Of a stretch of DNA of 64,000 nucleotides, positions 1 to 64,000 are shown in pieces (position 1 is the stretch's first letter; each line of letters starts with the position of its first letter). Made by a program: the position numbers and the translations under genes. This DNA is from Aureimonas sp. OT7. GTDB lineage: Bacteria > Pseudomonadota > Alphaproteobacteria > Rhizobiales > Rhizobiaceae. Below the pieces are notes generated by a model that was given only the letters and a program-made list of their open reading frames with translations, did no database searches and was not told the origin of the DNA. The stretch is taken from positions 1,131,501-1,195,500 of the forward strand of contig NZ_CP062167.1 in the NCBI RefSeq assembly GCF_014844055.1. The letters are read 5' to 3'.

Positions 1-125
1 ATCATGAAGAGGCCGAGGAGGCCGAACAGATGGAGCGTCTTGAGGTTCTTGTGCTTTCGACGCTTGCAATTGCCGATCCTTACGCCGATTCTGGCGGGGT
101 AGCCGGTGTGGATCCGGTCGACTGA
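1..125 (+). CDS. ybeY: Endoribonuclease YbeY, C-terminal end (partial)
   Basis: The first whole codon is at base 3 and the frame stops at 123-125. The visible 40 residues begin HEEAEEAEQMERLE and run into a short ADPYAD-type tail. This matches the end of YbeY, whose zinc-binding GYDH motif sits just before such an acidic stretch; the motif itself lies outside the window. YbeY is the 16S rRNA-processing and quality-control endonuclease. The following corC and lnt genes reproduce the known ybeZ-ybeY-ybeX(corC)-lnt order, which supports the call. Confidence 0.8.
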   Translation, partial: HEEAEEAEQMERLEVLVLSTLAIADPYADSGGVAGVDPVD

Positions 126-140
126 GATGTTGAACATACG

Positions 141-1193
141 ATGGATAAAGGGATGAACAGGACCGCGAGCGGCAGCACGTCTGCCGACAACGCGCATGAC
201 TCGGTCGAGGCCGCCTATAGCGATGGCGACGCCGCCAACGAAGACCGAAGTCCGCGCCCCGACGAGCGCAAATCGTCGGAACCCGGCTTTTTCGAGCAGT
301 TTCTCTCGCTGCTCAAGCCGAAGGTACCCCTACCTCTGAGAGAAAAGATCGCCGAGGCACTCATGAATGCCGAGGAGGGATCCGGCCTGACCGGCGAAGA
401 GCAGGTCATGCTGACCAATATTCTCGGGCTTCACGAAGTTCGCGTCGAAGACGCGATGGTGCCGCGATCCGAGATCGAGGCCGTCGACATCAACGCCACG
501 ATGGGCGAGTTGCTCGTGAAGTTCCGAGAGTGCGGCCATTCCCGCCTGCCGGTCTATGGCGATGGCCTGGACGACCCGCGCGGCATGGTGCACATCCGCG
601 ACCTGGTCGACCATATCACCGAGTGCGCACTGGGAGCCGAGGGTGGGGGAGCCCCGGCACTGAACCTTGCTGCCGTGCGCCTGGACAAGCCGCTTTCCGA
701 GCTGGCCCTGATTCGCAAGGTTCTGTTCGTCCCGCCTTCGATGCCCGCGCTCGAACTGATGAGCCGCATGAAGGTCAGCCATATCCAGATCGCCCTCGTG
801 ATCGACGAGTATGGTGGTACGGACGGTCTGGTTTCCATGGAAGACCTCCTCGAGATCGTCGTCGGCGACATCGAGGACGAGCATGACGACGAGGACAAGC
901 TGATCCAGCCCGAGGCCGATGGCGTGTTCATGGTCGACGCGCGTGCCGACCTCGACGACGTCCGCGACCGCGTCGGGGTCGATTTCGACATCGCGCCCTA
1001 TGCGGACGAAGCCGATACGATCGGCGGGCTCGTCGTGCTCGAATACGGCGATATACCGCCCGAAGGCGTCATCATCGACGCCATCAGCGGCTATCGGCTC
1101 GAAGTCCTCGAGGCCGACAGCCGCCGTGTCCGCAAGGTACGTATCCTGCGCAACGTCGATGGAGCCGCCAACGCCGTGGCGTTGCACGCTTGA
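141..1193 (+). CDS. corC: CorC/HlyC-family CBS-domain protein
   Basis: The 350-residue protein has an acidic, low-complexity N-terminus (about 1-50). A CBS pair follows (about 100-235, with VPRSEIEAVD and the IDEYGGTDGLVSMEDLLE stretch), then a CorC_HlyC transporter-associated domain (about 250-340). No membrane helices are visible, so this is the soluble YbeX/CorC type rather than the DUF21-containing type. Family members bind nucleotides and are linked to magnesium/cobalt efflux or ribosome-related stress; the exact role here is unknown. It follows ybeY by 15 bp and overlaps lnt. Two ATGs (141, 153) are possible and neither has a clear ribosome-binding site. Confidence 0.88.
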   Translation: MDKGMNRTASGSTSADNAHDSVEAAYSDGDAANEDRSPRPDERKSSEPGFFEQFLSLLKPKVPLPLREKIAEALMNAEEGSGLTGEEQVMLTNILGLHEVRVEDAMVPRSEIEAVDINATMGELLVKFRECGHSRLPVYGDGLDDPRGMVHIRDLVDHITECALGAEGGGAPALNLAAVRLDKPLSELALIRKVLFVPPSMPALELMSRMKVSHIQIALVIDEYGGTDGLVSMEDLLEIVVGDIEDEHDDEDKLIQPEADGVFMVDARADLDDVRDRVGVDFDIAPYADEADTIGGLVVLEYGDIPPEGVIIDAISGYRLEVLEADSRRVRKVRILRNVDGAANAVALHA

Positions 1194-2767
1194 CGCTGCC
1201 GGCCGGGGTGCCTGCGGCCGTCATTGAACGGCCGTTCGGCGCGGCTGGCTGGCGCCGCGCCGCGCTGGCCGCCCTGGCGGGCGCCATCGCCACGTTGGGC
1301 CTGGCGCCGTATCATATCGTGCCGGCGGCCTTCATCGCTTTTCCCATGCTGGTCCTGGCCATCGACGGTCTGGCGCGACGGGGCGAGGGATTGGCTGCCG
1401 CCTTCCGACTCGGCTGGTGGTTCGGCTTCGGCTATTTCATCGGTGGACTCTGGTGGCTCGGCGCCGCCATGCTGGTGGATGCCGCCGCCTTCTGGTGGGC
1501 GCTGCCGCTGGCCGTCCTGGGCCTGCCGGCGGTGCTGGCCGTGTATTTCGGCCTGGCCGTCGCCACCGCACGGCGTTTCTGGTCGTCGGGTGCCGAACGC
1601 ATCCTCGTGCTGGCGCTGGCCTTCACGCTGGCCGAATTTCTACGCGCCCGGCTGTTGACCGGCTTTCCCTGGAACGAAATCGGCATGATGGCGGCGCCCT
1701 GGCCGCTGTTCATGCAGTCCGCGGCGATATGGGGCACGCACGGGCTGACGCTGGTGGGCGTCGTGGTGTTTTCGCTGCCCGTGCTGGCCCTCCGCAGGCA
1801 GGCAGGACGGCCGACGGTGGCGGCTATCGGCCTGTCCCTTCTTGCGTTTCACAGCGTGTACGGGGCGTGTCGCCTGGCGGCGGAGCTGCCCGCGCCGGAG
1901 CCGGAGCCCGCTCATGTCCGGATCGTCCAGCCGGCGATCGACCAGAGCCGCAAATGGGACCCGGCCGAAGCGAACGCGATCTTGCGGCTGCTGATGGACA
2001 TGACCGCCCCCCGCGCGGACAGCCCCCCGGACGAGATCGTCGTGTGGCCGGAATCGTCCTTTCCATACCTGATCTCCGACAGGTCGCCCGTCGTCGATGC
2101 CGTCGCGCAGAGCCTGGGCCCGGGTGCCCGGCTTCTGGCCGGCGCCGCCCGCATGGAAGAGCGCGCCGGCGCCGAGCCGCGCTACTACAATTCCATCCTG
2201 GCGATCCGGCCGGACGGCACGGTCGACGGCCGCTTCGACAAGCTGCACCTCGTCCCCTTCGGCGAGTATCTACCGTTCCAGTCGTTGCTGGAGCAGCTCG
2301 GGATCATGCAGCTGACGCAGCTCCCGGGTGGCTTCTCGGCCGCGCAGGAGCGGCGATCGGGCAAAGTGGACGGCGTTCCTCCCTTCCTGCCGCTGATCTG
2401 CTACGAAGTGATCTTCCCGGGCGAAATCCGGCGACAGCCCGGCGACGCGTTCGTCCTCAACGTCACAAACGATGCCTGGTACGGCGATACGCCCGGCCCC
2501 TACCAGCATCTCGCCCATGCCCGGCTGACGGCCCTGGCGCTGGGCCTGCCGCTGGTGCGGGCGGCCAATTCGGGCATCTCGGTCGTCACCGATTCGGTTG
2601 GCCGGGACGTGGCGCGCATGGACCTCGGCGAACGTGGAACCATCGCCGCCGCATTGCCGGCGCCAGGCCCGGAAACGATGGTCTCGAAACATGGAAACCT
2701 CGTCGCCTGGCTGTTGTCGGCAGCCGCACTGCTGACGGTCGTCGCCCTCCGCCGCAGCCATTCCTGA
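1190..2767 (+). CDS. lnt: Apolipoprotein N-acyltransferase
   Basis: This inner-membrane enzyme adds the third acyl chain to the N-terminal cysteine of lipoproteins. The N-terminal half has several hydrophobic segments. The C-terminal nitrilase-like domain carries the Glu-Lys-Cys triad in recognisable motifs: VVWPESSFPY (E288), FDKLHLVPFGEYLPF (K351) and LICYEVIFP (C404), numbered from the TTG. The TTG start at 1190 overlaps the corC stop (TTGA); an in-frame GTG at 1208 is the alternative. Length (525) is normal for the family. It is cotranscribed with ybeY-corC by position, and a short inverted repeat follows it before the XRE gene. Confidence 0.95.
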   Translation: MTLPAGVPAAVIERPFGAAGWRRAALAALAGAIATLGLAPYHIVPAAFIAFPMLVLAIDGLARRGEGLAAAFRLGWWFGFGYFIGGLWWLGAAMLVDAAAFWWALPLAVLGLPAVLAVYFGLAVATARRFWSSGAERILVLALAFTLAEFLRARLLTGFPWNEIGMMAAPWPLFMQSAAIWGTHGLTLVGVVVFSLPVLALRRQAGRPTVAAIGLSLLAFHSVYGACRLAAELPAPEPEPAHVRIVQPAIDQSRKWDPAEANAILRLLMDMTAPRADSPPDEIVVWPESSFPYLISDRSPVVDAVAQSLGPGARLLAGAARMEERAGAEPRYYNSILAIRPDGTVDGRFDKLHLVPFGEYLPFQSLLEQLGIMQLTQLPGGFSAAQERRSGKVDGVPPFLPLICYEVIFPGEIRRQPGDAFVLNVTNDAWYGDTPGPYQHLAHARLTALALGLPLVRAANSGISVVTDSVGRDVARMDLGERGTIAAALPAPGPETMVSKHGNLVAWLLSAAALLTVVALRRSHS

Positions 2768-2780
2768 TCGCCATTGACGG

Positions 2781-2798
2781 TTGCGCAATTCTGCGCAA
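2781..2798. promoter_or_regulatory. Perfect 7-bp inverted repeat upstream of the XRE gene
   Basis: TTGCGCA-ATTC-TGCGCAA lies 13 bp after the lnt stop and ahead of the XRE regulator, in a locally AT-rich stretch. The symmetry and position suggest an operator, possibly autoregulatory. No factor is known, and an RNA hairpin is an alternative reading. Confidence 0.4.
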
Positions 2799-2883
2799 TA
2801 AACATAATCCTATAGAGTAAGATGGATATTGTTGGATAAATATGGTTACAAGGAAATTGGTGGAGACAGAGGTATTGAAGCCC

Positions 2884-3354
2884 ATGGATTTGACAGTGCA
2901 GCAAAATCAATTGCCCGAAGGTCGGGTCAACAAGAAAAAGCCCGACGAGGCCGACGTCATCGTCGGTCGTCAGATCCAGGCGATCCGGATGCGCGCCCGC
3001 GTCAGCCGCGAATGGCTCGGAGATCGTCTCGGCATCACGTTCCAGCAGGTGCAGAAGTACGAGAACGCCACCAACCGCATTACGGTTGGCCGTCTCTGCG
3101 ATATCGCACGCGTCCTGGAAGTGCCGCTGATGCGCTTCTTCGAAGGGGTTCCGGCGGTGGCGTCGGCCCGTGGCGGCATGGCCGAGGGCGAGGGAAGCGG
3201 CTGGATCGGTGGCGACAGCCTTTCGGCCGAAGAGGCCCGGTTGCTGGAGCGGTTCCGCGATATCAGCGATCCGAACGTCCGGCGCATGGTCCTGGAGCTC
3301 GCCGACACGCTGGCCGCAACCAACCGCAAGCCGCAGCGCGGTTTCCGGCAGTAA
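2884..3354 (+). CDS. XRE-family helix-turn-helix transcriptional regulator
   Basis: This is a 156-residue protein with an HTH_XRE domain at about residues 25-80: the core VGRQIQAIRMRARVSREWLG is followed by LGITFQQVQKYENATNRIT. A serine/glycine-rich linker and a C-terminal LERFRDISDPNVRRMVLELA helix follow, a layout typical of rhizobial single-domain XRE regulators. ATG 2884 is preferred because AGAGG lies about 11 bp upstream; an in-frame ATG at 2842 would add 14 residues but has only a weak upstream site. Such a gene commonly precedes metK in this order, but its target is not known. It ends at a terminator-like hairpin. Confidence 0.82.
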   Translation: MDLTVQQNQLPEGRVNKKKPDEADVIVGRQIQAIRMRARVSREWLGDRLGITFQQVQKYENATNRITVGRLCDIARVLEVPLMRFFEGVPAVASARGGMAEGEGSGWIGGDSLSAEEARLLERFRDISDPNVRRMVLELADTLAATNRKPQRGFRQ

Positions 3355-3370
3355 GCCCCGGTAACGGACT

Positions 3371-3394
3371 GAACGGGCGTTCAGGCGCCCGTTC
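3371..3394 (+). terminator. Hairpin terminator after the XRE gene
   Basis: A perfect 9-bp stem GAACGGGCG/CGCCCGTTC with a 6-base loop is followed by a pyrimidine-rich run (CATCTTCCCCCTT). It separates the XRE gene from metK. The tail is not a pure T run, so an RNA processing or leader element is possible. Confidence 0.55.
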
Positions 3395-3554
3395 GCATCT
3401 TCCCCCTTGACGCGGAAGCCGCGTCTCGCCAAACCCCTTGCGTTGAACGATCGTGCCTCCCGCACCGTCGTTCCCCCGTCGATCGGCCGGTTCCGCCGGC
3501 TGTCCAGGGCCCTTGGGCCGCGTCATTCCGCTTCGGCGGCAAGGTTTGGCATTC

Positions 3555-4772
3555 ATGCAGCGCAACGAGTTCTTCTTCACGTCCGAGAGTGTGTCGGAAG
3601 GCCATCCGGACAAGATTTGCGACCGCATATCCGACGAGGTCGTGGACCTGTTCTACCGCGAGGCAAAGAAGATCGGCATGGACGCCGGCCAGATCCGCGT
3701 CGCCTGCGAGACACTTGCAACCACCAATCGGGTCATCATCGCCGGTGAGGTGCGATGCTCGCTCGACGAGCGGCAGATCCGCTCCAAGGTGCGGGCCGCG
3801 GCGCGCCGCGCGATCAAGGCGATCGGCTACGAGCAGGAAGGCTTCCACTGGAAGAAAGTCAAGATCGACGTTCTGCTGCATGCCCAGTCCGCCGATATCG
3901 CGCAGGGCGTGGACGCAGGCAACAAGGCCAGCGAAGGCGCCGGCGACCAGGGCATCATGTTCGGTTATGCCTGCCGGGAGACCGCCGAGCTGATGCCGGC
4001 ACCGATCTATTATTCGCACAAGATCCTCGAGCGCCTGACGCAGGCCCGCAAGGCAGGCGAGGGGGAGGCCGGCAAGCTCGGCCCCGATGCGAAGACGCAG
4101 GTGACGGTTCACTACAAGGACGGCGCCCCTTCGGCGATCAGCTCGATCGTCCTGTCGACGCAGCATTTCGACGAGTCCCTCGGCTCCGAGGATATCCGCC
4201 GCATCGTCGAGCCCTTCGTGCGCGAAGCCACGGCCGAGCTTCCCATCGCCGAGGACTGCGTCTGGCACGTCAACCCGACCGGCAAGTTCGTCATTGGCGG
4301 TCCCGATGGCGATGCCGGGCTGACCGGCCGCAAGATCATTGTCGATACCTATGGCGGCGCGGCACCCCATGGCGGCGGCGCCTTTTCCGGCAAGGATCCG
4401 ACCAAGGTGGACCGGTCCGCCGCCTATGCGGCGCGCTATCTGGCCAAGAACGTCGTCGCGGCCAGGCTGGCCGATCGCTGCACGATCCAGCTTTCCTACG
4501 CGATCGGCATCGCCGAGCCCGTCTCCATCTATGTCGACCTGCACGATACCGGCAAGGTTGGCGAGGATGTCGTGGAAAAGGCAATTCGCGACGTCATGAA
4601 GCTGACGCCGCGCGGCATCCGCGAGCATCTCCAGCTTGCCCGTCCGATCTATGCGCGCACCTCCGCCTATGGACATTTCGGCCGCAAGCCCGGCCGCGAC
4701 GGTGCGTTCTCCTGGGAGAAGACCGATCTTGCGCCCAGGCTGAAGGCGGCAGTGGCAGCGGCCAGGGCGTGA
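3555..4772 (+). CDS. metK: S-adenosylmethionine synthetase
   Basis: MetK makes SAM from methionine and ATP. The 405-residue protein starts [20 protein letters not shown], the canonical N-terminal motif. It also carries the ATP-binding [12 protein letters not shown] and the glycine-rich [22 protein letters not shown] signature. Length is as expected for alphaproteobacterial MetK. The reading frame is open upstream to 3453, but the ATG at 3555 fits the family N-terminus. It overlaps trmB by one base (TGATG). I examined the 160-base leader for a SAM-type riboswitch and saw no convincing one. Confidence 0.96.
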
Positions 4773-5473
4773 TGTCGCACCCCGTACGCTCGCGGGAGGC
4801 CTTCTTCGGCCGCCACAAGGGCAAGACGCTGACGGCATGGCAGCAAGGCCTGATCGATGGCCGTCTGCCGAACCTTGCCGTGGACCTGTCGAAACCCGCC
4901 CCGGCGCGGACGGAGGAGTTGTTCGCCCGCCCGGTCGAAGCCGTCAGGCTGGAGATCGGCTTCGGGGGCGGCGAGCATCTGCGTCACGAGGCGGCGCGGT
5001 TTCCCGATGTCGGCTTCATCGGCGTCGAACCCTTCGTCAACGGCATGGCCAAGATGCTGGCTGCGTTGGAGGCCGATCCGCTTCCCAACCTGCGCCTGTA
5101 CGGCGACGACGCGACCCGGCTGCTCGACTGGCTGCCGGAAGCCTCGCTTGCCGGCATCGATCTCTTCTATCCGGACCCCTGGCCCAAGAAGCGGCATTTC
5201 AAGCGGCGCTTCGTCAATCCGCGCAATCTGGACCGGTTCGCCCGGGTGCTGCGGCCCGGCGCAAGGTTCCGGTTTGCGTCCGACATCGATACCTATGTCA
5301 ACTGGACACTCGCCCATATCGACGCGCATGCCGCCTTCGACTGGGCGGCAACGAGCGCCCGCGACTGGCACACGCCCTACGAGGCGTGGCCCGGCACGCG
5401 CTACGAGGCGAAGGCTTTCCGGGAGGGGCGTCGGCCCGCCTATCTGACCTTCCTGCGCCGGGACATTGCCTGA
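4772..5473 (+). CDS. trmB: tRNA (guanine-N7-)-methyltransferase
   Basis: TrmB methylates G46 of tRNAs using SAM. The 233-residue protein has the SAM-binding stretch [14 protein letters not shown] and the family signature [19 protein letters not shown] distal [13 protein letters not shown] segment and a tRNA-contacting C-terminus follow. ATG 4772 overlaps the metK stop (TGATG), so the two are translationally coupled. The pairing with the gene that makes its cofactor is common in this order. Confidence 0.95.
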
Positions 5474-5537
5474 TTGGCTTGAAAAGACGGGCCGGAGTGG
5501 GTATATGCCATCTCAAATTCTCTGCGATGTCTTCGTG

Positions 5538-5568
5538 AGAGTGGGTCCAGCCGGTCCCGCTCTTTTTT
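5538..5568 (+). terminator. Intrinsic terminator or attenuator ahead of rimP
   Basis: AGAGTGGG pairs with CCCGCTCT (8 bp with one G-U) around a 10-base loop and runs straight into six Ts. It lies 65 bp after the trmB stop and about 70 bp before rimP. It may end the metK-trmB transcript, or act as a leader attenuator for the rimP-nusA-infB operon, for which premature terminators have been predicted in proteobacteria. Confidence 0.75.
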
Positions 5569-5639
5569 GTTGATAGGGCTTCGCAGCGATGAATCCCTGT
5601 CGGGGGTCTCCCCGGCACGATCGCTTTTCCGGAGTGTCC

Positions 5640-6233
5640 GTGAACGTAGACAACCGCATCATCGTCGAGGAAGGGCTCGAAGGGCGCATCGCCGCCATCG
5701 TCGAGCCCGTCATCGAGCAATTGGGGTATCGCCTCGTCCGCATCCGCATGTCGGGCCTTAACGGTACGACGCTGCAGATCATGGCGGAGCGGCCGGACGG
5801 CACCATGACCGTCGAGGATTGCGAGGCCGTCAGCCGCGGCGTTTCGCCGGTGCTCGACGTGGAAGACCCGCTGGATCGGGCCTACCATCTCGAAGTGTCC
5901 TCGCCCGGCATCGACAGGCCGCTGGTGCGTCGCAACGACTTCGAAGTCTGGGCCGGGCATCTGATGAAGCTGGAGACGAACCGCCTGCTCGATGGCCGCA
6001 AGCGGTTTCGCGGCAAGGTCACGGGTGTCGAGGGCGATTCGATCCGCCTCGACCGCGATCAGCCCGCCTATGGCGAGGAGGCCAGCGTTCTCGTGCCTCT
6101 CGATGCCATTGCCGAGGCCCGTCTGATCCTGACGGATGAACTGATCCAGGCATCGCTGCGCCACGAGAAGATGGCGCGCAAGGGCGTGGCCGGCGATGGC
6201 GGTGACGATGCGGATATCGGGGCGCGCCAGTAG
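5640..6233 (+). CDS. rimP: Ribosome maturation factor RimP
   Basis: RimP helps assemble the 30S subunit. The 197-residue product has the N-terminal RimP domain (about 10-85, with [15 protein letters not shown] and the [14 protein letters not shown] motif) and the SH3-like C-terminal domain. The GTG at 5640 is preferred because GGAG lies 5 bp upstream and homologues start near [10 protein letters not shown]. An ATG at 5589 would add 17 residues with no clear ribosome-binding site. It is the first gene of the rimP-nusA-ylxR-infB operon. Confidence 0.93.
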
Positions 6234-6338
6234 GTCGGCCCCGACGCCCAGAGTTGGACAGCGCCGCCATTGGCGAGCGCCAAGCGGCCGGCATGACAGC
6301 CCGGCGGGCCGGAAGGCCGCGAACAGGAGATGACGTCA

Positions 6339-7928
6339 ATGGCAGTCAGTGCGAACAGGCTTGAGCTTCTGCAGATCGCAGACGCCGTCGCGCGCGAGAA
6401 GTCTATCGACCGCGAGATCGTGATCGCGGCCATGGCCGACGCGATCCAGAAAGCGGCGCGGGCCCGGTACGGGCAGGACACCAATATTCGCGTGGACATC
6501 AACTCCCGCACCGGCGAGATCAAGCTCCAGCGCCTGCTGGAAGTGGTCCACGATGTGGACGATCCCTCGACGCAGATCTACCTGGAGTTGGCGCGCGACA
6601 AGAACCCCGACGCCGAGCCGGGCGACTTCATCGCCGAGCAGTTGCCGCCGATGGAATTCGGCCGCATCGCGGCCCAGTCGGCCAAGCAGGTCATCGTGCA
6701 GAAGGTGCGCGAGGCCGAGCGCGACAAGCAGTACGAGGAATACCGCGACCGCGTCGGCGAGATCGTCAACGGCACGGTCAAGCGCGTGGAATACGGCAAC
6801 GTCATCGTCGATCTCGGCAAGGGCGAGGGCATCATCCGCCGCGATGAGCAGATCCCGCGCGAGATCTTCAGCTATGGCGACCGCGTGCGCGCCTATGTCT
6901 ACGATGTCCGCCGCGAGCAGCGCGGCCCGCAGATCTTCCTGTCGCGGACGCATCCGCAATTCATGGCGAAGCTGTTCACCATGGAGGTTCCGGAGATCTA
7001 CGATGGCATCATCGAGATCCGGGCCGTGGCCCGCGATCCCGGCTCGCGCGCCAAGATCGCCGTGGTCTCGCGCGATTCGTCCATCGACCCGGTCGGCGCC
7101 TGCGTCGGCATGCGCGGCTCTCGCGTGCAGGCGGTCGTCGGCGAGTTGCAGGGCGAAAAGATCGACATCATCCCCTGGTCGCCGGATGCCGCGTCCTTCC
7201 TGGTCAACGCCCTGCAGCCGGCCGAAGTCGCCAAGGTCGTGCTGGACGAGGACGCCGAGCGTATTGAAGTCGTCGTTCCGGATGACCAGCTATCCCTTGC
7301 GATCGGTCGCCGGGGCCAGAACGTGCGCCTTGCTTCGCAGCTGACCGGCTGGGATATCGACATCCTGACCGAGCAGGAAGAATCGGAACGCCGACAGAAG
7401 GAATTCGTCGAGCGGTCGGCGCTGTTCATGGACGCGCTCAACGTCGACGAGATGGTCGGCCAGCTTTTGGCGTCGGAAGGCTTTTCCTCGGTAGAGGAAG
7501 TAGCTTATGTTGATTCGGACGAGGTGTCTGCAATCGAAGGTTTCGACGAGGATACGGCTTCGGAAATCCAGACCCGGGCGCGTGAGTATCTCGATCAGCG
7601 CGAGGCGGAGCTGGACGCACGTCGCCGCGAACTCGGCGTTTCAGACGATCTGCGTGAGATCGACGGGCTGACGACACCCATGCTCGTGGCCCTCGGCGAG
7701 GACGATGTGAAGTCGCTCGAGGATTTCGCCGGTTGCGCCGCGGACGACCTCGTCGGCTGGACCGAGCGCAAGGACGGAGAAACCAAGCGTTTTACCGGCG
7801 CCCTCTCGGCCTTCGATGTCAGCCGCGCGGATGCCGAAGCCATGGTCATGCAGGCGCGCATCAAGGCGGGCTGGATTTCGGCCGACGCCGTCGAGGAAGC
7901 CGAGACGGCCGAAGACGAGGAAGCCTGA
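6339..7928 (+). CDS. nusA: Transcription termination/antitermination factor NusA
   Basis: NusA binds RNA polymerase and nascent RNA. The 529-residue protein has the N-terminal domain (about 1-130), an S1 domain (about 135-200), two KH domains (about 230-345, with the [17 protein letters not shown] motif) and a C-terminal helix-hairpin-helix repeat region ending in an acidic tail. ATG 6339 is chosen over 6330 because AGGAG (6325-6329) is 9 bp from it but abuts the earlier ATG. The product then starts [17 protein letters not shown], the usual alphaproteobacterial N-terminus. Confidence 0.96.
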
Positions 7929-7973
7929 CCGACACCTATCGGCGCAGGCAGGACGGGAACGAGGTGACGAACG

Positions 7974-8714
7974 GTGGAAGAGGAGGTGCAGTTGAACGAT
8001 CGCATGTGCATCCTCTCCCGCACGACCATGCATCCGGACGCGCTTGTCCGGCTGGTCGCGGCGCCGGACGGCACCGTCGTACCGGATTTGCGGCGGCGGT
8101 TGCCCGGACGCGGCGCGCACGTCGAGGCGCGGCGCAGGGTGGTGGAGGAGGTCGTCCGCAAGGGGCTTCTGAAACGGGCGCTGCGCCAGGACGTGAAGGC
8201 CGGGCCGGAACTGGCCGATACGGTGGACGCGGCTCTGTCGCGCTCTGCGCTCGGATCCCTCGGGATGGCCCGCAAGGCCGGCCAGGTGGTGACGGGCGCA
8301 TCCAAGGTCGATGCCGCCATCCGTGGCGGCAAGGCCGTCGCGCTGATCCACGCGCTGGATGGTGCGCCCGACGGAATCCGCAAGCTCGATGGCGCCGTCA
8401 AGGCGGCGACGGCGGGCGGGGTGAAGCCGGTATCGGTGTTCAGTTCCTTTTCCAGCGACGAAATGGGTTTGGCACTCGGCGGCGATAATGTGATACATGC
8501 TGCCGTTCTTGCCGGAAGTGCGGGTACGGCGTGCCTGAAGCGCCTTCGGGCGCTGGCGAATTTCAGGGAGCAAGGCTCCGATGAGAACGGGTTGCCGGAG
8601 CGGGATGCCGCCCGGGGCGACACGGTCTCGAACGAACATGCAGGGAAGCCCGGCTATCTCTGCGGCACGGACGATAGGCGTGGGACGACACCCACGCAGG
8701 AAGCGGAAGCGTAA
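7974..8714 (+). CDS. YlxR (DUF448)/L7Ae-like RNA-binding protein
   Basis: The N-terminal half (about 1-95) is a YlxR/DUF448 domain with RMCILSRTT and LPGRGAHVEARR. The second half (about 100-200) resembles the L7Ae/L30e-like fold, with LGMARKAGQVVTGASKVDAAI. This two-domain form sits between nusA and infB in alphaproteobacteria and is annotated as an RNA-binding protein; its function is not established. The start is uncertain. GTG 7974, TTG 7992 (5 bp after AGGAGG) and ATG 8004 are all in frame, and TTG 7992 has the best ribosome-binding site. It abuts infB directly. Confidence 0.85.
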   Translation: MEEEVQLNDRMCILSRTTMHPDALVRLVAAPDGTVVPDLRRRLPGRGAHVEARRRVVEEVVRKGLLKRALRQDVKAGPELADTVDAALSRSALGSLGMARKAGQVVTGASKVDAAIRGGKAVALIHALDGAPDGIRKLDGAVKAATAGGVKPVSVFSSFSSDEMGLALGGDNVIHAAVLAGSAGTACLKRLRALANFREQGSDENGLPERDAARGDTVSNEHAGKPGYLCGTDDRRGTTPTQEAEA

Positions 8715-11700
8715 ATGAGCGATACCAAATCCGGCGACGACAAGACTCTGAGCGTCAATTCGAAGAAGACTCTGTCGATCAAGCCCGGTGGGGTCCAGCA
8801 ATCCACCGTGCGGCAGAATTTTTCGCATGGGCGCACGAAGAATGTCGTGGTCGAAACGAAGAAGCGCAAGTTCTCCAAGCCCGAGGATGCGCGTCCCGGC
8901 GATGGCGCTGCCCGGAGCGGCCTGACGCCGGCGCAGGCGCAGGCGCTTGCCAATGCGCAGGCCGAGGACGAAGCGAAGGCGGCACGCGCCGCCGCCGAGG
9001 AATTGGCACGGCAGGAAGGGGCCCGCAAGGCCGCCGAGGCTGAGGCAGCAGAGGCTGCAGCGGCGGCAGCAGCCGCCGCCAGCGCCGCGGCAGCCGAAGC
9101 GGACACGGCGCGCCGTGCCGCCGAGGCCGAAGCTGCGGCCGCCAAGGCCGCCGAGCCCGTTGCCGAAGCACCGAAGCCGGCCCCGACGCCCGCCCCGGCG
9201 GCGCGTGAGGCGGCGCCTGCCGTTGCCGCTCCGGCTCCGGCCGCCCCGGCTGCGGCCACCACGGCCCCGGCGACCACGCCCCCTGCCGCAACGGCACGTC
9301 CGGCAAACCCGGCGGCTTCGCGCCCCGCGGCGCCGGCGTCCTCTGCCGGCGCTCCGCGCCAGGATGCATCCCGCCAGGATCGCGGGGGTGGCAATATGGC
9401 CTACCGCAACCGCGGGACGACACCCGGCCGATCCGGCCCGGGTGGCCAGGGCAATCGTGACGGCAACCGCGGTGCACCGGCCCCGGCCGGCCGGCAGCCG
9501 CGTGGCGCCGTACTGTCCGATCTGTCGTCCAAGGAAATGGATGCGCGCAAGCGCGCCCTCGAACTGGCGCGCCAGCGCGAGGTAGAAGACCGCCGCCTGT
9601 TCCAGGAAGCGGAAGCACGCCGCATCGGTGAAGACCAGCGCCGCCGTGCCGAACTCGAGGAAAGCGAGCGTCGGCAGGCCGAAGAGGCGGCGCGCGTCGA
9701 GATGGAAGCAGCGGCGCGCCGCAAGGCCGAGGAGGATGCCGCACGGCGTGCCCAGGCCAAGCCGCAGAAGCGCGGCGGCGGTGTTGCCGAAACGGTCATC
9801 CCCGGGCCGCCGCCCGTCGATGACGGGCTGGGCCTCAAGCCGGCGGCCCGCAGCGATCTGTCGCGTGGAAGCCGCCGTGCCACCGAGGACGACGACAGCG
9901 CCAACCGGGCAGGTGCGCGCCGTCGCAGCCCCGGCCCCGGTGCCGGAGTGGCGGCGGATGCCGCCCGTCCCGCCCGCACGCGCGGCACGGACGACCGGCG
10001 CGCCGGCCGGGTCAACCTCGACCGCGCGCTGTCCGACGAGGATTCACGCGGACGTTCCCTCTCCTCGATGCGTCGTCGTCAGGAGAAGTTCAGGCGTTCC
10101 CAGCAGTCGCAAAGCCGAGAGAAGATTTCCAGAGAAGTGATTATTCCAGAGACGATCACCATCCAGGAACTGGCCAACCGCATGTCGGAACGTGCGGTAG
10201 ACGTGATCAAGTACCTGATGCAGCAAGGCCAGATGATGAAGCCGGGCGACGTCATCGACGCCGACCTTGCCGAGATCATCGCCGGAGAATTCGGCCATAC
10301 GGCGAAGCGCGTGGCGGAGTCCGACGTCGAGGAAGGCTTCTTCAACGTCGTCGACAACCCCGACAAGATGCTGCCCCGCGCGCCGGTCGTGACCATCATG
10401 GGTCACGTCGACCACGGCAAAACGTCGCTTCTGGACGCGATCCGCAAGACCAGCGTCGTCTCCGGCGAAGCCGGCGGCATCACGCAGCACATCGGCGCCT
10501 ACCAGATCGAGCATAACGGGCAGAAGGTGACCTTCATCGACACGCCCGGCCACGAGGCGTTCTCGGCGATGCGTGCCCGCGGCGCCCAGGCGACCGACAT
10601 AGCCGTCCTGGTGGTGGCGGCCGACGACAGCGTCATGCCGCAGACGATCGAGTCCATAAAGCACGCCAAGGCCGCGAACGTGCCGATCATCGTGGCGATC
10701 AACAAGATCGACAAGCCGTCGGCCGATCCGTCCAAGGTGCGCAACGGCCTGCTGCAGCACGAGGTCTTCGTCGAATCGATGGGCGGCGAAGTGCTGGACG
10801 TCGAAGTGTCGGCCAAGGCCGGCACGAACCTCAACAAGCTGATCGATGCGATCCTGCTGCAGTCCGAAGTGCTCGAACTGAAGGCCGATCCGGACCGGCC
10901 GGCAGAAGGCGTCGTCATCGAGGCCCAGCTGGACCGCGGTCGCGGCCCGGTGGCCACCGTTCTGGTGCAGGCGGGTACGCTGCGCACCGGCGACATCATC
11001 GTGGCCGGCAACGAGTGGGGCAAGGTGCGTGCGCTGGTCGACGATCAGGGCCGCCAGGTAAAGGAAGCCGCGCCGTCGATGCCCGTCGAGGTTCTCGGCA
11101 TGCAGGGCACGCCCCGTGCGGGCGATCGTTTTGCCGTCGTGCAGAACGAGGCGCAGGCCCGCCAGATCGCCGAGTACCGCCAGCGCGTCTCCCGCGAGAA
11201 GGCCGTCGCCAAGTCGGCCGGTCAGCGCGGCTCGCTCGAGCAGATGATGAGCCAGCTTCAGGCGACCGGCCTGAAGGAATTCCCGCTCGTCATCAAGGGT
11301 GACGTGCAGGGTTCGGTCGAAGCCATCGCCGGGGCGCTCGAAAAGATCAGCACCGACGAAGTCGCGGCACGCCTGGTGCATTCCGGTGCCGGCGCGATCA
11401 CCGAGTCGGATGTGGCGCTGGCCGCCGCCTCCAATGCGGCGATCATCGGCTTCAACGTCCGCGCCAACGCACAGGCCCGGCAGGCCGCCGAGCGCGAAGG
11501 CATCGAGATCCGCTACTACAACATCATCTACGATCTGGTGGATGACGTTAAGCAGGCGATGTCGGGCCTCCTGTCGCCGGAGCGCCGCGAGACGTTCCTC
11601 GGCAATGCGGAGATCCTCGAGGTCTTCCACATCACCAAGGTCGGCAAGGTTGCCGGTTGCCGGGTCACCGAGGGCCGCGTCGAGCGCGGCGCCGGGGTGC

Positions 11701-11885
11701 GCCTCATCCGCGACGGTGTCGTCATCCACGAGGGCAAGCTGTCGACGCTCAAGCGCTTCAAGGACGAAGTGGCGGAAGTGCCGGCCGGCCAGGAGTGCGG
11801 CATGGCCTTCGAGCGGTACGACGCCATCCGCCAGGGCGACGTCATCGAATGCTTCCGCGTGGAGCACATCGCCCGCTCGCTCTAG
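8715..11885 (+). CDS. infB: Translation initiation factor IF-2
   Basis: IF-2 delivers initiator tRNA to the 30S subunit. The 1056-residue protein has a long Ala/Pro/Arg/Glu-rich N-terminal extension (about 1-475), as in alphaproteobacteria. The IF2_N segment with [21 protein letters not shown] comes next, then the GTPase domain with GHVDHGKT (G563), DTPGHEAF and [10 protein letters not shown]2 domains II-IV end in the KFKDE/FERYD region. It starts one base after the preceding stop (TAAATG), so it is tightly coupled to the ylxR-type gene. Confidence 0.97.
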
Positions 11886-11911
11886 GGGCGTCTTCGGCGG
11901 CAATGCTTTCG

Positions 11912-11932
11912 GCCCGGCGTCATGCGCCGGGC
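11912..11932 (+). terminator. Hairpin after infB
   Basis: GCCCGGCG pairs perfectly with CGCCGGGC around a 5-base loop. An outer GGCAA/TTGCC pairing and a CTCTT tail follow. It probably gives partial termination before rbfA; without a long T run it may be a processing hairpin. Confidence 0.55.
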
Positions 11933-12023
11933 CTCTTGCCGTTATCGCTCAACGTCGCTCCCGGCCGGCATGGTCGGCGGGTGCGTCCATCGATTTCCAT
12001 CATGCCAGGCTGAACGACGTAAC

Positions 12024-12452
12024 ATGGCCCGAAGCCCCAATCCCTCCAAGGCGCCCTCGCAGCGCCAGCTCAGCGTCGGCGAAAAGGTTCGCCACGCGCT
12101 GACCGAAATTCTGCAACGCGGCGAGTTGCGCGATCCGCTCCTGGAGCGGGCGGTCGTGTCCGTCACGGAAGTGCGCATGACGCCCGACCTGAAACTGGCG
12201 ACCGCCTATGTGACGGTGCTTGGCCAGGAGGATTGCGAACCCTTCGTCGCCGCGCTGAACCAGAACCGGAAATACCTGCGGGGCCGCGCCACGCCCGCTC
12301 TCAGACAGATGAAGTACATGCCCGATATCCGCTTTCGCGCCGACGACAGTTTCGACAATTTCGCCCGTATCGACGCTATTCTGCGCTCACCTGCCGTTGC
12401 CCGCGATCTCGACGACGCGGACGACGACGATACCGGCGGGGAGGGACGCTGA
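12024..12452 (+). CDS. rbfA: 30S ribosome-binding factor RbfA
   Basis: RbfA is a cold-shock-type factor that binds the 30S subunit and helps mature the 5' end of 16S rRNA. The 142-residue protein contains the RbfA fold: [39 protein letters not shown] and the [22 protein letters not shown] tail motif. ATG 12024 begins MARSPNPSK; an open frame further upstream has no family similarity. It overlaps truB by one base (TGATG), giving translational coupling. Confidence 0.94.
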
Positions 12453-13432
12453 TGGCCCGCCGCGGCAAGCCGAAAGGGCGCCCGATCTCGGGCTGGGTCA
12501 TCCTGGACAAGCCGAAGGGCCTCGGCTCTACGGATGCGGTCTCCAAGCTGAAATGGCTGTATTTCGCGCAGAAGGCGGGCCATGCAGGCACGTTGGACCC
12601 GTTGGCATCCGGGATGCTGCCCATCGCCTTCGGCGACGCGACCAAGACCGTGCCCTATGTCATGGATGGCCAGAAGGTCTATCGCTTCACCGTCCGGTGG
12701 GGTGCCGAGACGGCGACCGACGATACCGAAGGCCCGGTGCTGCGGGCGAGCGACCTGCGCCCGGAACAGGCTGCCATCGAGCAGGTGATGCACGCCTATC
12801 GCGGCGAAATCTCGCAGGTGCCGCCCCAGTACTCGGCCATCAAGATCGATGGGGAGCGGGCCTACGACCTCGCCCGGGGCGGTGAATCGGTCGAGATCGC
12901 CGCGCGCGGCGTGACGATCCACCGGCTCGACATCGTGTCCATGCCCGACGCCCAGACCACGATTTTCGAGGCGGAATGCGGCAAGGGCACCTATGTCCGC
13001 GCCCTGGCGCGCGACATGGGCCGCGACCTTGGTTGCTTCGGGCATGTGATCGACCTTCGGCGCCTCAGCGTCGGCGCCTTCGACGAGGCCGACATGGTGA
13101 CGCTGGAGGAGCTGGAAGCCGCCGCCGACGAAGGCCGCGAAACCCTGGGCGAGGAGGCCGTGACGGCGGGCGCGCGGGCGCGGGTCGTGGACTTCACGCC
13201 GCTCGACGATTATCTCCTGGACGCATCCGAGGCGCTCGGCGAGTTGTACGAAGTCAGCCTCAGCGACGAGCAGTCGGCGCGGGTCCTGTCCGGCAACCCC
13301 GTGCTGCTGCGCGGCCGCGACGCGCCGGCCTTCTGCGACGAGGCGTTCGCCACGGGGCTTGGGCGGCTGATCGCCATCGGCACGATCGAGCAGGGCTCCT
13401 TCCATCCGCGCCGCGTCTTCGGCGGTCGCTGA
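12452..13432 (+). CDS. truB: tRNA pseudouridine(55) synthase TruB
   Basis: TruB converts U55 of tRNA to pseudouridine. The 326-residue protein has [14 protein letters not shown], the catalytic motif [14 protein letters not shown] (nucleophile D49), and the [13 protein letters not shown] motif. A C-terminal PUA-like region occupies about 245-320. The ATG overlaps the rbfA stop. A short GCGGGC/GCCCGC hairpin (13434-13453) follows the stop, with no T run. Confidence 0.96.
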
Positions 13433-13595
13433 CGCGGGCATGATGCGGCCCGCATGGGGCGGGCTGGCATTTCGAACGGTTTTGGCTTATATCCCGCCGA
13501 TCGCCGGCCCACGGGCCAGAGCGAGTAACGACCCATGCTGGACGACATCCCGGCTTTGGGTGTCCCGACCCTCCTGAATACGAAAGGGAAACACG

Positions 13596-13865
13596 ATGTC
13601 GATCACGCTTGAGCGCAAGGCCGAGCTTATGAAGGAATTCGCGACCAAGGAAGGCGACACCGGTTCGCCGGAAGTGCAGGTAGCCCTGCTTTCCGAGCGC
13701 ATCGCCAACCTGACCGAGCACTTCAAAGGCCACAAGAAGGACAACCACTCGCGTCGCGGCCTCCTGAAGATGGTCTCGCAGCGTCGTCGTCTTCTTGACT
13801 ACCTGAAGAGCCGCGAAGAAGAGCGCTACCAGGCGCTGATCTCGCGCCTCGGCCTGCGTCGCTAA
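13596..13865 (+). CDS. rpsO: 30S ribosomal protein S15
   Basis: The 89-residue product matches S15 over its whole length, including [17 protein letters not shown], the [19 protein letters not shown] helix-turn and the final GLRR. S15 binds 16S rRNA in the platform of the small subunit. A separate leader of about 160 bases follows truB, so S15 may be autoregulated in cis as in other bacteria; no specific structure could be assigned by eye. The AAAGGG ahead of the ATG is the likely ribosome-binding site. Confidence 0.97.
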
Positions 13866-13871
13866 AGACTG

Positions 13872-13905
13872 AAAGTGGCGGGTTTCCTGACGGAGCCCGC
13901 CCTTT
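13872..13905 (+). terminator. Terminator-like hairpin between rpsO and pnp
   Basis: AAAG-t-GGCGGG pairs with CCCGCC-CTTT around a 13-base loop, 6 bp after the rpsO stop. The closing pyrimidines resemble an intrinsic terminator that may only partly stop transcription, since pnp often follows rpsO in one transcript. Confidence 0.6.
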
Positions 13906-14064
13906 CGATATCTGCCCCAGGCGCCCATGGGGCAGGATTGCCGGATGCTTGCGCCGCCCTTGCGCAGTGGAAGCCTCCCGCCGTCTTGCCCATGTGCGTT
14001 TCCAACCAACGGAACGCCGGCGGCGCCCTTTGCGCCGCGGCAATCAGAAGAGAACGATTCAACG

Positions 14065-16197
14065 ATGTTCAACACCCATAAAGTGGAAATCGAATGGGCC
14101 GGCCGCCCGCTGACGCTTGAGACGGGCAAGATCGCCCGGCAGGCCGACGGCGCCGTCCTTGCCACCTACGGCGAGACCACGGTCCTGGCGACCGTCGTCT
14201 CCGCCAAGGCGCCCAAGCCCGGCTTCGACTTCTTCCCGCTGACCGTCAACTACCAGGAAAAGGCCTTTGCGGCCGGTCGCATCCCCGGTGGTTACTTCAA
14301 GCGCGAAGGCCGCCCGTCCGAGAAGGAGACGCTCGTCTCCCGCCTGATCGACCGGCCGATCCGCCCGCTCTTCGCCGAAGGCTACAAGAACGACACGCAG
14401 GTCGTGGTCACCGTTCTGCAGCACGACCTCGAGAACGATCCGGACGTCGTGTCCATGGTGGCCGCATCCGCCGCGCTGACGCTGTCGGGCGTGCCCTTCA
14501 TGGGCCCCATCGGCGCGGCGCGCGTCGGCCTCATCGGCGGGGAGTTCAAGTTGAACCCGCATGTCGATGAAATGGTCGAATCCAAGCTGGATCTCATCGT
14601 TGCCGGCACGCAGGACGCCGTCCTGATGGTCGAGTCCGAAGCGCAGGAGCTCGACGAAGAGACGATGCTCGGCGCCGTCATGTTCGGTCATCGCGGCTTC
14701 CAGCCGGTGATCGACGCGATCATCCAGCTGGCCGAGCATGCGGCCAAGGAGCCGCGCGATCATGCCGCGCCGGACTACTCCGCCCTCGAAGGCGAGATGC
14801 TGAAGCTGGCCGAAACCGAACTGCGCGACGCCTACAAGATCACTGACAAGCAGGCTCGTTATGCCGCCGTCGACGCCGTCAAGGCAAAGGTCTCGGCGCA
14901 TTTCCTGCCCGAGGGCGACGAAGCCCCGCGCTTCACGAAGGAAGAGATCGGCTCGGTCTTCAAGGAGCTCCAGGCCAAGATCGTGCGCTGGAACATCCTC
15001 GACACCAAGAGCCGCATCGACGGCCGCAGCCTCGATACGGTCCGCCCGATCGTCGCCGAAGCCGGCCTTCTGCCGCGGACGCACGGCTCGGCCCTGTTCA
15101 CGCGTGGCGAGACGCAGGCCCTCGTAGTGGCGACGCTCGGCACCGGCGAGGACGAGCAGTATGTCGACTCGCTGACGGGGACCTACAAGGAAACCTTCCT
15201 GCTGCACTACAACTTCCCGCCCTATTCCGTCGGCGAGACGGGCCGCATGGGCTCGCCCGGCCGCCGCGAGATCGGCCACGGCAAGCTGGCCTGGCGGGCG
15301 ATCCGGCCGATGCTGCCGGCGAAGGAAGCCTTCCCCTACACGCTGCGCGTCGTGTCCGAAGTCACCGAATCCAACGGCTCCTCGTCGATGGCCACGGTGT
15401 GCGGCACCTCGCTGGCGCTGATGGATGCCGGCGTGCCGCTCGGCCGTCCGGTTGCGGGTATCGCCATGGGCCTCATCAAGGAAGACGAGCGCTTCGCCGT
15501 TCTGTCGGATATCCTCGGTGACGAGGATCACCTCGGCGACATGGACTTCAAGGTGGCCGGTACGGACGAGGGCATCACCTCGCTCCAGATGGACATTAAG
15601 ATCCAGGGCATCACCGAGGAGATCATGAAGATCGCCCTCGAGCAGGCCCGTGGCGGACGTATCCATATCCTCGGCGAGATGGCCAAGGCCCTGTCCCAGA
15701 GCCGTTCCGAGCTGGGCGAGTTCGCCCCGCGCATCGAGGTGATGCAGATCCCGACCGACAAGATCCGCGACGTGATCGGCTCCGGTGGCAAGGTGATCCG
15801 CGAGATCGTCGAGAAGACCGGCGCCAAGATCAACATCGAGGATGACGGCACGGTGAAGATCGCGTCGTCCTCCGGCAAGGAGATCGAGGCGGCCCGCAAG
15901 TGGATTCACTCCATCGTGGCGGAGCCGGAAGTCGGCGGCGTCTACGAAGGCACGGTCGTCAAGACGGTCGAGTTCGGCGCATTCGTCAACTTCTTCGGTT
16001 CGCGCGATGGTCTCGTCCATATCAGTCAGCTCGGCGCCGACCGCGTCGCCAAGACGACCGACGTCGTCAAGGAAGGCGACAAGGTATGGGTGAAGCTGAT
16101 GGGCTTCGACGAGCGCGGCAAGGTCCGCCTGTCGATGAAGGTCGTCGACCAGGCGTCCGGCCAGGAAATCCGCAAGGACGCGGAAGACGCCGCCTAA
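14065..16197 (+). CDS. pnp: Polyribonucleotide nucleotidyltransferase (PNPase)
   Basis: PNPase degrades RNA phosphorolytically from the 3' end. The 710-residue protein has two RNase PH domains (about 1-225 and 310-545, including [21 protein letters not shown]), a KH domain (about 555-615, with [19 protein letters not shown]) and an S1 domain (about 620-690). ATG 14065 gives the usual [16 protein letters not shown] start. The last 56 sense codons, the stop and the downstream terminator are copied twice more in the tandem repeat that follows, but the gene itself is intact. Confidence 0.97.
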
Positions 16198-16222
16198 GCT
16201 GCGCTTGCGTCAAAACTATCGG

Positions 16223-16247
16223 AAAGGCCGGGGCGACCCGGCCTTTT
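16223..16247. terminator. pnp terminator, copy 1
   Basis: AAAGGCCGGG-GCGA-CCCGGCCTTTT forms a perfect 10-bp stem with a T tail and, read the other way, an A-to-T tail, so it can serve both convergent genes. It lies 26 bases after the pnp stop. Confidence 0.88.
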
Positions 16248-16294
16248 CGTGTTCAGGCGTTCAGGCTTCCGCATCCGGCGCGATCATTGGCGCG

Positions 16295-16342
16295 TCAGCC
16301 GCCCCCGGACATGATGGCGTCGATCAGGGCGCGCGCATCGGC
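16295..16342 (-). pseudogene. Duplicated 3' fragment of the tlpA-like gene, copy 1
   Basis: The minus strand encodes the last 15 residues ([15 protein letters not shown]) and stop of the TlpA-like protein. Ile replaces the Phe of the intact gene. It is cut at the repeat junction. Confidence 0.75.
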
Positions 16343-16519
16343 ATCGGCCAGCTCGGCGCCGACCGCGTCGCCAAGACGACCGACGTCGTCAAGGAAGGCG
16401 ACAAGGTATGGGTGAAGCTGATGGGCTTCGACGAGCGCGGCAAGGTCCGCCTGTCGATGAAGGTCGTCGACCAGGCGTCCGGCCAGGAAATCCGCAAGGA
16501 CGCGGAAGACGCCGCCTAA
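16343..16519 (+). pseudogene. Duplicated 3' fragment of pnp, copy 2
   Basis: The fragment repeats the last 56 residues of PNPase (from [17 protein letters not shown] to DAEDAA) and its stop, with no start, catalytic or KH region. An open frame runs in from copy 1's spacer at 16205, giving a 104-codon chimera, but no ribosome-binding site or family N-terminus supports it as a gene. Confidence 0.8.
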
Positions 16520-16544
16520 GCTGCGCTTGCGTCAAAACTATCGG

Positions 16545-16570
16545 AAAGGCCGGGGCGACCCGGCCTTTTT
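16545..16570. terminator. pnp terminator, copy 2
   Basis: This has the same 10-bp stem as copy 1 with a five-T tail, inside the second repeat unit. Confidence 0.82.
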
Positions 16571-16615
16571 GCGTTCAGGCGTTCAGGCTTCCGCATCCGG
16601 CGCGATCGTTACGCG

Positions 16616-16663
16616 TCAGCCGCCCCCGGACATGAAGGCGTCGATCAGGGCGCGCGCATCGGC
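16616..16663 (-). pseudogene. Duplicated 3' fragment of the tlpA-like gene, copy 2
   Basis: The minus strand encodes the last 15 residues ([15 protein letters not shown]) and stop, identical at protein level to the intact gene's end. It is cut at the second repeat junction. Confidence 0.75.
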
Positions 16664-16840
16664 ATCGGCCAGCTCGGCGCCGACCGCGTCGCCAAGACGA
16701 CCGACGTCGTCAAGGAAGGCGACAGGGTGTGGGTGAAGCTGATGGGCTTCGACGAGCGCGGCAAGGTCCGCCTGTCGATGAAGGTCGCCGACCAGGCGTC
16801 CGGCCAGGAAATCCGCAAGGACGCGGAAGACGCCGCCTAA
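16664..16840 (+). pseudogene. Duplicated 3' fragment of pnp, copy 3
   Basis: This is a second extra copy of the last 56 PNPase codons and stop. It carries two substitutions that change the protein: Lys to Arg in the GDKVWVK stretch and Val to Ala in KVVDQ. These changes suggest it is free of selection. Confidence 0.8.
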
Positions 16841-16865
16841 GCTGCACTTGCGTCAAGACTATCGG

Positions 16866-16890
16866 AAAGGCCGGGGCAACCCGGCCTTTT
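16866..16890. terminator. Terminator, copy 3 (also serves the tlpA-like gene)
   Basis: AAAGGCCGGG-GCAA-CCCGGCCTTTT retains the full stem with one loop change. It lies 48 bases beyond the stop of the minus-strand tlpA-like gene and is its likely terminator. Confidence 0.85.
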
Positions 16891-16937
16891 CGCGTTCAGG
16901 CGTTCAGGCTTTCGCATCCGGCACGATCATTGGCGCG

Positions 16938-17618
16938 TCAGCCGCCCCCGGACATGAAGGCGTCGATCAGGGCGCGCGCATCGGCCCCGGCCCATTCGGC
17001 CGGCCCGTTCATGACGCCGCGGGCACAGCCCGTCTTGTCGACGAGCATGGTGACCGGCATGCCGAAGGCGACTCCGTTGCCCTTCAGATCGTTGAAGAGT
17101 TTCAGCGTTTCGTCCCGGTACATGGGCAGATGGGTCAGCCCGATCTCGTCGTAGAAGGCCTGCGGCTTGTCGGTCTCGCCGAGATCCAGGTTGATCGGCA
17201 CCACCGCGAAGGCATCGCTGCCCGCTTCCGCCTGGAGACGGTCGAGCTCCGGCATTTCGACCCGGCAGGGCACGCACCACGTTGCCCACAGGTTGACCAG
17301 CAGCGTCTGCCCGGCCATCGCGCCGATGCTGGTCTGCACGCCGTCCGCATCCTTGAAGGCCAGCGCGGTGGCATCGAAGGGCGTGTCCATGGCCACCATC
17401 GCCGCCACTTCGCCGCGCGCGGCCGCGTCGATCCGCGCCTTCAACTGATCGTCGACGGGGCAATTGCCCGCAACTTCGTTGCCAGAGCGGCTTTCGATCA
17501 CGTATACGCCAAGTGCGCCGGCCGCGACGCCGGCAAAGAGCGCCAGGGTGCCGAAGCTGAAAAGCGAGCGCTTGCGCGGCTCCTTGCCGGGGGACGGTTG
17601 CTGCGGCGACGACTGCAT
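16938..17618 (-). CDS. tlpA: TlpA-like thiol:disulfide oxidoreductase
   Basis: The 226-residue protein has one N-terminal membrane anchor (about 21-41) and a periplasmic thioredoxin fold. Its active site is WATWCVPCR (C115, C118), with the cis-proline region [13 protein letters not shown]. TlpA proteins reduce disulfides in the periplasm, classically to supply reduced thiols for cytochrome oxidase assembly; the client here is unknown. It is convergent with pnp and divergent from argH, with only 39 bp between starts. Its last 15 codons are duplicated in the adjacent tandem repeat. Confidence 0.9.
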
Positions 17619-17657
17619 GATGGAAAACCTTCAGGACGCATGAGCCAGGAGACCGGA

Positions 17658-19058
17658 ATGACCAGAAAGCCTGGCAACGAAATGTGGGGCGGCCGGTTCG
17701 CACAGGGGCCGGACGCGATCATGGAAGCCATCAACGCCTCCATCGACTTCGACAAGAGGCTTTACCGCGAGGATATTGCAGGGTCGATGGCCCATGCCGC
17801 CATGCTGGCCGAAAACGGCATCATTTCGGCAGAAGATGTCGCTGCCATTCACAAGGGCCTGACCGATATCCGTGCCGAGATCGAGGAGGGGCGCTTCCCC
17901 TTCTCGCGCGAGCGCGAAGACATCCACATGAATATCGAGGCGCGGCTTGCGGAATTGATCGGTCCGGCAGCCGGCCGGCTGCATACCGCCCGTTCGCGGA
18001 ACGATCAGGTGGCGGTGGACTTCCGCCTCTACGTCAAGCGTGCCCTGCAGGAGCTGGAAGCCGGGCTGGGCGCCTATATGGGGGCACTGCTGGCGCGCGC
18101 GCAGGAGCACGCGGCAACCGTCATGCCGGGCTTCACCCATCTGCAGGCGGCCCAGCCGGTAACCTTCGGCCATCACTGCCTAGCCTATGTGGAGATGGCG
18201 GGCCGCGACCGATCACGCGTGCGGGATGCAATCCGCCGCATGGACGAATCGCCGCTCGGCGCGGCCGCGCTGGCCGGCACCGGGTTCCCGATCGACCGGC
18301 ATCGCACGGCCCACGAACTGGGCTTCCGGGAGCCGACCCGCAACTCCCTGGACTCCGTCTCCGACCGCGATTTCGCCATCGAGTTTCTGGCCTTGGCCGC
18401 GATGACGGCCATGCACCTGTCGCGTCTGGCGGAAGAGATCGTCATCTGGTCGACGCCGCAATTCGATTTCGTTCGCCTGTCGGACGCTTTCTCGACCGGC
18501 TCGTCCATCATGCCCCAGAAGAAGAACCCCGATGCCGCCGAGCTGGTGCGCGCCAAGACCGGCCGCATCAATGGCGGCCTCGTTGCGCTGCTGACGGTGA
18601 TGAAGGGTCTGCCGCTGTCCTATTCGAAGGATATGCAGGAGGACAAGGAACAGGTGTTCGACGCCATCGACTCGCTGTCGCTGGCCCTTTCGGCCATGAC
18701 GGGCATGGTCCGCGACCTCGAAGTGAACGTGGCGCGGATGCGGGCCGCCGCCGGCGCCGGCTTCTCTACCGCAACCGACCTTGCCGATTTCCTGGTGCGC
18801 GGCGCGGGCCTGCCGTTCCGCGAGGCGCATCATGTGACGGGCCGGGTGGTGGCTCTGGCGGAATCGCGTAAGGTCGCGCTGGAGGATCTGCCGCTGGAGG
18901 CCCTGCAGGCGATCGACGGGCGGATCGGGCGCGAGGTCTTCGACGTGCTGTCGGTCGATGCATCGGTGGCCAGCCGCAAGAGCTTCGGCGGCACGGCCCC
19001 CGACAATGTCCGCCAACAGGTTGCCTATTGGCAGCAACGCCTGTCCACGGGCGAGTGA
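17658..19058 (+). CDS. argH: Argininosuccinate lyase
   Basis: ArgH splits argininosuccinate to arginine and fumarate, the last step of arginine synthesis. The 466-residue protein has [11 protein letters not shown] at the start, the [15 protein letters not shown] substrate-binding motif and the fumarase/lyase signature [16 protein letters not shown] near residue 281 with its catalytic serine. ATG 17658 has AGGAGA 6 bp upstream; the ATG at 17640 lies before that site. The argH-lptM-lysA order is typical for the order. Confidence 0.96.
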
Positions 19059-19081
19059 GTTCTGATCGGGAGTGATGGGCG

Positions 19082-19336
19082 ATGCGAGTAATGACCCTTG
19101 TAAGCGTGGCGCTGATGCTCGGCCTCGCCGCCTGCGGACGCAAGAACCTGCCGGTGCCGCCAACGCCCGAAGGCCAGCCGGCACGGCCCTATGTCGTCGC
19201 ACCGGGCGCCGACGGGCTGGCGCGCGCGCCCGAAATCACCAATCGCTCGTCCGAGACGTCGGTGGTGCCGAAAGAGGTGACACGCAATCCCGGGGCGCCG
19301 GATCGGCGCTTCCTCCTCGACGGCCTGTTGAACTGA
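19082..19336 (+). CDS. lptM: Small LptM-type lipoprotein
   Basis: This is an 84-residue lipoprotein precursor. A short signal peptide ends in the lipobox LAAC (C19 counting from ATG 19082), then comes RKNLPVPP and a proline-rich, poorly structured tail. Small YifL/LptM proteins in this argH-lysA position are known partners in LPS-transporter (LptDE) maturation in enterobacteria; that function is only inferred here. An internal ATG at 19091 is an alternative start. Confidence 0.82.
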   Translation: MRVMTLVSVALMLGLAACGRKNLPVPPTPEGQPARPYVVAPGADGLARAPEITNRSSETSVVPKEVTRNPGAPDRRFLLDGLLN

Positions 19337-19358
19337 CGATCCATTTAAGAAGCACGCC

Positions 19359-20624
19359 ATGAACCATTTTGACTATGTCGACGGCGTCCTGCACGCCGAG
19401 GACGTCGATATCCGCACGATCGCGGACACCGTCGGCACGCCCTTCTATTGCTATTCCACGGCGACGCTCGAACGGCATTACCGCGTCTTCGCGGAGGCAT
19501 TCTCCGATATCGACGCGCTCGTCTGCTACGCTATGAAGGCCAATTCCAACCAGGCCGTGCTGAAGACGCTGGCAGCTCTGGGCGCAGGCGCGGACGTCGT
19601 GTCCGACGGCGAGTTGAAGCGCGCTTTGATGGCCGGCATCCCGGCCGAACGGATCATGTTTTCCGGGGTGGGCAAGACGGATTCCGAGATCGATGCCGCC
19701 CTCGATGCGGGGATATTCTGCTTCAACGCGGAGTCCGAACCCGAACTGGAGGCGATCTCGCGGCGGGCGGCGGCATCGGGGCGCGTGGCGCACATCTCGT
19801 GCCGCATCAACCCCGACGTCGATGCGCGCACGCACGCCAAGATTTCCACCGGCAAGAAGGCCGACAAGTTCGGCATCGCCTTCGACCGCGCGGAAGAGGT
19901 GTACGATCTGGCCGCGCGGCTGCCCGGCCTGAAGGTGTCGGGCATCGATATGCATATCGGCAGCCAGATCACCGAACTGGAGCCCTTCGACGAAGCCTTT
20001 GGCCGTCTGGCCGATCTCGTTCGCCGCCTGCGCGCGCTCGGCCACCGGATTACGCATGTGGATCTGGGCGGCGGCCTCGGCGTGCCCTACCGGCGCGATA
20101 ACATGCCGCCCCCGGAGCCGCCCGCCTATGCCGAGATCGTCAAGCGCCATGTGCGCGATCTCGGTACCCGCGTGATCTTCGAGCCGGGGCGCCTGATCGC
20201 CGGCAATGCCGGCATTCTCGTCGCGCGCGTCATTTACGTGAAGCGCGAGAGCGGGCGCACCTTCGTCATCGTCGACGGGGCGATGAACGACCTCATCCGC
20301 CCGACCCTCTACGATGCCTGGCACGATATCGCCCCGGTGCTCGAACCGGCCGCAGGGGCACCGGTGCAGCGCGTGGATGTCGTCGGCCCGGTGTGCGAAA
20401 GCGGCGATTTCTTCGCGCGGGACCGGGATCTGCCGGAGTTGAAGGCAGGCGACCTCGTCTACGTGTCGACGGCCGGAGCATACGGGGCCGTTCAGTCCGG
20501 GACGTACAATACCCGCCCCCTGATCGCCGAAATTCTCGTCAAGGGAGACGCCTTCCACGCGGTGCGGCCAAGGCAGACGCTCGAAGAATTGATCGGACTC
20601 GACCGCATTCCGCCCTGGCTTTGA
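19359..20624 (+). CDS. lysA: Diaminopimelate decarboxylase
   Basis: LysA makes lysine from meso-diaminopimelate with PLP. The 421-residue protein has the PLP-lysine motif CYAMKANSNQAVL (K60), the HIGSQI motif, the glycine-rich DLGGGLGVPY, and GPVCESGDFFARDR with the catalytic cysteine near the C-terminal barrel. Length is normal. It lies 22 bp after the small lipoprotein gene. Confidence 0.96.
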   Translation: MNHFDYVDGVLHAEDVDIRTIADTVGTPFYCYSTATLERHYRVFAEAFSDIDALVCYAMKANSNQAVLKTLAALGAGADVVSDGELKRALMAGIPAERIMFSGVGKTDSEIDAALDAGIFCFNAESEPELEAISRRAAASGRVAHISCRINPDVDARTHAKISTGKKADKFGIAFDRAEEVYDLAARLPGLKVSGIDMHIGSQITELEPFDEAFGRLADLVRRLRALGHRITHVDLGGGLGVPYRRDNMPPPEPPAYAEIVKRHVRDLGTRVIFEPGRLIAGNAGILVARVIYVKRESGRTFVIVDGAMNDLIRPTLYDAWHDIAPVLEPAAGAPVQRVDVVGPVCESGDFFARDRDLPELKAGDLVYVSTAGAYGAVQSGTYNTRPLIAEILVKGDAFHAVRPRQTLEELIGLDRIPPWL

Positions 20625-20724
20625 CGGCAAGCAAGGGGCGCGCCTCGCCTTCGCCTTAAAAGCTGGTAAGCTCGGTGTGGGCGGCGCGCCGTCCGATCCA
20701 GCCGCCGGAACGAAGGCCCGCGCC

Positions 20725-23310
20725 ATGGCATCAGCCGACAGCAACGACCAGAACCGCGGACAGGGCGGCGACCCGGGCTTCATGCCGGCCCGACTGTCGG
20801 CCTGGTTCTCGATCGCGGTCGAACGGTTCTGGCCGCTCGTCCTGGGCCTGTCGAGCCTTGTCGGCCTGTTCCTCATTCTGGCCTGGACGGGCTTCTTCGC
20901 CGCCATGCCGGCGCCGGCGCGCATTGCCGTCCTGGCCGCGCTCTGCCTTGCGGCGCTGGGCGTTGCATGGCGCAGCCGTCACCTGCGTCTGCCGGGGGCA
21001 GGCGCCGTGACGGCGCGTGTGGAAGAGGCGAGCCGCCTCGCCAACCAACCGCTGCGCGCCCAGGAAGAGCGCGCCATGGGCGACGACCCGGTCTCCATGG
21101 CGCTTTGGCGAATTCACCAGAGACGCATGGCCGAACGCTTGACGGGGCTGACCGGCGGGCTTCCCAACACGCGGACGGAACGGCTGGACCCCTATGGGCT
21201 GCGCGTTCTTGTCGCCCTCGGCGTCGCGACGGCCTTCGCCTATTCCTTCGGGCCCGGTGGCGGGCGTATCTCCGATGCCATGACGCCGCTCGAAGGGACC
21301 GTGCTGGCCGCGGCGCGCGTCGACGCCTGGGTGACGCCCCCGGGATATACGGGCCGTGCTCCCGTCTTCCTGACCGGGGCGCAGGAGTCCGGGCCGCTCA
21401 GCGTACCGGCGGGCAGCGTTCTGTCCGTGCGCGTATCGGACGGCAATGGCGTCGATATGAGCTTCCGAGGGGCCGACGCGGCGGAAGCCGACATCGTCCC
21501 GCGCGCGGTCGATGCACCCACGGATGGCGAAGCCGCTTCGCCGGCATCTACCGTCGGTGCCGCCGAATACGAGCTTACGCTGGATCGCTCCGGTGCGGTG
21601 GCCGTGGAAACCCGGTTCCGGACACTAGGCTCGTGGCGCTTCGAGGTGGTACCCGATGCCGTGCCCATCATCGCCTTCGACGGCGAGCCCCGTTCCGCGC
21701 GCAACGGCGCGTTGGAAATCGGCTTCACCGTGGAGGACGACTATGGGGCGCCCCAGGGGCAGGCGTCGATCGAGCCGGTGGACGTGGCCGAGGATGCCCG
21801 TGCGCTGATCGAGCCGCCATCGATCAACCTTGCCATGCCCAGGCGCACGAAAGGCATTGCCAGGGGGCGCACATCGGCCAATCTGGTGGACAGCCCCTAT
21901 GCCGGGGCAACCGTCCGCATGACGCTGGCGGCGCGGGACGATGCCGGGCAGGAGGGCCGCTCCGACCCGCTCGAGCTCGTGCTGCCGCAACGCCCCTTCA
22001 ACAACCCGCTGGCGCGGGCCGTAGTGGAACAACGCCGTATCCTGGCGTTGGACGCCAATGCGGCGCGGCGCGTGGTCGATCTTCTCGATGCCGTCACGCT
22101 GCATGCCGACAGTTTCATCCCGCGCACCGCCGATTACCTCGCCCTGCGCGCAGCGCGCGAGCGCATCGCCCATGCCGCCAGTGACGACGATCTTCGCTCG
22201 TCGGTCGACTTCCTGTGGGAAATCGCGCTCGGCATCGAGGACGGCGACTTGTCGTTTGCGGAACGCCGCCTTCGCGATGCCCGGCAAGCCTTGTCGGAAG
22301 CCTTGCAGAACGGGGCTTCGGAAGAGGAAATCGCCGAGTTGATGCAGGAACTGCGCGAGGCGATGCAGGAGTTCATGCAAGCCATGGCAGAGGCCATGCG
22401 TAACCAGCCGCCGCAGAATTTGGGCCAGATGGATAATGCGCAGGAGATCAGCCCGCAGGACCTGCAGCGCATGATGGACCGGATCGAGGATCTGGCGCGC
22501 TCGGGTTCGCGGGAGGCGGCGCAGCAGCTTTTGTCCGAGTTGCAGGACATGATGAACAATCTGCAGATGGCACAGCCCGGGCAGCAGCAGCCACAGGGCG
22601 AGAGCCCGATGCAGCAGCAGATGAACGAGATGGGAGAGCTTCTGCAGCAGCAGCAGCAGTTGATGGACCAGACGTTCGAACTGGGCCGGGAGGATCTGCG
22701 TCGGCAGATGCAGGAGGGCATGGAAGGAATGCCGCAGCCACCGGGCGCGCAAGGGGGTGAGGGTGCCGAGCCTCCGTCGGCCGAGGAGTTGCGCCAGCGG
22801 ATGGAAGACCTGCAGCGGCGGCAGGGCCAGCTGCAGGAAAGGCTTGAGGCGCTGCAGCGGCAGATGGAGGAGTCCGGGCTCGAACCCGGCGACGGCATGG
22901 GACGCGCCGGCGAGGCCATGGGCCAGGCAGAGGGCGCCCTTGGCCGTGGCAGCGACGGCGAGGCCGTGGACCGGCAGGGCGAGGCTCTGCAGGCCCTGCG
23001 CGAAGGCGCCCAGGACATGATGCGGCAGATGCAGGAAGCCATGCAGGGGCAGCCTGGCCAGATGGGGCCGCAGCAGGGCGGTACGATGGGGCAGGGCGCG
23101 GCGCCCGGCGAGCAGCGCTCCGGCCGCGATCCGCTGGGCCGTCAACGCCAGACGCAGGGCCCGGATTTCGGTCAGGATGTCGATATACCCGACGAGATCG
23201 ACATACAGCGCGCACGGCGCATCCTGGACCAGATCCGAGAGAAACTCGGTGACAGGCTGTCACCCCAGCAGGAGCGCGACTATCTGGAGAGGCTGTTGAG
23301 GGCCCAGTAA
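20725..23310 (+). CDS. TIGR02302/DUF4175-family membrane protein
   Basis: The protein (861 residues from ATG 20725) has two closely spaced hydrophobic segments near the N-terminus (about 30-80) and another around 165-185. A beta-rich middle follows, then a long Gln/Met/Glu-rich coiled-coil region (about 535-830) full of MQQQMNEM- and QLQERLEALQ-type repeats. It ends in a conserved IDIQRARRILDQIREKLGDR segment. This architecture matches the alphaproteobacterial TIGR02302 family, whose function is unknown. An in-frame GTG at 20677 is an alternative start. It is convergent with cpdR. Confidence 0.85.
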   Translation: MASADSNDQNRGQGGDPGFMPARLSAWFSIAVERFWPLVLGLSSLVGLFLILAWTGFFAAMPAPARIAVLAALCLAALGVAWRSRHLRLPGAGAVTARVEEASRLANQPLRAQEERAMGDDPVSMALWRIHQRRMAERLTGLTGGLPNTRTERLDPYGLRVLVALGVATAFAYSFGPGGGRISDAMTPLEGTVLAAARVDAWVTPPGYTGRAPVFLTGAQESGPLSVPAGSVLSVRVSDGNGVDMSFRGADAAEADIVPRAVDAPTDGEAASPASTVGAAEYELTLDRSGAVAVETRFRTLGSWRFEVVPDAVPIIAFDGEPRSARNGALEIGFTVEDDYGAPQGQASIEPVDVAEDARALIEPPSINLAMPRRTKGIARGRTSANLVDSPYAGATVRMTLAARDDAGQEGRSDPLELVLPQRPFNNPLARAVVEQRRILALDANAARRVVDLLDAVTLHADSFIPRTADYLALRAARERIAHAASDDDLRSSVDFLWEIALGIEDGDLSFAERRLRDARQALSEALQNGASEEEIAELMQELREAMQEFMQAMAEAMRNQPPQNLGQMDNAQEISPQDLQRMMDRIEDLARSGSREAAQQLLSELQDMMNNLQMAQPGQQQPQGESPMQQQMNEMGELLQQQQQLMDQTFELGREDLRRQMQEGMEGMPQPPGAQGGEGAEPPSAEELRQRMEDLQRRQGQLQERLEALQRQMEESGLEPGDGMGRAGEAMGQAEGALGRGSDGEAVDRQGEALQALREGAQDMMRQMQEAMQGQPGQMGPQQGGTMGQGAAPGEQRSGRDPLGRQRQTQGPDFGQDVDIPDEIDIQRARRILDQIREKLGDRLSPQQERDYLERLLRAQ

Positions 23311-23316
23311 GGGCTT

Positions 23317-23724
23317 TCAGCCGGCGCGGCGGATAGGCTCGGCGCGTGTCCGGGGCGGATGCGCGGCGAAGAGATCGTCCATGGCACGGCGGATCTGCGT
23401 CAGGGTGAATGGCTTCTCGACGACGCCAAAAACGATGCGGGTCAGGCTCTCGGCCGCTTCCTTCTGCTCCGCATAGCCGGTCATCAGCAGGATCGGCATA
23501 TCCGGAAAGACAGCCTTGACGGCGTGCGCAAGCTCGATCCCGGTCAAGGCCGGCATGCGGATATCGGACAGGACGGCATCGAACCCGTCATTGTCGGCGG
23601 CGATGACTTCGAGCGCTTCCTCGCCATCCGCTGCGGTGACGATGTCGTGGCCTTCGAGGGTAAGGGCGCGCGCTACGAGAAGGCGTATTCCCGCTTCATC
23701 TTCGGCGATCAGGATCCTGGCCAT
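23317..23724 (-). CDS. cpdR: CpdR-like single-domain response regulator
   Basis: This 135-residue protein is a receiver domain only. The acidic pair is E8/D9, the phosphoacceptor D54 lies in SDIRMP, and the conserved lysine is in VEKPFT. MARILIAEDE and ILLMTGYA are close to CpdR, the regulator that in Caulobacter directs ClpXP-dependent proteolysis through the cell cycle. A short tail follows residue 120. It lies downstream of hpt on the same strand across a 170-base gap in which I see no other gene. The target pathway is inferred from family. Confidence 0.83.
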   Translation of the reverse strand: MARILIAEDEAGIRLLVARALTLEGHDIVTAADGEEALEVIAADNDGFDAVLSDIRMPALTGIELAHAVKAVFPDMPILLMTGYAEQKEAAESLTRIVFGVVEKPFTLTQIRRAMDDLFAAHPPRTRAEPIRRAG

Positions 23725-23894
23725 CGCTCACTCCGGCAAGTCGGCCCCCATCCCATTGATCGGCATGAGAGATTTCGCAATGCATAGACGCACGGACCAG
23801 CAGGTCCGTTCCCCTATTATGCAGAAAATTCTTTCCCAGAACTTTCAGCCGTTGCTCAAATGCAACCCTGACGAAATATTCTGACGATCGAAGC

Positions 23895-24431
23895 CTATTC
23901 GACGACGCGACCGACGAAAGGCAGCTCGCGGAACGCGTGGCCGACATCCATGCCATAGCCGACGACGAAGTAGTCGGGGCAGTCGAAGCCGATATGATCG
24001 GCCTCGATTTCGGATTTCCGGCGCATGCGCTTGTCCAGCAGAACGGCGATCTCGGCCCGCGCCGCGCCGCGCTCGAGCATCAGGTCGCGGGCATATTTCA
24101 GCGTGCGGCCGGATTCCAGGATATCGTCGACAAGCAGAACCTGCCGGCCCCGCACATCGCTTTCGATGTCGCGCAGGATACGGACCTCACCGCCGACGGT
24201 GCCGGCGCCGTAGCTGGACAGGGTTATGAACTCGACTTCCGGGGCAACCCCGGCCCGGTGAAGGGCGCGGATGAGATCGGCCGCGAAGACGAAGGAGCCT
24301 TTCAGCACGGAGACGACGAGCAGATCGTCGCTTGAGGTGGCGGCAACCTCGGCTGCGACGCGCTCCACGGCCGAGGCGATCTCGGATTCGGAGTAGAGGG
24401 TGTCGATCTGCTTGCCGCGAACTTCGATCAT
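23895..24431 (-). CDS. hpt: Hypoxanthine phosphoribosyltransferase
   Basis: Hpt salvages hypoxanthine (and often guanine) to the nucleotide using PRPP. The 178-residue protein has VVSVLKGSFVFAADLIR, the flexible-loop FITLSSYG and the PRPP-binding motif VLLVDDILESGRTL. Length is normal. A perfect inverted repeat lies 15 bp upstream of its start. Confidence 0.94.
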   Translation of the reverse strand: MIEVRGKQIDTLYSESEIASAVERVAAEVAATSSDDLLVVSVLKGSFVFAADLIRALHRAGVAPEVEFITLSSYGAGTVGGEVRILRDIESDVRGRQVLLVDDILESGRTLKYARDLMLERGAARAEIAVLLDKRMRRKSEIEADHIGFDCPDYFVVGYGMDVGHAFRELPFVGRVVE

Positions 24432-24445
24432 GGAACAGCCGTTTC

Positions 24446-24465
24446 CATCCTGGATTGACAGGATG
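24446..24465. promoter_or_regulatory. Perfect 7-bp inverted repeat upstream of hpt
   Basis: CATCCTG-GATTGA-CAGGATG is centred 24 bp before the hpt start codon. On the transcript it would make a hairpin just before the ribosome-binding region; on DNA it could be an operator. No regulator is known. Confidence 0.4.
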
Positions 24466-24507
24466 ACTGCCTACATCGCCACGTCATGGAATGCGAGCCC
24501 CACATGC

Positions 24508-24690
24508 TCAGCCCCTGCAGAAGCGCCCGAGCCTGCGGACCGCTTCCCGGAACGCGGCGGCAAACCCGCGCTTCAGCGGCACGGGGCGCCGCAGCTCCGG
24601 GCCGGCTGGCCTGCGAACGGTCCAGCACTCCGCGTCGATGATGCGCCATTGTGGACGGCGGGCGGCGCTGCTGCGAGACGTCTGTGCCAT
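24508..24690 (-). CDS. Possible small arginine-rich protein (hypothetical)
   Basis: This 60-codon frame lies in the otherwise empty 399-base gap between hpt and ftsE. Its ATG has a good GGAGAGGG ribosome-binding site 3 bp upstream. The product is basic and Arg-rich, with RRPQWRIIDAECWTVRR in the middle and an amphipathic AAAFREAVRRLGRF end, and has no membrane segment. I recognise no family. The high GC content makes chance frames common, so this is tentative. Confidence 0.35.
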   Translation of the reverse strand: MAQTSRSSAARRPQWRIIDAECWTVRRPAGPELRRPVPLKRGFAAAFREAVRRLGRFCRG

Positions 24691-24830
24691 CGACCCTCTC
24701 CGGCGCTTCAAAGACGATTGCGAAAAGGTTAACGACGGGTGGTTAATGAACGGTAAAGGAATTGACGTCACACTTCGGGTTGCGTCATGCCCGGCCGTCA
24801 CCACGGCGTAGGCGGCGGAGGGACAGGATC

Positions 24831-25490
24831 TTGATCAGGTTCGAGAATGTTGGGCTAAGATACGACATGGGGCCGGAGGTTCTGCGCGACCTCAGCTTCC
24901 GCATCGACGCCCAGTCGTTCCAGTTCCTGTGCGGCCCTTCCGGCGCCGGCAAGACAAGCCTGATGCGTATGCTGTTCCTGGCCCTGCGGCCGACGCGTGG
25001 CATGGTGACGGTGATGGGGCGCGACGCGGCCACCATGCGCCGCGACGAGCTGCCGGAATTGCGGCGGCGCATCGGCATCGTCTTCCAGGACTTCCGGCTT
25101 CTCGACCACCTGACCACCTACGAGAACGTGGCGCTTCCGCTGCGGGTGCGCGGCCGCGAGGAAGCGACCTACCGCCAGGATGTCGTGGACCTTCTGCGCT
25201 GGGTCGGCCTGGGCGACCGCATGGACGCGCCGCCCATCGTGCTGTCGGGCGGCGAAAAGCAGCGGGCCGCGATCGCCCGCGCGCTGATCGACCGGCCGGA
25301 CCTTCTGTTGGCCGACGAGCCCACCGGGAATGTCGATCCGCCGCTTGCGCGCCGGCTGCTGCGCCTGTTTCTGGAGATGCACAGGCTGGGGACTTCGGTT
25401 GTCATCGCCACGCACGACGTGAGCCTGATGGAGCAGGCGCCGGCCCGTCGGCTGGTGCTGGCGGACGGGCGGATGAGCATCCATGACTGA
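24831..25490 (+). CDS. ftsE: Cell division ATP-binding protein FtsE
   Basis: FtsE is the ATPase of the FtsEX complex that controls septal peptidoglycan hydrolysis. The 219-residue protein has Walker A GPSGAGKTS, the Q-loop FQDFRLL, signature LSGGEKQRAAIARAL and Walker B LLLADEPT. The TTG at 24831 (MIRFENVGL) is chosen because GGAGGGA lies 7 bp upstream; further upstream the frame is basic and unlike the family. It overlaps ftsX by 8 bp. Confidence 0.93.
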   Translation: MIRFENVGLRYDMGPEVLRDLSFRIDAQSFQFLCGPSGAGKTSLMRMLFLALRPTRGMVTVMGRDAATMRRDELPELRRRIGIVFQDFRLLDHLTTYENVALPLRVRGREEATYRQDVVDLLRWVGLGDRMDAPPIVLSGGEKQRAAIARALIDRPDLLLADEPTGNVDPPLARRLLRLFLEMHRLGTSVVIATHDVSLMEQAPARRLVLADGRMSIHD

Positions 25491-26484
25491 GCTGCGCGAA
25501 CGCCTGGTCTTCGGCTTCGGAACGCTGTCGCGACGGGTGTCGGCGCTGGCGCGGCGATCGGCCGCAAGGCGCCCCGTGCCGATCGTGCCGGCGCGCAGCG
25601 TAACGAGCACGGCGCTGATGGCCGTCATCGCCATCATGACCTTCCTTGCCAGCCTGACGCTCGGCGGCGTCCTGATGGTCTCGGACACGGCGCGCGCATG
25701 GCGCGACGACATCGCCCGCGAGGCGACGATCCAGATCGAGCCGGAGCCCGGCCTCGATATGCAGGCGGCGATCGGCGAGTTGCAGCTCCTGGCACTGTCG
25801 ACCCCGGGGGTGACGGCCGCCATGCCCGTCGGCGAGGACGAGGCCGGGGCGATGCTGCGGCCCTGGCTGGGCGGTCTGGACGTGGCCGGTCTGCCCATGC
25901 CGCGCATGATCGCGGTGGAAATAGACCCGGCATCGCCGCCGGATTTCGATGCGCTGCGCGAGGCGGTAGAGCGCGCCGTGCCACAGGCGACGCTGGACGA
26001 TCATCGTATGTGGATGTCGCGCCTCGTCGCCATGGCGCAGGCCACCGTGCTTGCCGGAATCGCCATACTGGTGCTGGTGGTGATCGCGGCCGTGCTGACG
26101 GTGGTGTTCGCAACGCGAGGGGCTATGGCCGGCAACCGCCACATCATCGAGGTGCTGCATTTCGTGGGCGCCCGGCATGGCTTCGTCGCGGCACAGTTCC
26201 AGCGCCATTTCCTGCGACTGGGGCTGATCGGGGGCGCCATCGGCGGGCTGGCGGCGCTGGGCATCTTCGCCCTGGCAGGCTGGTACGCGGCCCCGGATGC
26301 CGTCTCGGCCGAGGGCGATCAGCTTCGAGCCCTGTTCGGAACGTTCAGGCTGGGGCCGTGGGGTTACTTCGCCGTCGCGCTGCTGGCGTTCGCCGCCGCG
26401 CTGTTGACGGCACTGACATCGCGCTTCACCGTTCGTGCGCAACTTTCGGAGATGGACATCCTGTCGCCTGCCGGCACGGCTTGA
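25483..26484 (+). CDS. ftsX: Cell division protein FtsX
   Basis: FtsX is the membrane subunit of FtsEX. The 333-residue protein has a basic cytoplasmic N-terminus, a first membrane helix at about 45-65 and a periplasmic loop (about 66-180). Three more helices are grouped at about 185-320, the FtsX/MacB layout. It overlaps ftsE, which fixes the pair as an operon. Identity rests on topology and neighbour. Confidence 0.92.
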   Translation: MTELRERLVFGFGTLSRRVSALARRSAARRPVPIVPARSVTSTALMAVIAIMTFLASLTLGGVLMVSDTARAWRDDIAREATIQIEPEPGLDMQAAIGELQLLALSTPGVTAAMPVGEDEAGAMLRPWLGGLDVAGLPMPRMIAVEIDPASPPDFDALREAVERAVPQATLDDHRMWMSRLVAMAQATVLAGIAILVLVVIAAVLTVVFATRGAMAGNRHIIEVLHFVGARHGFVAAQFQRHFLRLGLIGGAIGGLAALGIFALAGWYAAPDAVSAEGDQLRALFGTFRLGPWGYFAVALLAFAAALLTALTSRFTVRAQLSEMDILSPAGTA

Positions 26485-26561
26485 ACGGCTTGGAAACCAC
26501 AAGGCTCGGGCATAGTTCCTTGCTCATATGTACGGATTGGACAGTGTACGCAGGCAGGCAC

Positions 26562-27254
26562 ATGCAGGCAGACGGAAACAGGGCGGGGCGCAGGGGCGGT
26601 ACACGGCCCGGGATGCGCCTTGGCCTGCTTCTGTCGCTGGCGTTCCTTGGCCTTGCCGCCTATCTGGCCGGGGGCTTCCTGCGCTTCGCCAACGACGTGG
26701 CGAGCCTGCGGGCGCCGGCGTCCATCGCCGATGTCGGTGGCATCGTGGTGCTGACCGGCGGCGAAATGCGGCTTCAGCAGGCGGTGGATCTGTTGACCAG
26801 GGACAGCGGCCAGCGGTTGCTGATCAGCGGCGTCAACCCCGGCACCAGCCTGTCGACGCTGGCGCGCATCACCGGCGGCGACCCGACATTGTTCCAGTGC
26901 TGCGTCGACCTGGACTATGCCGCGCTCGACACGATCGGCAACGCGCGCATGACGGTGGAATGGGCGCGGTCGCACGGTATCGACCGGATCGCCCTGGTAA
27001 CGAGCGACTATCATATTCCGCGGGCGATGACGGAGCTCGGCGGCGTTTCCGGCGCACCGGAGATCGTGCCGTATCCCGTCTCGCCGCAGAAGTTGTGGCG
27101 CGCCAATGGTTTCCCGAGCCGGCTGGGCCTCCGGCTGCTGCTGAGCGAGTACGTCAAGGTGCTTGCAGCGCGCGCCCGTCTTGCAACGGGGTTCGACATC
27201 GTCGATACGCTGGGGCAGCGCGTGACGTCGCAGGGCCATACCGGCCACGGGTGA
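26562..27254 (+). CDS. YdcF/DUF218-family envelope protein
   Basis: This is a 230-residue protein with one N-terminal membrane helix (about 20-42) and a DUF218 domain: GGIVVLTGGEMRLQQA, LLISGVNPGT, NARMTVEWA and VTSDYHIPRAM. Relatives include SanA and ElyC, which influence envelope permeability or undecaprenyl-phosphate use; the substrate here is unknown. It sits between ftsX and plsC, a common arrangement in Hyphomicrobiales that fits an envelope role. The start is taken as the ATG just ahead of the basic region preceding the helix. Confidence 0.85.
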   Translation: MQADGNRAGRRGGTRPGMRLGLLLSLAFLGLAAYLAGGFLRFANDVASLRAPASIADVGGIVVLTGGEMRLQQAVDLLTRDSGQRLLISGVNPGTSLSTLARITGGDPTLFQCCVDLDYAALDTIGNARMTVEWARSHGIDRIALVTSDYHIPRAMTELGGVSGAPEIVPYPVSPQKLWRANGFPSRLGLRLLLSEYVKVLAARARLATGFDIVDTLGQRVTSQGHTGHG

Positions 27255-27294
27255 AGCGCCGGCCACTCGAGATACAAGCGGGACAGCCATACAG

Positions 27295-28095
27295 ATGATC
27301 GCCCTGCGCTCCCTTGCGTTCCAGATCCTGTTCTACGCCAACCTGATCGGGCAGCTTCTGTTCTTCTCCCCGGTCTTTTTCCTGCTGCCCGAGCGGACCT
27401 GCTGGCGGATCGTCAAGAACTGGGCACGCTCCTCGCTGTGGCTTTTGCACCGGGTGGCCGGCGCGAGATCCGAGATCGTCGGGCAGGAGCATCTGCCGGC
27501 CGGCGCCACCATCATAGCCTCCAAGCACCAGTCCTTCTGGGAAACCTTCGCGCTGGTTCCGGAGCTCGATCGCCCGACCTTCATCCTGAAGAAGGAGCTG
27601 ATGGCCATACCCGTCTTCGGGGCCTACTGCCGCCGCATGGGGATGATCCCGGTGGACCGCAGCCGTCGCGGGGCCGTGCTGGCCAGCATGCTGGAGGATG
27701 TAGAGAAAGCGATGGCCGAAGGGCGGCAGATCATCATCTTTCCGGAAGGCACCCGCAGCGCACCCGGCGCCGCGCCGAACTACCGGCCGGGCATCCATTT
27801 TCTCTACAACGCGACCCATGTGCCCGTGACGCCGGTCGCGCTGAATTCCGGGCTGTTCTGGCCGCGTCAGGCCTTCTACCGCCGACCGGGCACCATCCGC
27901 GCCGAGTTCCTGCCGCCCATCGAGCCGGGCCTGGACCGCGCGACCTTCCTGGCGCGCCTGACGGACGAGATCGAGGCGCGGTCCATCGCGCTGATCCGGC
28001 GGGCCTACGAGGACCAGCCCGAGCTGCCGATGAGCAAGCTTGTGGCAAGCCGACTGGGGCAGGATGGGTTTGCGGCCGGTAACGTCGAAGCTTGA
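27295..28095 (+). CDS. plsC: 1-acyl-sn-glycerol-3-phosphate acyltransferase
   Basis: PlsC adds the second acyl chain to make phosphatidic acid. The 266-residue protein has an N-terminal membrane segment. Acyltransferase motif I is SKHQSFWETF (His-X4-Glu rather than the usual His-X4-Asp), followed by KKELMAIPVFG, FPEGTRSAPG and VPVTPVALNS. The family is clear; the Glu in motif I is a conservative change. Confidence 0.9.
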   Translation: MIALRSLAFQILFYANLIGQLLFFSPVFFLLPERTCWRIVKNWARSSLWLLHRVAGARSEIVGQEHLPAGATIIASKHQSFWETFALVPELDRPTFILKKELMAIPVFGAYCRRMGMIPVDRSRRGAVLASMLEDVEKAMAEGRQIIIFPEGTRSAPGAAPNYRPGIHFLYNATHVPVTPVALNSGLFWPRQAFYRRPGTIRAEFLPPIEPGLDRATFLARLTDEIEARSIALIRRAYEDQPELPMSKLVASRLGQDGFAAGNVEA

Positions 28096-28194
28096 GTCTT
28101 TCGGTGGAATGGCCCATAAATGAAAAATTCTGCATGATGACGTTTATATGATCCGCTCTTGATGGCGGACCGACGCCGGGCAAGGGGTGAGCCG

Positions 28195-28989
28195 ATGGCA
28201 TATGCGGATTTTCTGTCATTTCCCGACCGGGCGCCGACATTGCCCGCCTGGTTCGCCGAGCCACGGGTGCTAAGCCTGGATCGGCATGCCGATCTCGGCG
28301 TGCGGCGCAGCGGCAACCTGCGCTTTGCCGCCACTATCGAGACGGCGCCCCTGGCCTTGAGCGAATTCGGTGCAGCCATGCGCTGCTATCCCATCTGCTT
28401 CACGCAGGGCGACGACCCCGCGCCTGTGGCGGTCATGGCGCTCGAAAAGGGGCGCAACCTTTTCGTCGATGCGCTCGGCGGCTGGAAGCGAGACCACCAT
28501 GTTCCCTCCTGCCTCAGCCGATACCCGCTTGCCGCGCTGGCGGGCCATGACGGCAGGATCCGGCTCTACGCCGATTTTTCCAGTGGCCGCCTCGTCCGGA
28601 TGCGGCCCGGCATGGACGAGGACGTCGACCCCATCTTCGAGCCATCCGGCGGTTTGTCCTCCTTCGGAAAATCGTCGGTCATTCGCAGCCAGCTTGCAGA
28701 GCGAAGCCTTGCTGATTCCGCCGAACTGGGGCGGGCGCTTGCCGAGGCAGGCGCCCTGACGCCCTGTAAGGCGCCGGGTATCGGCGATGCCGGACAGGCG
28801 CTCCGCGAAGATCTCCTCTGCGTCGACGAGGGGGCCCTGAACAGCCTGCCGGCGGCGCTGCTGGCCGAATTCGCCCGCCGAGGCTGGCTCGAGCCGATCG
28901 TCCTGTCCATCGTCTCGCGCCAGAACTGGCACGCCCTGGCCCAGATGGCCCATCGATACAACCCGACGGGGCGCGCCCGCGCCGCCTGA
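28195..28989 (+). CDS. SapC-family protein
   Basis: The 264-residue protein resembles the SapC family in its middle: CYPICFTQGDDPAPVAVMALEKG, the GGWKRDHHVPSCLSRYPLA stretch and FEPSGGLSSFGK. It has no signal peptide or membrane helix. SapC was first named for a Campylobacter surface-layer locus, but the role of alphaproteobacterial members is unknown. ATG 28195 has AAGGGGTGAG just upstream. It is convergent with the next gene, 9 bp apart. Confidence 0.75.
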   Translation: MAYADFLSFPDRAPTLPAWFAEPRVLSLDRHADLGVRRSGNLRFAATIETAPLALSEFGAAMRCYPICFTQGDDPAPVAVMALEKGRNLFVDALGGWKRDHHVPSCLSRYPLAALAGHDGRIRLYADFSSGRLVRMRPGMDEDVDPIFEPSGGLSSFGKSSVIRSQLAERSLADSAELGRALAEAGALTPCKAPGIGDAGQALREDLLCVDEGALNSLPAALLAEFARRGWLEPIVLSIVSRQNWHALAQMAHRYNPTGRARAA

Positions 28990-28998
28990 GGGCGTCGT

Positions 28999-30255
28999 CT
29001 AGAACGGGCGCGGCCCCATCAGCTCCGCGTCGGCCCGTGCCGGTGCATCGGCGTAGCCGGACACAGCAAGGTTGAAGGCCCGGGCACCGGAGGTGTCGGC
29101 GCCGGGCCAGACCGGCCGGACAAGGCCGCCCTCCATCAGCAGCACCAACGACTGGTTCAAAAGCCCGGGCCGGCCGGAAAACGGCTGGAGACGCTGCAAC
29201 TCGTCGAAGCTCCGGTCGCCTGCCGCGAAGGCGTCGAGAAGCGGAGCGAAGATCGCGGCGGCGCCCTCCACGGGCCCCACCCGGGTCTGAACCGTGACGG
29301 CACCGCCGGCAATGTCCGCCATGCGGCGGAACCGCAAGCCGGCAAGCGCCTCCATATGAGCCTGGGGGGTAAGTGGCCGGCCGTTCTTCACATAGAGATC
29401 GCGGCGCAGGGCCTGGTCCCGGGCGATGTCCTTCAACACTTCGCGCAGGGGCACGCGATCGAGCCCGTCCAGCGCGGCGAGGCAATCCTGAGGCAGGGAC
29501 ATGCGGTCGACATTCTCGATGGGGGTGGCGCTGCCGGCGAAGGTGCATCCGCGCGCCGCCATCGCTGCGATCACATCGCCGCTCGACAGGGGCTCGAACG
29601 TATCGCCTGCCAGTTCGTGAGCGATATAGGCATCGGGCTGGTTCGCCAGACTGTCCCATGATGTCCCGGCCTGGGGATGGGCGAGGAACAGGCCCGCGCC
29701 ACGCCGCATGCGCGCCAGAAGCGGCCGGGTCTTGTCAAGGCGCTCCATCGGCGTGCCACCCGGCGCCGCGGCCCGCATCGCGGCGTTGAGCGCGGAGAAG
29801 GTGGAGGCGCCCGGCTGGCAGGCATAATGAAGATAGGCGATGCCTCCATCCTTCAACGCCGCGCCGACAAACCGGAAGATCGCTTCGCGGACATCCGCCG
29901 GCACCCAGGACAGGACGCCATGCACGACGACGATATCGTAGGTGCGGGGCGGGTTCTCCGCGAGCCGGCGGATGTCGGCGGTGGCGAAGCGGATATTGCC
30001 GAGGCCGGCGCTGTCCGCCAGCCGTCCCGCCATTTCGATATGGCCCGCATCGGCATCGAAGCCATCGACCTCGGCGGACGGCACGGACGCCGCTGTCAGC
30101 GCCGCCGAATAGCCGGTGCCGCAAGCCAGGTCGCAAATGGCGAGCGGGCCGGCGGCCGGATGGCGGAAACCCAGCATGGCGGCAAGCGCCAGGAGCCATC
30201 CCGGAGAGGTCTCCCGCCAGGCGGTATGGATATAGGCTTGCGTGCGCGGCAACAT
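28999..30255 (-). CDS. Class I methyltransferase with methyltransferase regulatory domain
   Basis: The 418-residue protein has a Rossmann-type methyltransferase domain: CDLACGTGYSAALTAA is SAM motif I, DGFDADAGHIEMA the acidic loop, and VVHGVLSWVP a later motif. A C-terminal region (about 215-330, with LYVKNGRPLTPQAHMEALAG) resembles the MethyTransf_Reg domain. Similar proteins are often found near methylation or secretion loci, but no substrate is known. It is divergent from the TonB-receptor gene. Confidence 0.8.
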   Translation of the reverse strand: MLPRTQAYIHTAWRETSPGWLLALAAMLGFRHPAAGPLAICDLACGTGYSAALTAASVPSAEVDGFDADAGHIEMAGRLADSAGLGNIRFATADIRRLAENPPRTYDIVVVHGVLSWVPADVREAIFRFVGAALKDGGIAYLHYACQPGASTFSALNAAMRAAAPGGTPMERLDKTRPLLARMRRGAGLFLAHPQAGTSWDSLANQPDAYIAHELAGDTFEPLSSGDVIAAMAARGCTFAGSATPIENVDRMSLPQDCLAALDGLDRVPLREVLKDIARDQALRRDLYVKNGRPLTPQAHMEALAGLRFRRMADIAGGAVTVQTRVGPVEGAAAIFAPLLDAFAAGDRSFDELQRLQPFSGRPGLLNQSLVLLMEGGLVRPVWPGADTSGARAFNLAVSGYADAPARADAELMGPRPF

Positions 30256-30470
30256 TGCAACGCCCCCTCGATCGTGGCCGGACCCTGCCCGTCAACGATG
30301 CGTGACCAGCAATGTTGCCTTTTGGCATCACAAGTCACCAGTTGCAATAGTTGAGTATCCGAATCTACTTTTAGGTTTCGGGCTCCTGTGTCACATGGGA
30401 GCGAACCTGAAAGTCCGGGCAGTAGCCGCCGCCAGTCGCCACGGTTTTCCATTCCAGTTCTTCACCGGAT

Positions 30471-30493
30471 CCCGGCTTCTCCCAAAAGCCGGG
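30471..30493 (+). promoter_or_regulatory. Hairpin in the TonB-receptor leader
   Basis: CCCGGCTT pairs perfectly with AAGCCGGG around a 7-base loop, ending 26 bp before the start codon and just ahead of the GGAG site. It could affect translation or stability of the receptor mRNA. I found no convincing Fur, RirA or Irr box and no cobalamin-riboswitch core in the 264-base gap. Confidence 0.4.
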
Positions 30494-30519
30494 AAACGGC
30501 CTGCCTATGGAGATTCACC

Positions 30520-32784
30520 ATGTCGCGTACTCTTTCCAGCCGAACCGTCCTTCGCTCCGGTACCGCCCTCGGGCTGCTCGTCGCGCTTTCCGGGCCGATC
30601 GGCCACGCCGCAGCCCAGGAAGGGGTCGTTGCGCAGGAACAGATCGAGGAAGGCGAAAGCGTCCTTCCGGCGGGCGAGGCCATCGCGCTCGACGAGGTGC
30701 TGGTGCTTTCCGCGGACGAACAGTTGAAGCAGGCGCCGGGCGTTTCGATCATCACGGCCACCGACATCGATCATCGGCCGCCGGTCAACGATCTGTCCGA
30801 CATCATCCGCCGGCAGCCGGGCGTGAATCTCACGGGCAACTCGGCCTCGGGCGTGCGAGGCAACAACCGTCAGATCGATATTCGCGGCATGGGGCCGGAA
30901 AACACCCTGATCCTGATCGACGGCAAGCCTGTCCTGTCGCGCAATGCCATAAGGTACGGCCGCTCCGGCGAGCGTGACACGCGTGGCGATTCGAACTGGG
31001 TGCCGCCCGAGGCGGTGGAGCGCATCGAGGTGCTGCGCGGCCCGGCCGCCGCACGCTACGGCTCCGGCGCTGCCGGCGGTGTCGTCAACATCATCACCAA
31101 GCGTCCGGCCGAGCAGAGCGTCACCGTTTCTAGCTACGTCAACATTCCGCAGCACTCGGAAGAGGGCAAGACCTTCCGCGGCAACGTTTTCGCGGGCGGG
31201 CCACTGGGGCAGGACTTCGCCTATCGGGTCTATGGCAGCTACAGCAAGACCGACGCCGACGACCCGGCGATCAACGCCGAAGCGGCGCTGTTGCCGACCG
31301 ACATTCCAGCCGGACGCGAGGGAGTCGTCAACAAGGACGTGCGCGGCGTACTGACCTGGTACGCCAACGAGTCCAACGAGTTCGAATTCGAGGCGGGCTA
31401 CAGCCGGCAGGGCAACATCTTTACCGGCGACCGGCAGCTTTCCGGCACGACGGATGTCATCGAGGAACTGGCCGGCCAGGGCGAGGAGACCAACACGCTC
31501 TACCGGACCACGCTGGCGCTGACGCATCGCGGCAATTACGAGTTCGGCACCTCGAACTCCTATGTGCAATGGGAGAACACCCGCAACAACCGCTTCCTGG
31601 AGGGAACGGCCGGAAGCGGTGAAGGGGCGATCAGCAGCAATCTGGAGAAGGGCACGATCACGCTCGACAACTGGGCGGCGAAGTCGGAGTTCAACATCCC
31701 CTTCACCTATCACTTCGACCAGAACGTCACGGTGGGCGCCGAATTCCGCGGCGAGTACATGGACGACCCCGTGTCGCTGCGACAGGGGGTTGCCAGTGGC
31801 GTGGTCATCCCGGGCGTCCCGTCCAATCCCGCCGAACGCGACTCAAAGATCGACGCGCAGCTCTATGGCCTGTATCTCGAGGACAATATCCACGTCACGG
31901 ACAAACTGATCGTGACGCCGGGCATAAGGGGCGATTATCACAGCGAGTTCGGCGGCAATGCCAGCCCCAGCCTCAACGCCTCCTACGACCTGACCGACGA
32001 GATTTCGCTGAAGGCGGGTATCGCCCGCGCCTTCAAGGCGCCGAACCTGTACCAGCTGAACGAGAACTACGTCTATTTCACCATGGGCAATGGCTGCCCC
32101 ATCAACTTCCCGTCGCTCGGGCTCGGGTGCTACGTCATCGGCAATCCCGACCTGAAGGCCGAGACGAGCGTCAACAAGGAAGTCGGCATCAACTACATCA
32201 ACGACGCCGGATGGCAGGCGGGCCTGACCTACTTCCACAACGACTACAAGGACCGCATCACGGCGGGCGTGGTGCCGGTGGGTATTCTGGGGCGTGCGCA
32301 GCTTTTCCAGTGGGACAACACGCCGAAGGCGGTACTGTCCGGGCTCGAGGGCAACCTGCTGGTGCCGCTGCTGGACACCGTGAACTGGCGCACCAATGCC
32401 ACCTACATGCTGGAATCGGAAGACAAGGAAACCGGCAATCCGCTGTCCCTCGTGCCGGAATACACGATCAACACCGCGCTGGAATGGCAGGCCACGGAGC
32501 GCCTGTTCACCGCCCTGACACTCACCCATTACGGCAAGACGGAAGCGCCGTCCCGTAACGTCGTGACAGGCAGCCTCGCCGCCAATACGGACGACCTCGA
32601 TCCCTATACGCTGGTGGGCTTCAACGTGGACTTCCAGGCCAACGAGCAATTGCGGATCGGCGCCGGCGTCAGCAACATCTTCGACGAGCGGCTGTTCCGC
32701 AAAGGCAGCGGCAACGCGGCCGGCGCCGCGACCTTCAACGAACCCGGCCGCTCCTTCTACCTCAGGGTCAGCACGACGTTCTGA
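30520..32784 (+). CDS. FepA-like TonB-dependent outer-membrane receptor
   Basis: This is a 754-residue receptor with a signal peptide (to about residue 33). The plug domain covers about 60-190 (IRRQPGVNLTGNSASGVRGN, QIDIRGMGPENTLILIDG, NWVPPEAVERIEVLRGPAA), and a beta-barrel ends in the aromatic SFYLRVSTTF. The plug resembles catecholate-siderophore receptors of the FepA/PirA group. Substrate cannot be read from sequence. Ferric siderophore is most likely; a role in lanthanophore uptake for the nearby lut/xox genes is possible but unsupported beyond proximity. GGAG at 30508-30511 supports the start. Confidence 0.88.
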   Translation: MSRTLSSRTVLRSGTALGLLVALSGPIGHAAAQEGVVAQEQIEEGESVLPAGEAIALDEVLVLSADEQLKQAPGVSIITATDIDHRPPVNDLSDIIRRQPGVNLTGNSASGVRGNNRQIDIRGMGPENTLILIDGKPVLSRNAIRYGRSGERDTRGDSNWVPPEAVERIEVLRGPAAARYGSGAAGGVVNIITKRPAEQSVTVSSYVNIPQHSEEGKTFRGNVFAGGPLGQDFAYRVYGSYSKTDADDPAINAEAALLPTDIPAGREGVVNKDVRGVLTWYANESNEFEFEAGYSRQGNIFTGDRQLSGTTDVIEELAGQGEETNTLYRTTLALTHRGNYEFGTSNSYVQWENTRNNRFLEGTAGSGEGAISSNLEKGTITLDNWAAKSEFNIPFTYHFDQNVTVGAEFRGEYMDDPVSLRQGVASGVVIPGVPSNPAERDSKIDAQLYGLYLEDNIHVTDKLIVTPGIRGDYHSEFGGNASPSLNASYDLTDEISLKAGIARAFKAPNLYQLNENYVYFTMGNGCPINFPSLGLGCYVIGNPDLKAETSVNKEVGINYINDAGWQAGLTYFHNDYKDRITAGVVPVGILGRAQLFQWDNTPKAVLSGLEGNLLVPLLDTVNWRTNATYMLESEDKETGNPLSLVPEYTINTALEWQATERLFTALTLTHYGKTEAPSRNVVTGSLAANTDDLDPYTLVGFNVDFQANEQLRIGAGVSNIFDERLFRKGSGNAAGAATFNEPGRSFYLRVSTTF

Positions 32785-32870
32785 GGCGGCGGGCGGCGAA
32801 ATATCCGCACGCACACCTTGTGCCACCGTGTTCCCCGCACCTATGAGTGGGGAGCACGAGGGGGAACGAC

Positions 32871-33722
32871 ATGATCGATATCGCAATGGGGGAGGCGATC
32901 TGGCTCGCCTTGGCGCTTCTGGCCGGTGGGGCGGTCACCGGCCTCCTGGCCGGGGTATTCGGCGTCGGCGGCGGCGCCGTGGCGGTGCCGATCCTGTACG
33001 AGCTCTTCCGCATCCTGGGCGTTCCGGAAGATGTGCGCATGCCGCTGTGCATCGGCACATCCCTCGCCATCATCATCCCGACCTCGATCCGCTCCTTCAG
33101 CGCGCACCGGCGGCGCGGCGCGGTGGACATGTCGATCCTGAAAGTATGGGCGATACCGGTGGTACTGGGCGTTGCAGCCGGCAGCTTCATCGCCCGCTAT
33201 GCCCCGGCCGACCTGTTCAAGATCGTCTTCATCGTCGTGGCGGGCATATCGGCCGTCAAACTCCTGTTCGGCCGGGAAAGCTGGCGCCTCGGCCTGGACA
33301 TGCCCGGCCGAGTGGTGATGGTGATCTATGGCTGGATCATCGGCATCCTGTCGGCATTGATGGGCATCGGCGGCGGCCAGCTTTCGTCGCTTTTCATGAC
33401 CTTCTACAGCCGCCCCATCCATCAGGCTGTGGCAACCTCGTCGGGGCTTGGCGTCATCATCTCCATTCCCGGGACGATCGGCTACATCTATGCCGGCTGG
33501 CCGGCGGCGGCACAGTTCCCCGGTGTCGCGGCGCTGCAGCCCCCGCTTGCATTCGGCTACGTCTCGGTGATCGGCTTCGCGCTGTTTTCCGTCACCAGCG
33601 TCATCACCGCGCCGATGGGCGCCGCGCTGGCCCACAGGCTGAACAAGAAGCGGCTGGAAATGGCCTTCGGCGTCTTCCTGCTGCTGATCTGTGCGCGTTT
33701 CCTCTATTCGCTTTTCGCCTGA
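32871..33722 (+). CDS. TauE/SafE-family permease
   Basis: This is a 283-residue polytopic membrane protein with about eight hydrophobic segments. It carries the two family repeats VTGLLAGVFGVGGGAVAVPIL and ALMGIGGGQLSSLFM. The family exports or imports sulfur-containing anions such as sulfite or sulfoacetate; the substrate here is unknown. ATG 32871 follows a strong GAGGGGGAA site. pncB begins 11 bp after its stop, with the stop codon inside the GAGGTAG ribosome-binding site, so the two are probably cotranscribed. Confidence 0.85.
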   Translation: MIDIAMGEAIWLALALLAGGAVTGLLAGVFGVGGGAVAVPILYELFRILGVPEDVRMPLCIGTSLAIIIPTSIRSFSAHRRRGAVDMSILKVWAIPVVLGVAAGSFIARYAPADLFKIVFIVVAGISAVKLLFGRESWRLGLDMPGRVVMVIYGWIIGILSALMGIGGGQLSSLFMTFYSRPIHQAVATSSGLGVIISIPGTIGYIYAGWPAAAQFPGVAALQPPLAFGYVSVIGFALFSVTSVITAPMGAALAHRLNKKRLEMAFGVFLLLICARFLYSLFA

Positions 33723-33733
33723 GGTAGATTTCG

Positions 33734-35038
33734 ATGGTCGCGATCGACATCGCAACGCGCGTCTGGAACCATACGTTCAAGCTGGATCCGATCATCCGGA
33801 GCCTTCTCGATACCGATTTCTACAAGCTCCTGATGCTGCAGCTCATCTGGGGCCGCTATCGCGATACGCAGGTCACCTTCGAGCTGATCAACCGGACGGC
33901 CTCGGTGCGCATCGCCGACGAGATCGACGAAGCGGAGCTGCGCGCCCAACTGGACCATGCGCGCACGATCCGCTTCTCCAAGCGCGAGATGATCTGGCTG
34001 GCCGGCAACAGCTTCTACGGCAAATCGCAGATCTTCCGCTCCGACTTCCTGGACTGGTTGAGCGGCTTCGAATTGCCGCCCTACGAACTCAGCCGGCGCG
34101 ACGGCCAGTATGAGCTGCAGTTCCATGGCCCATGGACCCATACGATGATGTGGGAGATCCCGGCGCTCGCCATCATCAACGAGCTGCGCTCGCGCGCGGC
34201 GATGCGCGGCTTCAAGCGCTTCGAGCTGGACGTGCTCTACGCGCGCGCCAAGACGAAGATGTGGGAGAAGGTCGAGCGGCTGGCCGAGCTTCCCGATATC
34301 CGCATCTCGGATTTCGGCACGCGCAGGCGCCATTCCTTCCTGTGGCAGCGCTGGTGCGTGGAAGCGTTGAAGGAAAAGCTCGGAAGCCGCTTCTCCGGCT
34401 CGAGCAACGTGCTTCTGGCCATGGAAACCGACCTTGAGGCCATCGGCACCAACGCGCACGAGCTGCCGATGGTGGCCGCCGCGCTTTCGACGGACGACGC
34501 CAGCCTTCGCGAAGCGCCCTATCGCATGATGCAGGAGTGGCAGGACTGGTACGACGGCAACCTTCTGGTGGTGCTGCCCGATACATTCGGAACCCGGTCT
34601 TTCCTGGACAATGCGCCGGACTGGGTTGCCGACTGGACAGGCTTCCGGCCCGATTCCGCGCCGCCCATCGATGGCGGGGAGACGATCATGGACTGGTGGC
34701 GGCAGCGCGGGGTGGACCCCAGGGAGCGACTTCTGGTCTTTTCCGACGGGCTCGATATCGAGACCATCGAGGAAACCTACCGCCATTTCCATGGCCGCGT
34801 CCGCATGAGCTTCGGCTGGGGCACGAACCTGACCAACGATTTCAGGGGCGTCGCGCCTGAGCCGACCAACGGGCTGAAGCCCATTTCGCTCGTCTGCAAG
34901 GTCAAGGATGCGAACGGCCGCCCGGCGGTGAAGCTGTCGGACAACCCGGCCAAGGCGACGGGGCTGCCCTCCGAAATCGAGCGGTATCGCCGCGTCTTCG
35001 GAACCGAAGGGGCCATTCCACGCAAGGTGGAAGTTTAA
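33734..35038 (+). CDS. pncB: Nicotinate phosphoribosyltransferase
   Basis: PncB makes nicotinate mononucleotide for NAD salvage. The 434-residue protein has [16 protein letters not shown] at the start, the catalytic-region motif [15 protein letters not shown], and [23 protein letters not shown] and KPISLVCKV from the PRPP-binding barrel. Length matches the proteobacterial enzyme. It is coupled to the preceding TauE/SafE permease gene. Confidence 0.95.
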
Positions 35039-35128
35039 GAAAAATCTTTCTCGCAATAGGATGGTTTCTGCGGCATGAACGCCTCGTATGCCGCCAGAAC
35101 GTCCAGATAACGCCAAAGGCCGAACGAC

Positions 35129-35950
35129 ATGAACGCTATCGTCAAGCCGCAGGATGAGGCGCAGCCGGTATTCCCTGTGCCCGCGAACGTCTTCGCCGAG
35201 ACGGTGACGGAAGTCCACCACTATACGGACAGCCTGTTCCGCTTCCGCATGACGCGGCCGGCCAGCTTCCGGTTCCGGACCGGCGAGTTTGCCATGATCG
35301 GCCTTCCCAATGCCGAAAAGCCGGTGTTTCGGGCCTATTCCATCGCCAGCCCGTCCTGGGACGAGGAACTGGAATTCTTCTCGATCAAGGTGCCGGGCGG
35401 CCCGCTGACCGAGCATCTGCAGAAGATCAAACCGGGCGATACGGTGCTGATGCGCAAGAAGCCCACGGGAACGCTCGTGCTCGACGCGCTCATTCCGGGC
35501 CGGCGCCTGTACCTGTTCTCGACCGGCACGGGCATCGCGCCGTTCGCCGGGGTCATCCGCGATCCCGAGACCTACGAGAAGTTCGAGAAGGTCATCCTGA
35601 CGCACACGACCCGCGAGACCGCGGAACTGCAGTACGGCAAGGATCTCGTGGCTTCCATCGCGGAAGACGAGATCCTGTCCGAGATCGTCGGGGACAAGCT
35701 TCTCTATCATGGGTCGGCCACCCGCGAGGGCGAGCCGCGCGGCCAGCGCATCACGACCATGATCGAGAATGGCTCGCTGTTCTCCGGCCTCGGCCTGCCG
35801 CCGCTGGACCCGGCCATCGACCGCGCCATGATCTGTGGCTCCATGGCGATGCTGAAGGATACGGCGGCACTCCTGGAGAAGGCCGGCCTGGAGGAAGGGG
35901 CCAACAACAAGCCCGCCACCTACGTGGTTGAACGCGCCTTCGTCGATTGA
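35129..35950 (+). CDS. fpr: Ferredoxin--NADP reductase
   Basis: This 273-residue flavoenzyme has the FAD-binding RAYSIASPSWDEELEFFSI stretch, the NADP domain start YLFSTGTGIAPFAGVIRDP and MICGSMAMLKD. The C-terminus YVVERAFVD is the short-tail form of alphaproteobacterial Fpr. It moves electrons between NADPH and ferredoxin/flavodoxin, often in oxidative-stress or iron-sulfur contexts. The ribosome-binding site is weak. A terminator-like hairpin follows the stop. Confidence 0.94.
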   Translation: MNAIVKPQDEAQPVFPVPANVFAETVTEVHHYTDSLFRFRMTRPASFRFRTGEFAMIGLPNAEKPVFRAYSIASPSWDEELEFFSIKVPGGPLTEHLQKIKPGDTVLMRKKPTGTLVLDALIPGRRLYLFSTGTGIAPFAGVIRDPETYEKFEKVILTHTTRETAELQYGKDLVASIAEDEILSEIVGDKLLYHGSATREGEPRGQRITTMIENGSLFSGLGLPPLDPAIDRAMICGSMAMLKDTAALLEKAGLEEGANNKPATYVVERAFVD

Positions 35951-35962
35951 TAGCAAGGGGCG

Positions 35963-35983
35963 GGGTGCCGCAGTGCGGCGCCC
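35963..35983 (+). terminator. Hairpin terminator after fpr
   Basis: GGGTGCCGC pairs with GCGGCGCCC (9 bp with one G-T) around AGT and is followed by TTCTC. It lies 12 bp after the fpr stop. Confidence 0.65.
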
Positions 35984-36013
35984 TTCTCGCAACGCTTTAA
36001 ACGGGGGCACGCC

Positions 36014-36256
36014 GTGCGCGCCATCTTCGTCCAGTTCAAGTGCCGGCCGGGCCGGGCCTATGCCGTGGCCGAAGCCCTCGTCGAGACGGTGGAGGAACTG
36101 TCGGAGGTTTATTCCACGTCCGGCCAGTTCGACCTGATCGCGAAGTTCTATCTCGATCCCGACAGCGATACGGGGCATTTCGTGACGGAGCGGCTGCAGA
36201 CGGTGGACGGCGTGTCGGACACGTTCACCACCGTCGCCTTCAAGGCGTTCCGGTAG
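36014..36256 (+). CDS. Stand-alone Lrp/AsnC ligand-binding (RAM) domain protein
   Basis: This 80-residue protein consists only of the alpha/beta RAM domain of Lrp/AsnC regulators: MRAIFVQFKCRPGRAYAVAEAL, SGQFDLIAKFYLD and VDGVSDTFTTVAFKAF. It has no DNA-binding half. Such proteins oligomerise and may bind amino acids or modulate full-length Lrp proteins. The GTG at 36014 follows a GGGG-rich site. It is the last gene before the PQQ/lanthanide island. Confidence 0.85.
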   Translation: MRAIFVQFKCRPGRAYAVAEALVETVEELSEVYSTSGQFDLIAKFYLDPDSDTGHFVTERLQTVDGVSDTFTTVAFKAFR

Positions 36257-36271
36257 TTTTCCCCGGCCGAA

Positions 36272-36288
36272 TCGGGAAATCTTCCCGA
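36272..36288. promoter_or_regulatory. Perfect 17-bp palindrome TCGGGAA-N3-TTCCCGA
   Basis: The palindrome lies 16 bp after the Lrp-domain gene and 92 bp before the MxaD-like gene, in the likely promoter of the three-gene operon that follows. Further TTTCC and TTCCC half-elements come just downstream. The same GGGAA-N3-TTCCC core recurs upstream of the lut-type beta-propeller gene at 49812-49824. It may be the binding site of a shared regulator. Confidence 0.6.
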
Positions 36289-36379
36289 AATCGTTTCCGA
36301 AATTCCCTTGGCCTTCCCATGATGGTGCGGACGGCATAGCGTTTGCCCCGGGCACCGATGCGTCTTGAGGGAGGATAGC

Positions 36380-36916
36380 GTGACACGTAGCCTGGTCGCG
36401 TTGACACTGGCCCTGACGGTCCTGCCGGGCATTGCCCTTGCGCACGGCCCGTCGCGGCAGAAGCATGCCACGTCCATCGAAGTCGACATGGCGCCGGCCG
36501 CCGTATGGCAGAAGATCGGCAATTTCGACGATCTGTCGTGGAATCCGCTGGTTGCCTCGGTCAAGGCCGAACCCGGCAACGCGGTGAACAGCGTGCGCGA
36601 GGTCACGTTGAAGGATGGCGGTGTCCTGCGACAGGAGCTTTACAAATACGATGCCAAGCGCATGAGCTACCAGATCCAGATGCCCGAGGTGGACACCGCG
36701 GTCCTGCCCGTGACCAATTACAGCGAGTTCCTGACGGTAAAGCCCGTGGCCGGAAGCGAGAAATCCGAAATCGAGATCCGCAGCGCCTATTACCGGGGTT
36801 ATCCGAACAACGAGCCGCCGGAAAACCTCAATGACAAGGCCGCCAACGATGCCGTCGCGGCCATGCAGGAAAAGGTTGTGGAGGGGCTGAAGGCCAGCCT
36901 GGAAAACGGGTCCTGA
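36380..36916 (+). CDS. Periplasmic SRPBCC protein, MxaD-like
   Basis: This 178-residue protein has a signal peptide (LALTVLPGIALA) and an SRPBCC/polyketide-cyclase-like fold (VDMAPAAVWQKIGNFDDLSWNP, VREVTLKDGGVLRQEL). Size, export and position beside methanol-oxidation genes match MxaD, which in methylotrophs aids electron transfer between methanol dehydrogenase and cytochrome cL. Here it would serve the XoxF system (inference). GTG 36380 follows GGGAGGATA. It heads a run with the beta-propeller and four-Cys genes. Confidence 0.75.
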   Translation: MTRSLVALTLALTVLPGIALAHGPSRQKHATSIEVDMAPAAVWQKIGNFDDLSWNPLVASVKAEPGNAVNSVREVTLKDGGVLRQELYKYDAKRMSYQIQMPEVDTAVLPVTNYSEFLTVKPVAGSEKSEIEIRSAYYRGYPNNEPPENLNDKAANDAVAAMQEKVVEGLKASLENGS

Positions 36917-36920
36917 TCCC

Positions 36921-37892
36921 ATGTCGGCGTCGGTCCTTGGCTGCATGGCGCTGGCGGCCGCCCTCCTGACGGCAACACACGCCCGGGCGGACACGGCCTA
37001 TGTCACCAACCAGTCGAGCGATGATCTGTCCGTCGTGGACCTGACGTCCATGCGTGTCGTGGCGACCATTCCCATCGGCGGCAAGCCCGCGGGTGTCGCC
37101 GTGCCGCCGGATGGGCGCCATGCCTATGTGACCAGCCCGGAATCCGGGACGCTCACCGTAATCGACACCGCGGCGGCCAGTGTTGCCCGCCGCATCGAGG
37201 TGAAGGGCGGGCCGCTGGGTGTCGCGGTGCATCCATCGGGGGCGCCGGTCTATGTGGCGGACTGGTATGACCATCGATTGTCGGTCGTAGACCCCAGGGA
37301 TGGGCGCATCGTCGCCGAGGTGGCGACCGGCCTTTCGCCATCGGGCGTCGCGGTATCGCCGGACGGCAAGCTGGTCGTGACGGCAGACCGGGATTCCAAC
37401 CGGATCTCCGTTTTCGAAACCGGCGGAATGTCGCTCGTGGGAACCGTCGCGGTGGGCGAGCGCCCGTTCGGCGTCGAGTTCTCGCCCGATGGCCGCCGGC
37501 TGCATGTCGCCAACGTCGTCTCCAACGACGTCAGCGTCGTCGATGTGGCCTCGCTGACGATACTGGCCAGCGTGCCCGTCGGCGACAGGCCCTATGCGAC
37601 GGCCACCGCATCCGGCCAGGTCTTCGCTACCGACCAGCACGGTGCGACGGTGAGCGTCTTCGACGCCGAAACCTTCGCGCCCACCGGGACGGTCGATGTC
37701 GGGGAATATCCGGAGGGCATCGCGGCTGCCGGGGATGGACGCGCGCTCTATGTCGTCAACTGGTTCGACAATACGTTGATGAAGATCGATGCTGTGACGT
37801 TGCAGCGTGTGGGCGAGGTGACGGTGGGCGACGGCCCGCGCGCCTTCGGCAAGTTCGTCGCCTATGACGGCGGACAGGGGAGGTCCGAATGA
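36921..37892 (+). CDS. Exported YVTN beta-propeller protein, PQQ-associated (copy 1)
   Basis: The 323-residue protein has a signal peptide (to ARADT) and about seven YVTN-type blades, for example AYVTNQSSDDLSVVDL, VAVPPDGRHAYVTSPESGTL and VAVHPSGAPVYVADWYDH. This is the TIGR03866-like family found with PQQ-dependent alcohol dehydrogenases. It is a second, diverged copy of the type encoded at 48778-49752. The function is unknown; a periplasmic scaffold or metal/cofactor-handling role is guessed. It overlaps the next gene by 4 bp. Confidence 0.82.
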   Translation: MSASVLGCMALAAALLTATHARADTAYVTNQSSDDLSVVDLTSMRVVATIPIGGKPAGVAVPPDGRHAYVTSPESGTLTVIDTAAASVARRIEVKGGPLGVAVHPSGAPVYVADWYDHRLSVVDPRDGRIVAEVATGLSPSGVAVSPDGKLVVTADRDSNRISVFETGGMSLVGTVAVGERPFGVEFSPDGRRLHVANVVSNDVSVVDVASLTILASVPVGDRPYATATASGQVFATDQHGATVSVFDAETFAPTGTVDVGEYPEGIAAAGDGRALYVVNWFDNTLMKIDAVTLQRVGEVTVGDGPRAFGKFVAYDGGQGRSE

Positions 37893-38236
37893 AGAAGCGA
37901 TCCACCGGCCGTGTGGCCATCCTGGCATGGGGGCTGGCCGCCGCACCCTCACAGGCCATCACGACCGACTATCCGACGGATGCCGTTGCCGACTACGTCT
38001 TTGCCTGCATGCAGACCAACGGACAGACGCAGCAGGCGCTGCGCCAGTGCGCCTGCTCGTTCGACGTGGTCGCCTCGATCGTTCCATACGACCGCTATGT
38101 CGAAGCCAGCACCTATCTGTCGATGGGGCAGGTGACCGGTGAAAAGGGCGTGGTCTTCCGCACGTCCGCCCCGGCGAAAGCTGCCATCGGCGATCTACGC
38201 CGCGCGCAGGCCGAGGCCGAGGTGCGCTGCTTCTGA
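37889..38236 (+). CDS. Exported four-cysteine hypothetical protein
   Basis: This 115-residue protein has a signal peptide (AILAWGLAAAPSQA). The mature part carries CMQTNGQTQQALRQCACSFD and ends RCF, so four cysteines could form disulfides or bind a metal in the periplasm. The ATG overlaps the beta-propeller stop (ATGA) and follows GGGGAGG, so it is coupled to that gene. I do not recognise a characterised family. The position suggests a part in the PQQ/alcohol-oxidation system. It is convergent with the SoxYZ-like gene, 7 bp apart. Confidence 0.7.
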   Translation: MKKRSTGRVAILAWGLAAAPSQAITTDYPTDAVADYVFACMQTNGQTQQALRQCACSFDVVASIVPYDRYVEASTYLSMGQVTGEKGVVFRTSAPAKAAIGDLRRAQAEAEVRCF

Positions 38237-38243
38237 CCGGCCG

Positions 38244-39044
38244 TCAGCCCTCGCCGGGGCTGAACGCCCGGGCGAAGGTCTGCCCTTCGGTGTCCGATGC
38301 GATCACCTTGAACACGCCATCCGGCCCGTCGTAGCGGAAGCGGAAATTCGGGTCCTCGGAAATACTGATCCCACCGCTCATGGACAGGAACGGCTTGTCG
38401 TCCAGCCGGATTTCCAGGTCGGAAACGAAGTGCGCCGGAATGTAGAGATGCGTTACCTGATCGCGCTGCAGCCCGGAATTGTTGGGATGGCGGATCATCA
38501 ATTGGGCTTCCTGCGTCTGGCCGTTCGCCGCTTCCAGCAGCCGTCGCAGACGCATCTCGCCCAGGGTCGACGCGGCCTCGGCAGGGTTGCGGGCCGCAGG
38601 CGCGGCGCAGCCGCCCGATGCCTTCACATAGACGACCGACTCGTGCAGCGATCCGTCGGCCGTCTCGGCAACGGCCCGCACATTGCTGTAGGCGTTGATC
38701 CGCAACCGCGTTTCGATGGAGCGGATGCCCGTATCCGGCCCGAGCGTGAAGGTGGCGGCGACGGGCGCCGGGTTTTCATCGACGATGAGTGTCAGCTGCC
38801 TGATCGCCGCATCTTCGGATAGCCGGATGACAACGGGCACGACCGCCGGGTCGGTGGCCCGGGACGGCGCTTCCAGCGCGACGACGCGATCGTCCGCGAT
38901 GGCCCGATCCCCGAAAATGGCGCCCTTCAACTCGCTCCAGCTATCGGCCGCATAAGCTGGCCGGGCCCCCGCCGCGACCGACAGGCACAGGACGAGCGCG
39001 GCAAGAGCCGCCCTTGAAAGGCGGTTGATAGGCATGGCGGCCAT
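38244..39044 (-). CDS. Quinoprotein dehydrogenase-associated SoxYZ-like carrier
   Basis: The 266-residue exported protein (signal peptide ending ARPAYA) fuses a SoxY-like N-terminal half with a SoxZ-like C-terminal half (about 165-260, with HPNNSGLQRDQVTHLYIPAHFVSDL). The SoxY-type carrier cysteine lies in KASGGCAAPAA, near mid-protein, rather than at a free C-terminus. Such fusions are found with PQQ dehydrogenases, not thiosulfate oxidation, and the bound cargo is unknown. ATG 39044 follows a strong GGGAGGA site. It is downstream of its partner metallohydrolase. Confidence 0.85.
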   Translation of the reverse strand: MAAMPINRLSRAALAALVLCLSVAAGARPAYAADSWSELKGAIFGDRAIADDRVVALEAPSRATDPAVVPVVIRLSEDAAIRQLTLIVDENPAPVAATFTLGPDTGIRSIETRLRINAYSNVRAVAETADGSLHESVVYVKASGGCAAPAARNPAEAASTLGEMRLRRLLEAANGQTQEAQLMIRHPNNSGLQRDQVTHLYIPAHFVSDLEIRLDDKPFLSMSGGISISEDPNFRFRYDGPDGVFKVIASDTEGQTFARAFSPGEG

Positions 39045-39100
39045 GTCCGATCCTCCCGATCGACGGTGCCCATCATGAATGTGGCGTGCCGCGACGAAAT

Positions 39101-39117
39101 TGGGAAGCCTATTCCCA
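39101..39117. promoter_or_regulatory. Palindrome TGGGAA-N5-TTCCCA
   Basis: A 6-bp inverted repeat lies 57 bp upstream of the SoxYZ-like gene and overlaps the stop codon of the metallohydrolase gene. It resembles the GGGAA/TTCCC elements elsewhere in the island but has a 5-base spacer, and part of it is coding, so it may be coincidental. Confidence 0.35.
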
Positions 39118-40068
39118 TTCGAGCTCGGTGAAGGCGGCGGAAACGTTCTGACCCTGATACGCATCGAAAAGCGCCCATCGATCCCGTTCGGACGCCGCGG
39201 CGCCCGCCTGGGCGGCGCCGATCGAACCGCCGGACGCGATCTGCGCCCTGATGTCGCGGGCAAGAACGGCAAGGTAACGGGACTCGTCCTGGAGCGCATC
39301 CGGCCAGGGCCGTGGAGCGGGGCCATGACCGGGCACGACCTGCCGGGCAGGAAGGGCCGCCAGCCGCGGCCAGGCGGCGATCCAGCCTTTCAGGCTGCCA
39401 TCGAGCGTCGGCACGTGATCGACGAAAACGAGATCGCCGGCGATCAACGTCCCGGACGCCTCGTCAAGCACGGTCAGGTCGCTCGCCGTATGGGCGACCG
39501 GCCAGGATGTCAGCCGCAGCCGCCGGTTGCCGAGGTCGATGATACGATCGCCCTCCACCACCTCGTCGGCGACGGGGAAAAAGAACGCCTCCGGATCACC
39601 GGCCTGCCGCCGAACTTCGAGATCGCGGTAGAAGTCGCGGCGCGGCGCAATGGAGGCTTCGTACCCTGCATGCGCGATCACGGTTGCCCCCGCTTCCACC
39701 AGCGGGCCGGATCCGGCGACATGATCGGGATGCATATGCGTCAGAATCAGCCAGCCGACCGGCTTGTCCGTTACCGTCCGGATCGCGGCCAGCGTGGCCT
39801 GCCCGACAGCCCGGCTGCCGCCGGCATCCACGACCGCCACCATGTCGTCGCCGACGACGAAGGCGATGTTGGAGGTGTCGCCCTGATTCGCGCTGTCCGG
39901 CAGCGCGACATGGCCGACATGGATGTACAGGCCAGGCTCTGCCTCGTAAAACTCGATGGGCTCGGCGGCTTGCGACAAACCCATGCCGCAGGACATCAGG
40001 ACGGCCGCAAAGGCCTGCGCTGCTTGAAATCGGGAAAAAGTCCATGTCGGATTCTGGATACGAATCAT
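39109..40068 (-). CDS. Quinoprotein relay system zinc metallohydrolase (MBL fold)
   Basis: This 319-residue metallo-beta-lactamase-fold protein has a predicted export signal (LMSCGMGLSQAA). The metal motif is THMHPDHVAG (HxHxDH), with later ligands in WPVAHTASD, LIAGDLVFVDH and VVPGHGP. It is related to SoxH-like hydrolases found with SoxYZ-like carriers near PQQ dehydrogenases (TIGR04558/04559 type). Together with the neighbouring carrier it probably forms a periplasmic relay; the substrate is unknown. It is divergent from xoxF across a 528-base intergenic region. Confidence 0.85.
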   Translation of the reverse strand: MIRIQNPTWTFSRFQAAQAFAAVLMSCGMGLSQAAEPIEFYEAEPGLYIHVGHVALPDSANQGDTSNIAFVVGDDMVAVVDAGGSRAVGQATLAAIRTVTDKPVGWLILTHMHPDHVAGSGPLVEAGATVIAHAGYEASIAPRRDFYRDLEVRRQAGDPEAFFFPVADEVVEGDRIIDLGNRRLRLTSWPVAHTASDLTVLDEASGTLIAGDLVFVDHVPTLDGSLKGWIAAWPRLAALPARQVVPGHGPAPRPWPDALQDESRYLAVLARDIRAQIASGGSIGAAQAGAAASERDRWALFDAYQGQNVSAAFTELEWE

Positions 40069-40301
40069 AATAGAATCTTTCCATTAGGCGGAAGCAAAGG
40101 GGGCTGGGAAACAATTCAAGGTTGCATCTCCGGACCCCAGACGCTCAACCGAAGTTCATCGAGCCCGCCGATGCCAGCTTAGACCTCTGTCCATCCGGCC
40201 GGTTCAAAGCCGATCTTCGATATGGCGCTTCGTTTAGACACGATTTAATCTTGTATTGATGGGCGTTGTCGACGACATTTACTTACATTATTTTTTATAA
40301 T

Positions 40302-40331
40302 GCGATGCAACGATATATCTGTTTGCATTGC
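40302..40331. promoter_or_regulatory. Inverted repeat in the xoxF promoter
   Basis: GCGATGCAA and TTGCATTGC (8 of 9 positions complementary) flank a 12-base spacer and begin at the end of the TATAAT element. More TTGCA elements follow at about 40345-40360. It is a candidate operator for a dimeric regulator, of unknown identity. Confidence 0.45.
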
Positions 40332-40365
40332 AGCAACACTTTCTTGCAATTGATACTTGCACAAT

Positions 40366-40434
40366 CGGAAAACTCGGCCTAGCCTCATCCTTGGTTTCCG
40401 GCTTCAAGGCTGTCGATGTTGGGAGCGTCGACAG
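40366..40434 (+). promoter_or_regulatory. Two hairpins in the xoxF leader
   Basis: CGGAAA (40366-40371) can pair with TTTCCG (40395-40400). A perfect 7-bp stem CTGTCGA/TCGACAG occupies 40410-40434. A third small stem AACAT/ATGTT lies at 40526-40539. The leader may be structured; no known riboswitch class is recognised. Confidence 0.4.
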
Positions 40435-40596
40435 ATCTCGAAGGCCTCGGTAGGGCGAACTTTAACGGTGCCCACCAGGACCCCTATTGGCGGTCGTGAC
40501 ACGCTGCCGGAAACCGTCCCCAATAAACATTGCGATGTTGTTCGTGCGGTTCCGCGACCGCGCTTGGCTTGCTGATGCTTGCTTTGGGAGGAATCC

Positions 40597-42453
40597 GTGC
40601 TGAAATCCATCACGAAGGCGGCCGCCGCCTCGACAATGCTGCTTGCCCTGAGTTCCGGTGCGGGGGCCAACGACGCCCTGGCCGAACTCGGCAAGGATAC
40701 CGCCAACTGGGTCATGCAGTCGGGCGACTACGCCAATACCCGGTACTCGCCGCTCAAGAACATCGACAAGGACAATGTGGGCGATCTCCAGGTCGCCTGG
40801 TCGTTCTCGACCGGCGTCCTGCGCGGCCATGAAGGCGGCCCCCTCGTGATCGGCGACACGATGTTCGTGCATACGCCATTCCCCAACATCGTCTATGCGC
40901 TCGACCTTTCCGAGGACGGCGCCATCAAGTGGAAATACGAGCCCCGTCAGGATGCCAACGTCATCCCCGTCATGTGCTGCGACACCGTCAACCGCGGCGT
41001 CGCCTATGTCCCGGCCGAGGGCGATCAGCCGGCCAAGGTGATCCTGCATCAGGCCGACACCTCGGTGGTCGCGCTCAATGCCGAGACGGGCGAGCAGCTA
41101 TGGTCGGTCAAGAATGGCGACGCATCCAAGGGCGAAACCGGCACGGCCGCGCCGCTTGTGGTGAAGGACAAGGTCTATATCGGGATTTCCGGCGGTGAAT
41201 TCGGCGTGCGCGGCTCGCTGACCGCCTACAACCTGAAGGACGGTTCCGTTGCCTGGCGCGCCTATTCGACCGGGCCAGACGAGGAGATGCTCTTCGATCC
41301 GGAAAAGACGACCGAACTCGGGAAGCCGGTGGGCAAGGACTCGTCCCTGAAGACGTGGGAAGGCGATCAGTGGAAGATCGGCGGCGGCACGACCTGGGGC
41401 TGGTTCTCCTACGATCCGGACACCAACCTCGTCTATTACGGCTCGGGCAACCCGTCGACCTGGAACCCGTCGCAACGCCCTGGCGACAACAAGTGGTCGA
41501 TGACGATTTTCGCCCGTGATGCCGACACCGGCATGGCAAAGTGGGTCTACCAGATGACGCCCCATGACGAGTGGGATTTCGACGGCGTCAACGAGATGAT
41601 CCTGGCGGATATTCCGGTGGACGGACAGGAGCGCAAGGCGCTCGTGCATTTCGACCGGAACGGCTTCGCCTACACGCTCGACCGGGTAAGCGGCGAGTTG
41701 CTGGTGGCCAAGAAGTACGACCCGGTGGTGAACTGGGCGACCGAAGTGGTGATGGACAAGAATTCCGACCAGTACGGGCGGCCACAGGTGGTGGACCAGT
41801 ACTCGACGGAATTCAACGGTGAGGACGTCAACACCACGGGCATCTGTCCGGCGGCCCTGGGCACCAAGGACCAGCAGCCGGCTGCCTTCTCGCCGGACAC
41901 GGGCATGTTCTATGTTCCGACCAATCACGTCTGCATGGATTACGAGCCGTTCCGCGTGGCCTACACGGCCGGACAGCCGTATGTCGGCGCAACCCTGTCG
42001 ATGTATCCGGCGCCCGACAGCCATGGCGGCATGGGCAATTTCATCGCCTGGGATGCGGGCACGGGCGAGATCAAATGGTCGATCCCCGAAAAGTTCTCGG
42101 TATGGTCGGGCGCCTTGGCCACTGGCGGCGGCGTCGTCTTCTACGGAACGCTGGAAGGCTACCTGAAGGCTGTCGACGCGGAAACGGGCAAGGAGCTGTA
42201 CAGCTTCAAGACGCCGTCCGGCATCATCGGCAACGTCACGACCTACGAGCGTGACGGGCAGCAGTACGTGGCCGTCCTGTCGGGCATCGGTGGCTGGGCC
42301 GGAATCGGCCTCGCGGCTGGCCTGACCGATGCCAATGACGGCCTCGGCGCGGTCGGCGGCTATGCTTCCCTGTCCCGATATACGGCACTGGGCGGGCAGC
42401 TCACCGTCTTCACCGTACCCGACCAGACAGCCTCCGCCACCGATGCCAATTGA
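40597..42453 (+). CDS. xoxF: Lanthanide-dependent methanol dehydrogenase XoxF
   Basis: XoxF is the periplasmic PQQ enzyme that oxidises methanol. The 618-residue protein has a signal peptide (ending GAGA-ND), the vicinal disulfide C127-C128 ([11 protein letters not shown]) and the eight-blade propeller motifs. The diagnostic pair is D327/D329 in [11 protein letters not shown]: the second Asp, absent from calcium-type MxaF, coordinates the lanthanide. The GTG at 40597 is chosen because GGGAGGA lies 5 bp upstream; a TTG at 40579 would include that site. No mxaFI genes are in the window. Followed by xoxG and xoxJ. Confidence 0.96.
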
Positions 42454-42472
42454 GATCAGAGACGGTTTGTCG

Positions 42473-43015
42473 ATGAAGAGAGTAATCATGGCATTTGCCG
42501 GCGTCGTCCTCCTCACAATGGGGACGGCGTCGGCCCAGCAGCCTTCGGCCCATCCGTCACTCGACACCGTCAATAACGGTGCCGAGGCGACGGAGGGCGA
42601 GAACGGCAAGTTCGAGGATTCCGCCGGGGTGCCGACCTATTCGCTCCAGGAGGATGGGACCGCCGATTTCTATACCTGGCGCGGCTACAAGAAATACACG
42701 GCCAACTGCATGCAGTGCCATGGCCCGGACGGGCAGGGGTCGTCCTTCGCGCCCAACCTGACGGACTCCCTCAAGCAGATGGACTACTACGCCTTCACCG
42801 GCGTCGTCGTCGGTGGTCAGCAGAACGTCTGGAACACCAGCGGCAACTCGGTCATGCCGGCCTGGGGCGAAGACAAGAACGTCATGTGCTATCTCGATGC
42901 CATCTACGTGTACCTCAGGGCCCGTACGGACGGCGTCGTCGGCAAGGGAGAGCCGAAGCGTCCGCCGATCAACGAAGCGGCGCGCGCGGCGGAAAACGAA
43001 TGCCTCGGCTTCTGA
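42473..43015 (+). CDS. xoxG: XoxG-type cytochrome c (methanol dehydrogenase electron acceptor)
   Basis: This 180-residue exported cytochrome has a signal peptide (to ASAQ), the heme motif NCMQCHG (C79, C82, H83) and a likely axial Met in SVMPAWGE. Two further cysteines (VMCYLD, NECLGF) match the four-cysteine methanol-metabolism cytochrome family (TIGR03874-like). It should accept electrons from XoxF and pass them to the respiratory chain. It lies 19 bp after xoxF and overlaps xoxJ by 16 bp. Confidence 0.92.
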   Translation: MKRVIMAFAGVVLLTMGTASAQQPSAHPSLDTVNNGAEATEGENGKFEDSAGVPTYSLQEDGTADFYTWRGYKKYTANCMQCHGPDGQGSSFAPNLTDSLKQMDYYAFTGVVVGGQQNVWNTSGNSVMPAWGEDKNVMCYLDAIYVYLRARTDGVVGKGEPKRPPINEAARAAENECLGF

Positions 43016-43860
43016 CCTGCGTGATGGCGCTCGTGGTGGCCGGCGCCTTCGCACCGGCTTCCGCCCGCGCGCAGGACAGGGATTTCGGCGGCGCCATCGA
43101 GCTGGTCGATCCGGATGTGCTGCGCGTCTGCGCCGACCCCAATTCCATGCCCTATTCCAACCAGAAGGGCGAAGGGTTCGAGAACGAGCTTGCGACCTTC
43201 CTGGCGGGCAAGCTCGGCCGCAAGTCGGTCAGCTATACCTATTTCCCGCAGGCAACCGGCTTCGTGCGGATGACGCTCGGCCTGCACCGCTGCGATATCA
43301 TCATGAGCTATCCGCAGGGCGACGAGCTGGTCCAGAACACCAACGCCTATTACCGCACCGCCTATGCGCTCGTGTATCGCAAGGGCAGCGGGCTCGACGG
43401 CGTCGATACGCTTGAGGACGCGCGGCTGAAGGACAAGACGGTCGGCGTTGTGGCCGGCACCCCGCCGGCCACCTTCATCGCCAAGGCCGGTCTGATGGGC
43501 AAGGCCAAGGGTTACCAGCTGATGGTCGATACGCGGATCGACAATTCCGCAGCCGACATGATGGCGGATCTGGAAAACGGCGTCATCGATGCAGCCGTGC
43601 TCTGGGGCCCGCTTGCCGCTTATCAGGCCCGCAGGGGCGGCAACGACTACGTCGTCGTGCCGCTGCTGAAAGAGCCGCGCGGACCCGCGATGGTGTTTCG
43701 CATCACGATGGGCGTCCGGCCGAGCGACCAGGAGTGGAAGCGAACCTTGAACCGGGTGATCGCGGAGAACCAGGACGAGATCAACAAGATCCTGTTGTCC
43801 TACGGCGTCCCGCTGCTGGACGAGCAGAACCGGCCCATCACTCCGGTGCAGGGCGGATAA
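43000..43860 (+). CDS. xoxJ: XoxJ-type periplasmic substrate-binding-like protein
   Basis: This 286-residue exported protein (signal MPRLLTCVMALVVAGAFAPASARAQ in type) has the SBP_bac_3-like fold: LRVCADPNSMPYSNQKGEGFE, LHRCDIIMSYPQGDE and DLENGVIDAAVLWGPLA. It matches the quinoprotein dehydrogenase-associated family. No ABC permease sits with it. XoxJ/MxaJ proteins are thought to help activate or mature the dehydrogenase. The ATG lies within the last codons of xoxG in another frame, so translation is coupled. Confidence 0.9.
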   Translation: MPRLLTCVMALVVAGAFAPASARAQDRDFGGAIELVDPDVLRVCADPNSMPYSNQKGEGFENELATFLAGKLGRKSVSYTYFPQATGFVRMTLGLHRCDIIMSYPQGDELVQNTNAYYRTAYALVYRKGSGLDGVDTLEDARLKDKTVGVVAGTPPATFIAKAGLMGKAKGYQLMVDTRIDNSAADMMADLENGVIDAAVLWGPLAAYQARRGGNDYVVVPLLKEPRGPAMVFRITMGVRPSDQEWKRTLNRVIAENQDEINKILLSYGVPLLDEQNRPITPVQGG

Positions 43861-43864
43861 GGCC

Positions 43865-44404
43865 ATGCGGCGCTCCGCACCAGCCATGCTGGCGCTGCTG
43901 TCGGTGATCTTCGGCGCGCAGGCGGGCGCTGAGGTGAGCGAACCCGGCGATTATCGTCGCTCCGACTATCGTGCGCCCACACCGGTCACGCTGGCCGGGG
44001 CGCGCGTATTGACCACCGGGGAAGCGGTCGCGCTCTGGCGCGACGGAGAGGCGGTGTTCGTCGATGTGCTCCCGCGCGCGCCGAAGCCCGCCAAGCTGCC
44101 GGAAGGGACCATCTGGCATTCCGCGCGTCGAGACGCCATTCCGGGCTCCATCTGGCTTGCCGATACGGGCTATGGCGATCTCGCCCCGCAGGTGGAGCGC
44201 TACTTCAGCGAGGGACTCGCGAGGGCCAGTGGTGGCGACCCGGCGCATCCGCTGGTCTTCTATTGCCAGCGGGATTGCTGGATGAGCTGGAATGCCGCCC
44301 GGCGCGCCATCGCGATGGGCTACACCTCCGTCGCATGGTATCCGGAGGGCACCGACGGCTGGTCGGAGGCCGGGCAGCCCATGCAGCCGCACGAGCCGCA
44401 ATAG
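43865..44404 (+). CDS. PQQ-associated CXXXCW rhodanese-like protein
   Basis: This 179-residue exported protein (signal to AGAE) has a degenerate rhodanese fold: TTGEAVALWRDGEAVFVDVLPR and the hallmark FYCQRDCWMSWNAARRAIAMGY, where the conserved Cys is followed by a second Cys and Trp. This is the TIGR03865-type family found with PQQ-dependent alcohol catabolism; its biochemical role is unknown. It starts 4 bp after xoxJ, making a four-gene xox operon. Confidence 0.88.
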   Translation: MRRSAPAMLALLSVIFGAQAGAEVSEPGDYRRSDYRAPTPVTLAGARVLTTGEAVALWRDGEAVFVDVLPRAPKPAKLPEGTIWHSARRDAIPGSIWLADTGYGDLAPQVERYFSEGLARASGGDPAHPLVFYCQRDCWMSWNAARRAIAMGYTSVAWYPEGTDGWSEAGQPMQPHEPQ

Positions 44405-44430
44405 GCGACACCGCCGCCGCCGGGCGGCAT

Positions 44431-44443
44431 CGGGAAACTCCCG
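44431..44443. promoter_or_regulatory. Palindrome CGGGA-AAC-TCCCG
   Basis: A 5-bp inverted repeat lies 26 bp after the rhodanese-like gene and 95 bp before the DUF808 gene. It shares the GGGA/TCCC arms of the other island palindromes, but its centre is 2 bp shorter than GGGAA-N3-TTCCC. It may instead be a weak terminator for the xox operon. Confidence 0.35.
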
Positions 44444-44537
44444 CCAAATTGCCGGAACCTCGCCTTGCCAAGCAGGGTCGCAAGGCAAGATAGATGACCG
44501 TCGGGACGCGACGGGATTCGACTGTGAGGGACTGGGC

Positions 44538-45524
44538 ATGAGTATCGGACTGATCGCGCTTCTGGACGACATCGTCGCCCTGACCAAGGTTGCGGCGGCA
44601 TCGCTGGACGATGTCGCGGCGCAGGCGGCGAAGGCCGGCGCCAAGGCGGCCGGCGTCGTCATCGACGATGCGGCGGTGACGCCGCGCTACGTCGTCGGCT
44701 TTTCCGCCGACCGGGAGCTTCCCATCGTCTGGCGTATCGCCCGTGGCTCGCTGATCAACAAGCTGCTCTTTCTTCTGCCCGGTGGGCTTGTGCTGAGCAG
44801 CTTCGCGCCGTGGGCGATCACGCCCCTCCTGATGCTGGGCGGACTCTACCTCGCTTATGAGGGTGCGGAAAAAGTCTACGAGAAGATCGCCCCGCACAAG
44901 GCGCACAAGCACGAGGCGAAGATCGGCACCGTCGCCCCCGATGCACGGACGCTGGAAGACGAGCGCGTTGCCAGCGCCATCAAGACGGACTTCATCCTGT
45001 CGGCCGAGATCATGGCGATCACCTTGGCGGGCCTTGGACCGGACACCGTGTGGATGCGCGCGGCCGTGATGGCGGTGGTGGCCATCGGCATCACGGTCGC
45101 CGTCTATGGTGCCGTTGCGCTGATCGTGAAGGCCGACGACGTCGGCCTGGCGATGGCCAGACGCGGCAATGGAGCGTTGGCCACGATCGGGCGGGGACTG
45201 GTGCGCGGCATGCCGGGCTTCCTCAAGGGGCTCGCCATTCTCGGTACGGCTGCGATGGTCTGGGTGGGCGGCGGAATCATCGTCCACAGCCTGGCCGGCT
45301 ATGGGATCGCCGCGCCCGAACATTTCATCCACGATATCGCCGTAGCCGCGGGCGGCCTCGTGCCTGCAGCGTCCGGCGCGGTGACCTGGGCGGTCACGGC
45401 CATCGGATCGGGCGTCGTCGGCCTTGCCGCCGGCTTCGCGTTGATTCCGATCGTCGAGAAAGTCCTCGGGCCCCTCTGGAAGGCGGCGACGGGCCTGCGC
45501 TCCATCAAGGAGAAGAAAGCCTAG
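44538..45524 (+). CDS. DUF808 (YedI-like) inner-membrane protein
   Basis: The 328-residue protein starts MSIGLIALLDDIVALTKVAAASLDDVAAQ, typical of DUF808/YedI. It has about five or six hydrophobic segments (around 75-110, 155-200, 225-255, 275-310). The function of the family is unknown. The next 133 bases upstream hold a GGGA palindrome, so it may have its own promoter. Why it lies between the xox and lut-type genes is unclear. Confidence 0.85.
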   Translation: MSIGLIALLDDIVALTKVAAASLDDVAAQAAKAGAKAAGVVIDDAAVTPRYVVGFSADRELPIVWRIARGSLINKLLFLLPGGLVLSSFAPWAITPLLMLGGLYLAYEGAEKVYEKIAPHKAHKHEAKIGTVAPDARTLEDERVASAIKTDFILSAEIMAITLAGLGPDTVWMRAAVMAVVAIGITVAVYGAVALIVKADDVGLAMARRGNGALATIGRGLVRGMPGFLKGLAILGTAAMVWVGGGIIVHSLAGYGIAAPEHFIHDIAVAAGGLVPAASGAVTWAVTAIGSGVVGLAAGFALIPIVEKVLGPLWKAATGLRSIKEKKA

Positions 45525-45566
45525 CGAGGTCTGGCCGCCGGTCGGCCGGGCGTCCATAATGGCCGC

Positions 45567-45863
45567 ATGAACACGAACCATCCGGGCGTTACGGTCGAGG
45601 AGGACGGCATCATGCTGGATGCCGGCTTCCTGGCCGCGCGTTTTTCCCTCACCGAGGCGCAGATGCGCGGCCTGATGGCCAGGCGGTTGGTGCAGAGCCG
45701 CGTGGAACGCGGCGAGGGCGAGGATGTCGGCCGCTGGCGGTTGACCGTGCGGATCGGCAACCGCGTCTGGCGCGGTGTCGTGGCGGCGGATGGCGCCCTG
45801 CAGTCGGAATCGATGGGCCTGTCGCCCGCCAGGTCTATCGATCGTTTGCCGCAAAATCCCTGA
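45567..45863 (+). CDS. Small DUF6522-like protein
   Basis: This 98-residue soluble protein begins VTVEEDGIMLDAGFLAARFSLTEAQMRGLM and contains the GEGEDVGRWRLTVRIGNRVWR stretch. It resembles small proteins annotated DUF6522, of unknown function, often found near respiratory or copper genes (recognition from memory, moderate). Its 3' end overlaps the convergent exported-protein gene by 29 bp. Confidence 0.65.
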   Translation: MNTNHPGVTVEEDGIMLDAGFLAARFSLTEAQMRGLMARRLVQSRVERGEGEDVGRWRLTVRIGNRVWRGVVAADGALQSESMGLSPARSIDRLPQNP

Positions 45864-46545
45864 GCACCCGGCCGAGCGCGAACATGCGCTGCTCGATCAG
45901 GACAGGCACCTCGCAGACATATGTCAGGGATTGGCGGCGCTCGTCGAAGATCCGGGTCTGCCAAAGGAGCGCCTCCTGCTCCCGGGCGACTTCGTTCTGG
46001 TCGGGCGTGGGTTGGCTCATCAACCTGTCGAACTTCGCCGTCTCGGCGCGGATGCTTTCGGCAAGGGTCTTCTGCTTGCCGGCATAGCGGCCGATGCCGT
46101 TGATGACGTCGGCCCGCTCGCGGTTCAATTCATGCAGCAGATCGATGAAGACCGTTTCGGCGGCGGCCCTGCGCCGTTCCGGCGGCAACGCCGACAGATG
46201 GTCGGTCAGGCGCTGGCGCGCATCGGGAATCGGCACGCGACGCTGGGCGATCTCGCGGACAAGCTGGCGTTCGGCCGGCGTGCGCTCCTGCTCTACGGCG
46301 GTTTCAGGCGGGGCGGGCCAGATCTGCGCGGCGTCCATCCGCGCAACCTTGCGCTGGATGCAGGGCCAGTCGGCGCTGCCATGATGCTCCGGCGCGGCCA
46401 GGACGGGGTTTGCGGCGGCATTGCCCGTGGGGGGCGGACCGGGCAGGACGAAGCCTTCGGGAATGTCGCGCGGGGCCGGCGCCTGGGCCAGCGCCAGGGT
46501 GGGGAGGAGCCAGAGCCCGCAGGCGATGAGGGCGGGAATGCGCAT
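45835..46545 (-). CDS. Exported hypothetical protein, last gene of the lut-type operon
   Basis: The 236-residue protein has a signal peptide (to LALAQ), a proline-rich N-terminal section with ADWPCIQRKVARMDAAQIWP, and a long helical, Arg/Glu-rich C-terminal half. Two cysteines are present in the mature part. It follows the ABC permease by 14 bp behind a CAGGAGA site, so it belongs to the operon. Similar proteins accompany PQQ-linked ABC transporters; it may correspond to one of the exported lut proteins, but I cannot assign which. Confidence 0.7.
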   Translation of the reverse strand: MRIPALIACGLWLLPTLALAQAPAPRDIPEGFVLPGPPPTGNAAANPVLAAPEHHGSADWPCIQRKVARMDAAQIWPAPPETAVEQERTPAERQLVREIAQRRVPIPDARQRLTDHLSALPPERRRAAAETVFIDLLHELNRERADVINGIGRYAGKQKTLAESIRAETAKFDRLMSQPTPDQNEVAREQEALLWQTRIFDERRQSLTYVCEVPVLIEQRMFALGRVLRDFAANDR

Positions 46546-46559
46546 TAGGCATCTCCTGT

Positions 46560-47369
46560 TCAGCTTGCGGGACGCGCCTCGCCCTTGCGGGCGATCGTTC
46601 CGCGCATGGGGTCGTAGGCAAGGACGGCAAGGCCCAGAAAGGCCGCCGTGCAGGCCGTGACGATGGCGAGGGCGGGTAGATTGAGCTGTCCGTACAGCGC
46701 GAAGCGGATCAGCTCGACCGCATGGGTGAAGGGGTTCAACTGGCAGATGTGGTAGAGCAGCGGCGAGGACTCCCGCACCCGCCACAGCGGGTACAGCGCC
46801 GACGAGGCGAAATACATCGGGAAGATGACGAAGTTCATCACGCCGGCGAAATTCTCGAGCTGGCGCACCAGTGACGACAGCAGCATGCCGAGCGCGCCCA
46901 GCATCAGGCCCGACAGGATAATGGCGGGCAATACGGTGAGGTAGCCGAGCTCGGGCGGACGGACGCGCCAGAACCAGGCGATGGCGAGGAACACGTAAGC
47001 CTGCAGCACTGCGACCATCACCCCCGCCGCAAGCTTGGACACCAGCAGGAACCAGCGGGGCAGCGGGCTGACGAGCAACGTCTTCATCGAGCCGGATTCG
47101 CGGTCATAGACCATCGACAGCGAGGATTGCATGCCGTTGAACAGGAGGATCATGCCGATCAGCCCCGGCGTTATGAAGACCTCGTAGAGAATGTAGGTGC
47201 GGTAGGGCGGAATGATGGAAACGCCCAGCACCTGCCGGAAGCCGGCGGCGAAGATGAAGAGCCAGAGCAGCGGGCGCACCAGGGCGGAGACGAACCGCTC
47301 GCGCTGGTGCAGGAAGCGCAGCGCCTCGCGCACCACGATTCCGGAGAAGCAACGCCAGTAGACGATCAT
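46560..47369 (-). CDS. lutF: ABC-2 type permease of the lanthanide/PQQ-alcohol system
   Basis: This is a 269-residue permease with six hydrophobic segments and the ABC-2 hallmark DRESGSMKTLLVSPLPRWFLL. It matches the permease that accompanies PQQ-dependent alcohol dehydrogenases (PedC/TIGR03861-like), equivalent to LutF of the methylotroph lanthanide-uptake cluster (homology inferred from context). It overlaps the ATPase gene by 4 bp. ABC-2 permeases usually export, so the direction of transport is not certain. Confidence 0.82.
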   Translation of the reverse strand: MIVYWRCFSGIVVREALRFLHQRERFVSALVRPLLWLFIFAAGFRQVLGVSIIPPYRTYILYEVFITPGLIGMILLFNGMQSSLSMVYDRESGSMKTLLVSPLPRWFLLVSKLAAGVMVAVLQAYVFLAIAWFWRVRPPELGYLTVLPAIILSGLMLGALGMLLSSLVRQLENFAGVMNFVIFPMYFASSALYPLWRVRESSPLLYHICQLNPFTHAVELIRFALYGQLNLPALAIVTACTAAFLGLAVLAYDPMRGTIARKGEARPAS

Positions 47370-48142
47370 GGCGCCCTCGCAGCCTGCACGGGCGCAAGCG
47401 CCGTCAGTCTTGCGAAGGCCTCGCCGATGGAGCCGGCGCCCTCCGCTTCGATCACGTCGCGGCAGCCGCCTTCGGCCAGGACCTGGCCGCGATGCAGCAC
47501 CACGACGCGGTCCTCATCCTCGATCTCGTCGATGAGGTGGGTTGCCCACAGCACGCTGACACCTTCTTCGCGCACCAGCCGGCGCACGGTGCGGATGATC
47601 TCCGCCCGAGAGGCGATGTCCAGCCCCACCGTCGGCTCATCCAGCAGGATCAGGCGCGGTCGATGCATGTAGGCCCGGACGATTTCCACCCGTCGCAACT
47701 GGCCGCCGGACAAGGCGCGCCCCTTGTCGCGCAGGCGGTCCAGAAGTTCCGATCCGTCCAGGATCTCGCGCGCCCGCGCCCGCGCCTCGCGCCCGGACAT
47801 ACCGTGCAGGGCGGCATGATAGGCAAGGTTCTGGCCGATCGACAGATCGAGATCCAGCGTCCTGCCCTGGAAGACCACGCCCAGATGCCGCAACGCGTGC
47901 CCAGGGTGCCGCGACAGATCGTGGCCCAGGATGCGGATCGTGCCTTCGCGCGCGTTGAACAGGCGGGTGACGAGAGAGAAGAGCGTGCTCTTGCCGGCCC
48001 CGTTGGGGCCGATCAGCGCAGTGAAGCTGCCCTGCGGCACGACGAAGGACACCTCGTCGAGCGCGCGCCGCCGGCCATAGGCATGGCCGACGCCGTCGAC
48101 TTCCAGCGCCTGCGGGCGGGTCGCTGTTGCGGAGGGCGGCAC
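47366..48142 (-). CDS. lutE: ABC transporter ATPase of the lanthanide/PQQ-alcohol system
   Basis: The 258-residue ATPase has Walker A IGPNGAGKST, signature LSGGQLRRVEIVRA, Walker B LILLDEPTVGLD and the H-loop WATHLIDE. Its family partner is the ABC-2 permease encoded next, overlapping by 4 bp. It starts with GTG 48142, 7 bp after the Asp-rich protein's stop. Context matches LutE of the lanthanide utilisation and transport cluster. Confidence 0.85.
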   Translation of the reverse strand: MPPSATATRPQALEVDGVGHAYGRRRALDEVSFVVPQGSFTALIGPNGAGKSTLFSLVTRLFNAREGTIRILGHDLSRHPGHALRHLGVVFQGRTLDLDLSIGQNLAYHAALHGMSGREARARAREILDGSELLDRLRDKGRALSGGQLRRVEIVRAYMHRPRLILLDEPTVGLDIASRAEIIRTVRRLVREEGVSVLWATHLIDEIEDEDRVVVLHRGQVLAEGGCRDVIEAEGAGSIGEAFARLTALAPVQAARAP

Positions 48143-48149
48143 GATAGCC

Positions 48150-48740
48150 TCAGGGAACGACGGTGATGGTGCCCTTCATGGCTTGCGCCCCGTCGAGCCC
48201 ATCGATCCACCACTCGAAATTGCCGGGGCGGACCGTGTTGAACTGGATTTGGATCGTGCCCTTGGCGTCATATTCGAGCCATGCGGGTGGCCCGGCCATA
48301 TGCAGCTCCAGGTCGCTTATGACAATCTGGTTGAACCAGATGTTGCGGAAGAAATCCGGCGCGCGGAACTTGTATTCCAGGGCGCCGTCGGAGCTGATGC
48401 GCCAGCGATAGGCCTGCCCGGCCCGCATGACGAAATCCTTCTTGTTCACCGCGAAATCGCTGTCGGCGCTGCCGAGAACCAGCTCCTCCACATCCTGGCT
48501 CGACCGGGACAGCGGCGGCAGCCCCAGCGCGTCTGCCGACATGGCGCTCGCGGGCATCTGTGCGTTGCCCGCGCCGGCCGGTGCGGCCGCAGCCGGCGCC
48601 TCTGCCGCGTCATCGTCGTCGTCATCATCGTCGTCGGCCTGTACCTGCGCCGCATTGCCGCCCTGCGCATGCGCCGCGACATGCGGTGCGAAGGCAAGGC
48701 AAGCGGCCATCAGCGTCAGCCAGTGCGCCCTGATCGTCAT
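48150..48740 (-). CDS. Exported cupredoxin-like protein with an Asp9 tract
   Basis: This 196-residue precursor has a signal peptide ending near A25. Its mature N-terminus has nine consecutive aspartates (residues 36-44, coded by mixed GAT/GAC at 48609-48635), then an Ala/Pro-rich linker. The C-terminal beta domain (about 90-196) resembles cupredoxin-like folds (DFVMRAGQAYRWRISSDG, NTVRPGNFEWWIDGL), with no obvious Cys/His/Met copper site. The Asp tract could bind calcium or lanthanide ions, which would fit the adjacent transporter. A strong GGGAGGAA site precedes ATG 48740. Confidence 0.75.
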   Translation of the reverse strand: MTIRAHWLTLMAACLAFAPHVAAHAQGGNAAQVQADDDDDDDDDAAEAPAAAAPAGAGNAQMPASAMSADALGLPPLSRSSQDVEELVLGSADSDFAVNKKDFVMRAGQAYRWRISSDGALEYKFRAPDFFRNIWFNQIVISDLELHMAGPPAWLEYDAKGTIQIQFNTVRPGNFEWWIDGLDGAQAMKGTITVVP

Positions 48741-48777
48741 TCTGTTCCTCCCTCTCGTATCCGGTCGTCCTGACCCT

Positions 48778-49752
48778 TTATTGCGTGTCCGCCACCGCGA
48801 CGCCCCAGGGCTGCTCCCCGACCTGCACGGACTGGATCACCTCGTCCCTCGCGGTATCGATGATCGAAATGTCGTTGGAGATGCCGTTGGTGGAAAACAG
48901 ATGGCTGCCATCGGGCGAGAAGGCCAGTTGCCACACCCGCTGGCCCACCAGCAGATAGTCCTTCACCTCATAGGTATTGGCATCCACCACGGCGACCCGG
49001 TTGGCGGGGCCGAGGGCGACATAGGCCTTGGACCCATCCTCAGTGATCCGCACGCCCACCGGCTGGATCAGTTCCGCGCTGATGCCCGGGATGTCGAAGG
49101 TCACCTTGTGCTTGATGTCACGCGTCGCGGCATCGATCACGCTGACGGTGCCCCCGATTTCCGCCGATACCCAGACCTCGGAATTGTCTGCCTTGAACTC
49201 GGCGAAGCGCGGCCTGGAATCCACCAGCACATTGGCCACGATCTGCTGGGAATCGCGGTCGATGAAGTGCGCCATGTTGGTGGTTTCGGAGGTGTTGACG
49301 ATGATCTTTCCGTCGGGGGAGACACCCATGCCCTCCGGCTCGACGCCGACGGGGATCTCCACCACCCGGCTGCCGGTCTTAAGGTCGATGACGGTGACGA
49401 GGTTGTCGTCTTCGTTGGCGACGTACATCAGCGTTCCGTCCGGTGACACGACCATCAGTTCCGGGTCCGGCCCCGAAGGGAGCGTGCCGGTGATCTGGTG
49501 CGTGGCCGTATCGATGACCTCGATCGTGTCGTCGTCGCTGGCGCAGACGTAAAGCTTGGTCCCATCGGGCGAGACGACGATACCGCGCGGGCGTTGGCCC
49601 ACCTTGATCGTTTCGACCACCTCGAACGTCGCGGAATCGAGCACGGTGACATCGTTGCCGCGCTCGTTCGATACGTAGATCTTGTAGGCGAATGCCGGGC
49701 TTGCCGACATGCAGAGCACGGCGGCCATCGCCGCCAGAACAGGCTTCGTCAT
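48778..49752 (-). CDS. Exported YVTN beta-propeller protein, PQQ-associated (copy 2)
   Basis: The 324-residue protein has a signal peptide (SASPAFA) and about seven repeats such as IYVSNERGNDVTVLDSATFEV, VVSPDGTKLYVCASDDDT and VVSPDGTLMYVANEDDN. It belongs to the TIGR03866-like family encoded with PQQ-linked ABC systems and is paralogous to the protein at 36921-37892. It starts the second part of the lut-type operon, after a 111-base gap that contains a nested palindrome. The function is unknown. Confidence 0.86.
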   Translation of the reverse strand: MTKPVLAAMAAVLCMSASPAFAYKIYVSNERGNDVTVLDSATFEVVETIKVGQRPRGIVVSPDGTKLYVCASDDDTIEVIDTATHQITGTLPSGPDPELMVVSPDGTLMYVANEDDNLVTVIDLKTGSRVVEIPVGVEPEGMGVSPDGKIIVNTSETTNMAHFIDRDSQQIVANVLVDSRPRFAEFKADNSEVWVSAEIGGTVSVIDAATRDIKHKVTFDIPGISAELIQPVGVRITEDGSKAYVALGPANRVAVVDANTYEVKDYLLVGQRVWQLAFSPDGSHLFSTNGISNDISIIDTARDEVIQSVQVGEQPWGVAVADTQ

Positions 49753-49806
49753 CGATCCTCCCCACGCGCTTCTTTTCCTGGACGCTAGGGAATAATGTCA
49801 CCGCGA

Positions 49807-49832
49807 CCCATGGGAATAGTTCCCGTAATGGG
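49807..49832. promoter_or_regulatory. Nested palindrome with GGGAA-TAG-TTCCC core
   Basis: The inner repeat GGGAA-N3-TTCCC (49812-49824) sits inside an outer CCCAT/ATGGG pair (49807-49811, 49828-49832). A further direct GGGAATA half-element lies at 49788-49794. The site is 60-80 bp upstream of the beta-propeller gene, between it and the NarL-type regulator gene, as expected for a promoter operator. Confidence 0.6.
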
Positions 49833-49863
49833 CGGCACCCGCGCTAAATACGACCGGCAATGC

Positions 49864-50493
49864 TCAGATACCGCCCACGAGCCGGCCGCCGCGCGTCTCG
49901 ACCGCGAAGCGGATCAGGTCCGAGGTTCGCTCCAGGCCGAGCTTTTCCTTGATGCGGGTCGAGCTGTTGGCGATCGTCTTGTAGGCGACGCCGAGGCCGG
50001 AGGCGATGTCGTTGAGGCTCTGGCCCTCGCCCAGCATATGCAGGATTTCAAGCTCGCGCGTCGAAAGCCGCGCCGCCACGTTGACGGCGGCGTTTTCCTG
50101 CGCCGCCGCCGTGACGCAGTCCACATAGGATTCGCCGCGCAGGGCGCGGCGGATGGCCGTCAGCAACTCGTCGGATGGCGCGCTCTTGGACACATAGGCG
50201 AGCGCGCCCTCGCGCCGGGCCGAGGTAGCGTAGACGAGGTCCGAATACATCGAGAACACGACGATGCGGGCCCTGGAGTCGTCCGCGTGGAGCCGGCGCA
50301 GGACTTCCAACCCGCTGCCGCCGCGCAGGTTGATATCCAGGATCACCAGGTCCGGCCGCGTCCGCCGGAATGCGTCCAGCGCGTCGCGCGGGGTCTCGGC
50401 CTCGGCAATGGCTTCGGGATGCAGGGGGGCGATCAGCCGGCGGACGCCGTCGCGGACCACCATGTGGTCGTCGACGATCAAAACCTTGGTCAT
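49864..50493 (-). CDS. NarL/LuxR-type response regulator
   Basis: The 209-residue protein has a receiver domain (acid pair D8/D9, phosphoacceptor D53 in VILDINLRGG, VVFSMY switch) and a C-terminal LuxR helix-turn-helix (about 140-200, LSTRELEILHMLGEGQSLNDIASGLGVAYKTI). It overlaps the histidine kinase gene by 4 bp (ATGA), so the two form a cognate pair. Placed inside the lut-type operon, it probably controls lut/xox genes in response to a periplasmic signal such as lanthanide or alcohol (inference). Confidence 0.92.
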   Translation of the reverse strand: MTKVLIVDDHMVVRDGVRRLIAPLHPEAIAEAETPRDALDAFRRTRPDLVILDINLRGGSGLEVLRRLHADDSRARIVVFSMYSDLVYATSARREGALAYVSKSAPSDELLTAIRRALRGESYVDCVTAAAQENAAVNVAARLSTRELEILHMLGEGQSLNDIASGLGVAYKTIANSSTRIKEKLGLERTSDLIRFAVETRGGRLVGGI

Positions 50494-51821
50494 GCCGCGG
50501 CCTCCAGTCTGTGCACGCGGTCGTCTACCGCGATGGGAAGACGGCCTTCGACGCGCAGCCCGGCAGGCGCGTCCACGGCCATGATGCGCAGCCTGCCACC
50601 GGCGGCCTCGACCCGCTCGCGCATGCCGATGATGCCGAAGCCGTCGGCGCCCGCATCGCGGCCGCCGCCATCGTCGACGACCGAAAATTCGGCCTGGCCG
50701 GCGATGGCGCGCACACTGACGTCCAGCCGTGTCGGCTCGCCGTGGCGCAGGGCGTTCAGCATCGCCTCCCGCAGCACCATCAGAAGCGTCGCGTCCGTCT
50801 GGGCGTCGAACCCCTCCTCCGGCACGGCAATTCGAATGCGGATACCCGGGCGACGGCTTTCGAAGTCGTGGGCGAGATGCATGAGGGTTTCCCGCAGGCC
50901 GAGGCCGGGCAGGAGGCCGGGGCGAAGGTCGGCCAGGATGCGGCGCACGGCCTGTCGGGCCCGCGCCGTCGCCTGGCGGATCGCGCCGGCGCGCTCCTCG
51001 TTGACAGCGGCGGCCGGCTCCCGCTCGATGGCCGCGGCGTCGACATCGATGGTAAAGAGGAAGGGCCCGACCTCGTCATGCAGGTCACGGGCGAGTTCGG
51101 CGCGCTCTTCCTCCTGCATCCGGTACACGAGTTCGCCGAGGCGGCGGTTGTCCGCCGACATCGCGGACAATCGCGCCGCCATGTCGTTGCAGCTCTGTGC
51201 AAGGGCCCGGATTTCCGGAGGCCCGGCCAGGGCTGCCCGCTCGTCCGTACGGCCATGCCCGATGGCGCCGAGCGTGTGCCGCAACGCGTTAAGCGGTTTC
51301 AGCGACGTGCGGGCGATCACCCAGACCAGCGCCAGCGTCGTCACCACGAACAGGCCGAGCAAGGTGAGGCCGAGCCCGAGGTCGGTCCACACGTCGCGTG
51401 TGTGGCTGGCCGGGTCCACCGTCAGCTCCAGCGCGGCGACCGGCCCCGGGACCGGCAGCGGAATGATGCTCACCTCCGGCCCGGGCGCGAACAACGCCGC
51501 GAACCACGCCGGCGCGGGGTGTCGGGGGCCGTCGAGATGCGAGCGCATGATCGTCCGTCCATCGCGGCCGATGAGCGAAAGGCGGGCATGGCGGTCGCTG
51601 TCGAAGGTGCGGATGAGGGCCCGGAACTTGGCTTCATGATCCATCGTCGCGGGCAGTTCGGCGATCTGCCGCGCGACGCGATGTTCGGCAACGATATGGG
51701 CGGAGCGCATCTCCAACTCGATGCGCTCGCGCACGTGCAGGACGGTTGCGAGACCACCCAGCAGCAGCATGGCGCCAAGCGCACCCAGAATGGCGAGAAT
51801 CAGCCTCGTGTGCAGCGACAC
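50490..51821 (-). CDS. Membrane sensor histidine kinase (HisKA_3 type)
   Basis: The 443-residue kinase has two membrane helices (about 8-28 and 150-172) enclosing a periplasmic sensor segment of about 120 residues. A HAMP-like region (about 173-225), a HisKA_3 dimerisation domain with ARDLHDEVGP (H248) and an HATPase_c domain (LREAMLNALRHGE, DDGGG, GFGIIGMRERV) follow. It begins with GTG 51821; the upstream site is weak. It pairs with the NarL-type regulator and lies between the substrate-binding protein and that regulator. Confidence 0.9.
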   Translation of the reverse strand: MSLHTRLILAILGALGAMLLLGGLATVLHVRERIELEMRSAHIVAEHRVARQIAELPATMDHEAKFRALIRTFDSDRHARLSLIGRDGRTIMRSHLDGPRHPAPAWFAALFAPGPEVSIIPLPVPGPVAALELTVDPASHTRDVWTDLGLGLTLLGLFVVTTLALVWVIARTSLKPLNALRHTLGAIGHGRTDERAALAGPPEIRALAQSCNDMAARLSAMSADNRRLGELVYRMQEEERAELARDLHDEVGPFLFTIDVDAAAIEREPAAAVNEERAGAIRQATARARQAVRRILADLRPGLLPGLGLRETLMHLAHDFESRRPGIRIRIAVPEEGFDAQTDATLLMVLREAMLNALRHGEPTRLDVSVRAIAGQAEFSVVDDGGGRDAGADGFGIIGMRERVEAAGGRLRIMAVDAPAGLRVEGRLPIAVDDRVHRLEAAA

Positions 51822-51886
51822 CCTCGATCGAGCCTCCCATTGCGGATCGTGCGTCGATCACAGATTGCAGCTTTCGCGGTGTTTTG

Positions 51887-53092
51887 TCACGGCACGAGAT
51901 GACAGGCGGTCTCTGGCCGGTCGACGCCCAATGTATCGAGTTCCGTCGTCTGGTGCAGGAACCCCTCCTGGGGGGACGCGGAAACGACCGACCGGCCTTC
52001 GCCGAGCAGGATCGGCTGGCGCAACTGCCAGTTCCAGTCCCGGAAGGTCAGCTTCTGGCCCTTGAAGGCGGCGATGGAGAAGTCCGGATTCTTGATATAG
52101 TCCAGGATCTTGTCCGGTTCCGCCGATTGGGTGCGGGTCGCGGCCTCGCCCACGATGCGGATCGCGGTCCATACCTGCATGTCCTTCGCCAGCATGCGGC
52201 GGCCGGCCATCTTCTCGAAGCGGTTCTGGATCTGCGCGCCGCCCCACTGCTCGCTGGCCGGGTGCCAGGAGGCGGCGACAAGCCCCGCGGTGCCCGCGAC
52301 CGGGCGAGGCAGCCATGTGCGCCAGGGTATGAAACTGCCGAAGACCTCGCTCTCGTCGGCCACCAGCACCACGTCATGATCAGGCAGGCCCTGCATGAAG
52401 ACGGGGATCTGACGTTGCACCTGTGCCTGTCCGGAATCCGTGGCGCGGGCGCCGCCCGCATCCTCGAACGTACGCTCTTCCAGGATGTCGCCGCCGAACT
52501 TGCGGGCGGACGCCCTCATCGCGTCGGCGAAAAGCCGGTCGTTCTCGTGCTCGCCCGCGATCAGTACCCAGTTGCGCCACTGTTTCCACATCAGATACTG
52601 CGCCAGCGCATCGGTCAGCATCGAACGGGTCGGCGCCGTATGAAGCATGTTGGACCGGCAGTTTTCTTCGCGCAGGCTGTCGTCGGTCGCCCCGGCATTC
52701 AGCACGCTTGACCCGGCCACCCGGGCCAGGTCGGCCGCTTTCAGCGTATCGGCAGCCGGCAGGTCCGTGACGATGAAGTGCACGCCGGCATCGGCGAAGG
52801 CCTGCATGGCCGGACCGATGTCCTCGCCCGGCTTGAGGGTCGAGACGGTCAGCTCGAAATCCTGGCCCATGAACGCGCCGGTCGTGTCGTTGTCCGCGAT
52901 GCCGAGTTCCGCCCCGGCGATGCCGATCGTCTCCGGCGGGATATCCAGCGCCGAGAGGGCCAGCACGGGCTCGTAGGCGCGCAGCAGGCCGATACGGATG
53001 ACGGTGGTTTCCGGGCCCGGCTGCTGGGCCTCTGCCACGCCGGCAAGGCCGAGGGCCATCGCGGCGACCAGGGTGGCGATGGGTATCTTCAT
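51887..53092 (-). CDS. lutA: Periplasmic substrate-binding protein of the lanthanide/PQQ-alcohol ABC system
   Basis: This is a 401-residue exported protein (signal ending GVAEAQ) with a type I periplasmic-binding fold: VIRIGLLRAYEPVLALSALDI, GVHFIVTDLPAADTLKAADLA and LTDALAQYLMWKQWRNWVLIAGEHEND. It matches the PQQ-dependent alcohol dehydrogenase system substrate-binding family (TIGR03863-like), equivalent to LutA. ATG 53092 follows GGGGGGAGG. It is the first gene of the minus-strand operon and is divergent from mfnB. Confidence 0.85.
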   Translation of the reverse strand: MKIPIATLVAAMALGLAGVAEAQQPGPETTVIRIGLLRAYEPVLALSALDIPPETIGIAGAELGIADNDTTGAFMGQDFELTVSTLKPGEDIGPAMQAFADAGVHFIVTDLPAADTLKAADLARVAGSSVLNAGATDDSLREENCRSNMLHTAPTRSMLTDALAQYLMWKQWRNWVLIAGEHENDRLFADAMRASARKFGGDILEERTFEDAGGARATDSGQAQVQRQIPVFMQGLPDHDVVLVADESEVFGSFIPWRTWLPRPVAGTAGLVAASWHPASEQWGGAQIQNRFEKMAGRRMLAKDMQVWTAIRIVGEAATRTQSAEPDKILDYIKNPDFSIAAFKGQKLTFRDWNWQLRQPILLGEGRSVVSASPQEGFLHQTTELDTLGVDRPETACHLVP

Positions 53093-53247
53093 GGTCGAGC
53101 CTCCCCCCGAAGTTTTGCCCAAGGGAAAGGCATAAAGATGCCCAGCCGCAAGGTGACTTTTTCCCGTTCGTCGCCCTGTCCCTGTTCAAGAACGGGCGCT
53201 GCGGCCTATAGGGAGATTGGCCCCGCAGCGATGGATGACCCGAGATC
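53093..53247. promoter_or_regulatory. Divergent lutA/mfnB promoter region
   Basis: This 155-base gap between two head-to-head operons holds GGGAA (53123-53127) and TTCCC (53161-53165) half-elements, plus a 7-bp inverted repeat CCCGTTC/GAACGGG (53163-53169, 53190-53196). No other gene is visible. It is where lanthanide uptake and C1-carrier synthesis could be co-regulated. Confidence 0.5.
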
Positions 53248-54333
53248 ATGGCGACGAAATTCCTGGCAAGCGTCCGAAACCGCGCCGAGGCCCTGACCGC
53301 CTTGGAAAACGGCGCCGACATCATCGACGTGAAGGAACCCGATGCCGGCGCGCTGGGGGCGGCCGACCCGGAAAGCCTGGCCGACGTGCTGGCGGCGGTT
53401 GCCGGGCGCACGCCCGTTTCCGCCGTCGCCGGAACGCTGTCCATGGCGCCGGAGGCGCTCGCGGCCGCAGTCGCCGCGCGGCGGCAGGCGGACTTCGTCA
53501 AGGTGGGGCTTTCGACGCCGGACACCGCGCAACTGGATGCGGCCCTTGAAAAACTTGCAGCACATGCCGGCGCGACGCGGCTGATCGCGGTCCTGTTTGC
53601 CGACGAGGGCGTCGATCTCCGGTTGCTGGACCGCATCGCGGCAGCTGGATTTGCCGGCGTCATGCTGGATACGGCGCGCAAGGACGGTCGCCGCCTGATC
53701 GACCATGCGCCGCTTCCTACCCTGTCGGCTTTCGTGGAAGCGTCGCGCAGCCTCGACCTTTTCTGCGGGCTTGCCGGAGCACTCGAGGCTCCAGACGTGC
53801 CCCGCCTGATGCCGCTGCGCCCGGATTATCTCGGCTTTCGCGGCGCCCTGACCGACGGCAAGCGGGGAGGCGGCATCGCGGCGGCGCGGGTGGCCGACAT
53901 TGCCGCACTCGTGCATCCGCGGGCGGGCCCGGCGGCGGAAGGATCGGCGGGGGCCGGCCCGGTGGACCGGGTCTTCATCCGCGACTTCGTCCATGACATG
54001 GAGATCGGGGCCTATGGCTTCGAGCGCGGGCGGCGGCAACGCGTGCGATTTTCCATCGAGGCCGAGGTTCCGAGACGGAAGACCGGTCCGGGCGGGATGG
54101 CCGACATCTACTCCTACGACCTCATGATGGATGCCGTGCGCGGCATCGTGGCGCGCGGGCACGTCGATCTCGTGGAAACGATCGCGGAAGAACTCGCCGC
54201 CACGATCCTTATGGACAGCCGCGTGGCCGCCGTGACCGTGAAGGTCGAGAAACTCGATCTCGGACCGGAGGCGGCAGGCATAGAAATCCGGCGCGAAGCC
54301 AGCGCGGCATGCTGCGGCGCAGCATCGAATTGA
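53248..54333 (+). CDS. mfnB: MfnB-FolB fusion: (5-formylfuran-3-yl)methyl phosphate synthase with dihydroneopterin aldolase-like domain
   Basis: The 361-residue protein has two domains. Residues about 1-230 match MfnB (DUF556), the TIM-barrel enzyme that makes the furan precursor of methanofuran: ATKFLASVRNRAEALTALENG, GADIIDVKEPDAGALGAAD and FVKVGLSTPD. Residues about 245-350 resemble FolB/dihydroneopterin aldolase: RVFIRDFVHDMEIGAYGFERGRRQRV in type and LVETIAEELAATIL. The usual KP motif near the end reads KLD, so aldolase activity is uncertain. It would join the methanofuran and methanopterin pathways in one chain. First gene of the plus-strand C1 block. Confidence 0.85.
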   Translation: MATKFLASVRNRAEALTALENGADIIDVKEPDAGALGAADPESLADVLAAVAGRTPVSAVAGTLSMAPEALAAAVAARRQADFVKVGLSTPDTAQLDAALEKLAAHAGATRLIAVLFADEGVDLRLLDRIAAAGFAGVMLDTARKDGRRLIDHAPLPTLSAFVEASRSLDLFCGLAGALEAPDVPRLMPLRPDYLGFRGALTDGKRGGGIAAARVADIAALVHPRAGPAAEGSAGAGPVDRVFIRDFVHDMEIGAYGFERGRRQRVRFSIEAEVPRRKTGPGGMADIYSYDLMMDAVRGIVARGHVDLVETIAEELAATILMDSRVAAVTVKVEKLDLGPEAAGIEIRREASAACCGAASN

Positions 54334-54445
54334 TCGGCCGTCACCCTTGCCCTTCGTCGGAAAAAGGCGAAAGAGTGGCGGCCGGCCGCACGGTGCCTTC
54401 CGGGATCGCCGCGCGCCTTGCCTGAACGATCAAGGAGTCCGCAGA

Positions 54446-55096
54446 GTGAAGGACCTGCTCATCGTCAAAGTCGGAGGAAGCTCGATTTCTTCTCCCGACC
54501 TGAAACTGTGGGTCGCAAGCATGGAAAAGGCGTCCCGGCCGCTGGTCCTGGTGCCCGGAGGCGGACCCTTCGCGGATGTGGTGCGCCGGTTCCAGCCGGT
54601 GATCGGCTTTGACGACGATGCGGCCCACCACATGGCCATCCTGGCCATGGAACAGTTTGGCCGCGCCCTTGCGAGTCTTGGCGACAGGCTTGTGGCCGTC
54701 GCCTCGATGGAGGCCATCCGGCGCGAGCTGGATGCCGGCCGAATACCGGTCTGGATGCCTGCGAAGCTGGCCCTGCGTGCCGGCGAGATTCCACGCAACT
54801 GGAGCGTGACGTCCGACAGCCTGGCCGCGTGGCTGGCGGGGCAGTTCTCCGGCTGCTCGCTCTGCCTCATCAAGCAGCTCGACATGCCCGAAGGCTCGAC
54901 GCTCGACGCCATCTCGGCGGCGGGCGTGGTGGATTCCTCCTTCGTCAAGCTGCTTCAGCCGGAGACGAGCGTCTATGTAGCCGGCCCTTCGGACCTGACC
55001 CTGGCGGCCAAGCGGCTTTCAGGAGGAGGCGTCCCGGGCCGCGCCATTCGGCGCAGCACGCCGCCCGGGTCCTACGCCGTCGAAGCGGCGGAGTGA
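54446..55096 (+). CDS. Amino acid kinase-family protein, MfnE-like
   Basis: The 216-residue protein has the amino-acid kinase fold: LIVKVGGSSISSPDLKLW, VLVPGGGPFADVVRRF and WSVTSDSLAAWLA. In methanogens the related MfnE phosphorylates aminomethylfuran phosphate during methanofuran synthesis, and the position directly after mfnB supports that role here. GTG 54446 has AAGGAG 8 bp upstream. The stop overlaps the next start (GTGA). Confidence 0.8.
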   Translation: MKDLLIVKVGGSSISSPDLKLWVASMEKASRPLVLVPGGGPFADVVRRFQPVIGFDDDAAHHMAILAMEQFGRALASLGDRLVAVASMEAIRRELDAGRIPVWMPAKLALRAGEIPRNWSVTSDSLAAWLAGQFSGCSLCLIKQLDMPEGSTLDAISAAGVVDSSFVKLLQPETSVYVAGPSDLTLAAKRLSGGGVPGRAIRRSTPPGSYAVEAAE

Positions 55097-56535
55097 ACGG
55101 GGCGCCGCCGCCTGCAAGTCCGTTTACCGGCCAGCGCCTCCTGTTCCTGACCGGACGGCTGGCGCTGCCCCGGCTGGAGCGCGTCCTGGCCGAGATGGGG
55201 CCGACCGACTTCCATTTCTCCATCCGCGACATGGGCGTAAAGGTCGCCGCGCTGTTGACGGGCGATATCATCCGGCGGCGGCTGGAACTGCCGGTCGATA
55301 CCGACAGGATCGTCGTACCGGGTCGATGCCGCGCCGATCTCGAAAGCCTGGAGCGGCATTTCGGCGTCGCCGTCACCCGCGGGCCGGACGAGGTCGCGGA
55401 CCTGCCGCAGTTCCTGGGGCGAGGCCGCAAGGCGGCGGACCTATCCAGGCACGACATGCGCATATTCGCCGAGATCGTCGATGCCTCCGCCCTGTCACTG
55501 CCCGCCATCGTCGAAAGGGCGCGGGCCATGGCATTGTCCGGCGCCGATGTGATCGATCTCGGCTGCCTGCCGGATACGCCCTTTCCGCATCTGGAGGATG
55601 CGGTGCACGCGCTGAAGGCGGAAGGGCTGGCCGTCAGCGTCGACAGTGCCAACAGGGGAGAGTTGGTACGCGCGGCGCGCGCGGGCGCCGATTTCCTGTT
55701 GAGCCTGACCGAACATACGCTCGACATCGCGCAGGAAGGCGATTGCATTCCGATTCTCGTGCCGGCCGAGCCGCGCGACCTCGGATCGCTCCTGCGCGCG
55801 GTGGACGCCGCGACGGATCGCGGCCTGTCCTTCATCGCCGATCCGGTCCTCGACCCGATCCATTTCGGTTTCACCGACTCGCTGGCGCGCTATCACGCGT
55901 TGCGCGCGGCGCGGCCCCATATCGACATCATGATGGGGACCGGCAACCTGACGGAACTGACCGAGGCCGACAGCTCCGGCATCACGGCGCTGCTGCTGGG
56001 CATCGCCTCCGAGCTGTTCGTTCGTAACCTGCTCGTCGTGCATGTCAGCGCCCACACACGCCGCACCATCGAGGAACACGACATCGCCCGCCGCATCATG
56101 CATGCCGCGCGCGCCGACAACGCTCTGCCGCGCGGCTATTCCCCGGCGCTGTCGCAGGTGCACGACCTGAGGCCGGTGGCCAACAGCGCCGCCGACATTG
56201 CGGAGCAGGCCGCTGCGGTGCGCGACCGCAACTACCGTATCGAGGTGGCCGAGGACGGCATCCACCTTTTCACGCGCGGGCAGCATGCGGTGCATGGCGA
56301 TGCCTTCTCGTTCTATCCGCTGCTGGACGTGGCGGGAGACCCGGCCCACGCTTTCTATCTGGGTGCCGAACTGCAGAAGGCGGAGATCGCCTTTCGCCTC
56401 GGCAAGCGCTTCGCGCAGGACGAGCCCCTGCGGTTCGGGGTGGCGACGCCGGAAGCCGGGGACGAGGATCGCACCCGCCTCGCGGAGGCGGGCCACACGC
56501 TGAAGGCCCGGCGCGACGGGGCGGGCGAGCCATGA
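55093..56535 (+). CDS. DUF6513/dihydropteroate synthase-like C1-pathway protein
   Basis: The 480-residue protein has an N-terminal DUF6513-type region (RLLFLTGRLALPRLERVLAEMG, DFHFSIRDMGVKVAALLT). A dihydropteroate synthase-like TIM barrel (about 150-400) follows: MALSGADVIDLGCLPDTPFPHL, VSVDSANRGELVRAARAGADF, SFIADPVLDPIHFGF and DIMMGTGNLTELTEADSSG. Such proteins occur only with the methanopterin C1 genes of bacteria and archaea and are thought to take part in methanopterin synthesis; the exact step is unproven. The GTG start overlaps the kinase stop, and the gene overlaps the next by 4 bp. Confidence 0.82.
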   Translation: MNGAPPPASPFTGQRLLFLTGRLALPRLERVLAEMGPTDFHFSIRDMGVKVAALLTGDIIRRRLELPVDTDRIVVPGRCRADLESLERHFGVAVTRGPDEVADLPQFLGRGRKAADLSRHDMRIFAEIVDASALSLPAIVERARAMALSGADVIDLGCLPDTPFPHLEDAVHALKAEGLAVSVDSANRGELVRAARAGADFLLSLTEHTLDIAQEGDCIPILVPAEPRDLGSLLRAVDAATDRGLSFIADPVLDPIHFGFTDSLARYHALRAARPHIDIMMGTGNLTELTEADSSGITALLLGIASELFVRNLLVVHVSAHTRRTIEEHDIARRIMHAARADNALPRGYSPALSQVHDLRPVANSAADIAEQAAAVRDRNYRIEVAEDGIHLFTRGQHAVHGDAFSFYPLLDVAGDPAHAFYLGAELQKAEIAFRLGKRFAQDEPLRFGVATPEAGDEDRTRLAEAGHTLKARRDGAGEP

Positions 56536-57113
56536 TCCGGGAAACGATCCTGACCAGCGTGTCGGCAGCGGGCCGCGTTCATATCGCCCCGCTGGGCATC
56601 ATCGCGGCGGGCGAGGATGAGGCTGGGCAATGGATCGTCGCGCCGTTCCGCCCGTCGACGACGCTCGCGAACATCGAGGAGACGGGCTTCGCCGTCGCCA
56701 ATTATACCGACGACGTGCTGATCTTCGCCGGCTGCCTGACCGGTCGGAAAGACTGGCCGCTGGTGCCGCTGGACAATTGCCCCGTGCCGCGCCTTGCCGC
56801 GGCGCTGGCCCATGACGTGCTGCGGGTCGAGCATGTGGAAGAGGATGCGGTACGACCGAGATACCATTGCCGGGTCGTCGCATCCGCCGCGCATGCGCCC
56901 TTCACCGGCATGAACCGGGCACGTGCCGCGGTGCTGGAACTGGCCATCCTGGCCAGCCGCCTGTCGATGCTGCCGCGCCGGAAAGTAGAGGATGAGATCG
57001 CCTACCTGCAGATCGCGGTGGACAAGACCGCCGGTCCGCGCGAAAGGCAGGCTTGGGACTGGCTGATGGACAAGGTTGCGGCATTCTACCGCGACGAGCG
57101 CGCCGGAACCTGA
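56532..57113 (+). CDS. DUF447-family flavin-binding-like protein
   Basis: The 193-residue protein has the split-barrel DUF447 signature: RVHIAPLGIIAAGEDEAGQW, PFRPSTTLANIEETGFAVANYTDD, RPRYHCRVV and FTGMNRARAAVLELAI. The family is restricted mostly to methanogens and methanopterin-using bacteria and may bind FMN; no reaction is known. ATG 56532 overlaps the preceding stop (ATGA). Confidence 0.83.
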   Translation: MIRETILTSVSAAGRVHIAPLGIIAAGEDEAGQWIVAPFRPSTTLANIEETGFAVANYTDDVLIFAGCLTGRKDWPLVPLDNCPVPRLAAALAHDVLRVEHVEEDAVRPRYHCRVVASAAHAPFTGMNRARAAVLELAILASRLSMLPRRKVEDEIAYLQIAVDKTAGPRERQAWDWLMDKVAAFYRDERAGT

Positions 57114-57139
57114 TCGGGGCAGGGGCGGCATGAGGGGCT

Positions 57140-58465
57140 ATGATGAGCGATAAAGGCGGTTACTTCCCGCGCTGGACGTTGAAGACCGAAGGGCGGATCC
57201 TGCCCGACGAGCGACTGCCGGCCGGCCAGACGGTCGTGCTGGGGCTCCAGCACGTCGTGGCCATGTTCGGCTCCACCGTCCTTGCGCCGATCCTCATGGG
57301 TTTCGACCCCAATGTGTCGATCCTGTTTTCCGGCATCTCCACGCTGATCTTCTTCATCGCCGTCGGCGGGCGCGTGCCGAGCTATCTGGGCTCCTCCTTC
57401 GCCTTCATCGGACCGGTCCTCGTGGCCACCGGCGCGATGGCCGGCGCACCCAACCCCAATATCGCCCTGGCGCTGGGCGGCATCATCGTCGCCGGCGCGA
57501 TCTACGCGCTAATCGGCCTTGTCGTGATGGCGGCAGGACATCGCTGGATCGAGCGCCTGATGCCTCCGGTGCTGACGGGCGCGATCGTGGCCGCCATCGG
57601 CCTCGTGCTCGCACCCATCGCCATCGCAAGCGCATCGGGCATATCGCCGGCCAGCCCGGATGGCGACCAGCTGTCGCGCTGGGTGGCCATCGCCACGGTT
57701 GCCGCCGTCGGGCTTGTGGCCGTGTATGCGCCCGGCATGGCGCGGCGGCTGCCGATCCTGATCGGCGGGGCAGCCGCGTATATCCTCTATCTCGTCCTTG
57801 CCAATGGCATGGGCCTCGGCGCGCCGGTGGATTTTTCCGGCGTCGCGGCGGCGGCGTGGTTCGGGCTGCCGCGCTTTACGGCACCCGTCTTCTCGGCGTC
57901 GGCCGTCACGCTCATTGCCCCGGTCGTCATCATTCTGGTGGCCGAGAACCTCGGACACATCAAGGCCATCGGCGCGATGACCGGCCGCAACCTCGATCCC
58001 TATCTCGGCCGCGCCTTCATCGGCGACGGCATCGCGACGATGGTGTCGGGTTCGTTCGGCGGAACCGGCATGACGACCTATGCCGAGAACATGGGCGTCA
58101 TGGCCGTCACGCGCATCTTCTCGACGCTCCTGTTCCTGGTGGCCGCTGCCATCGCCGTCCTGCTCGGCTTCTCGCCGAAATTCGGCGCGCTCATCCAGAC
58201 CATCCCCGGGCCGGTGCTTGGCGGATTGTCCGTCGTCGTCTTCGGCCTCATCGCCGCGACGGCCGGCCGCATCTGGGTGGAGAACAAGGTGGACTTCGCC
58301 GATCCGCGCAACCTGATCACGGTGGGGGTGGCGCTCGTTCTGGGCGCCGGCAATTTCAAGCTGGATGTCGCCGGCTTTACGCTGGACGGCATCGGCACCG
58401 CCACCATCGGCGCCATCGTCCTCTACCATGCGCTGGGATGGGGCCGCGCGCCGCGCGGCGAATGA
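57140..58465 (+). CDS. NCS2 nucleobase:cation symporter
   Basis: The 441-residue polytopic protein (about 12-14 hydrophobic segments) has LGLQHVVAMFGSTVLAPIL near the start and AENLGHIKAIGAMTGRNLDP, MVSGSFGGTGMTTYAENMGVM of the UraA/UapA family. It probably imports uracil or a purine. It is an unexpected member of a cofactor-synthesis block; supply of GTP-derived pterin precursors is one speculative link. ATG 57140 is immediately followed by a second ATG. Confidence 0.88.
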   Translation: MMSDKGGYFPRWTLKTEGRILPDERLPAGQTVVLGLQHVVAMFGSTVLAPILMGFDPNVSILFSGISTLIFFIAVGGRVPSYLGSSFAFIGPVLVATGAMAGAPNPNIALALGGIIVAGAIYALIGLVVMAAGHRWIERLMPPVLTGAIVAAIGLVLAPIAIASASGISPASPDGDQLSRWVAIATVAAVGLVAVYAPGMARRLPILIGGAAAYILYLVLANGMGLGAPVDFSGVAAAAWFGLPRFTAPVFSASAVTLIAPVVIILVAENLGHIKAIGAMTGRNLDPYLGRAFIGDGIATMVSGSFGGTGMTTYAENMGVMAVTRIFSTLLFLVAAAIAVLLGFSPKFGALIQTIPGPVLGGLSVVVFGLIAATAGRIWVENKVDFADPRNLITVGVALVLGAGNFKLDVAGFTLDGIGTATIGAIVLYHALGWGRAPRGE

Positions 58466-58486
58466 GGCCATAGCGCACGGTACCGT

Positions 58487-58509
58487 CGGACGGCTCTGAA
58501 AGCCGTCCG
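58487..58509. terminator. Bidirectional hairpin between convergent genes
   Basis: CGGACGGCT pairs perfectly with AGCCGTCCG around a 5-base loop, midway between the convergent permease and TIGR03123-type genes. There is no T run on either side, so termination strength is uncertain. Confidence 0.55.
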
Positions 58510-58536
58510 CTAACGGCCGGGCGCCTTACCTTACGG

Positions 58537-59571
58537 TCAGGCTTGCCGGCCCCCGCAGGCAAGGGCAACGGCCGGTGCGGCACGGCTGGCCGCCTCGCGC
58601 AGGCCGGGCCGGCAGTCCGCCAGATCGGCAAACTCTATGACGCCCCGGTCCAGGCGCTGCGCAAGCCGGCGCAACAGCGGACGGCCCGTACCGGCGATGA
58701 CCAGCGGGGCGTCCGGCGCCAGATCCCCCCGCGACAGGACAAGCGACAGGGCGTCGTGGACGAGCCGCAACTGTGCTTCCGTGAGGGCCTGTGCAACGCC
58801 GCGCCAGTCCTCGTCGCTGCCGTCGGCCGCATCCGCGCCCAGCATGCGGGCCAGACGGGCCCGCGAATGGGCCGGCGTCTTGTCCCGGCCGTCGGCCGTG
58901 GGCATCTGGTCGTCCTCCTCGTCCAGATGGCCGGCCAACCGCGCCGCATCCGCCATGGTTGCGAAATGCTCGGCCATCAGCGGCGCCATCCGGCCCTGGA
59001 AGGGAACCGCGCGCGCCACCGCCATCAGGCTGGTGCGCGTGAAGCCCTGGTAGACGAGTTCTCCGCAGGCCAGCCGCTCGCTGTCCGTGTAGCCGGCATT
59101 GCGTACCGCCCGGCCGGCGATTGGAACGATATCCGTGGTCGTCGACCCCATGTCCAGGAAAAGCGCGGTTTCGACCGTATGGGCAACGAAGGCGGCGCTG
59201 GCATGCCAGTTGGCCGAGCCCACCAGCCCCGGGTGCCGGGCGGCGTCGGCCGCCGACAGCAACCCGCGCGGGCCGGCATGAACGAGCAGTTCTTCGCCCA
59301 GCCGGGCGGCCAGCCGCTGGCACAGGAGCCGCACCCCGCTGGCCCTGTCCTGAAAGATGTCGGCCAATTCGCCCGTCATCGTCAGGTGGTGGCGCTGGAC
59401 GGCGCCTGTCGCGGCAAGGATGCGGTCGAGTGCCGAATCGAGGTGTTCCAGCCCCCGCCACAACGGGGAGGGCTCCTGCCAGACGCCGACGAGCCGCCCG
59501 TTTTCGAAGAGCGCGGCCTTCAGATGGGCCCCGCCCACATCCCAGCCGAGCCGCCGTTCCATGCCGGTCAT
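58537..59571 (-). CDS. H4MPT-linked C1-transfer pathway protein (ASKHA fold, TIGR03123-like)
   Basis: The 344-residue protein starts with the phosphate-binding motif LGWDVGGAHLKAALFENGRL and has FLDMGSTTTDIVPI, both typical of the sugar-kinase/hydantoinase fold, plus a C-terminal VIAGTGRPLLRRLAQRL. It belongs to the uncharacterised family confined to methanopterin users. A kinase or ATP-dependent role in cofactor synthesis is likely but unproven. ATGs at 59571 and 59562 are both possible. It is divergent from the HisA-like gene. Confidence 0.86.
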   Translation of the reverse strand: MTGMERRLGWDVGGAHLKAALFENGRLVGVWQEPSPLWRGLEHLDSALDRILAATGAVQRHHLTMTGELADIFQDRASGVRLLCQRLAARLGEELLVHAGPRGLLSAADAARHPGLVGSANWHASAAFVAHTVETALFLDMGSTTTDIVPIAGRAVRNAGYTDSERLACGELVYQGFTRTSLMAVARAVPFQGRMAPLMAEHFATMADAARLAGHLDEEDDQMPTADGRDKTPAHSRARLARMLGADAADGSDEDWRGVAQALTEAQLRLVHDALSLVLSRGDLAPDAPLVIAGTGRPLLRRLAQRLDRGVIEFADLADCRPGLREAASRAAPAVALACGGRQA

Positions 59572-59645
59572 TGCCTTTGCGTACCTGCGCCTGTTTGCGA
59601 CAAGGTCCGAAAGGACCGTAAAATGGCATGAAAGGAAAGAGGCGA

Positions 59646-60308
59646 ATGCGGATCGTTCCGGTTCTGGACCTGATGGGCGGCGTCGTCGTGCATGGGCGCG
59701 GCGGGCGGCGCGAAGCCTATGCGCCGATCCGCACGCCGCTCGGCTGCGCCGACGATGCGCCCGACCTCGCCGCCGGGCTGGTGCGCGCAGCCGGTGCGGA
59801 CACGCTCTACGTCGCCGACCTCGATGCGATCATGGGCGGCGCGTTGCAGCGGGATCTTCTGGCGCGCATCGGCATGCGCGTGCCGGGCGTGGACATCTGG
59901 GTGGATGGTGGCTTCGGCGCGCCCGGGCACGCGGCCCGGCTGCCGGACGGCATGCGCCCGGTCTTCGGCACGGAAAGCTTGGCCCCGGCCGCGGTGGAAC
60001 TGCCATCGGAGGCGGTGCTGTCGCTGGATTTCTCCGCCGTGGGTTTCCTTGGAGGGCCCTCCTGGCTGACCGCCTGCCGCTCCTGGCCGACGCGCGTCAT
60101 CTGCATGACGATGGCCGCGGTGGGCAGCGGCGCGGGACCGCAGATCGACACCATACGGGCGGTCCTGGACCGTGCGGAGGGACGGGACGTATATGCCGCC
60201 GGCGGCGTCCGCCATGCCGACGATCTCGAGACGCTGGCAAGGCAGGGATGCGCCGGGGCCCTGGTGGCCACGGCGCTTCACGATGGGCGGATCGGCGCCC
60301 TCTACTGA
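59646..60308 (+). CDS. HisA/HisF-like TIM-barrel protein of the C1 block
   Basis: This 220-residue barrel resembles HisA: MRIVPVLDLMGGVVVHGRGGRRE, VAAGLVRAAGADTLYVADLD in type, VDIWVDGGFG and DVYAAGGVRHADDLETLARQG. It is shorter than true HisA and lies far from any histidine genes, so it is the HisA-related protein that accompanies methanopterin genes, with unknown substrate. ATG 59646 is preferred (AGGAAAGAGG upstream); an ATG at 59628 precedes that site. Confidence 0.82.
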   Translation: MRIVPVLDLMGGVVVHGRGGRREAYAPIRTPLGCADDAPDLAAGLVRAAGADTLYVADLDAIMGGALQRDLLARIGMRVPGVDIWVDGGFGAPGHAARLPDGMRPVFGTESLAPAAVELPSEAVLSLDFSAVGFLGGPSWLTACRSWPTRVICMTMAAVGSGAGPQIDTIRAVLDRAEGRDVYAAGGVRHADDLETLARQGCAGALVATALHDGRIGALY

Positions 60309-60385
60309 AACCCGAATATGGCGGCCAATCGCCGAAGAAGGCCTGCTTTCATCGCCGGTTCGTCTTCCTCGGGATGGTCTCGTGT

Positions 60386-60901
60386 CTAGGCGCCCGCTCC
60401 GGCGAAGGGGTGGTGCGCGGCGCCCTTCTGCGCCACCACTTCGGCGGCCGTCGGCTTGCCGTTGACGGCGCGCTCGATGGATTCCAGCGTGGCGCGATAG
60501 TTGTAATCCCGGATCTTGGCGTCGTCCTCGGCTTCCCAGTGGATGAAGACGCCGACGCAGATGAAGATGTCGTCGGCCTCGTCCTGCGGGATGATCCCCT
60601 TTTCGACGGCGTCGGCAACGGCGCGCGCCACGGCGGTCTGCGCCGGACCGAACATCTGCACGGCCTGCTTGGCGCCCTTGATCGTCACCTTGTTGAACAT
60701 GACCGTGTTGGGCTTGGTCACGAGATTGGGCGCGATGACGGCGAGCAGCGAGGTGAAGCCGTCCTTGTTGTTGGTCAGCGCGTTGCAGAAGGCGCTTTCG
60801 GCGGCCGAGCCGCGCGGCCCCATGATGAGGTCGATATGCGCGACTTCGTTGCCCTCGCCGACAAGCGACTCGCCGACCAGAACCTTATTGATCTTCGCCA
60901 T
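60386..60901 (-). CDS. fae: Formaldehyde-activating enzyme
   Basis: Fae condenses formaldehyde with tetrahydromethanopterin to methylene-H4MPT. The 171-residue protein covers the family end to end: [20 protein letters not shown] with the catalytic His, [54 protein letters not shown] and [15 protein letters not shown] 60901 follows GGGAGAG. It is the last gene of the minus-strand mch operon, but its 228-base leader suggests its own promoter. Confidence 0.97.
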
Positions 60902-61129
60902 GGTCAATGTCTCTCCCTGGTTGTTCACGATCCGGCTGGTGCCGGCGCGATGCCGGACCCCCGTCGGAACAGTCGTGCGGAATGGAAAGACGCCCCTCGC
61001 GGCGCACGAATTTCCCCCCGCAAACCCGACCCTCCTCCGGGTTGGTCCTGACTGCCCTTGTTCTCAACGTCCGTGGGGGACCGGTTAGCCAGACAGTTGG
61101 CAAGAGACTGACCTCCAGTTGCGGCCTCG
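60902..61129 (-). promoter_or_regulatory. fae leader/promoter region
   Basis: This 228-base gap upstream of fae has no gene. A small AACCCG/CGGGTT stem (61023-61043) and GC-rich pyrimidine runs are visible. A strong promoter is expected because Fae is usually abundant, but I could not place a convincing -35/-10 pair. Confidence 0.4.
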
Positions 61130-61969
61130 TCAATCCTTTCCATGGCTCCAAGGCCGTGTTCCGCATGGCGTCGACGCTTTTTCGTCCAGCGCGGCGGCAA
61201 ACAGCGACGCAACCGTCATGTCCGCGCTGGTGCCGGGGTTCAACCCCTCGGCCTTCAGCACGCGATCGAAGGTCGCCAACGCCTCCTGCGGGGCGCCGGC
61301 CAGGGCGCGAAAGCGATACATCAGGTCGGTCGCCGTTGCATGGCCGAACTTGCGGGCGACATGGCTGTCGGGTGCCGCCGTGGCGAAGGCCAGGAAGACG
61401 TCCTGTGCCGCCCTTTCCATGGGGCGGCCCGCCGCGAGCGGAACGCCGATATCGAAGATGTCCGCAAAGCCGTTCGCATATTGGCGCGCGATGAGGTCAC
61501 GGTCGGCGGCAAGGCGCATCGCCGCGCGCAGGCCGATGTGCGGCTGTTGGCGGACGTCCGCCTCGGGCGCCGTGCCGAGCCCGCCGGGAGCGGCCAGCGC
61601 GATGGCGCGGAACGTGTCTTCGGCATCCTGCGGGCTCATATCGGCAAGCACCGTTTGAAGTTGCGTGCGCAGCGGCCCTTCCGTCCGCTCGGCCGCCTTC
61701 GCCAGTGGGGCGCAGAGCAGCAGGATGCCGAGATTGGTGTTCTGGCCCACAGCCTTGCGCGTGGCCGAGACCGCCCGAAGGACACGCGCGCCGACGCCGG
61801 CGCCCCGAGCGCAGAGAAACGGCGCCGATATATCGGCGCTCGTCTCGAAATCCTCGACCGTCATGCCGTGGCCGGCTTCGAAGCGATGCACGTTGCCCGG
61901 CTTCAGCGCTTCCAGTTCGGCGCGGCATGCCATTATGAACAGGGCCGCGATCTCGTCCGCGCTTTTCAC
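61130..61969 (-). CDS. CitG/MdcB-like (triphosphoribosyl-dephospho-CoA synthase family) protein of the C1 block
   Basis: The 279-residue protein has ALKPGNVHRFEAGHGMTVEDFETSADISAPFL, split here as KPGNVHRF and HGMTVEDFETSA, plus GQNTNLGILLLCAPLAKAAE and GLNPGTSADMTVASLFAAAL. These match the CitG/MdcB phosphoribosyl-transfer family. No citrate lyase or malonate decarboxylase genes are near, and such proteins regularly accompany mch and fae, so a role in methanopterin or methanofuran synthesis is inferred. GTG 61969 overlaps the preceding stop (GTGA). Confidence 0.82.
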   Translation of the reverse strand: MKSADEIAALFIMACRAELEALKPGNVHRFEAGHGMTVEDFETSADISAPFLCARGAGVGARVLRAVSATRKAVGQNTNLGILLLCAPLAKAAERTEGPLRTQLQTVLADMSPQDAEDTFRAIALAAPGGLGTAPEADVRQQPHIGLRAAMRLAADRDLIARQYANGFADIFDIGVPLAAGRPMERAAQDVFLAFATAAPDSHVARKFGHATATDLMYRFRALAGAPQEALATFDRVLKAEGLNPGTSADMTVASLFAAALDEKASTPCGTRPWSHGKD

Positions 61970-62874
61970 CGCACGCTCCGGATGCGACGCCGGTCTTCTG
62001 CGCGAAGCGCGGCGACGAGGTCGCGGGCGCGGATGGCGGCGACGTCGATGCCGGTTGCCTGTTCCATCCCGGTCCAGGCCGGCATGGAATTGACTTCGAT
62101 CACCTGCGCCGCGCCATCGGCGTCCCGTATCAGGTCGACGCCGCAGAACTGCGCTCCCACCGCGTCCGCCGCAGCGACGGCAAGCCGCTCCAGCTCGGGA
62201 TCCGGCGCGATGCCGACGGCCTCCGCGCCCTGGGCGACATTGGTGATCCAACTGGCCGGCGAGCGACGCATCATGGCGCCTACCGCCACCCCCCGCGATA
62301 CCAGGACGCGATAGTCGCACCATGCCCCTGCACGCCGATGGCCGATAAACTCCTGGAGATAGTACACGCCGCCGACATCGGCGGGCTCTGGCAGGTCGTC
62401 CGGCGTTTCCACCAGCCGGATGCCCTTTCCCTGTGCGCCGAACAGCGGCTTCAGCACCAGGGGCCCCGGTGCCGCGGCCAGGATGGCCAGCGCCTGATCG
62501 CGCGTCTCCACCGCATGGCTGCGCGGGGAGGGCAGCCCGGCCCGCGCCAGCAGGAAGCTCGTCATCGATTTGTCGGTACAGCGCTCCACCGTCCGCGCGT
62601 CGTTGGACACCACGACGCCGAGCGCCGAAAGGGCATGCAGGATGGCGAGACGACGGGTGATCGCCTCGAAGCTGCCGCCGGCCATGGTGCGCAGGCAGAC
62701 GGCGTCGGGCAACGCCTCGCCCAGCCACGGCATGACGACGCCGTGGGCAGCGCCGGTGTCGAAGCCGATCTGCGCCGTTTCGAAGCGGCGGCAGTCGCAG
62801 CCGAGCGCCGAGAATGCCTTTTCCAACTGCCGCGCATGTCGGTCGGGCGCGGCGGACAGAAGCACGATGCGCAT
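61966..62874 (-). CDS. ATP-grasp ligase, RimK/MptN-like
   Basis: The 302-residue protein has the RimK-type ATP-grasp fold: RCTDKSMTSFLLARAGLPSP, PLVLKPLFGAQGKGIRLVE, YYLQEFI, and the metal-binding end GVDLIRDADGAAQVIEVNSMPAWTG in type. In archaea MptN adds glutamate to tetrahydromethanopterin; in methylotrophs a similar gene lies beside mch. A glutamate-ligase role on the pterin or furan cofactor is inferred. It follows mch by 7 bp. Confidence 0.84.
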   Translation of the reverse strand: MRIVLLSAAPDRHARQLEKAFSALGCDCRRFETAQIGFDTGAAHGVVMPWLGEALPDAVCLRTMAGGSFEAITRRLAILHALSALGVVVSNDARTVERCTDKSMTSFLLARAGLPSPRSHAVETRDQALAILAAAPGPLVLKPLFGAQGKGIRLVETPDDLPEPADVGGVYYLQEFIGHRRAGAWCDYRVLVSRGVAVGAMMRRSPASWITNVAQGAEAVGIAPDPELERLAVAAADAVGAQFCGVDLIRDADGAAQVIEVNSMPAWTGMEQATGIDVAAIRARDLVAALRAEDRRRIRSVR

Positions 62875-62881
62875 CGTGGCC

Positions 62882-63850
62882 TCAACCGAAGGATTTGTCG
62901 ACGAGCCGTTCGTCGAGCCCGCCGGACCGGAAGGTTTCGCCGGTTTCGAGCGCCACGACCGTCACCTCCGCAGGCGAGAAGAGCGTCGGATCGATCTTGT
63001 AGAAATCGCCGTTGAAGCGGCGGAATATCTCCGCGAAAGGTTCTCCGTAATCCTTGCACATGCTGCTGGGCAGGTCTTGTGCCAGGCGTCGCGCCTCGGC
63101 AGCCGGCCCTTTGACATGCAGACGGATACGCCCGCCATAGATGACGGCATCGTTGGTGCGCCCCATGGCGGTGATGAAGTCGGGGTGGGGCGGCGGCAGC
63201 GGGGCGGTGCCGATGCCTTCGACGATGTCGGCAAGGGCGAACCCCATCTCATGGGCCTTGTGCAGCGCCACTTCGACCACCCGCCCCACGATCTGCACCG
63301 TCCCGGCAAGGCTTTGCGTCGGGGCATAGATCAGTGTCAGGTTTGCCGGCTCAACGCCGCAATCCTCGCACAGGCGGCGCACCAGGGCCTCCGGCGGTGC
63401 ACTCGACGTCTCCAGCACCAATGTCGCGGCATCGCTGTCGTCCCGGTAGTCGATATCCTTGAACAGGGGTTCGCGGCGGGCCAATGCGCGGGCCGGGCCG
63501 GAGCCCATGGCGAAATAGCCCTCCTTACCCGTGCCATGCGTCAGTTGCCAGCCGGCATATTGGCTGGCAAGGCAGGCGAGTACGGGCCGCGAGGTGGCCA
63601 CGGTGACGCCGAAGGGGTGGTTGGGCAGCCCCGTGCCGGTATCGAGCCGCACGGTGCCGAGGCCGCCCAGGCAAATTTCCGCGATGACCCGGCCCGCCTC
63701 GATGCTGCCCTGCGTCCGGGCCCCGGCATCGATGAGGGTTTCGCCGGCTGCGCCTTGCGAGACCGCAACGCGCAGCGCGGCGGCGTGCCGCTTCAGCCTG
63801 TCGACGAGCGGCAGCGCCCCCCGGTTGACGGAAACATGGTCGCTCGTCAT
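62882..63850 (-). CDS. mch: Methenyltetrahydromethanopterin cyclohydrolase
   Basis: Mch interconverts methenyl-H4MPT and formyl-H4MPT in formaldehyde oxidation. The 322-residue protein has GAGARTQGSIEAGRVIAEICLGG-type N-terminal sequence (IDAGARTQGSIEAG), TGTGLPNHPFGVTVATSRP, GTGKEGYFAMGSGPARALA, and FITAMGRTNDAVIYGGR with the C-terminal MCKDYGEPFAEIF. ATG 63850 overlaps the preceding stop (ATGA). Length is standard. Confidence 0.95.
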   Translation of the reverse strand: MTSDHVSVNRGALPLVDRLKRHAAALRVAVSQGAAGETLIDAGARTQGSIEAGRVIAEICLGGLGTVRLDTGTGLPNHPFGVTVATSRPVLACLASQYAGWQLTHGTGKEGYFAMGSGPARALARREPLFKDIDYRDDSDAATLVLETSSAPPEALVRRLCEDCGVEPANLTLIYAPTQSLAGTVQIVGRVVEVALHKAHEMGFALADIVEGIGTAPLPPPHPDFITAMGRTNDAVIYGGRIRLHVKGPAAEARRLAQDLPSSMCKDYGEPFAEIFRRFNGDFYKIDPTLFSPAEVTVVALETGETFRSGGLDERLVDKSFG

Positions 63851-64000
63851 GCGGCATCCCTTCTGAGACTGGAGAGAAGATGGGCGCGCCGGCTGTCGAA
63901 AAGCCGGCGGGCATCTGCCTCCCCTCCGTCGTGGGCCCCGTCTTCCACGCAGACGGTGCATAGCGGTTCCCCGGCGGCGACCTGCGCACCGTCGGCAGGC
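63847..64000 (-). CDS. C-terminal end of an upstream C1-block gene (partial)
   Basis: The frame is open from the window edge to TGA at 63849-63847 and overlaps the mch start by 4 bp. The 51 visible residues include PADGAQVAAGEPLCTVCVED and an Arg-rich helical end (FDSRRAHLLSSLRRDAA). In related clusters the gene before mch encodes a second ATP-grasp protein with a similar tail, so that is the best guess. Too little is visible to be sure. Confidence 0.55.
   Translation of the reverse strand, partial: PADGAQVAAGEPLCTVCVEDGAHDGGEADARRLFDSRRAHLLSSLRRDAA

What the first reader, a model, noticed from the sequence alone, without database searches (positions are those of the whole stretch)
16021..16985. 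Tandem triplication of a convergent gene-end segment (pnp tail, terminator, tlpA tail)
Three 321-322-bp units stand head to tail. Each holds 56 pnp codons, a bidirectional terminator and 16 antisense tlpA codons including the stop. Both parent genes stay intact, because the first unit merges with pnp and the last with the tlpA-like gene. The junction pairs GCATCGGC of the tlpA gene with a short ATC-G-CAGCTCGG-like match in pnp, which suggests a microhomology-driven duplication followed by unequal exchange. Scattered substitutions between copies show it is not brand new. The result is three terminators in a row between two converging transcripts.
Basis: seen in the sequence. Interest (0 to 1): 0.72.

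Follow-up and report, generated by a model that had tools for sequence, protein, structure and literature searches.

The report
Tandem copies of convergent gene ends
The place where two genes run tail to tail has been copied three times in a row in this skin bacterium, and similar short tandem copies, nearly all between tail-to-tail genes, turned up elsewhere in the sampled part of its chromosome but not in samples of three relatives.

Summary
In detail: three head-to-tail units (spacing 322 and 321 bp, 96-98% identical) between convergent pnp and a tlpA-like gene, both intact. The two nearest species have one unit. The locus is not a one-off. In 1.664 Mb of this chromosome I found ten tandem arrays (units 196-511 bp, TRF match 93% or more); nine lie between convergent genes (null 16%; P 7e-7, or 4e-6 without the window). 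Seven of the ten are single copy in DSM 21988, six of these also in A31. Three other genomes of the genus gave none in 1.2 Mb, but the last 0.4 Mb of OT7 gave none either. No measured array is young (best 98.4%), and differences between copies fit drift alone poorly. Best reading: short illegitimate duplications, kept where they break no gene, perhaps partly joining two diverged alleles. Microhomology is supported for the class, not for this array. Selection for extra terminators is untested. Each mechanism is known; the set at convergent ends is the news.

The parts
14065..16197 (+). pnp (polynucleotide phosphorylase), intact; its last 57 codons (stop included) from 16027 form the left part of unit 1
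   Evidence: ORF and Pfam domains; 99% identical protein in DSM 21988
16021..16342 (.). Unit 1: functional pnp tail, hairpin, dead tlpA tail (16295-16342)
16343..16663 (.). Unit 2: dead pnp tail (no difference from unit 1 in 171 bp), hairpin, dead tlpA tail
16664..16985 (.). Unit 3: dead pnp tail (3 differences from unit 1, 2 of them at second codon positions), hairpin, functional tlpA tail (16938-16985)
16327..16356 (+). Junction 1: tlpA ...GCGCATCGGC, then ATCGGC (16343-16348), then pnp CAGCTCGG... (16349 on)
16648..16677 (+). Junction 2, same letters as junction 1 (ATCGGC at 16664-16669)
16220..16249 (+). Hairpin 1, intrinsic-terminator-like, T tail on + strand
16542..16568 (+). Hairpin 2
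16863..16892 (+). Hairpin 3 (one loop change, stem intact); not among the two sites of the consensus scan
16938..17618 (-). tlpA-like thiol-disulfide oxidoreductase gene, intact, 226 aa

Best explanation
The array is one member of a set of short (196-511 bp) tandem duplications and triplications in the Aureimonas sp. OT7 chromosome. Each most likely formed by an illegitimate or short-homology joining event (template switch or end joining) between the 3' part of one gene and the 3' part of the gene facing it, and a few were then expanded to three copies by homologous unequal exchange. They are seen almost only at convergent gene ends because a duplication there leaves both genes and both promoters intact, while one inside a gene or between co-directional or divergent genes is mostly removed by selection. 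Shown: array anatomy, recurrence in the sampled 40% of the chromosome, convergent bias, single-copy state in DSM 21988 for seven arrays and in A31 for six of them. Inferred: the joining mechanism, selection as the cause of the bias, and lack of function of the extra copies. The likely local effect is three strong + strand hairpins in a row behind pnp, which should make termination more complete without a needed function.
For: Array anatomy. In 81 stretches of the own genome (1.664 Mb, 5,000 bases masked; plus window) ten TRF arrays have period 196-511 and match of 93% or more. Nine of ten lie between convergent genes; eight of these reach into both genes, L185 only into the right one. Pfam domains support both genes of all nine pairs except the 148-aa left gene of L180. 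Convergent share among random segments that span one gene junction: 0.16; P of 9 or more of 10 is 6.8e-7, of 8 of 9 (window, or L185, left out) 3.8e-6, of 7 of 8 (both left out) 2.1e-5. None of the ten has both ends inside one gene, while 62% of random segments do. Single copy in DSM 21988 for seven of ten: window, L136, L146:331 and L146:14501, L162:1092, L173, L180; the same six without L146:14501 also in A31. No array of this kind in 0.4 Mb each of G006, G003 and G013, where 7.2 in all would be expected at the OT7 density, 6.75 without the window (P 0.0007 and 0.0012). Breakpoint homology 13, 8, 8 and 8 bp in four of nine measured arrays, sum over nine P 0.0016.
Against: The bias is very strong (odds about 46-fold); co-directional transcription-unit boundaries should tolerate such duplications too, so selection alone may not be enough and a formation hotspot is possible. 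The last 0.4 Mb taken from OT7 held no array at 93% or more, so the density is uneven or lower than the first samples suggest (P 0.11 at the mean density). No young array (99-100% identical) was seen, which a steady process should give. Drift of dead copies alone fits the codon positions poorly. Five of nine junctions, this one among them, show no homology above chance. The 93% cut-off was set after looking: with period 190 or more TRF also gave L156 (84%, between two minus-strand genes), L236 (79%, inside a gene) and L247 (87%, unclear), which I left out; with L156 it is nine of eleven, P 3.2e-6. Gene calls for the null came from a home-made caller that misread some loci, the window among them.
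Confidence: 0.68

Rival explanations
1. Allele-joining: DNA of a related strain (about 2% different) was taken in, recombined by homology at one end and by illegitimate joining at the other, so two alleles of the same gene end now stand side by side. The divergence between copies then partly predates the duplication, and there need be no young arrays.
For: Between first and last copies of nine arrays, third codon positions (36 of 60 coding differences, 798 sites) and spacers (23 of 296 sites) are over-divergent relative to first and second positions (24 in 1595 sites). A drift-only model is rejected against a drift plus allelic mixture (LRT P 2.7e-4; 0.009 without array L162:7294; 2e-4 and 0.008 after removing the bases past the window's breakpoint, 1e-4 without the window array). 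The allelic part is 0.18-0.27 of the OT7-DSM 21988 distance, about 2% genome-wide, near the 2.5% ANI difference between OT7 and its conspecific ON-56566 given in PMC7936629. In L162:7294-8315, 13 of 14 coding differences are third-position, P 1.4e-4 under a drift expectation of 0.43.
Against: Purely allelic divergence is rejected as well. In this window the pnp part shows 2 of 3 changes at second positions, as in a dead copy. The model takes its spacer rate (20 of 91) and its coding rates from one locus, and the counts are small. Triplications need a further step. No second genome of this species was available.
Confidence: 0.3
2. Formation hotspot: convergent transcription, terminator hairpins or head-on collisions cause fork stalling, and aborted synthesis is rejoined a few hundred bases back, which duplicates the junction. 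Location reflects where the arrays form, not what selection allows.
For: Nine of ten arrays lie between convergent genes; strong hairpins in the spacers of the window array, L162:7294, L173 and L180.
Against: L146:331 (10 spacer sites) and L162:1092 (0 spacer sites) leave no room for a terminator between the stops in the unit. The nearest relatives have no array at the sites tested. Two Ku genes occur also in four relatives, including DSM 21988 and A31, so end joining by Ku does not single out this strain.
Confidence: 0.2
3. Selected terminator multiplication: repeated terminators between converging genes are kept because they cut read-through and antisense RNA.
For: All three hairpins in the window keep an intact stem although the flanks have diverged.
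Against: With a stem of about 20 bases and 11 variable sites elsewhere in the spacer and tlpA parts, an intact stem is expected often enough by chance to be uninformative. Not all arrays have room for a terminator. No expression data.
Confidence: 0.1
4. Assembly artefact, for example from a mixed culture of two strains.
For: Copies differ by about the distance of two conspecific strains.
Against: Long-read-only assembly, 268x, read N50 15.8 kb, so reads can span a 965-bp array. Boundaries avoid gene interiors and prefer convergent ends. Four of the ten arrays have three or more copies. Differences are mainly substitutions, 83 against 8 indels between first and last copies of nine arrays, not the usual PacBio error type (recalled). 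The raw reads were not seen.
Confidence: 0.03

Closest known systems
Spontaneous tandem duplications at short direct repeats in bacteria (Sun et al. 2012, PMC3411829, abstract and section list seen)
   Same: Duplications whose junctions carry short homologies; here 4 of 9 measured junctions have 8-13 bp
   Different: There, rearrangements in growing chemostat cultures; here fixed, diverged 0.2-0.5 kb units lying almost wholly between convergent genes
Transformation-made merodiploids (Johnston et al. 2013, PMC3784515, abstract and section list seen)
   Same: Tandem duplication arising during genetic exchange
   Different: There, about 100-900 kb duplications through repeated sequences in pneumococcus; here 0.2-0.5 kb with little or no repeat at the ends, and no evidence that OT7 is transformable
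Homology-facilitated illegitimate recombination (recalled; the term occurs in papers listed, not read for it)
   Same: One homologous and one illegitimate end would join a foreign allele beside the resident one
   Different: Not demonstrated here; donor unknown

Membership tests
Tandem segmental duplication by short-homology or illegitimate joining | Head-to-tail units in the same orientation with a novel joint | tested here: met
Tandem segmental duplication by short-homology or illegitimate joining | Single-copy state in relatives | tested here: met
   window locus single in DSM 21988 and A31; seven of ten arrays single in DSM 21988, six of these in A31; L162:7294 partly tested, L165 and L185 untested
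Tandem segmental duplication by short-homology or illegitimate joining | Microhomology at the joint beyond chance | tested here: inconclusive
   not for this array (5 bp, P 0.21); for nine arrays together yes (sum P 0.0016)
Homology-facilitated import of a diverged allele | Differences between copies look like those between functional alleles | tested here: inconclusive
   mixture with drift favoured over either alone; clear only in L162:7294-8315
Homology-facilitated import of a diverged allele | One unit matches the allele of another strain | not testable with these tools
   collections hold one genome per species
Selected multi-terminator array | Extra hairpins change termination or antisense RNA | not testable with these tools
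   needs Term-seq or RNA-seq
Coding repeat or minisatellite within a protein | Unit a multiple of three inside an open frame | tested here: not met
   in the nine arrays measured, no unit length divides by three except the 321-bp middle unit of the window; each of the nine spans a gene boundary

The most novel reading that the evidence does not exclude
The chromosome carries perhaps two dozen scars of one process (25 by extrapolation from the sample): DNA of a conspecific strain entered, paired by homology at one side and was joined illegitimately at the other, leaving two alleles of a gene end in tandem; mainly the events at convergent gene ends survived. Such arrays would be fossils of one-sided recombination that let the direction and divergence of past gene exchange be read from a single genome.
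Probability: 0.25. Interest if true: 0.78.

Novelty: new variant of a known kind. Interest (0 to 1): 0.5.

Why it matters
Short tandem duplications in bacteria are usually thought to be transient, because near-identical neighbours recombine and are lost (recalled). A chromosome with ten in 1.66 Mb sampled, all measured ones diverged by a few per cent and nearly all between convergent genes, gives a natural record of how such duplications form and which survive. It also makes testable whether gene-end duplications come from replication accidents or from one-sided exchange with other strains. Practically, convergent ends may be the safe places for extra sequence in a compact genome.

Tried and rejected
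Rfam on 15800-17200: only hits far below the gathering score (RsmZ-like 21-27 bits against 44, sX6-like 19-22 against 40, Xoo8-like 13 against 90), taken as chance. A 104-aa ORF running through junction 1 (16205-16519) has no Pfam match; rejected as a gene. Phage origin: the exact junction pattern has no match in viral contigs; plasmids were not searched. Second pnp-tail hits in G106 and G308 lie on other contigs; in G106 both hits lie near contig starts, so a broken array cannot be excluded there. Ku copy number as the cause: two in OT7, but also two in G011, G013, G014 and G017. Gene conversion as the reason for low coding divergence: expected to homogenise spacers more, the reverse of what is seen (inference). 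The cluster of unit 1-2 differences outside pnp (0 of 171 against 5 of 144, Fisher P 0.019) was not pursued; constraint on the functional copy explains part of it. A first count of breakpoint homology missed homologies offset by indels and was replaced. Left out of the ten: TRF arrays L156, L163 (61-bp period), L236, L247 and BLAST repeats that are coding, lower in identity or not adjacent (L162:11559-13366, L173:2073-2332, L229; in G013 L249 and L259); in control G006 one 78-bp, 80% array (L204). L185 is counted among the ten but left out of the copy-difference and breakpoint counts, because its units are hard to phase.

Literature: ten searches of the held library; where many papers matched, only the listed part was seen. 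Listings only, except PMC7936629 (whole text) and the abstracts and section lists of PMC3784515 and PMC3411829. None of the listings named a genome-wide set of tandem duplications at convergent gene ends; that is not proof of absence.
Full report
OBSERVATION. Between pnp (14065-16197, +) and a tlpA-like gene (16938-17618, -) stand three head-to-tail units starting at 16021, 16343 and 16664. Unit 1 carries the real pnp tail, unit 3 the real tlpA tail; the other tails are dead. Both proteins are full length with their expected domains and match DSM 21988 at 99% and 98%. Each unit holds the same GC-rich hairpin, -31 to -33 kcal/mol on the + strand and -21 to -24 on the - strand. Both joints read GCGCATCGGC, ATCGGC, CAGCTCGG; DSM 21988 and A31 have ATCAGC before CAGCTCGG in pnp, so either one base changed after the join or a 6-bp repeat arose there. 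Exact homology at the breakpoints is no better than chance (5 bp, P 0.21).

GENOME AND ARTEFACT CHECK. The contig is 4,181,223 bp, the length published for Aureimonas sp. OT7, a human skin isolate sequenced by PacBio RS II, 267.7x, 20-kb library, read N50 15,790 bp, HGAP3 with Quiver (PMC7936629, whole text). Reads of that length can span the array, though I did not see the reads. The copies differ mainly by substitutions. I regard the array as real.

RELATIVES. The 321-bp unit matches once in each of 20 other genomes of the genus, and over its whole length only in DSM 21988 (88%) and A31 (85%) (E up to 1e-10). The convergent pnp-tlpA order within the fetched flanks is seen in DSM 21988, A31, A. 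frigidaquae and G017, each with one pnp tail. Searching 65 PNPase residues (the last 65) in 394 genomes of the family, 385 match, three of them more than once (G000, G106, G308). In G106 and G308 the second match is on another contig; in G106 both lie near contig starts, so a broken array cannot be excluded. Tandem pnp tails are thus shown in 1 of 394.

HISTORY OF THE THREE UNITS. Units 1 and 2 are identical over 171 bp of pnp and differ at 5 of 144 other sites plus one indel; unit 3 differs from unit 1 at 3 of 171 and 7 of 145. Spacer differences are 4 of 96 (1-2), 6 of 97 (1-3) and 8 of 96 (2-3), against 20 of 91 between unit 1 and DSM 21988. Unit 2 is nearest to unit 1.

NOT A ONE-OFF. As a background check I took stretches of the same chromosome (80 of 20 kb, plus the window: 1.664 Mb, 5,000 bases masked). 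TRF with period 190 or more gave 13 arrays. Ten have 93% match or more: L136:17780-18370, L146:331-1092, L146:14501-15093, L162:1092-1688, L162:7294-8315, L165:10099-10644, L173:16099-16534, L180:11441-12091, L185:7002-7677 and the window. Dropped: L156 (84%), L236 (79%, inside a 1700-aa frame) and L247 (87%). All ten come from the first 1.264 Mb; the last 0.4 Mb gave none at 93% or more. Nine of the ten lie between convergent genes: LysR-type regulator/aldo-keto reductase, YkuD/IalB, GFO-IDH-MocA oxidoreductase/tRNA methyl transferase family, sigma-70 family factor/FG-GAP protein, CobO-type adenosyltransferase/RDD, trypsin-like protease/sulfate permease, a 148-aa protein without Pfam match/fasciclin, ribosomal S20/outer-membrane barrel, pnp/tlpA. 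Eight reach into both genes; L185 fills the gap and reaches only the right one. L136 is co-directional (squalene-phytoene synthase, then a 504-aa protein without Pfam match). With a simple gene caller (1497 genes, 87% coverage), 16% of random segments of these lengths that span one gene junction span a convergent one; nine or more of ten has P 6.8e-7, eight of nine without the window 3.8e-6, seven of eight without window and L185 2.1e-5, nine of eleven with L156 added 3.2e-6. The caller is rough and misread some loci, but no plausible error brings 16% near 90%.

LINEAGE. Seven arrays are single copy in DSM 21988: the window; L136, with both flanks; L146:331, where the anchor to base 330 ends at 43454 and base 708 begins at 43455 of the DSM contig; L146:14501; L162:1092; L173; L180. 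The same calls show six of these single in A31; for L146:14501 the A31 match stops inside the first unit. L162:7294 matches both relatives through unit 1, but the right-hand gene gave no close match; L165 and L185 were not tested. Both relatives are draft assemblies that could hide collapsed copies. Samples of 0.4 Mb from each of two genomes of the genus held as one or few contigs (G006, G003) and from DSM 21988 gave no array of period 190 or more at 93% or more; at OT7 density 7.2 would be expected in 1.2 Mb, 6.75 without the window (Poisson P 0.0007 and 0.0012).

HOW THEY FORMED. Breakpoint homology over nine arrays is 13, 8, 8, 5, 4, 8, 2, 3 and 5 bp; four exceed chance, the sum has P 0.0016. 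So short homology helps but is not required. OT7 has two Ku genes, but so do DSM 21988, A31, A. frigidaquae and G017.

WHY NONE IS YOUNG. Over nine arrays, identities of first to last copies run from 94.9 to 98.2%, and the best pair of any two copies is 98.4%. Between first and last copies there are 83 substitutions and 8 indels in 2689 sites; coding differences are 12, 12 and 36 at codon positions 1, 2 and 3; spacers 23 of 296. In functional divergence (pnp plus tlpA, OT7 against DSM 21988) the positions are 12, 4 and 109. Drift of dead copies after duplication should give more first- and second-position changes and less spacer divergence than seen: drift only is rejected against a mixture (P 2.7e-4; 0.009 without L162:7294), and so is purely allelic divergence (P 2e-8). 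Removing the seven bases past the window's breakpoint, or the window array altogether, leaves this standing (P 2e-4, 0.008 and 1e-4). The mixture puts the allelic part at 0.18-0.27 of the OT7-DSM distance, about 2%, near the 2.5% ANI difference to ON-56566. These are small counts under a simple model with rates from one locus; I hold this as a serious lead, not a result.

READING. The best-supported account is short illegitimate duplication plus a survival filter: at convergent ends a duplication harms nothing. What is unusual is the number, the strength of the bias, the absence from the sampled relatives, and the lack of young copies. The boldest account not excluded is one-sided exchange with a conspecific that left two alleles in tandem. 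Added terminators may matter, but nothing here tests it.

WHAT IS NEW. Each mechanism is known. My ten searches of the held library listed no paper on genome-wide tandem duplication of convergent gene ends. I class it as a new variant of a known kind.

Noticed in passing
L136:17780-18370, L146:331-1092 and 14501-15093, L162:1092-1688 and 7294-8315, L165:10099-10644, L173:16099-16534, L180:11441-12091, L185:7002-7677: Nine further tandem duplications or triplications of 0.2-0.5 kb in the same chromosome, eight of them between convergent genes.
   Followed up: yes
L162:7294-8315: 511-bp duplication behind a sigma-70 family gene; 13 of 14 coding differences between copies are at third codon positions, as between two functional alleles.
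   Followed up: partly
L146:1836-2381 and 2911-3402: Two Ku (end-joining) genes in convergent orientation about 0.5 kb apart, near one of the arrays; the same pair occurs in DSM 21988 and A31, where that array is single copy.
   Followed up: partly
L185:6948-7700: About 3.4 more diverged 199-bp units fill most of an 850-bp gap between the ribosomal S20 gene and an outer-membrane barrel gene; may be older than the others.
   Followed up: no
L247:4800-6900 and L156:17789-18748: Lower-identity tandem arrays (84-87%) in surroundings without clear long genes.
   Followed up: no
window 16027-16197 and copies: Units 1 and 2 are identical in the pnp part but differ in the rest (0 of 171 against 5 of 144, P 0.019).
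   Followed up: partly
L122 and L124 (G106): Two different pnp tails near the starts of two contigs of one genome: two genes, contamination or a broken array.
   Followed up: no
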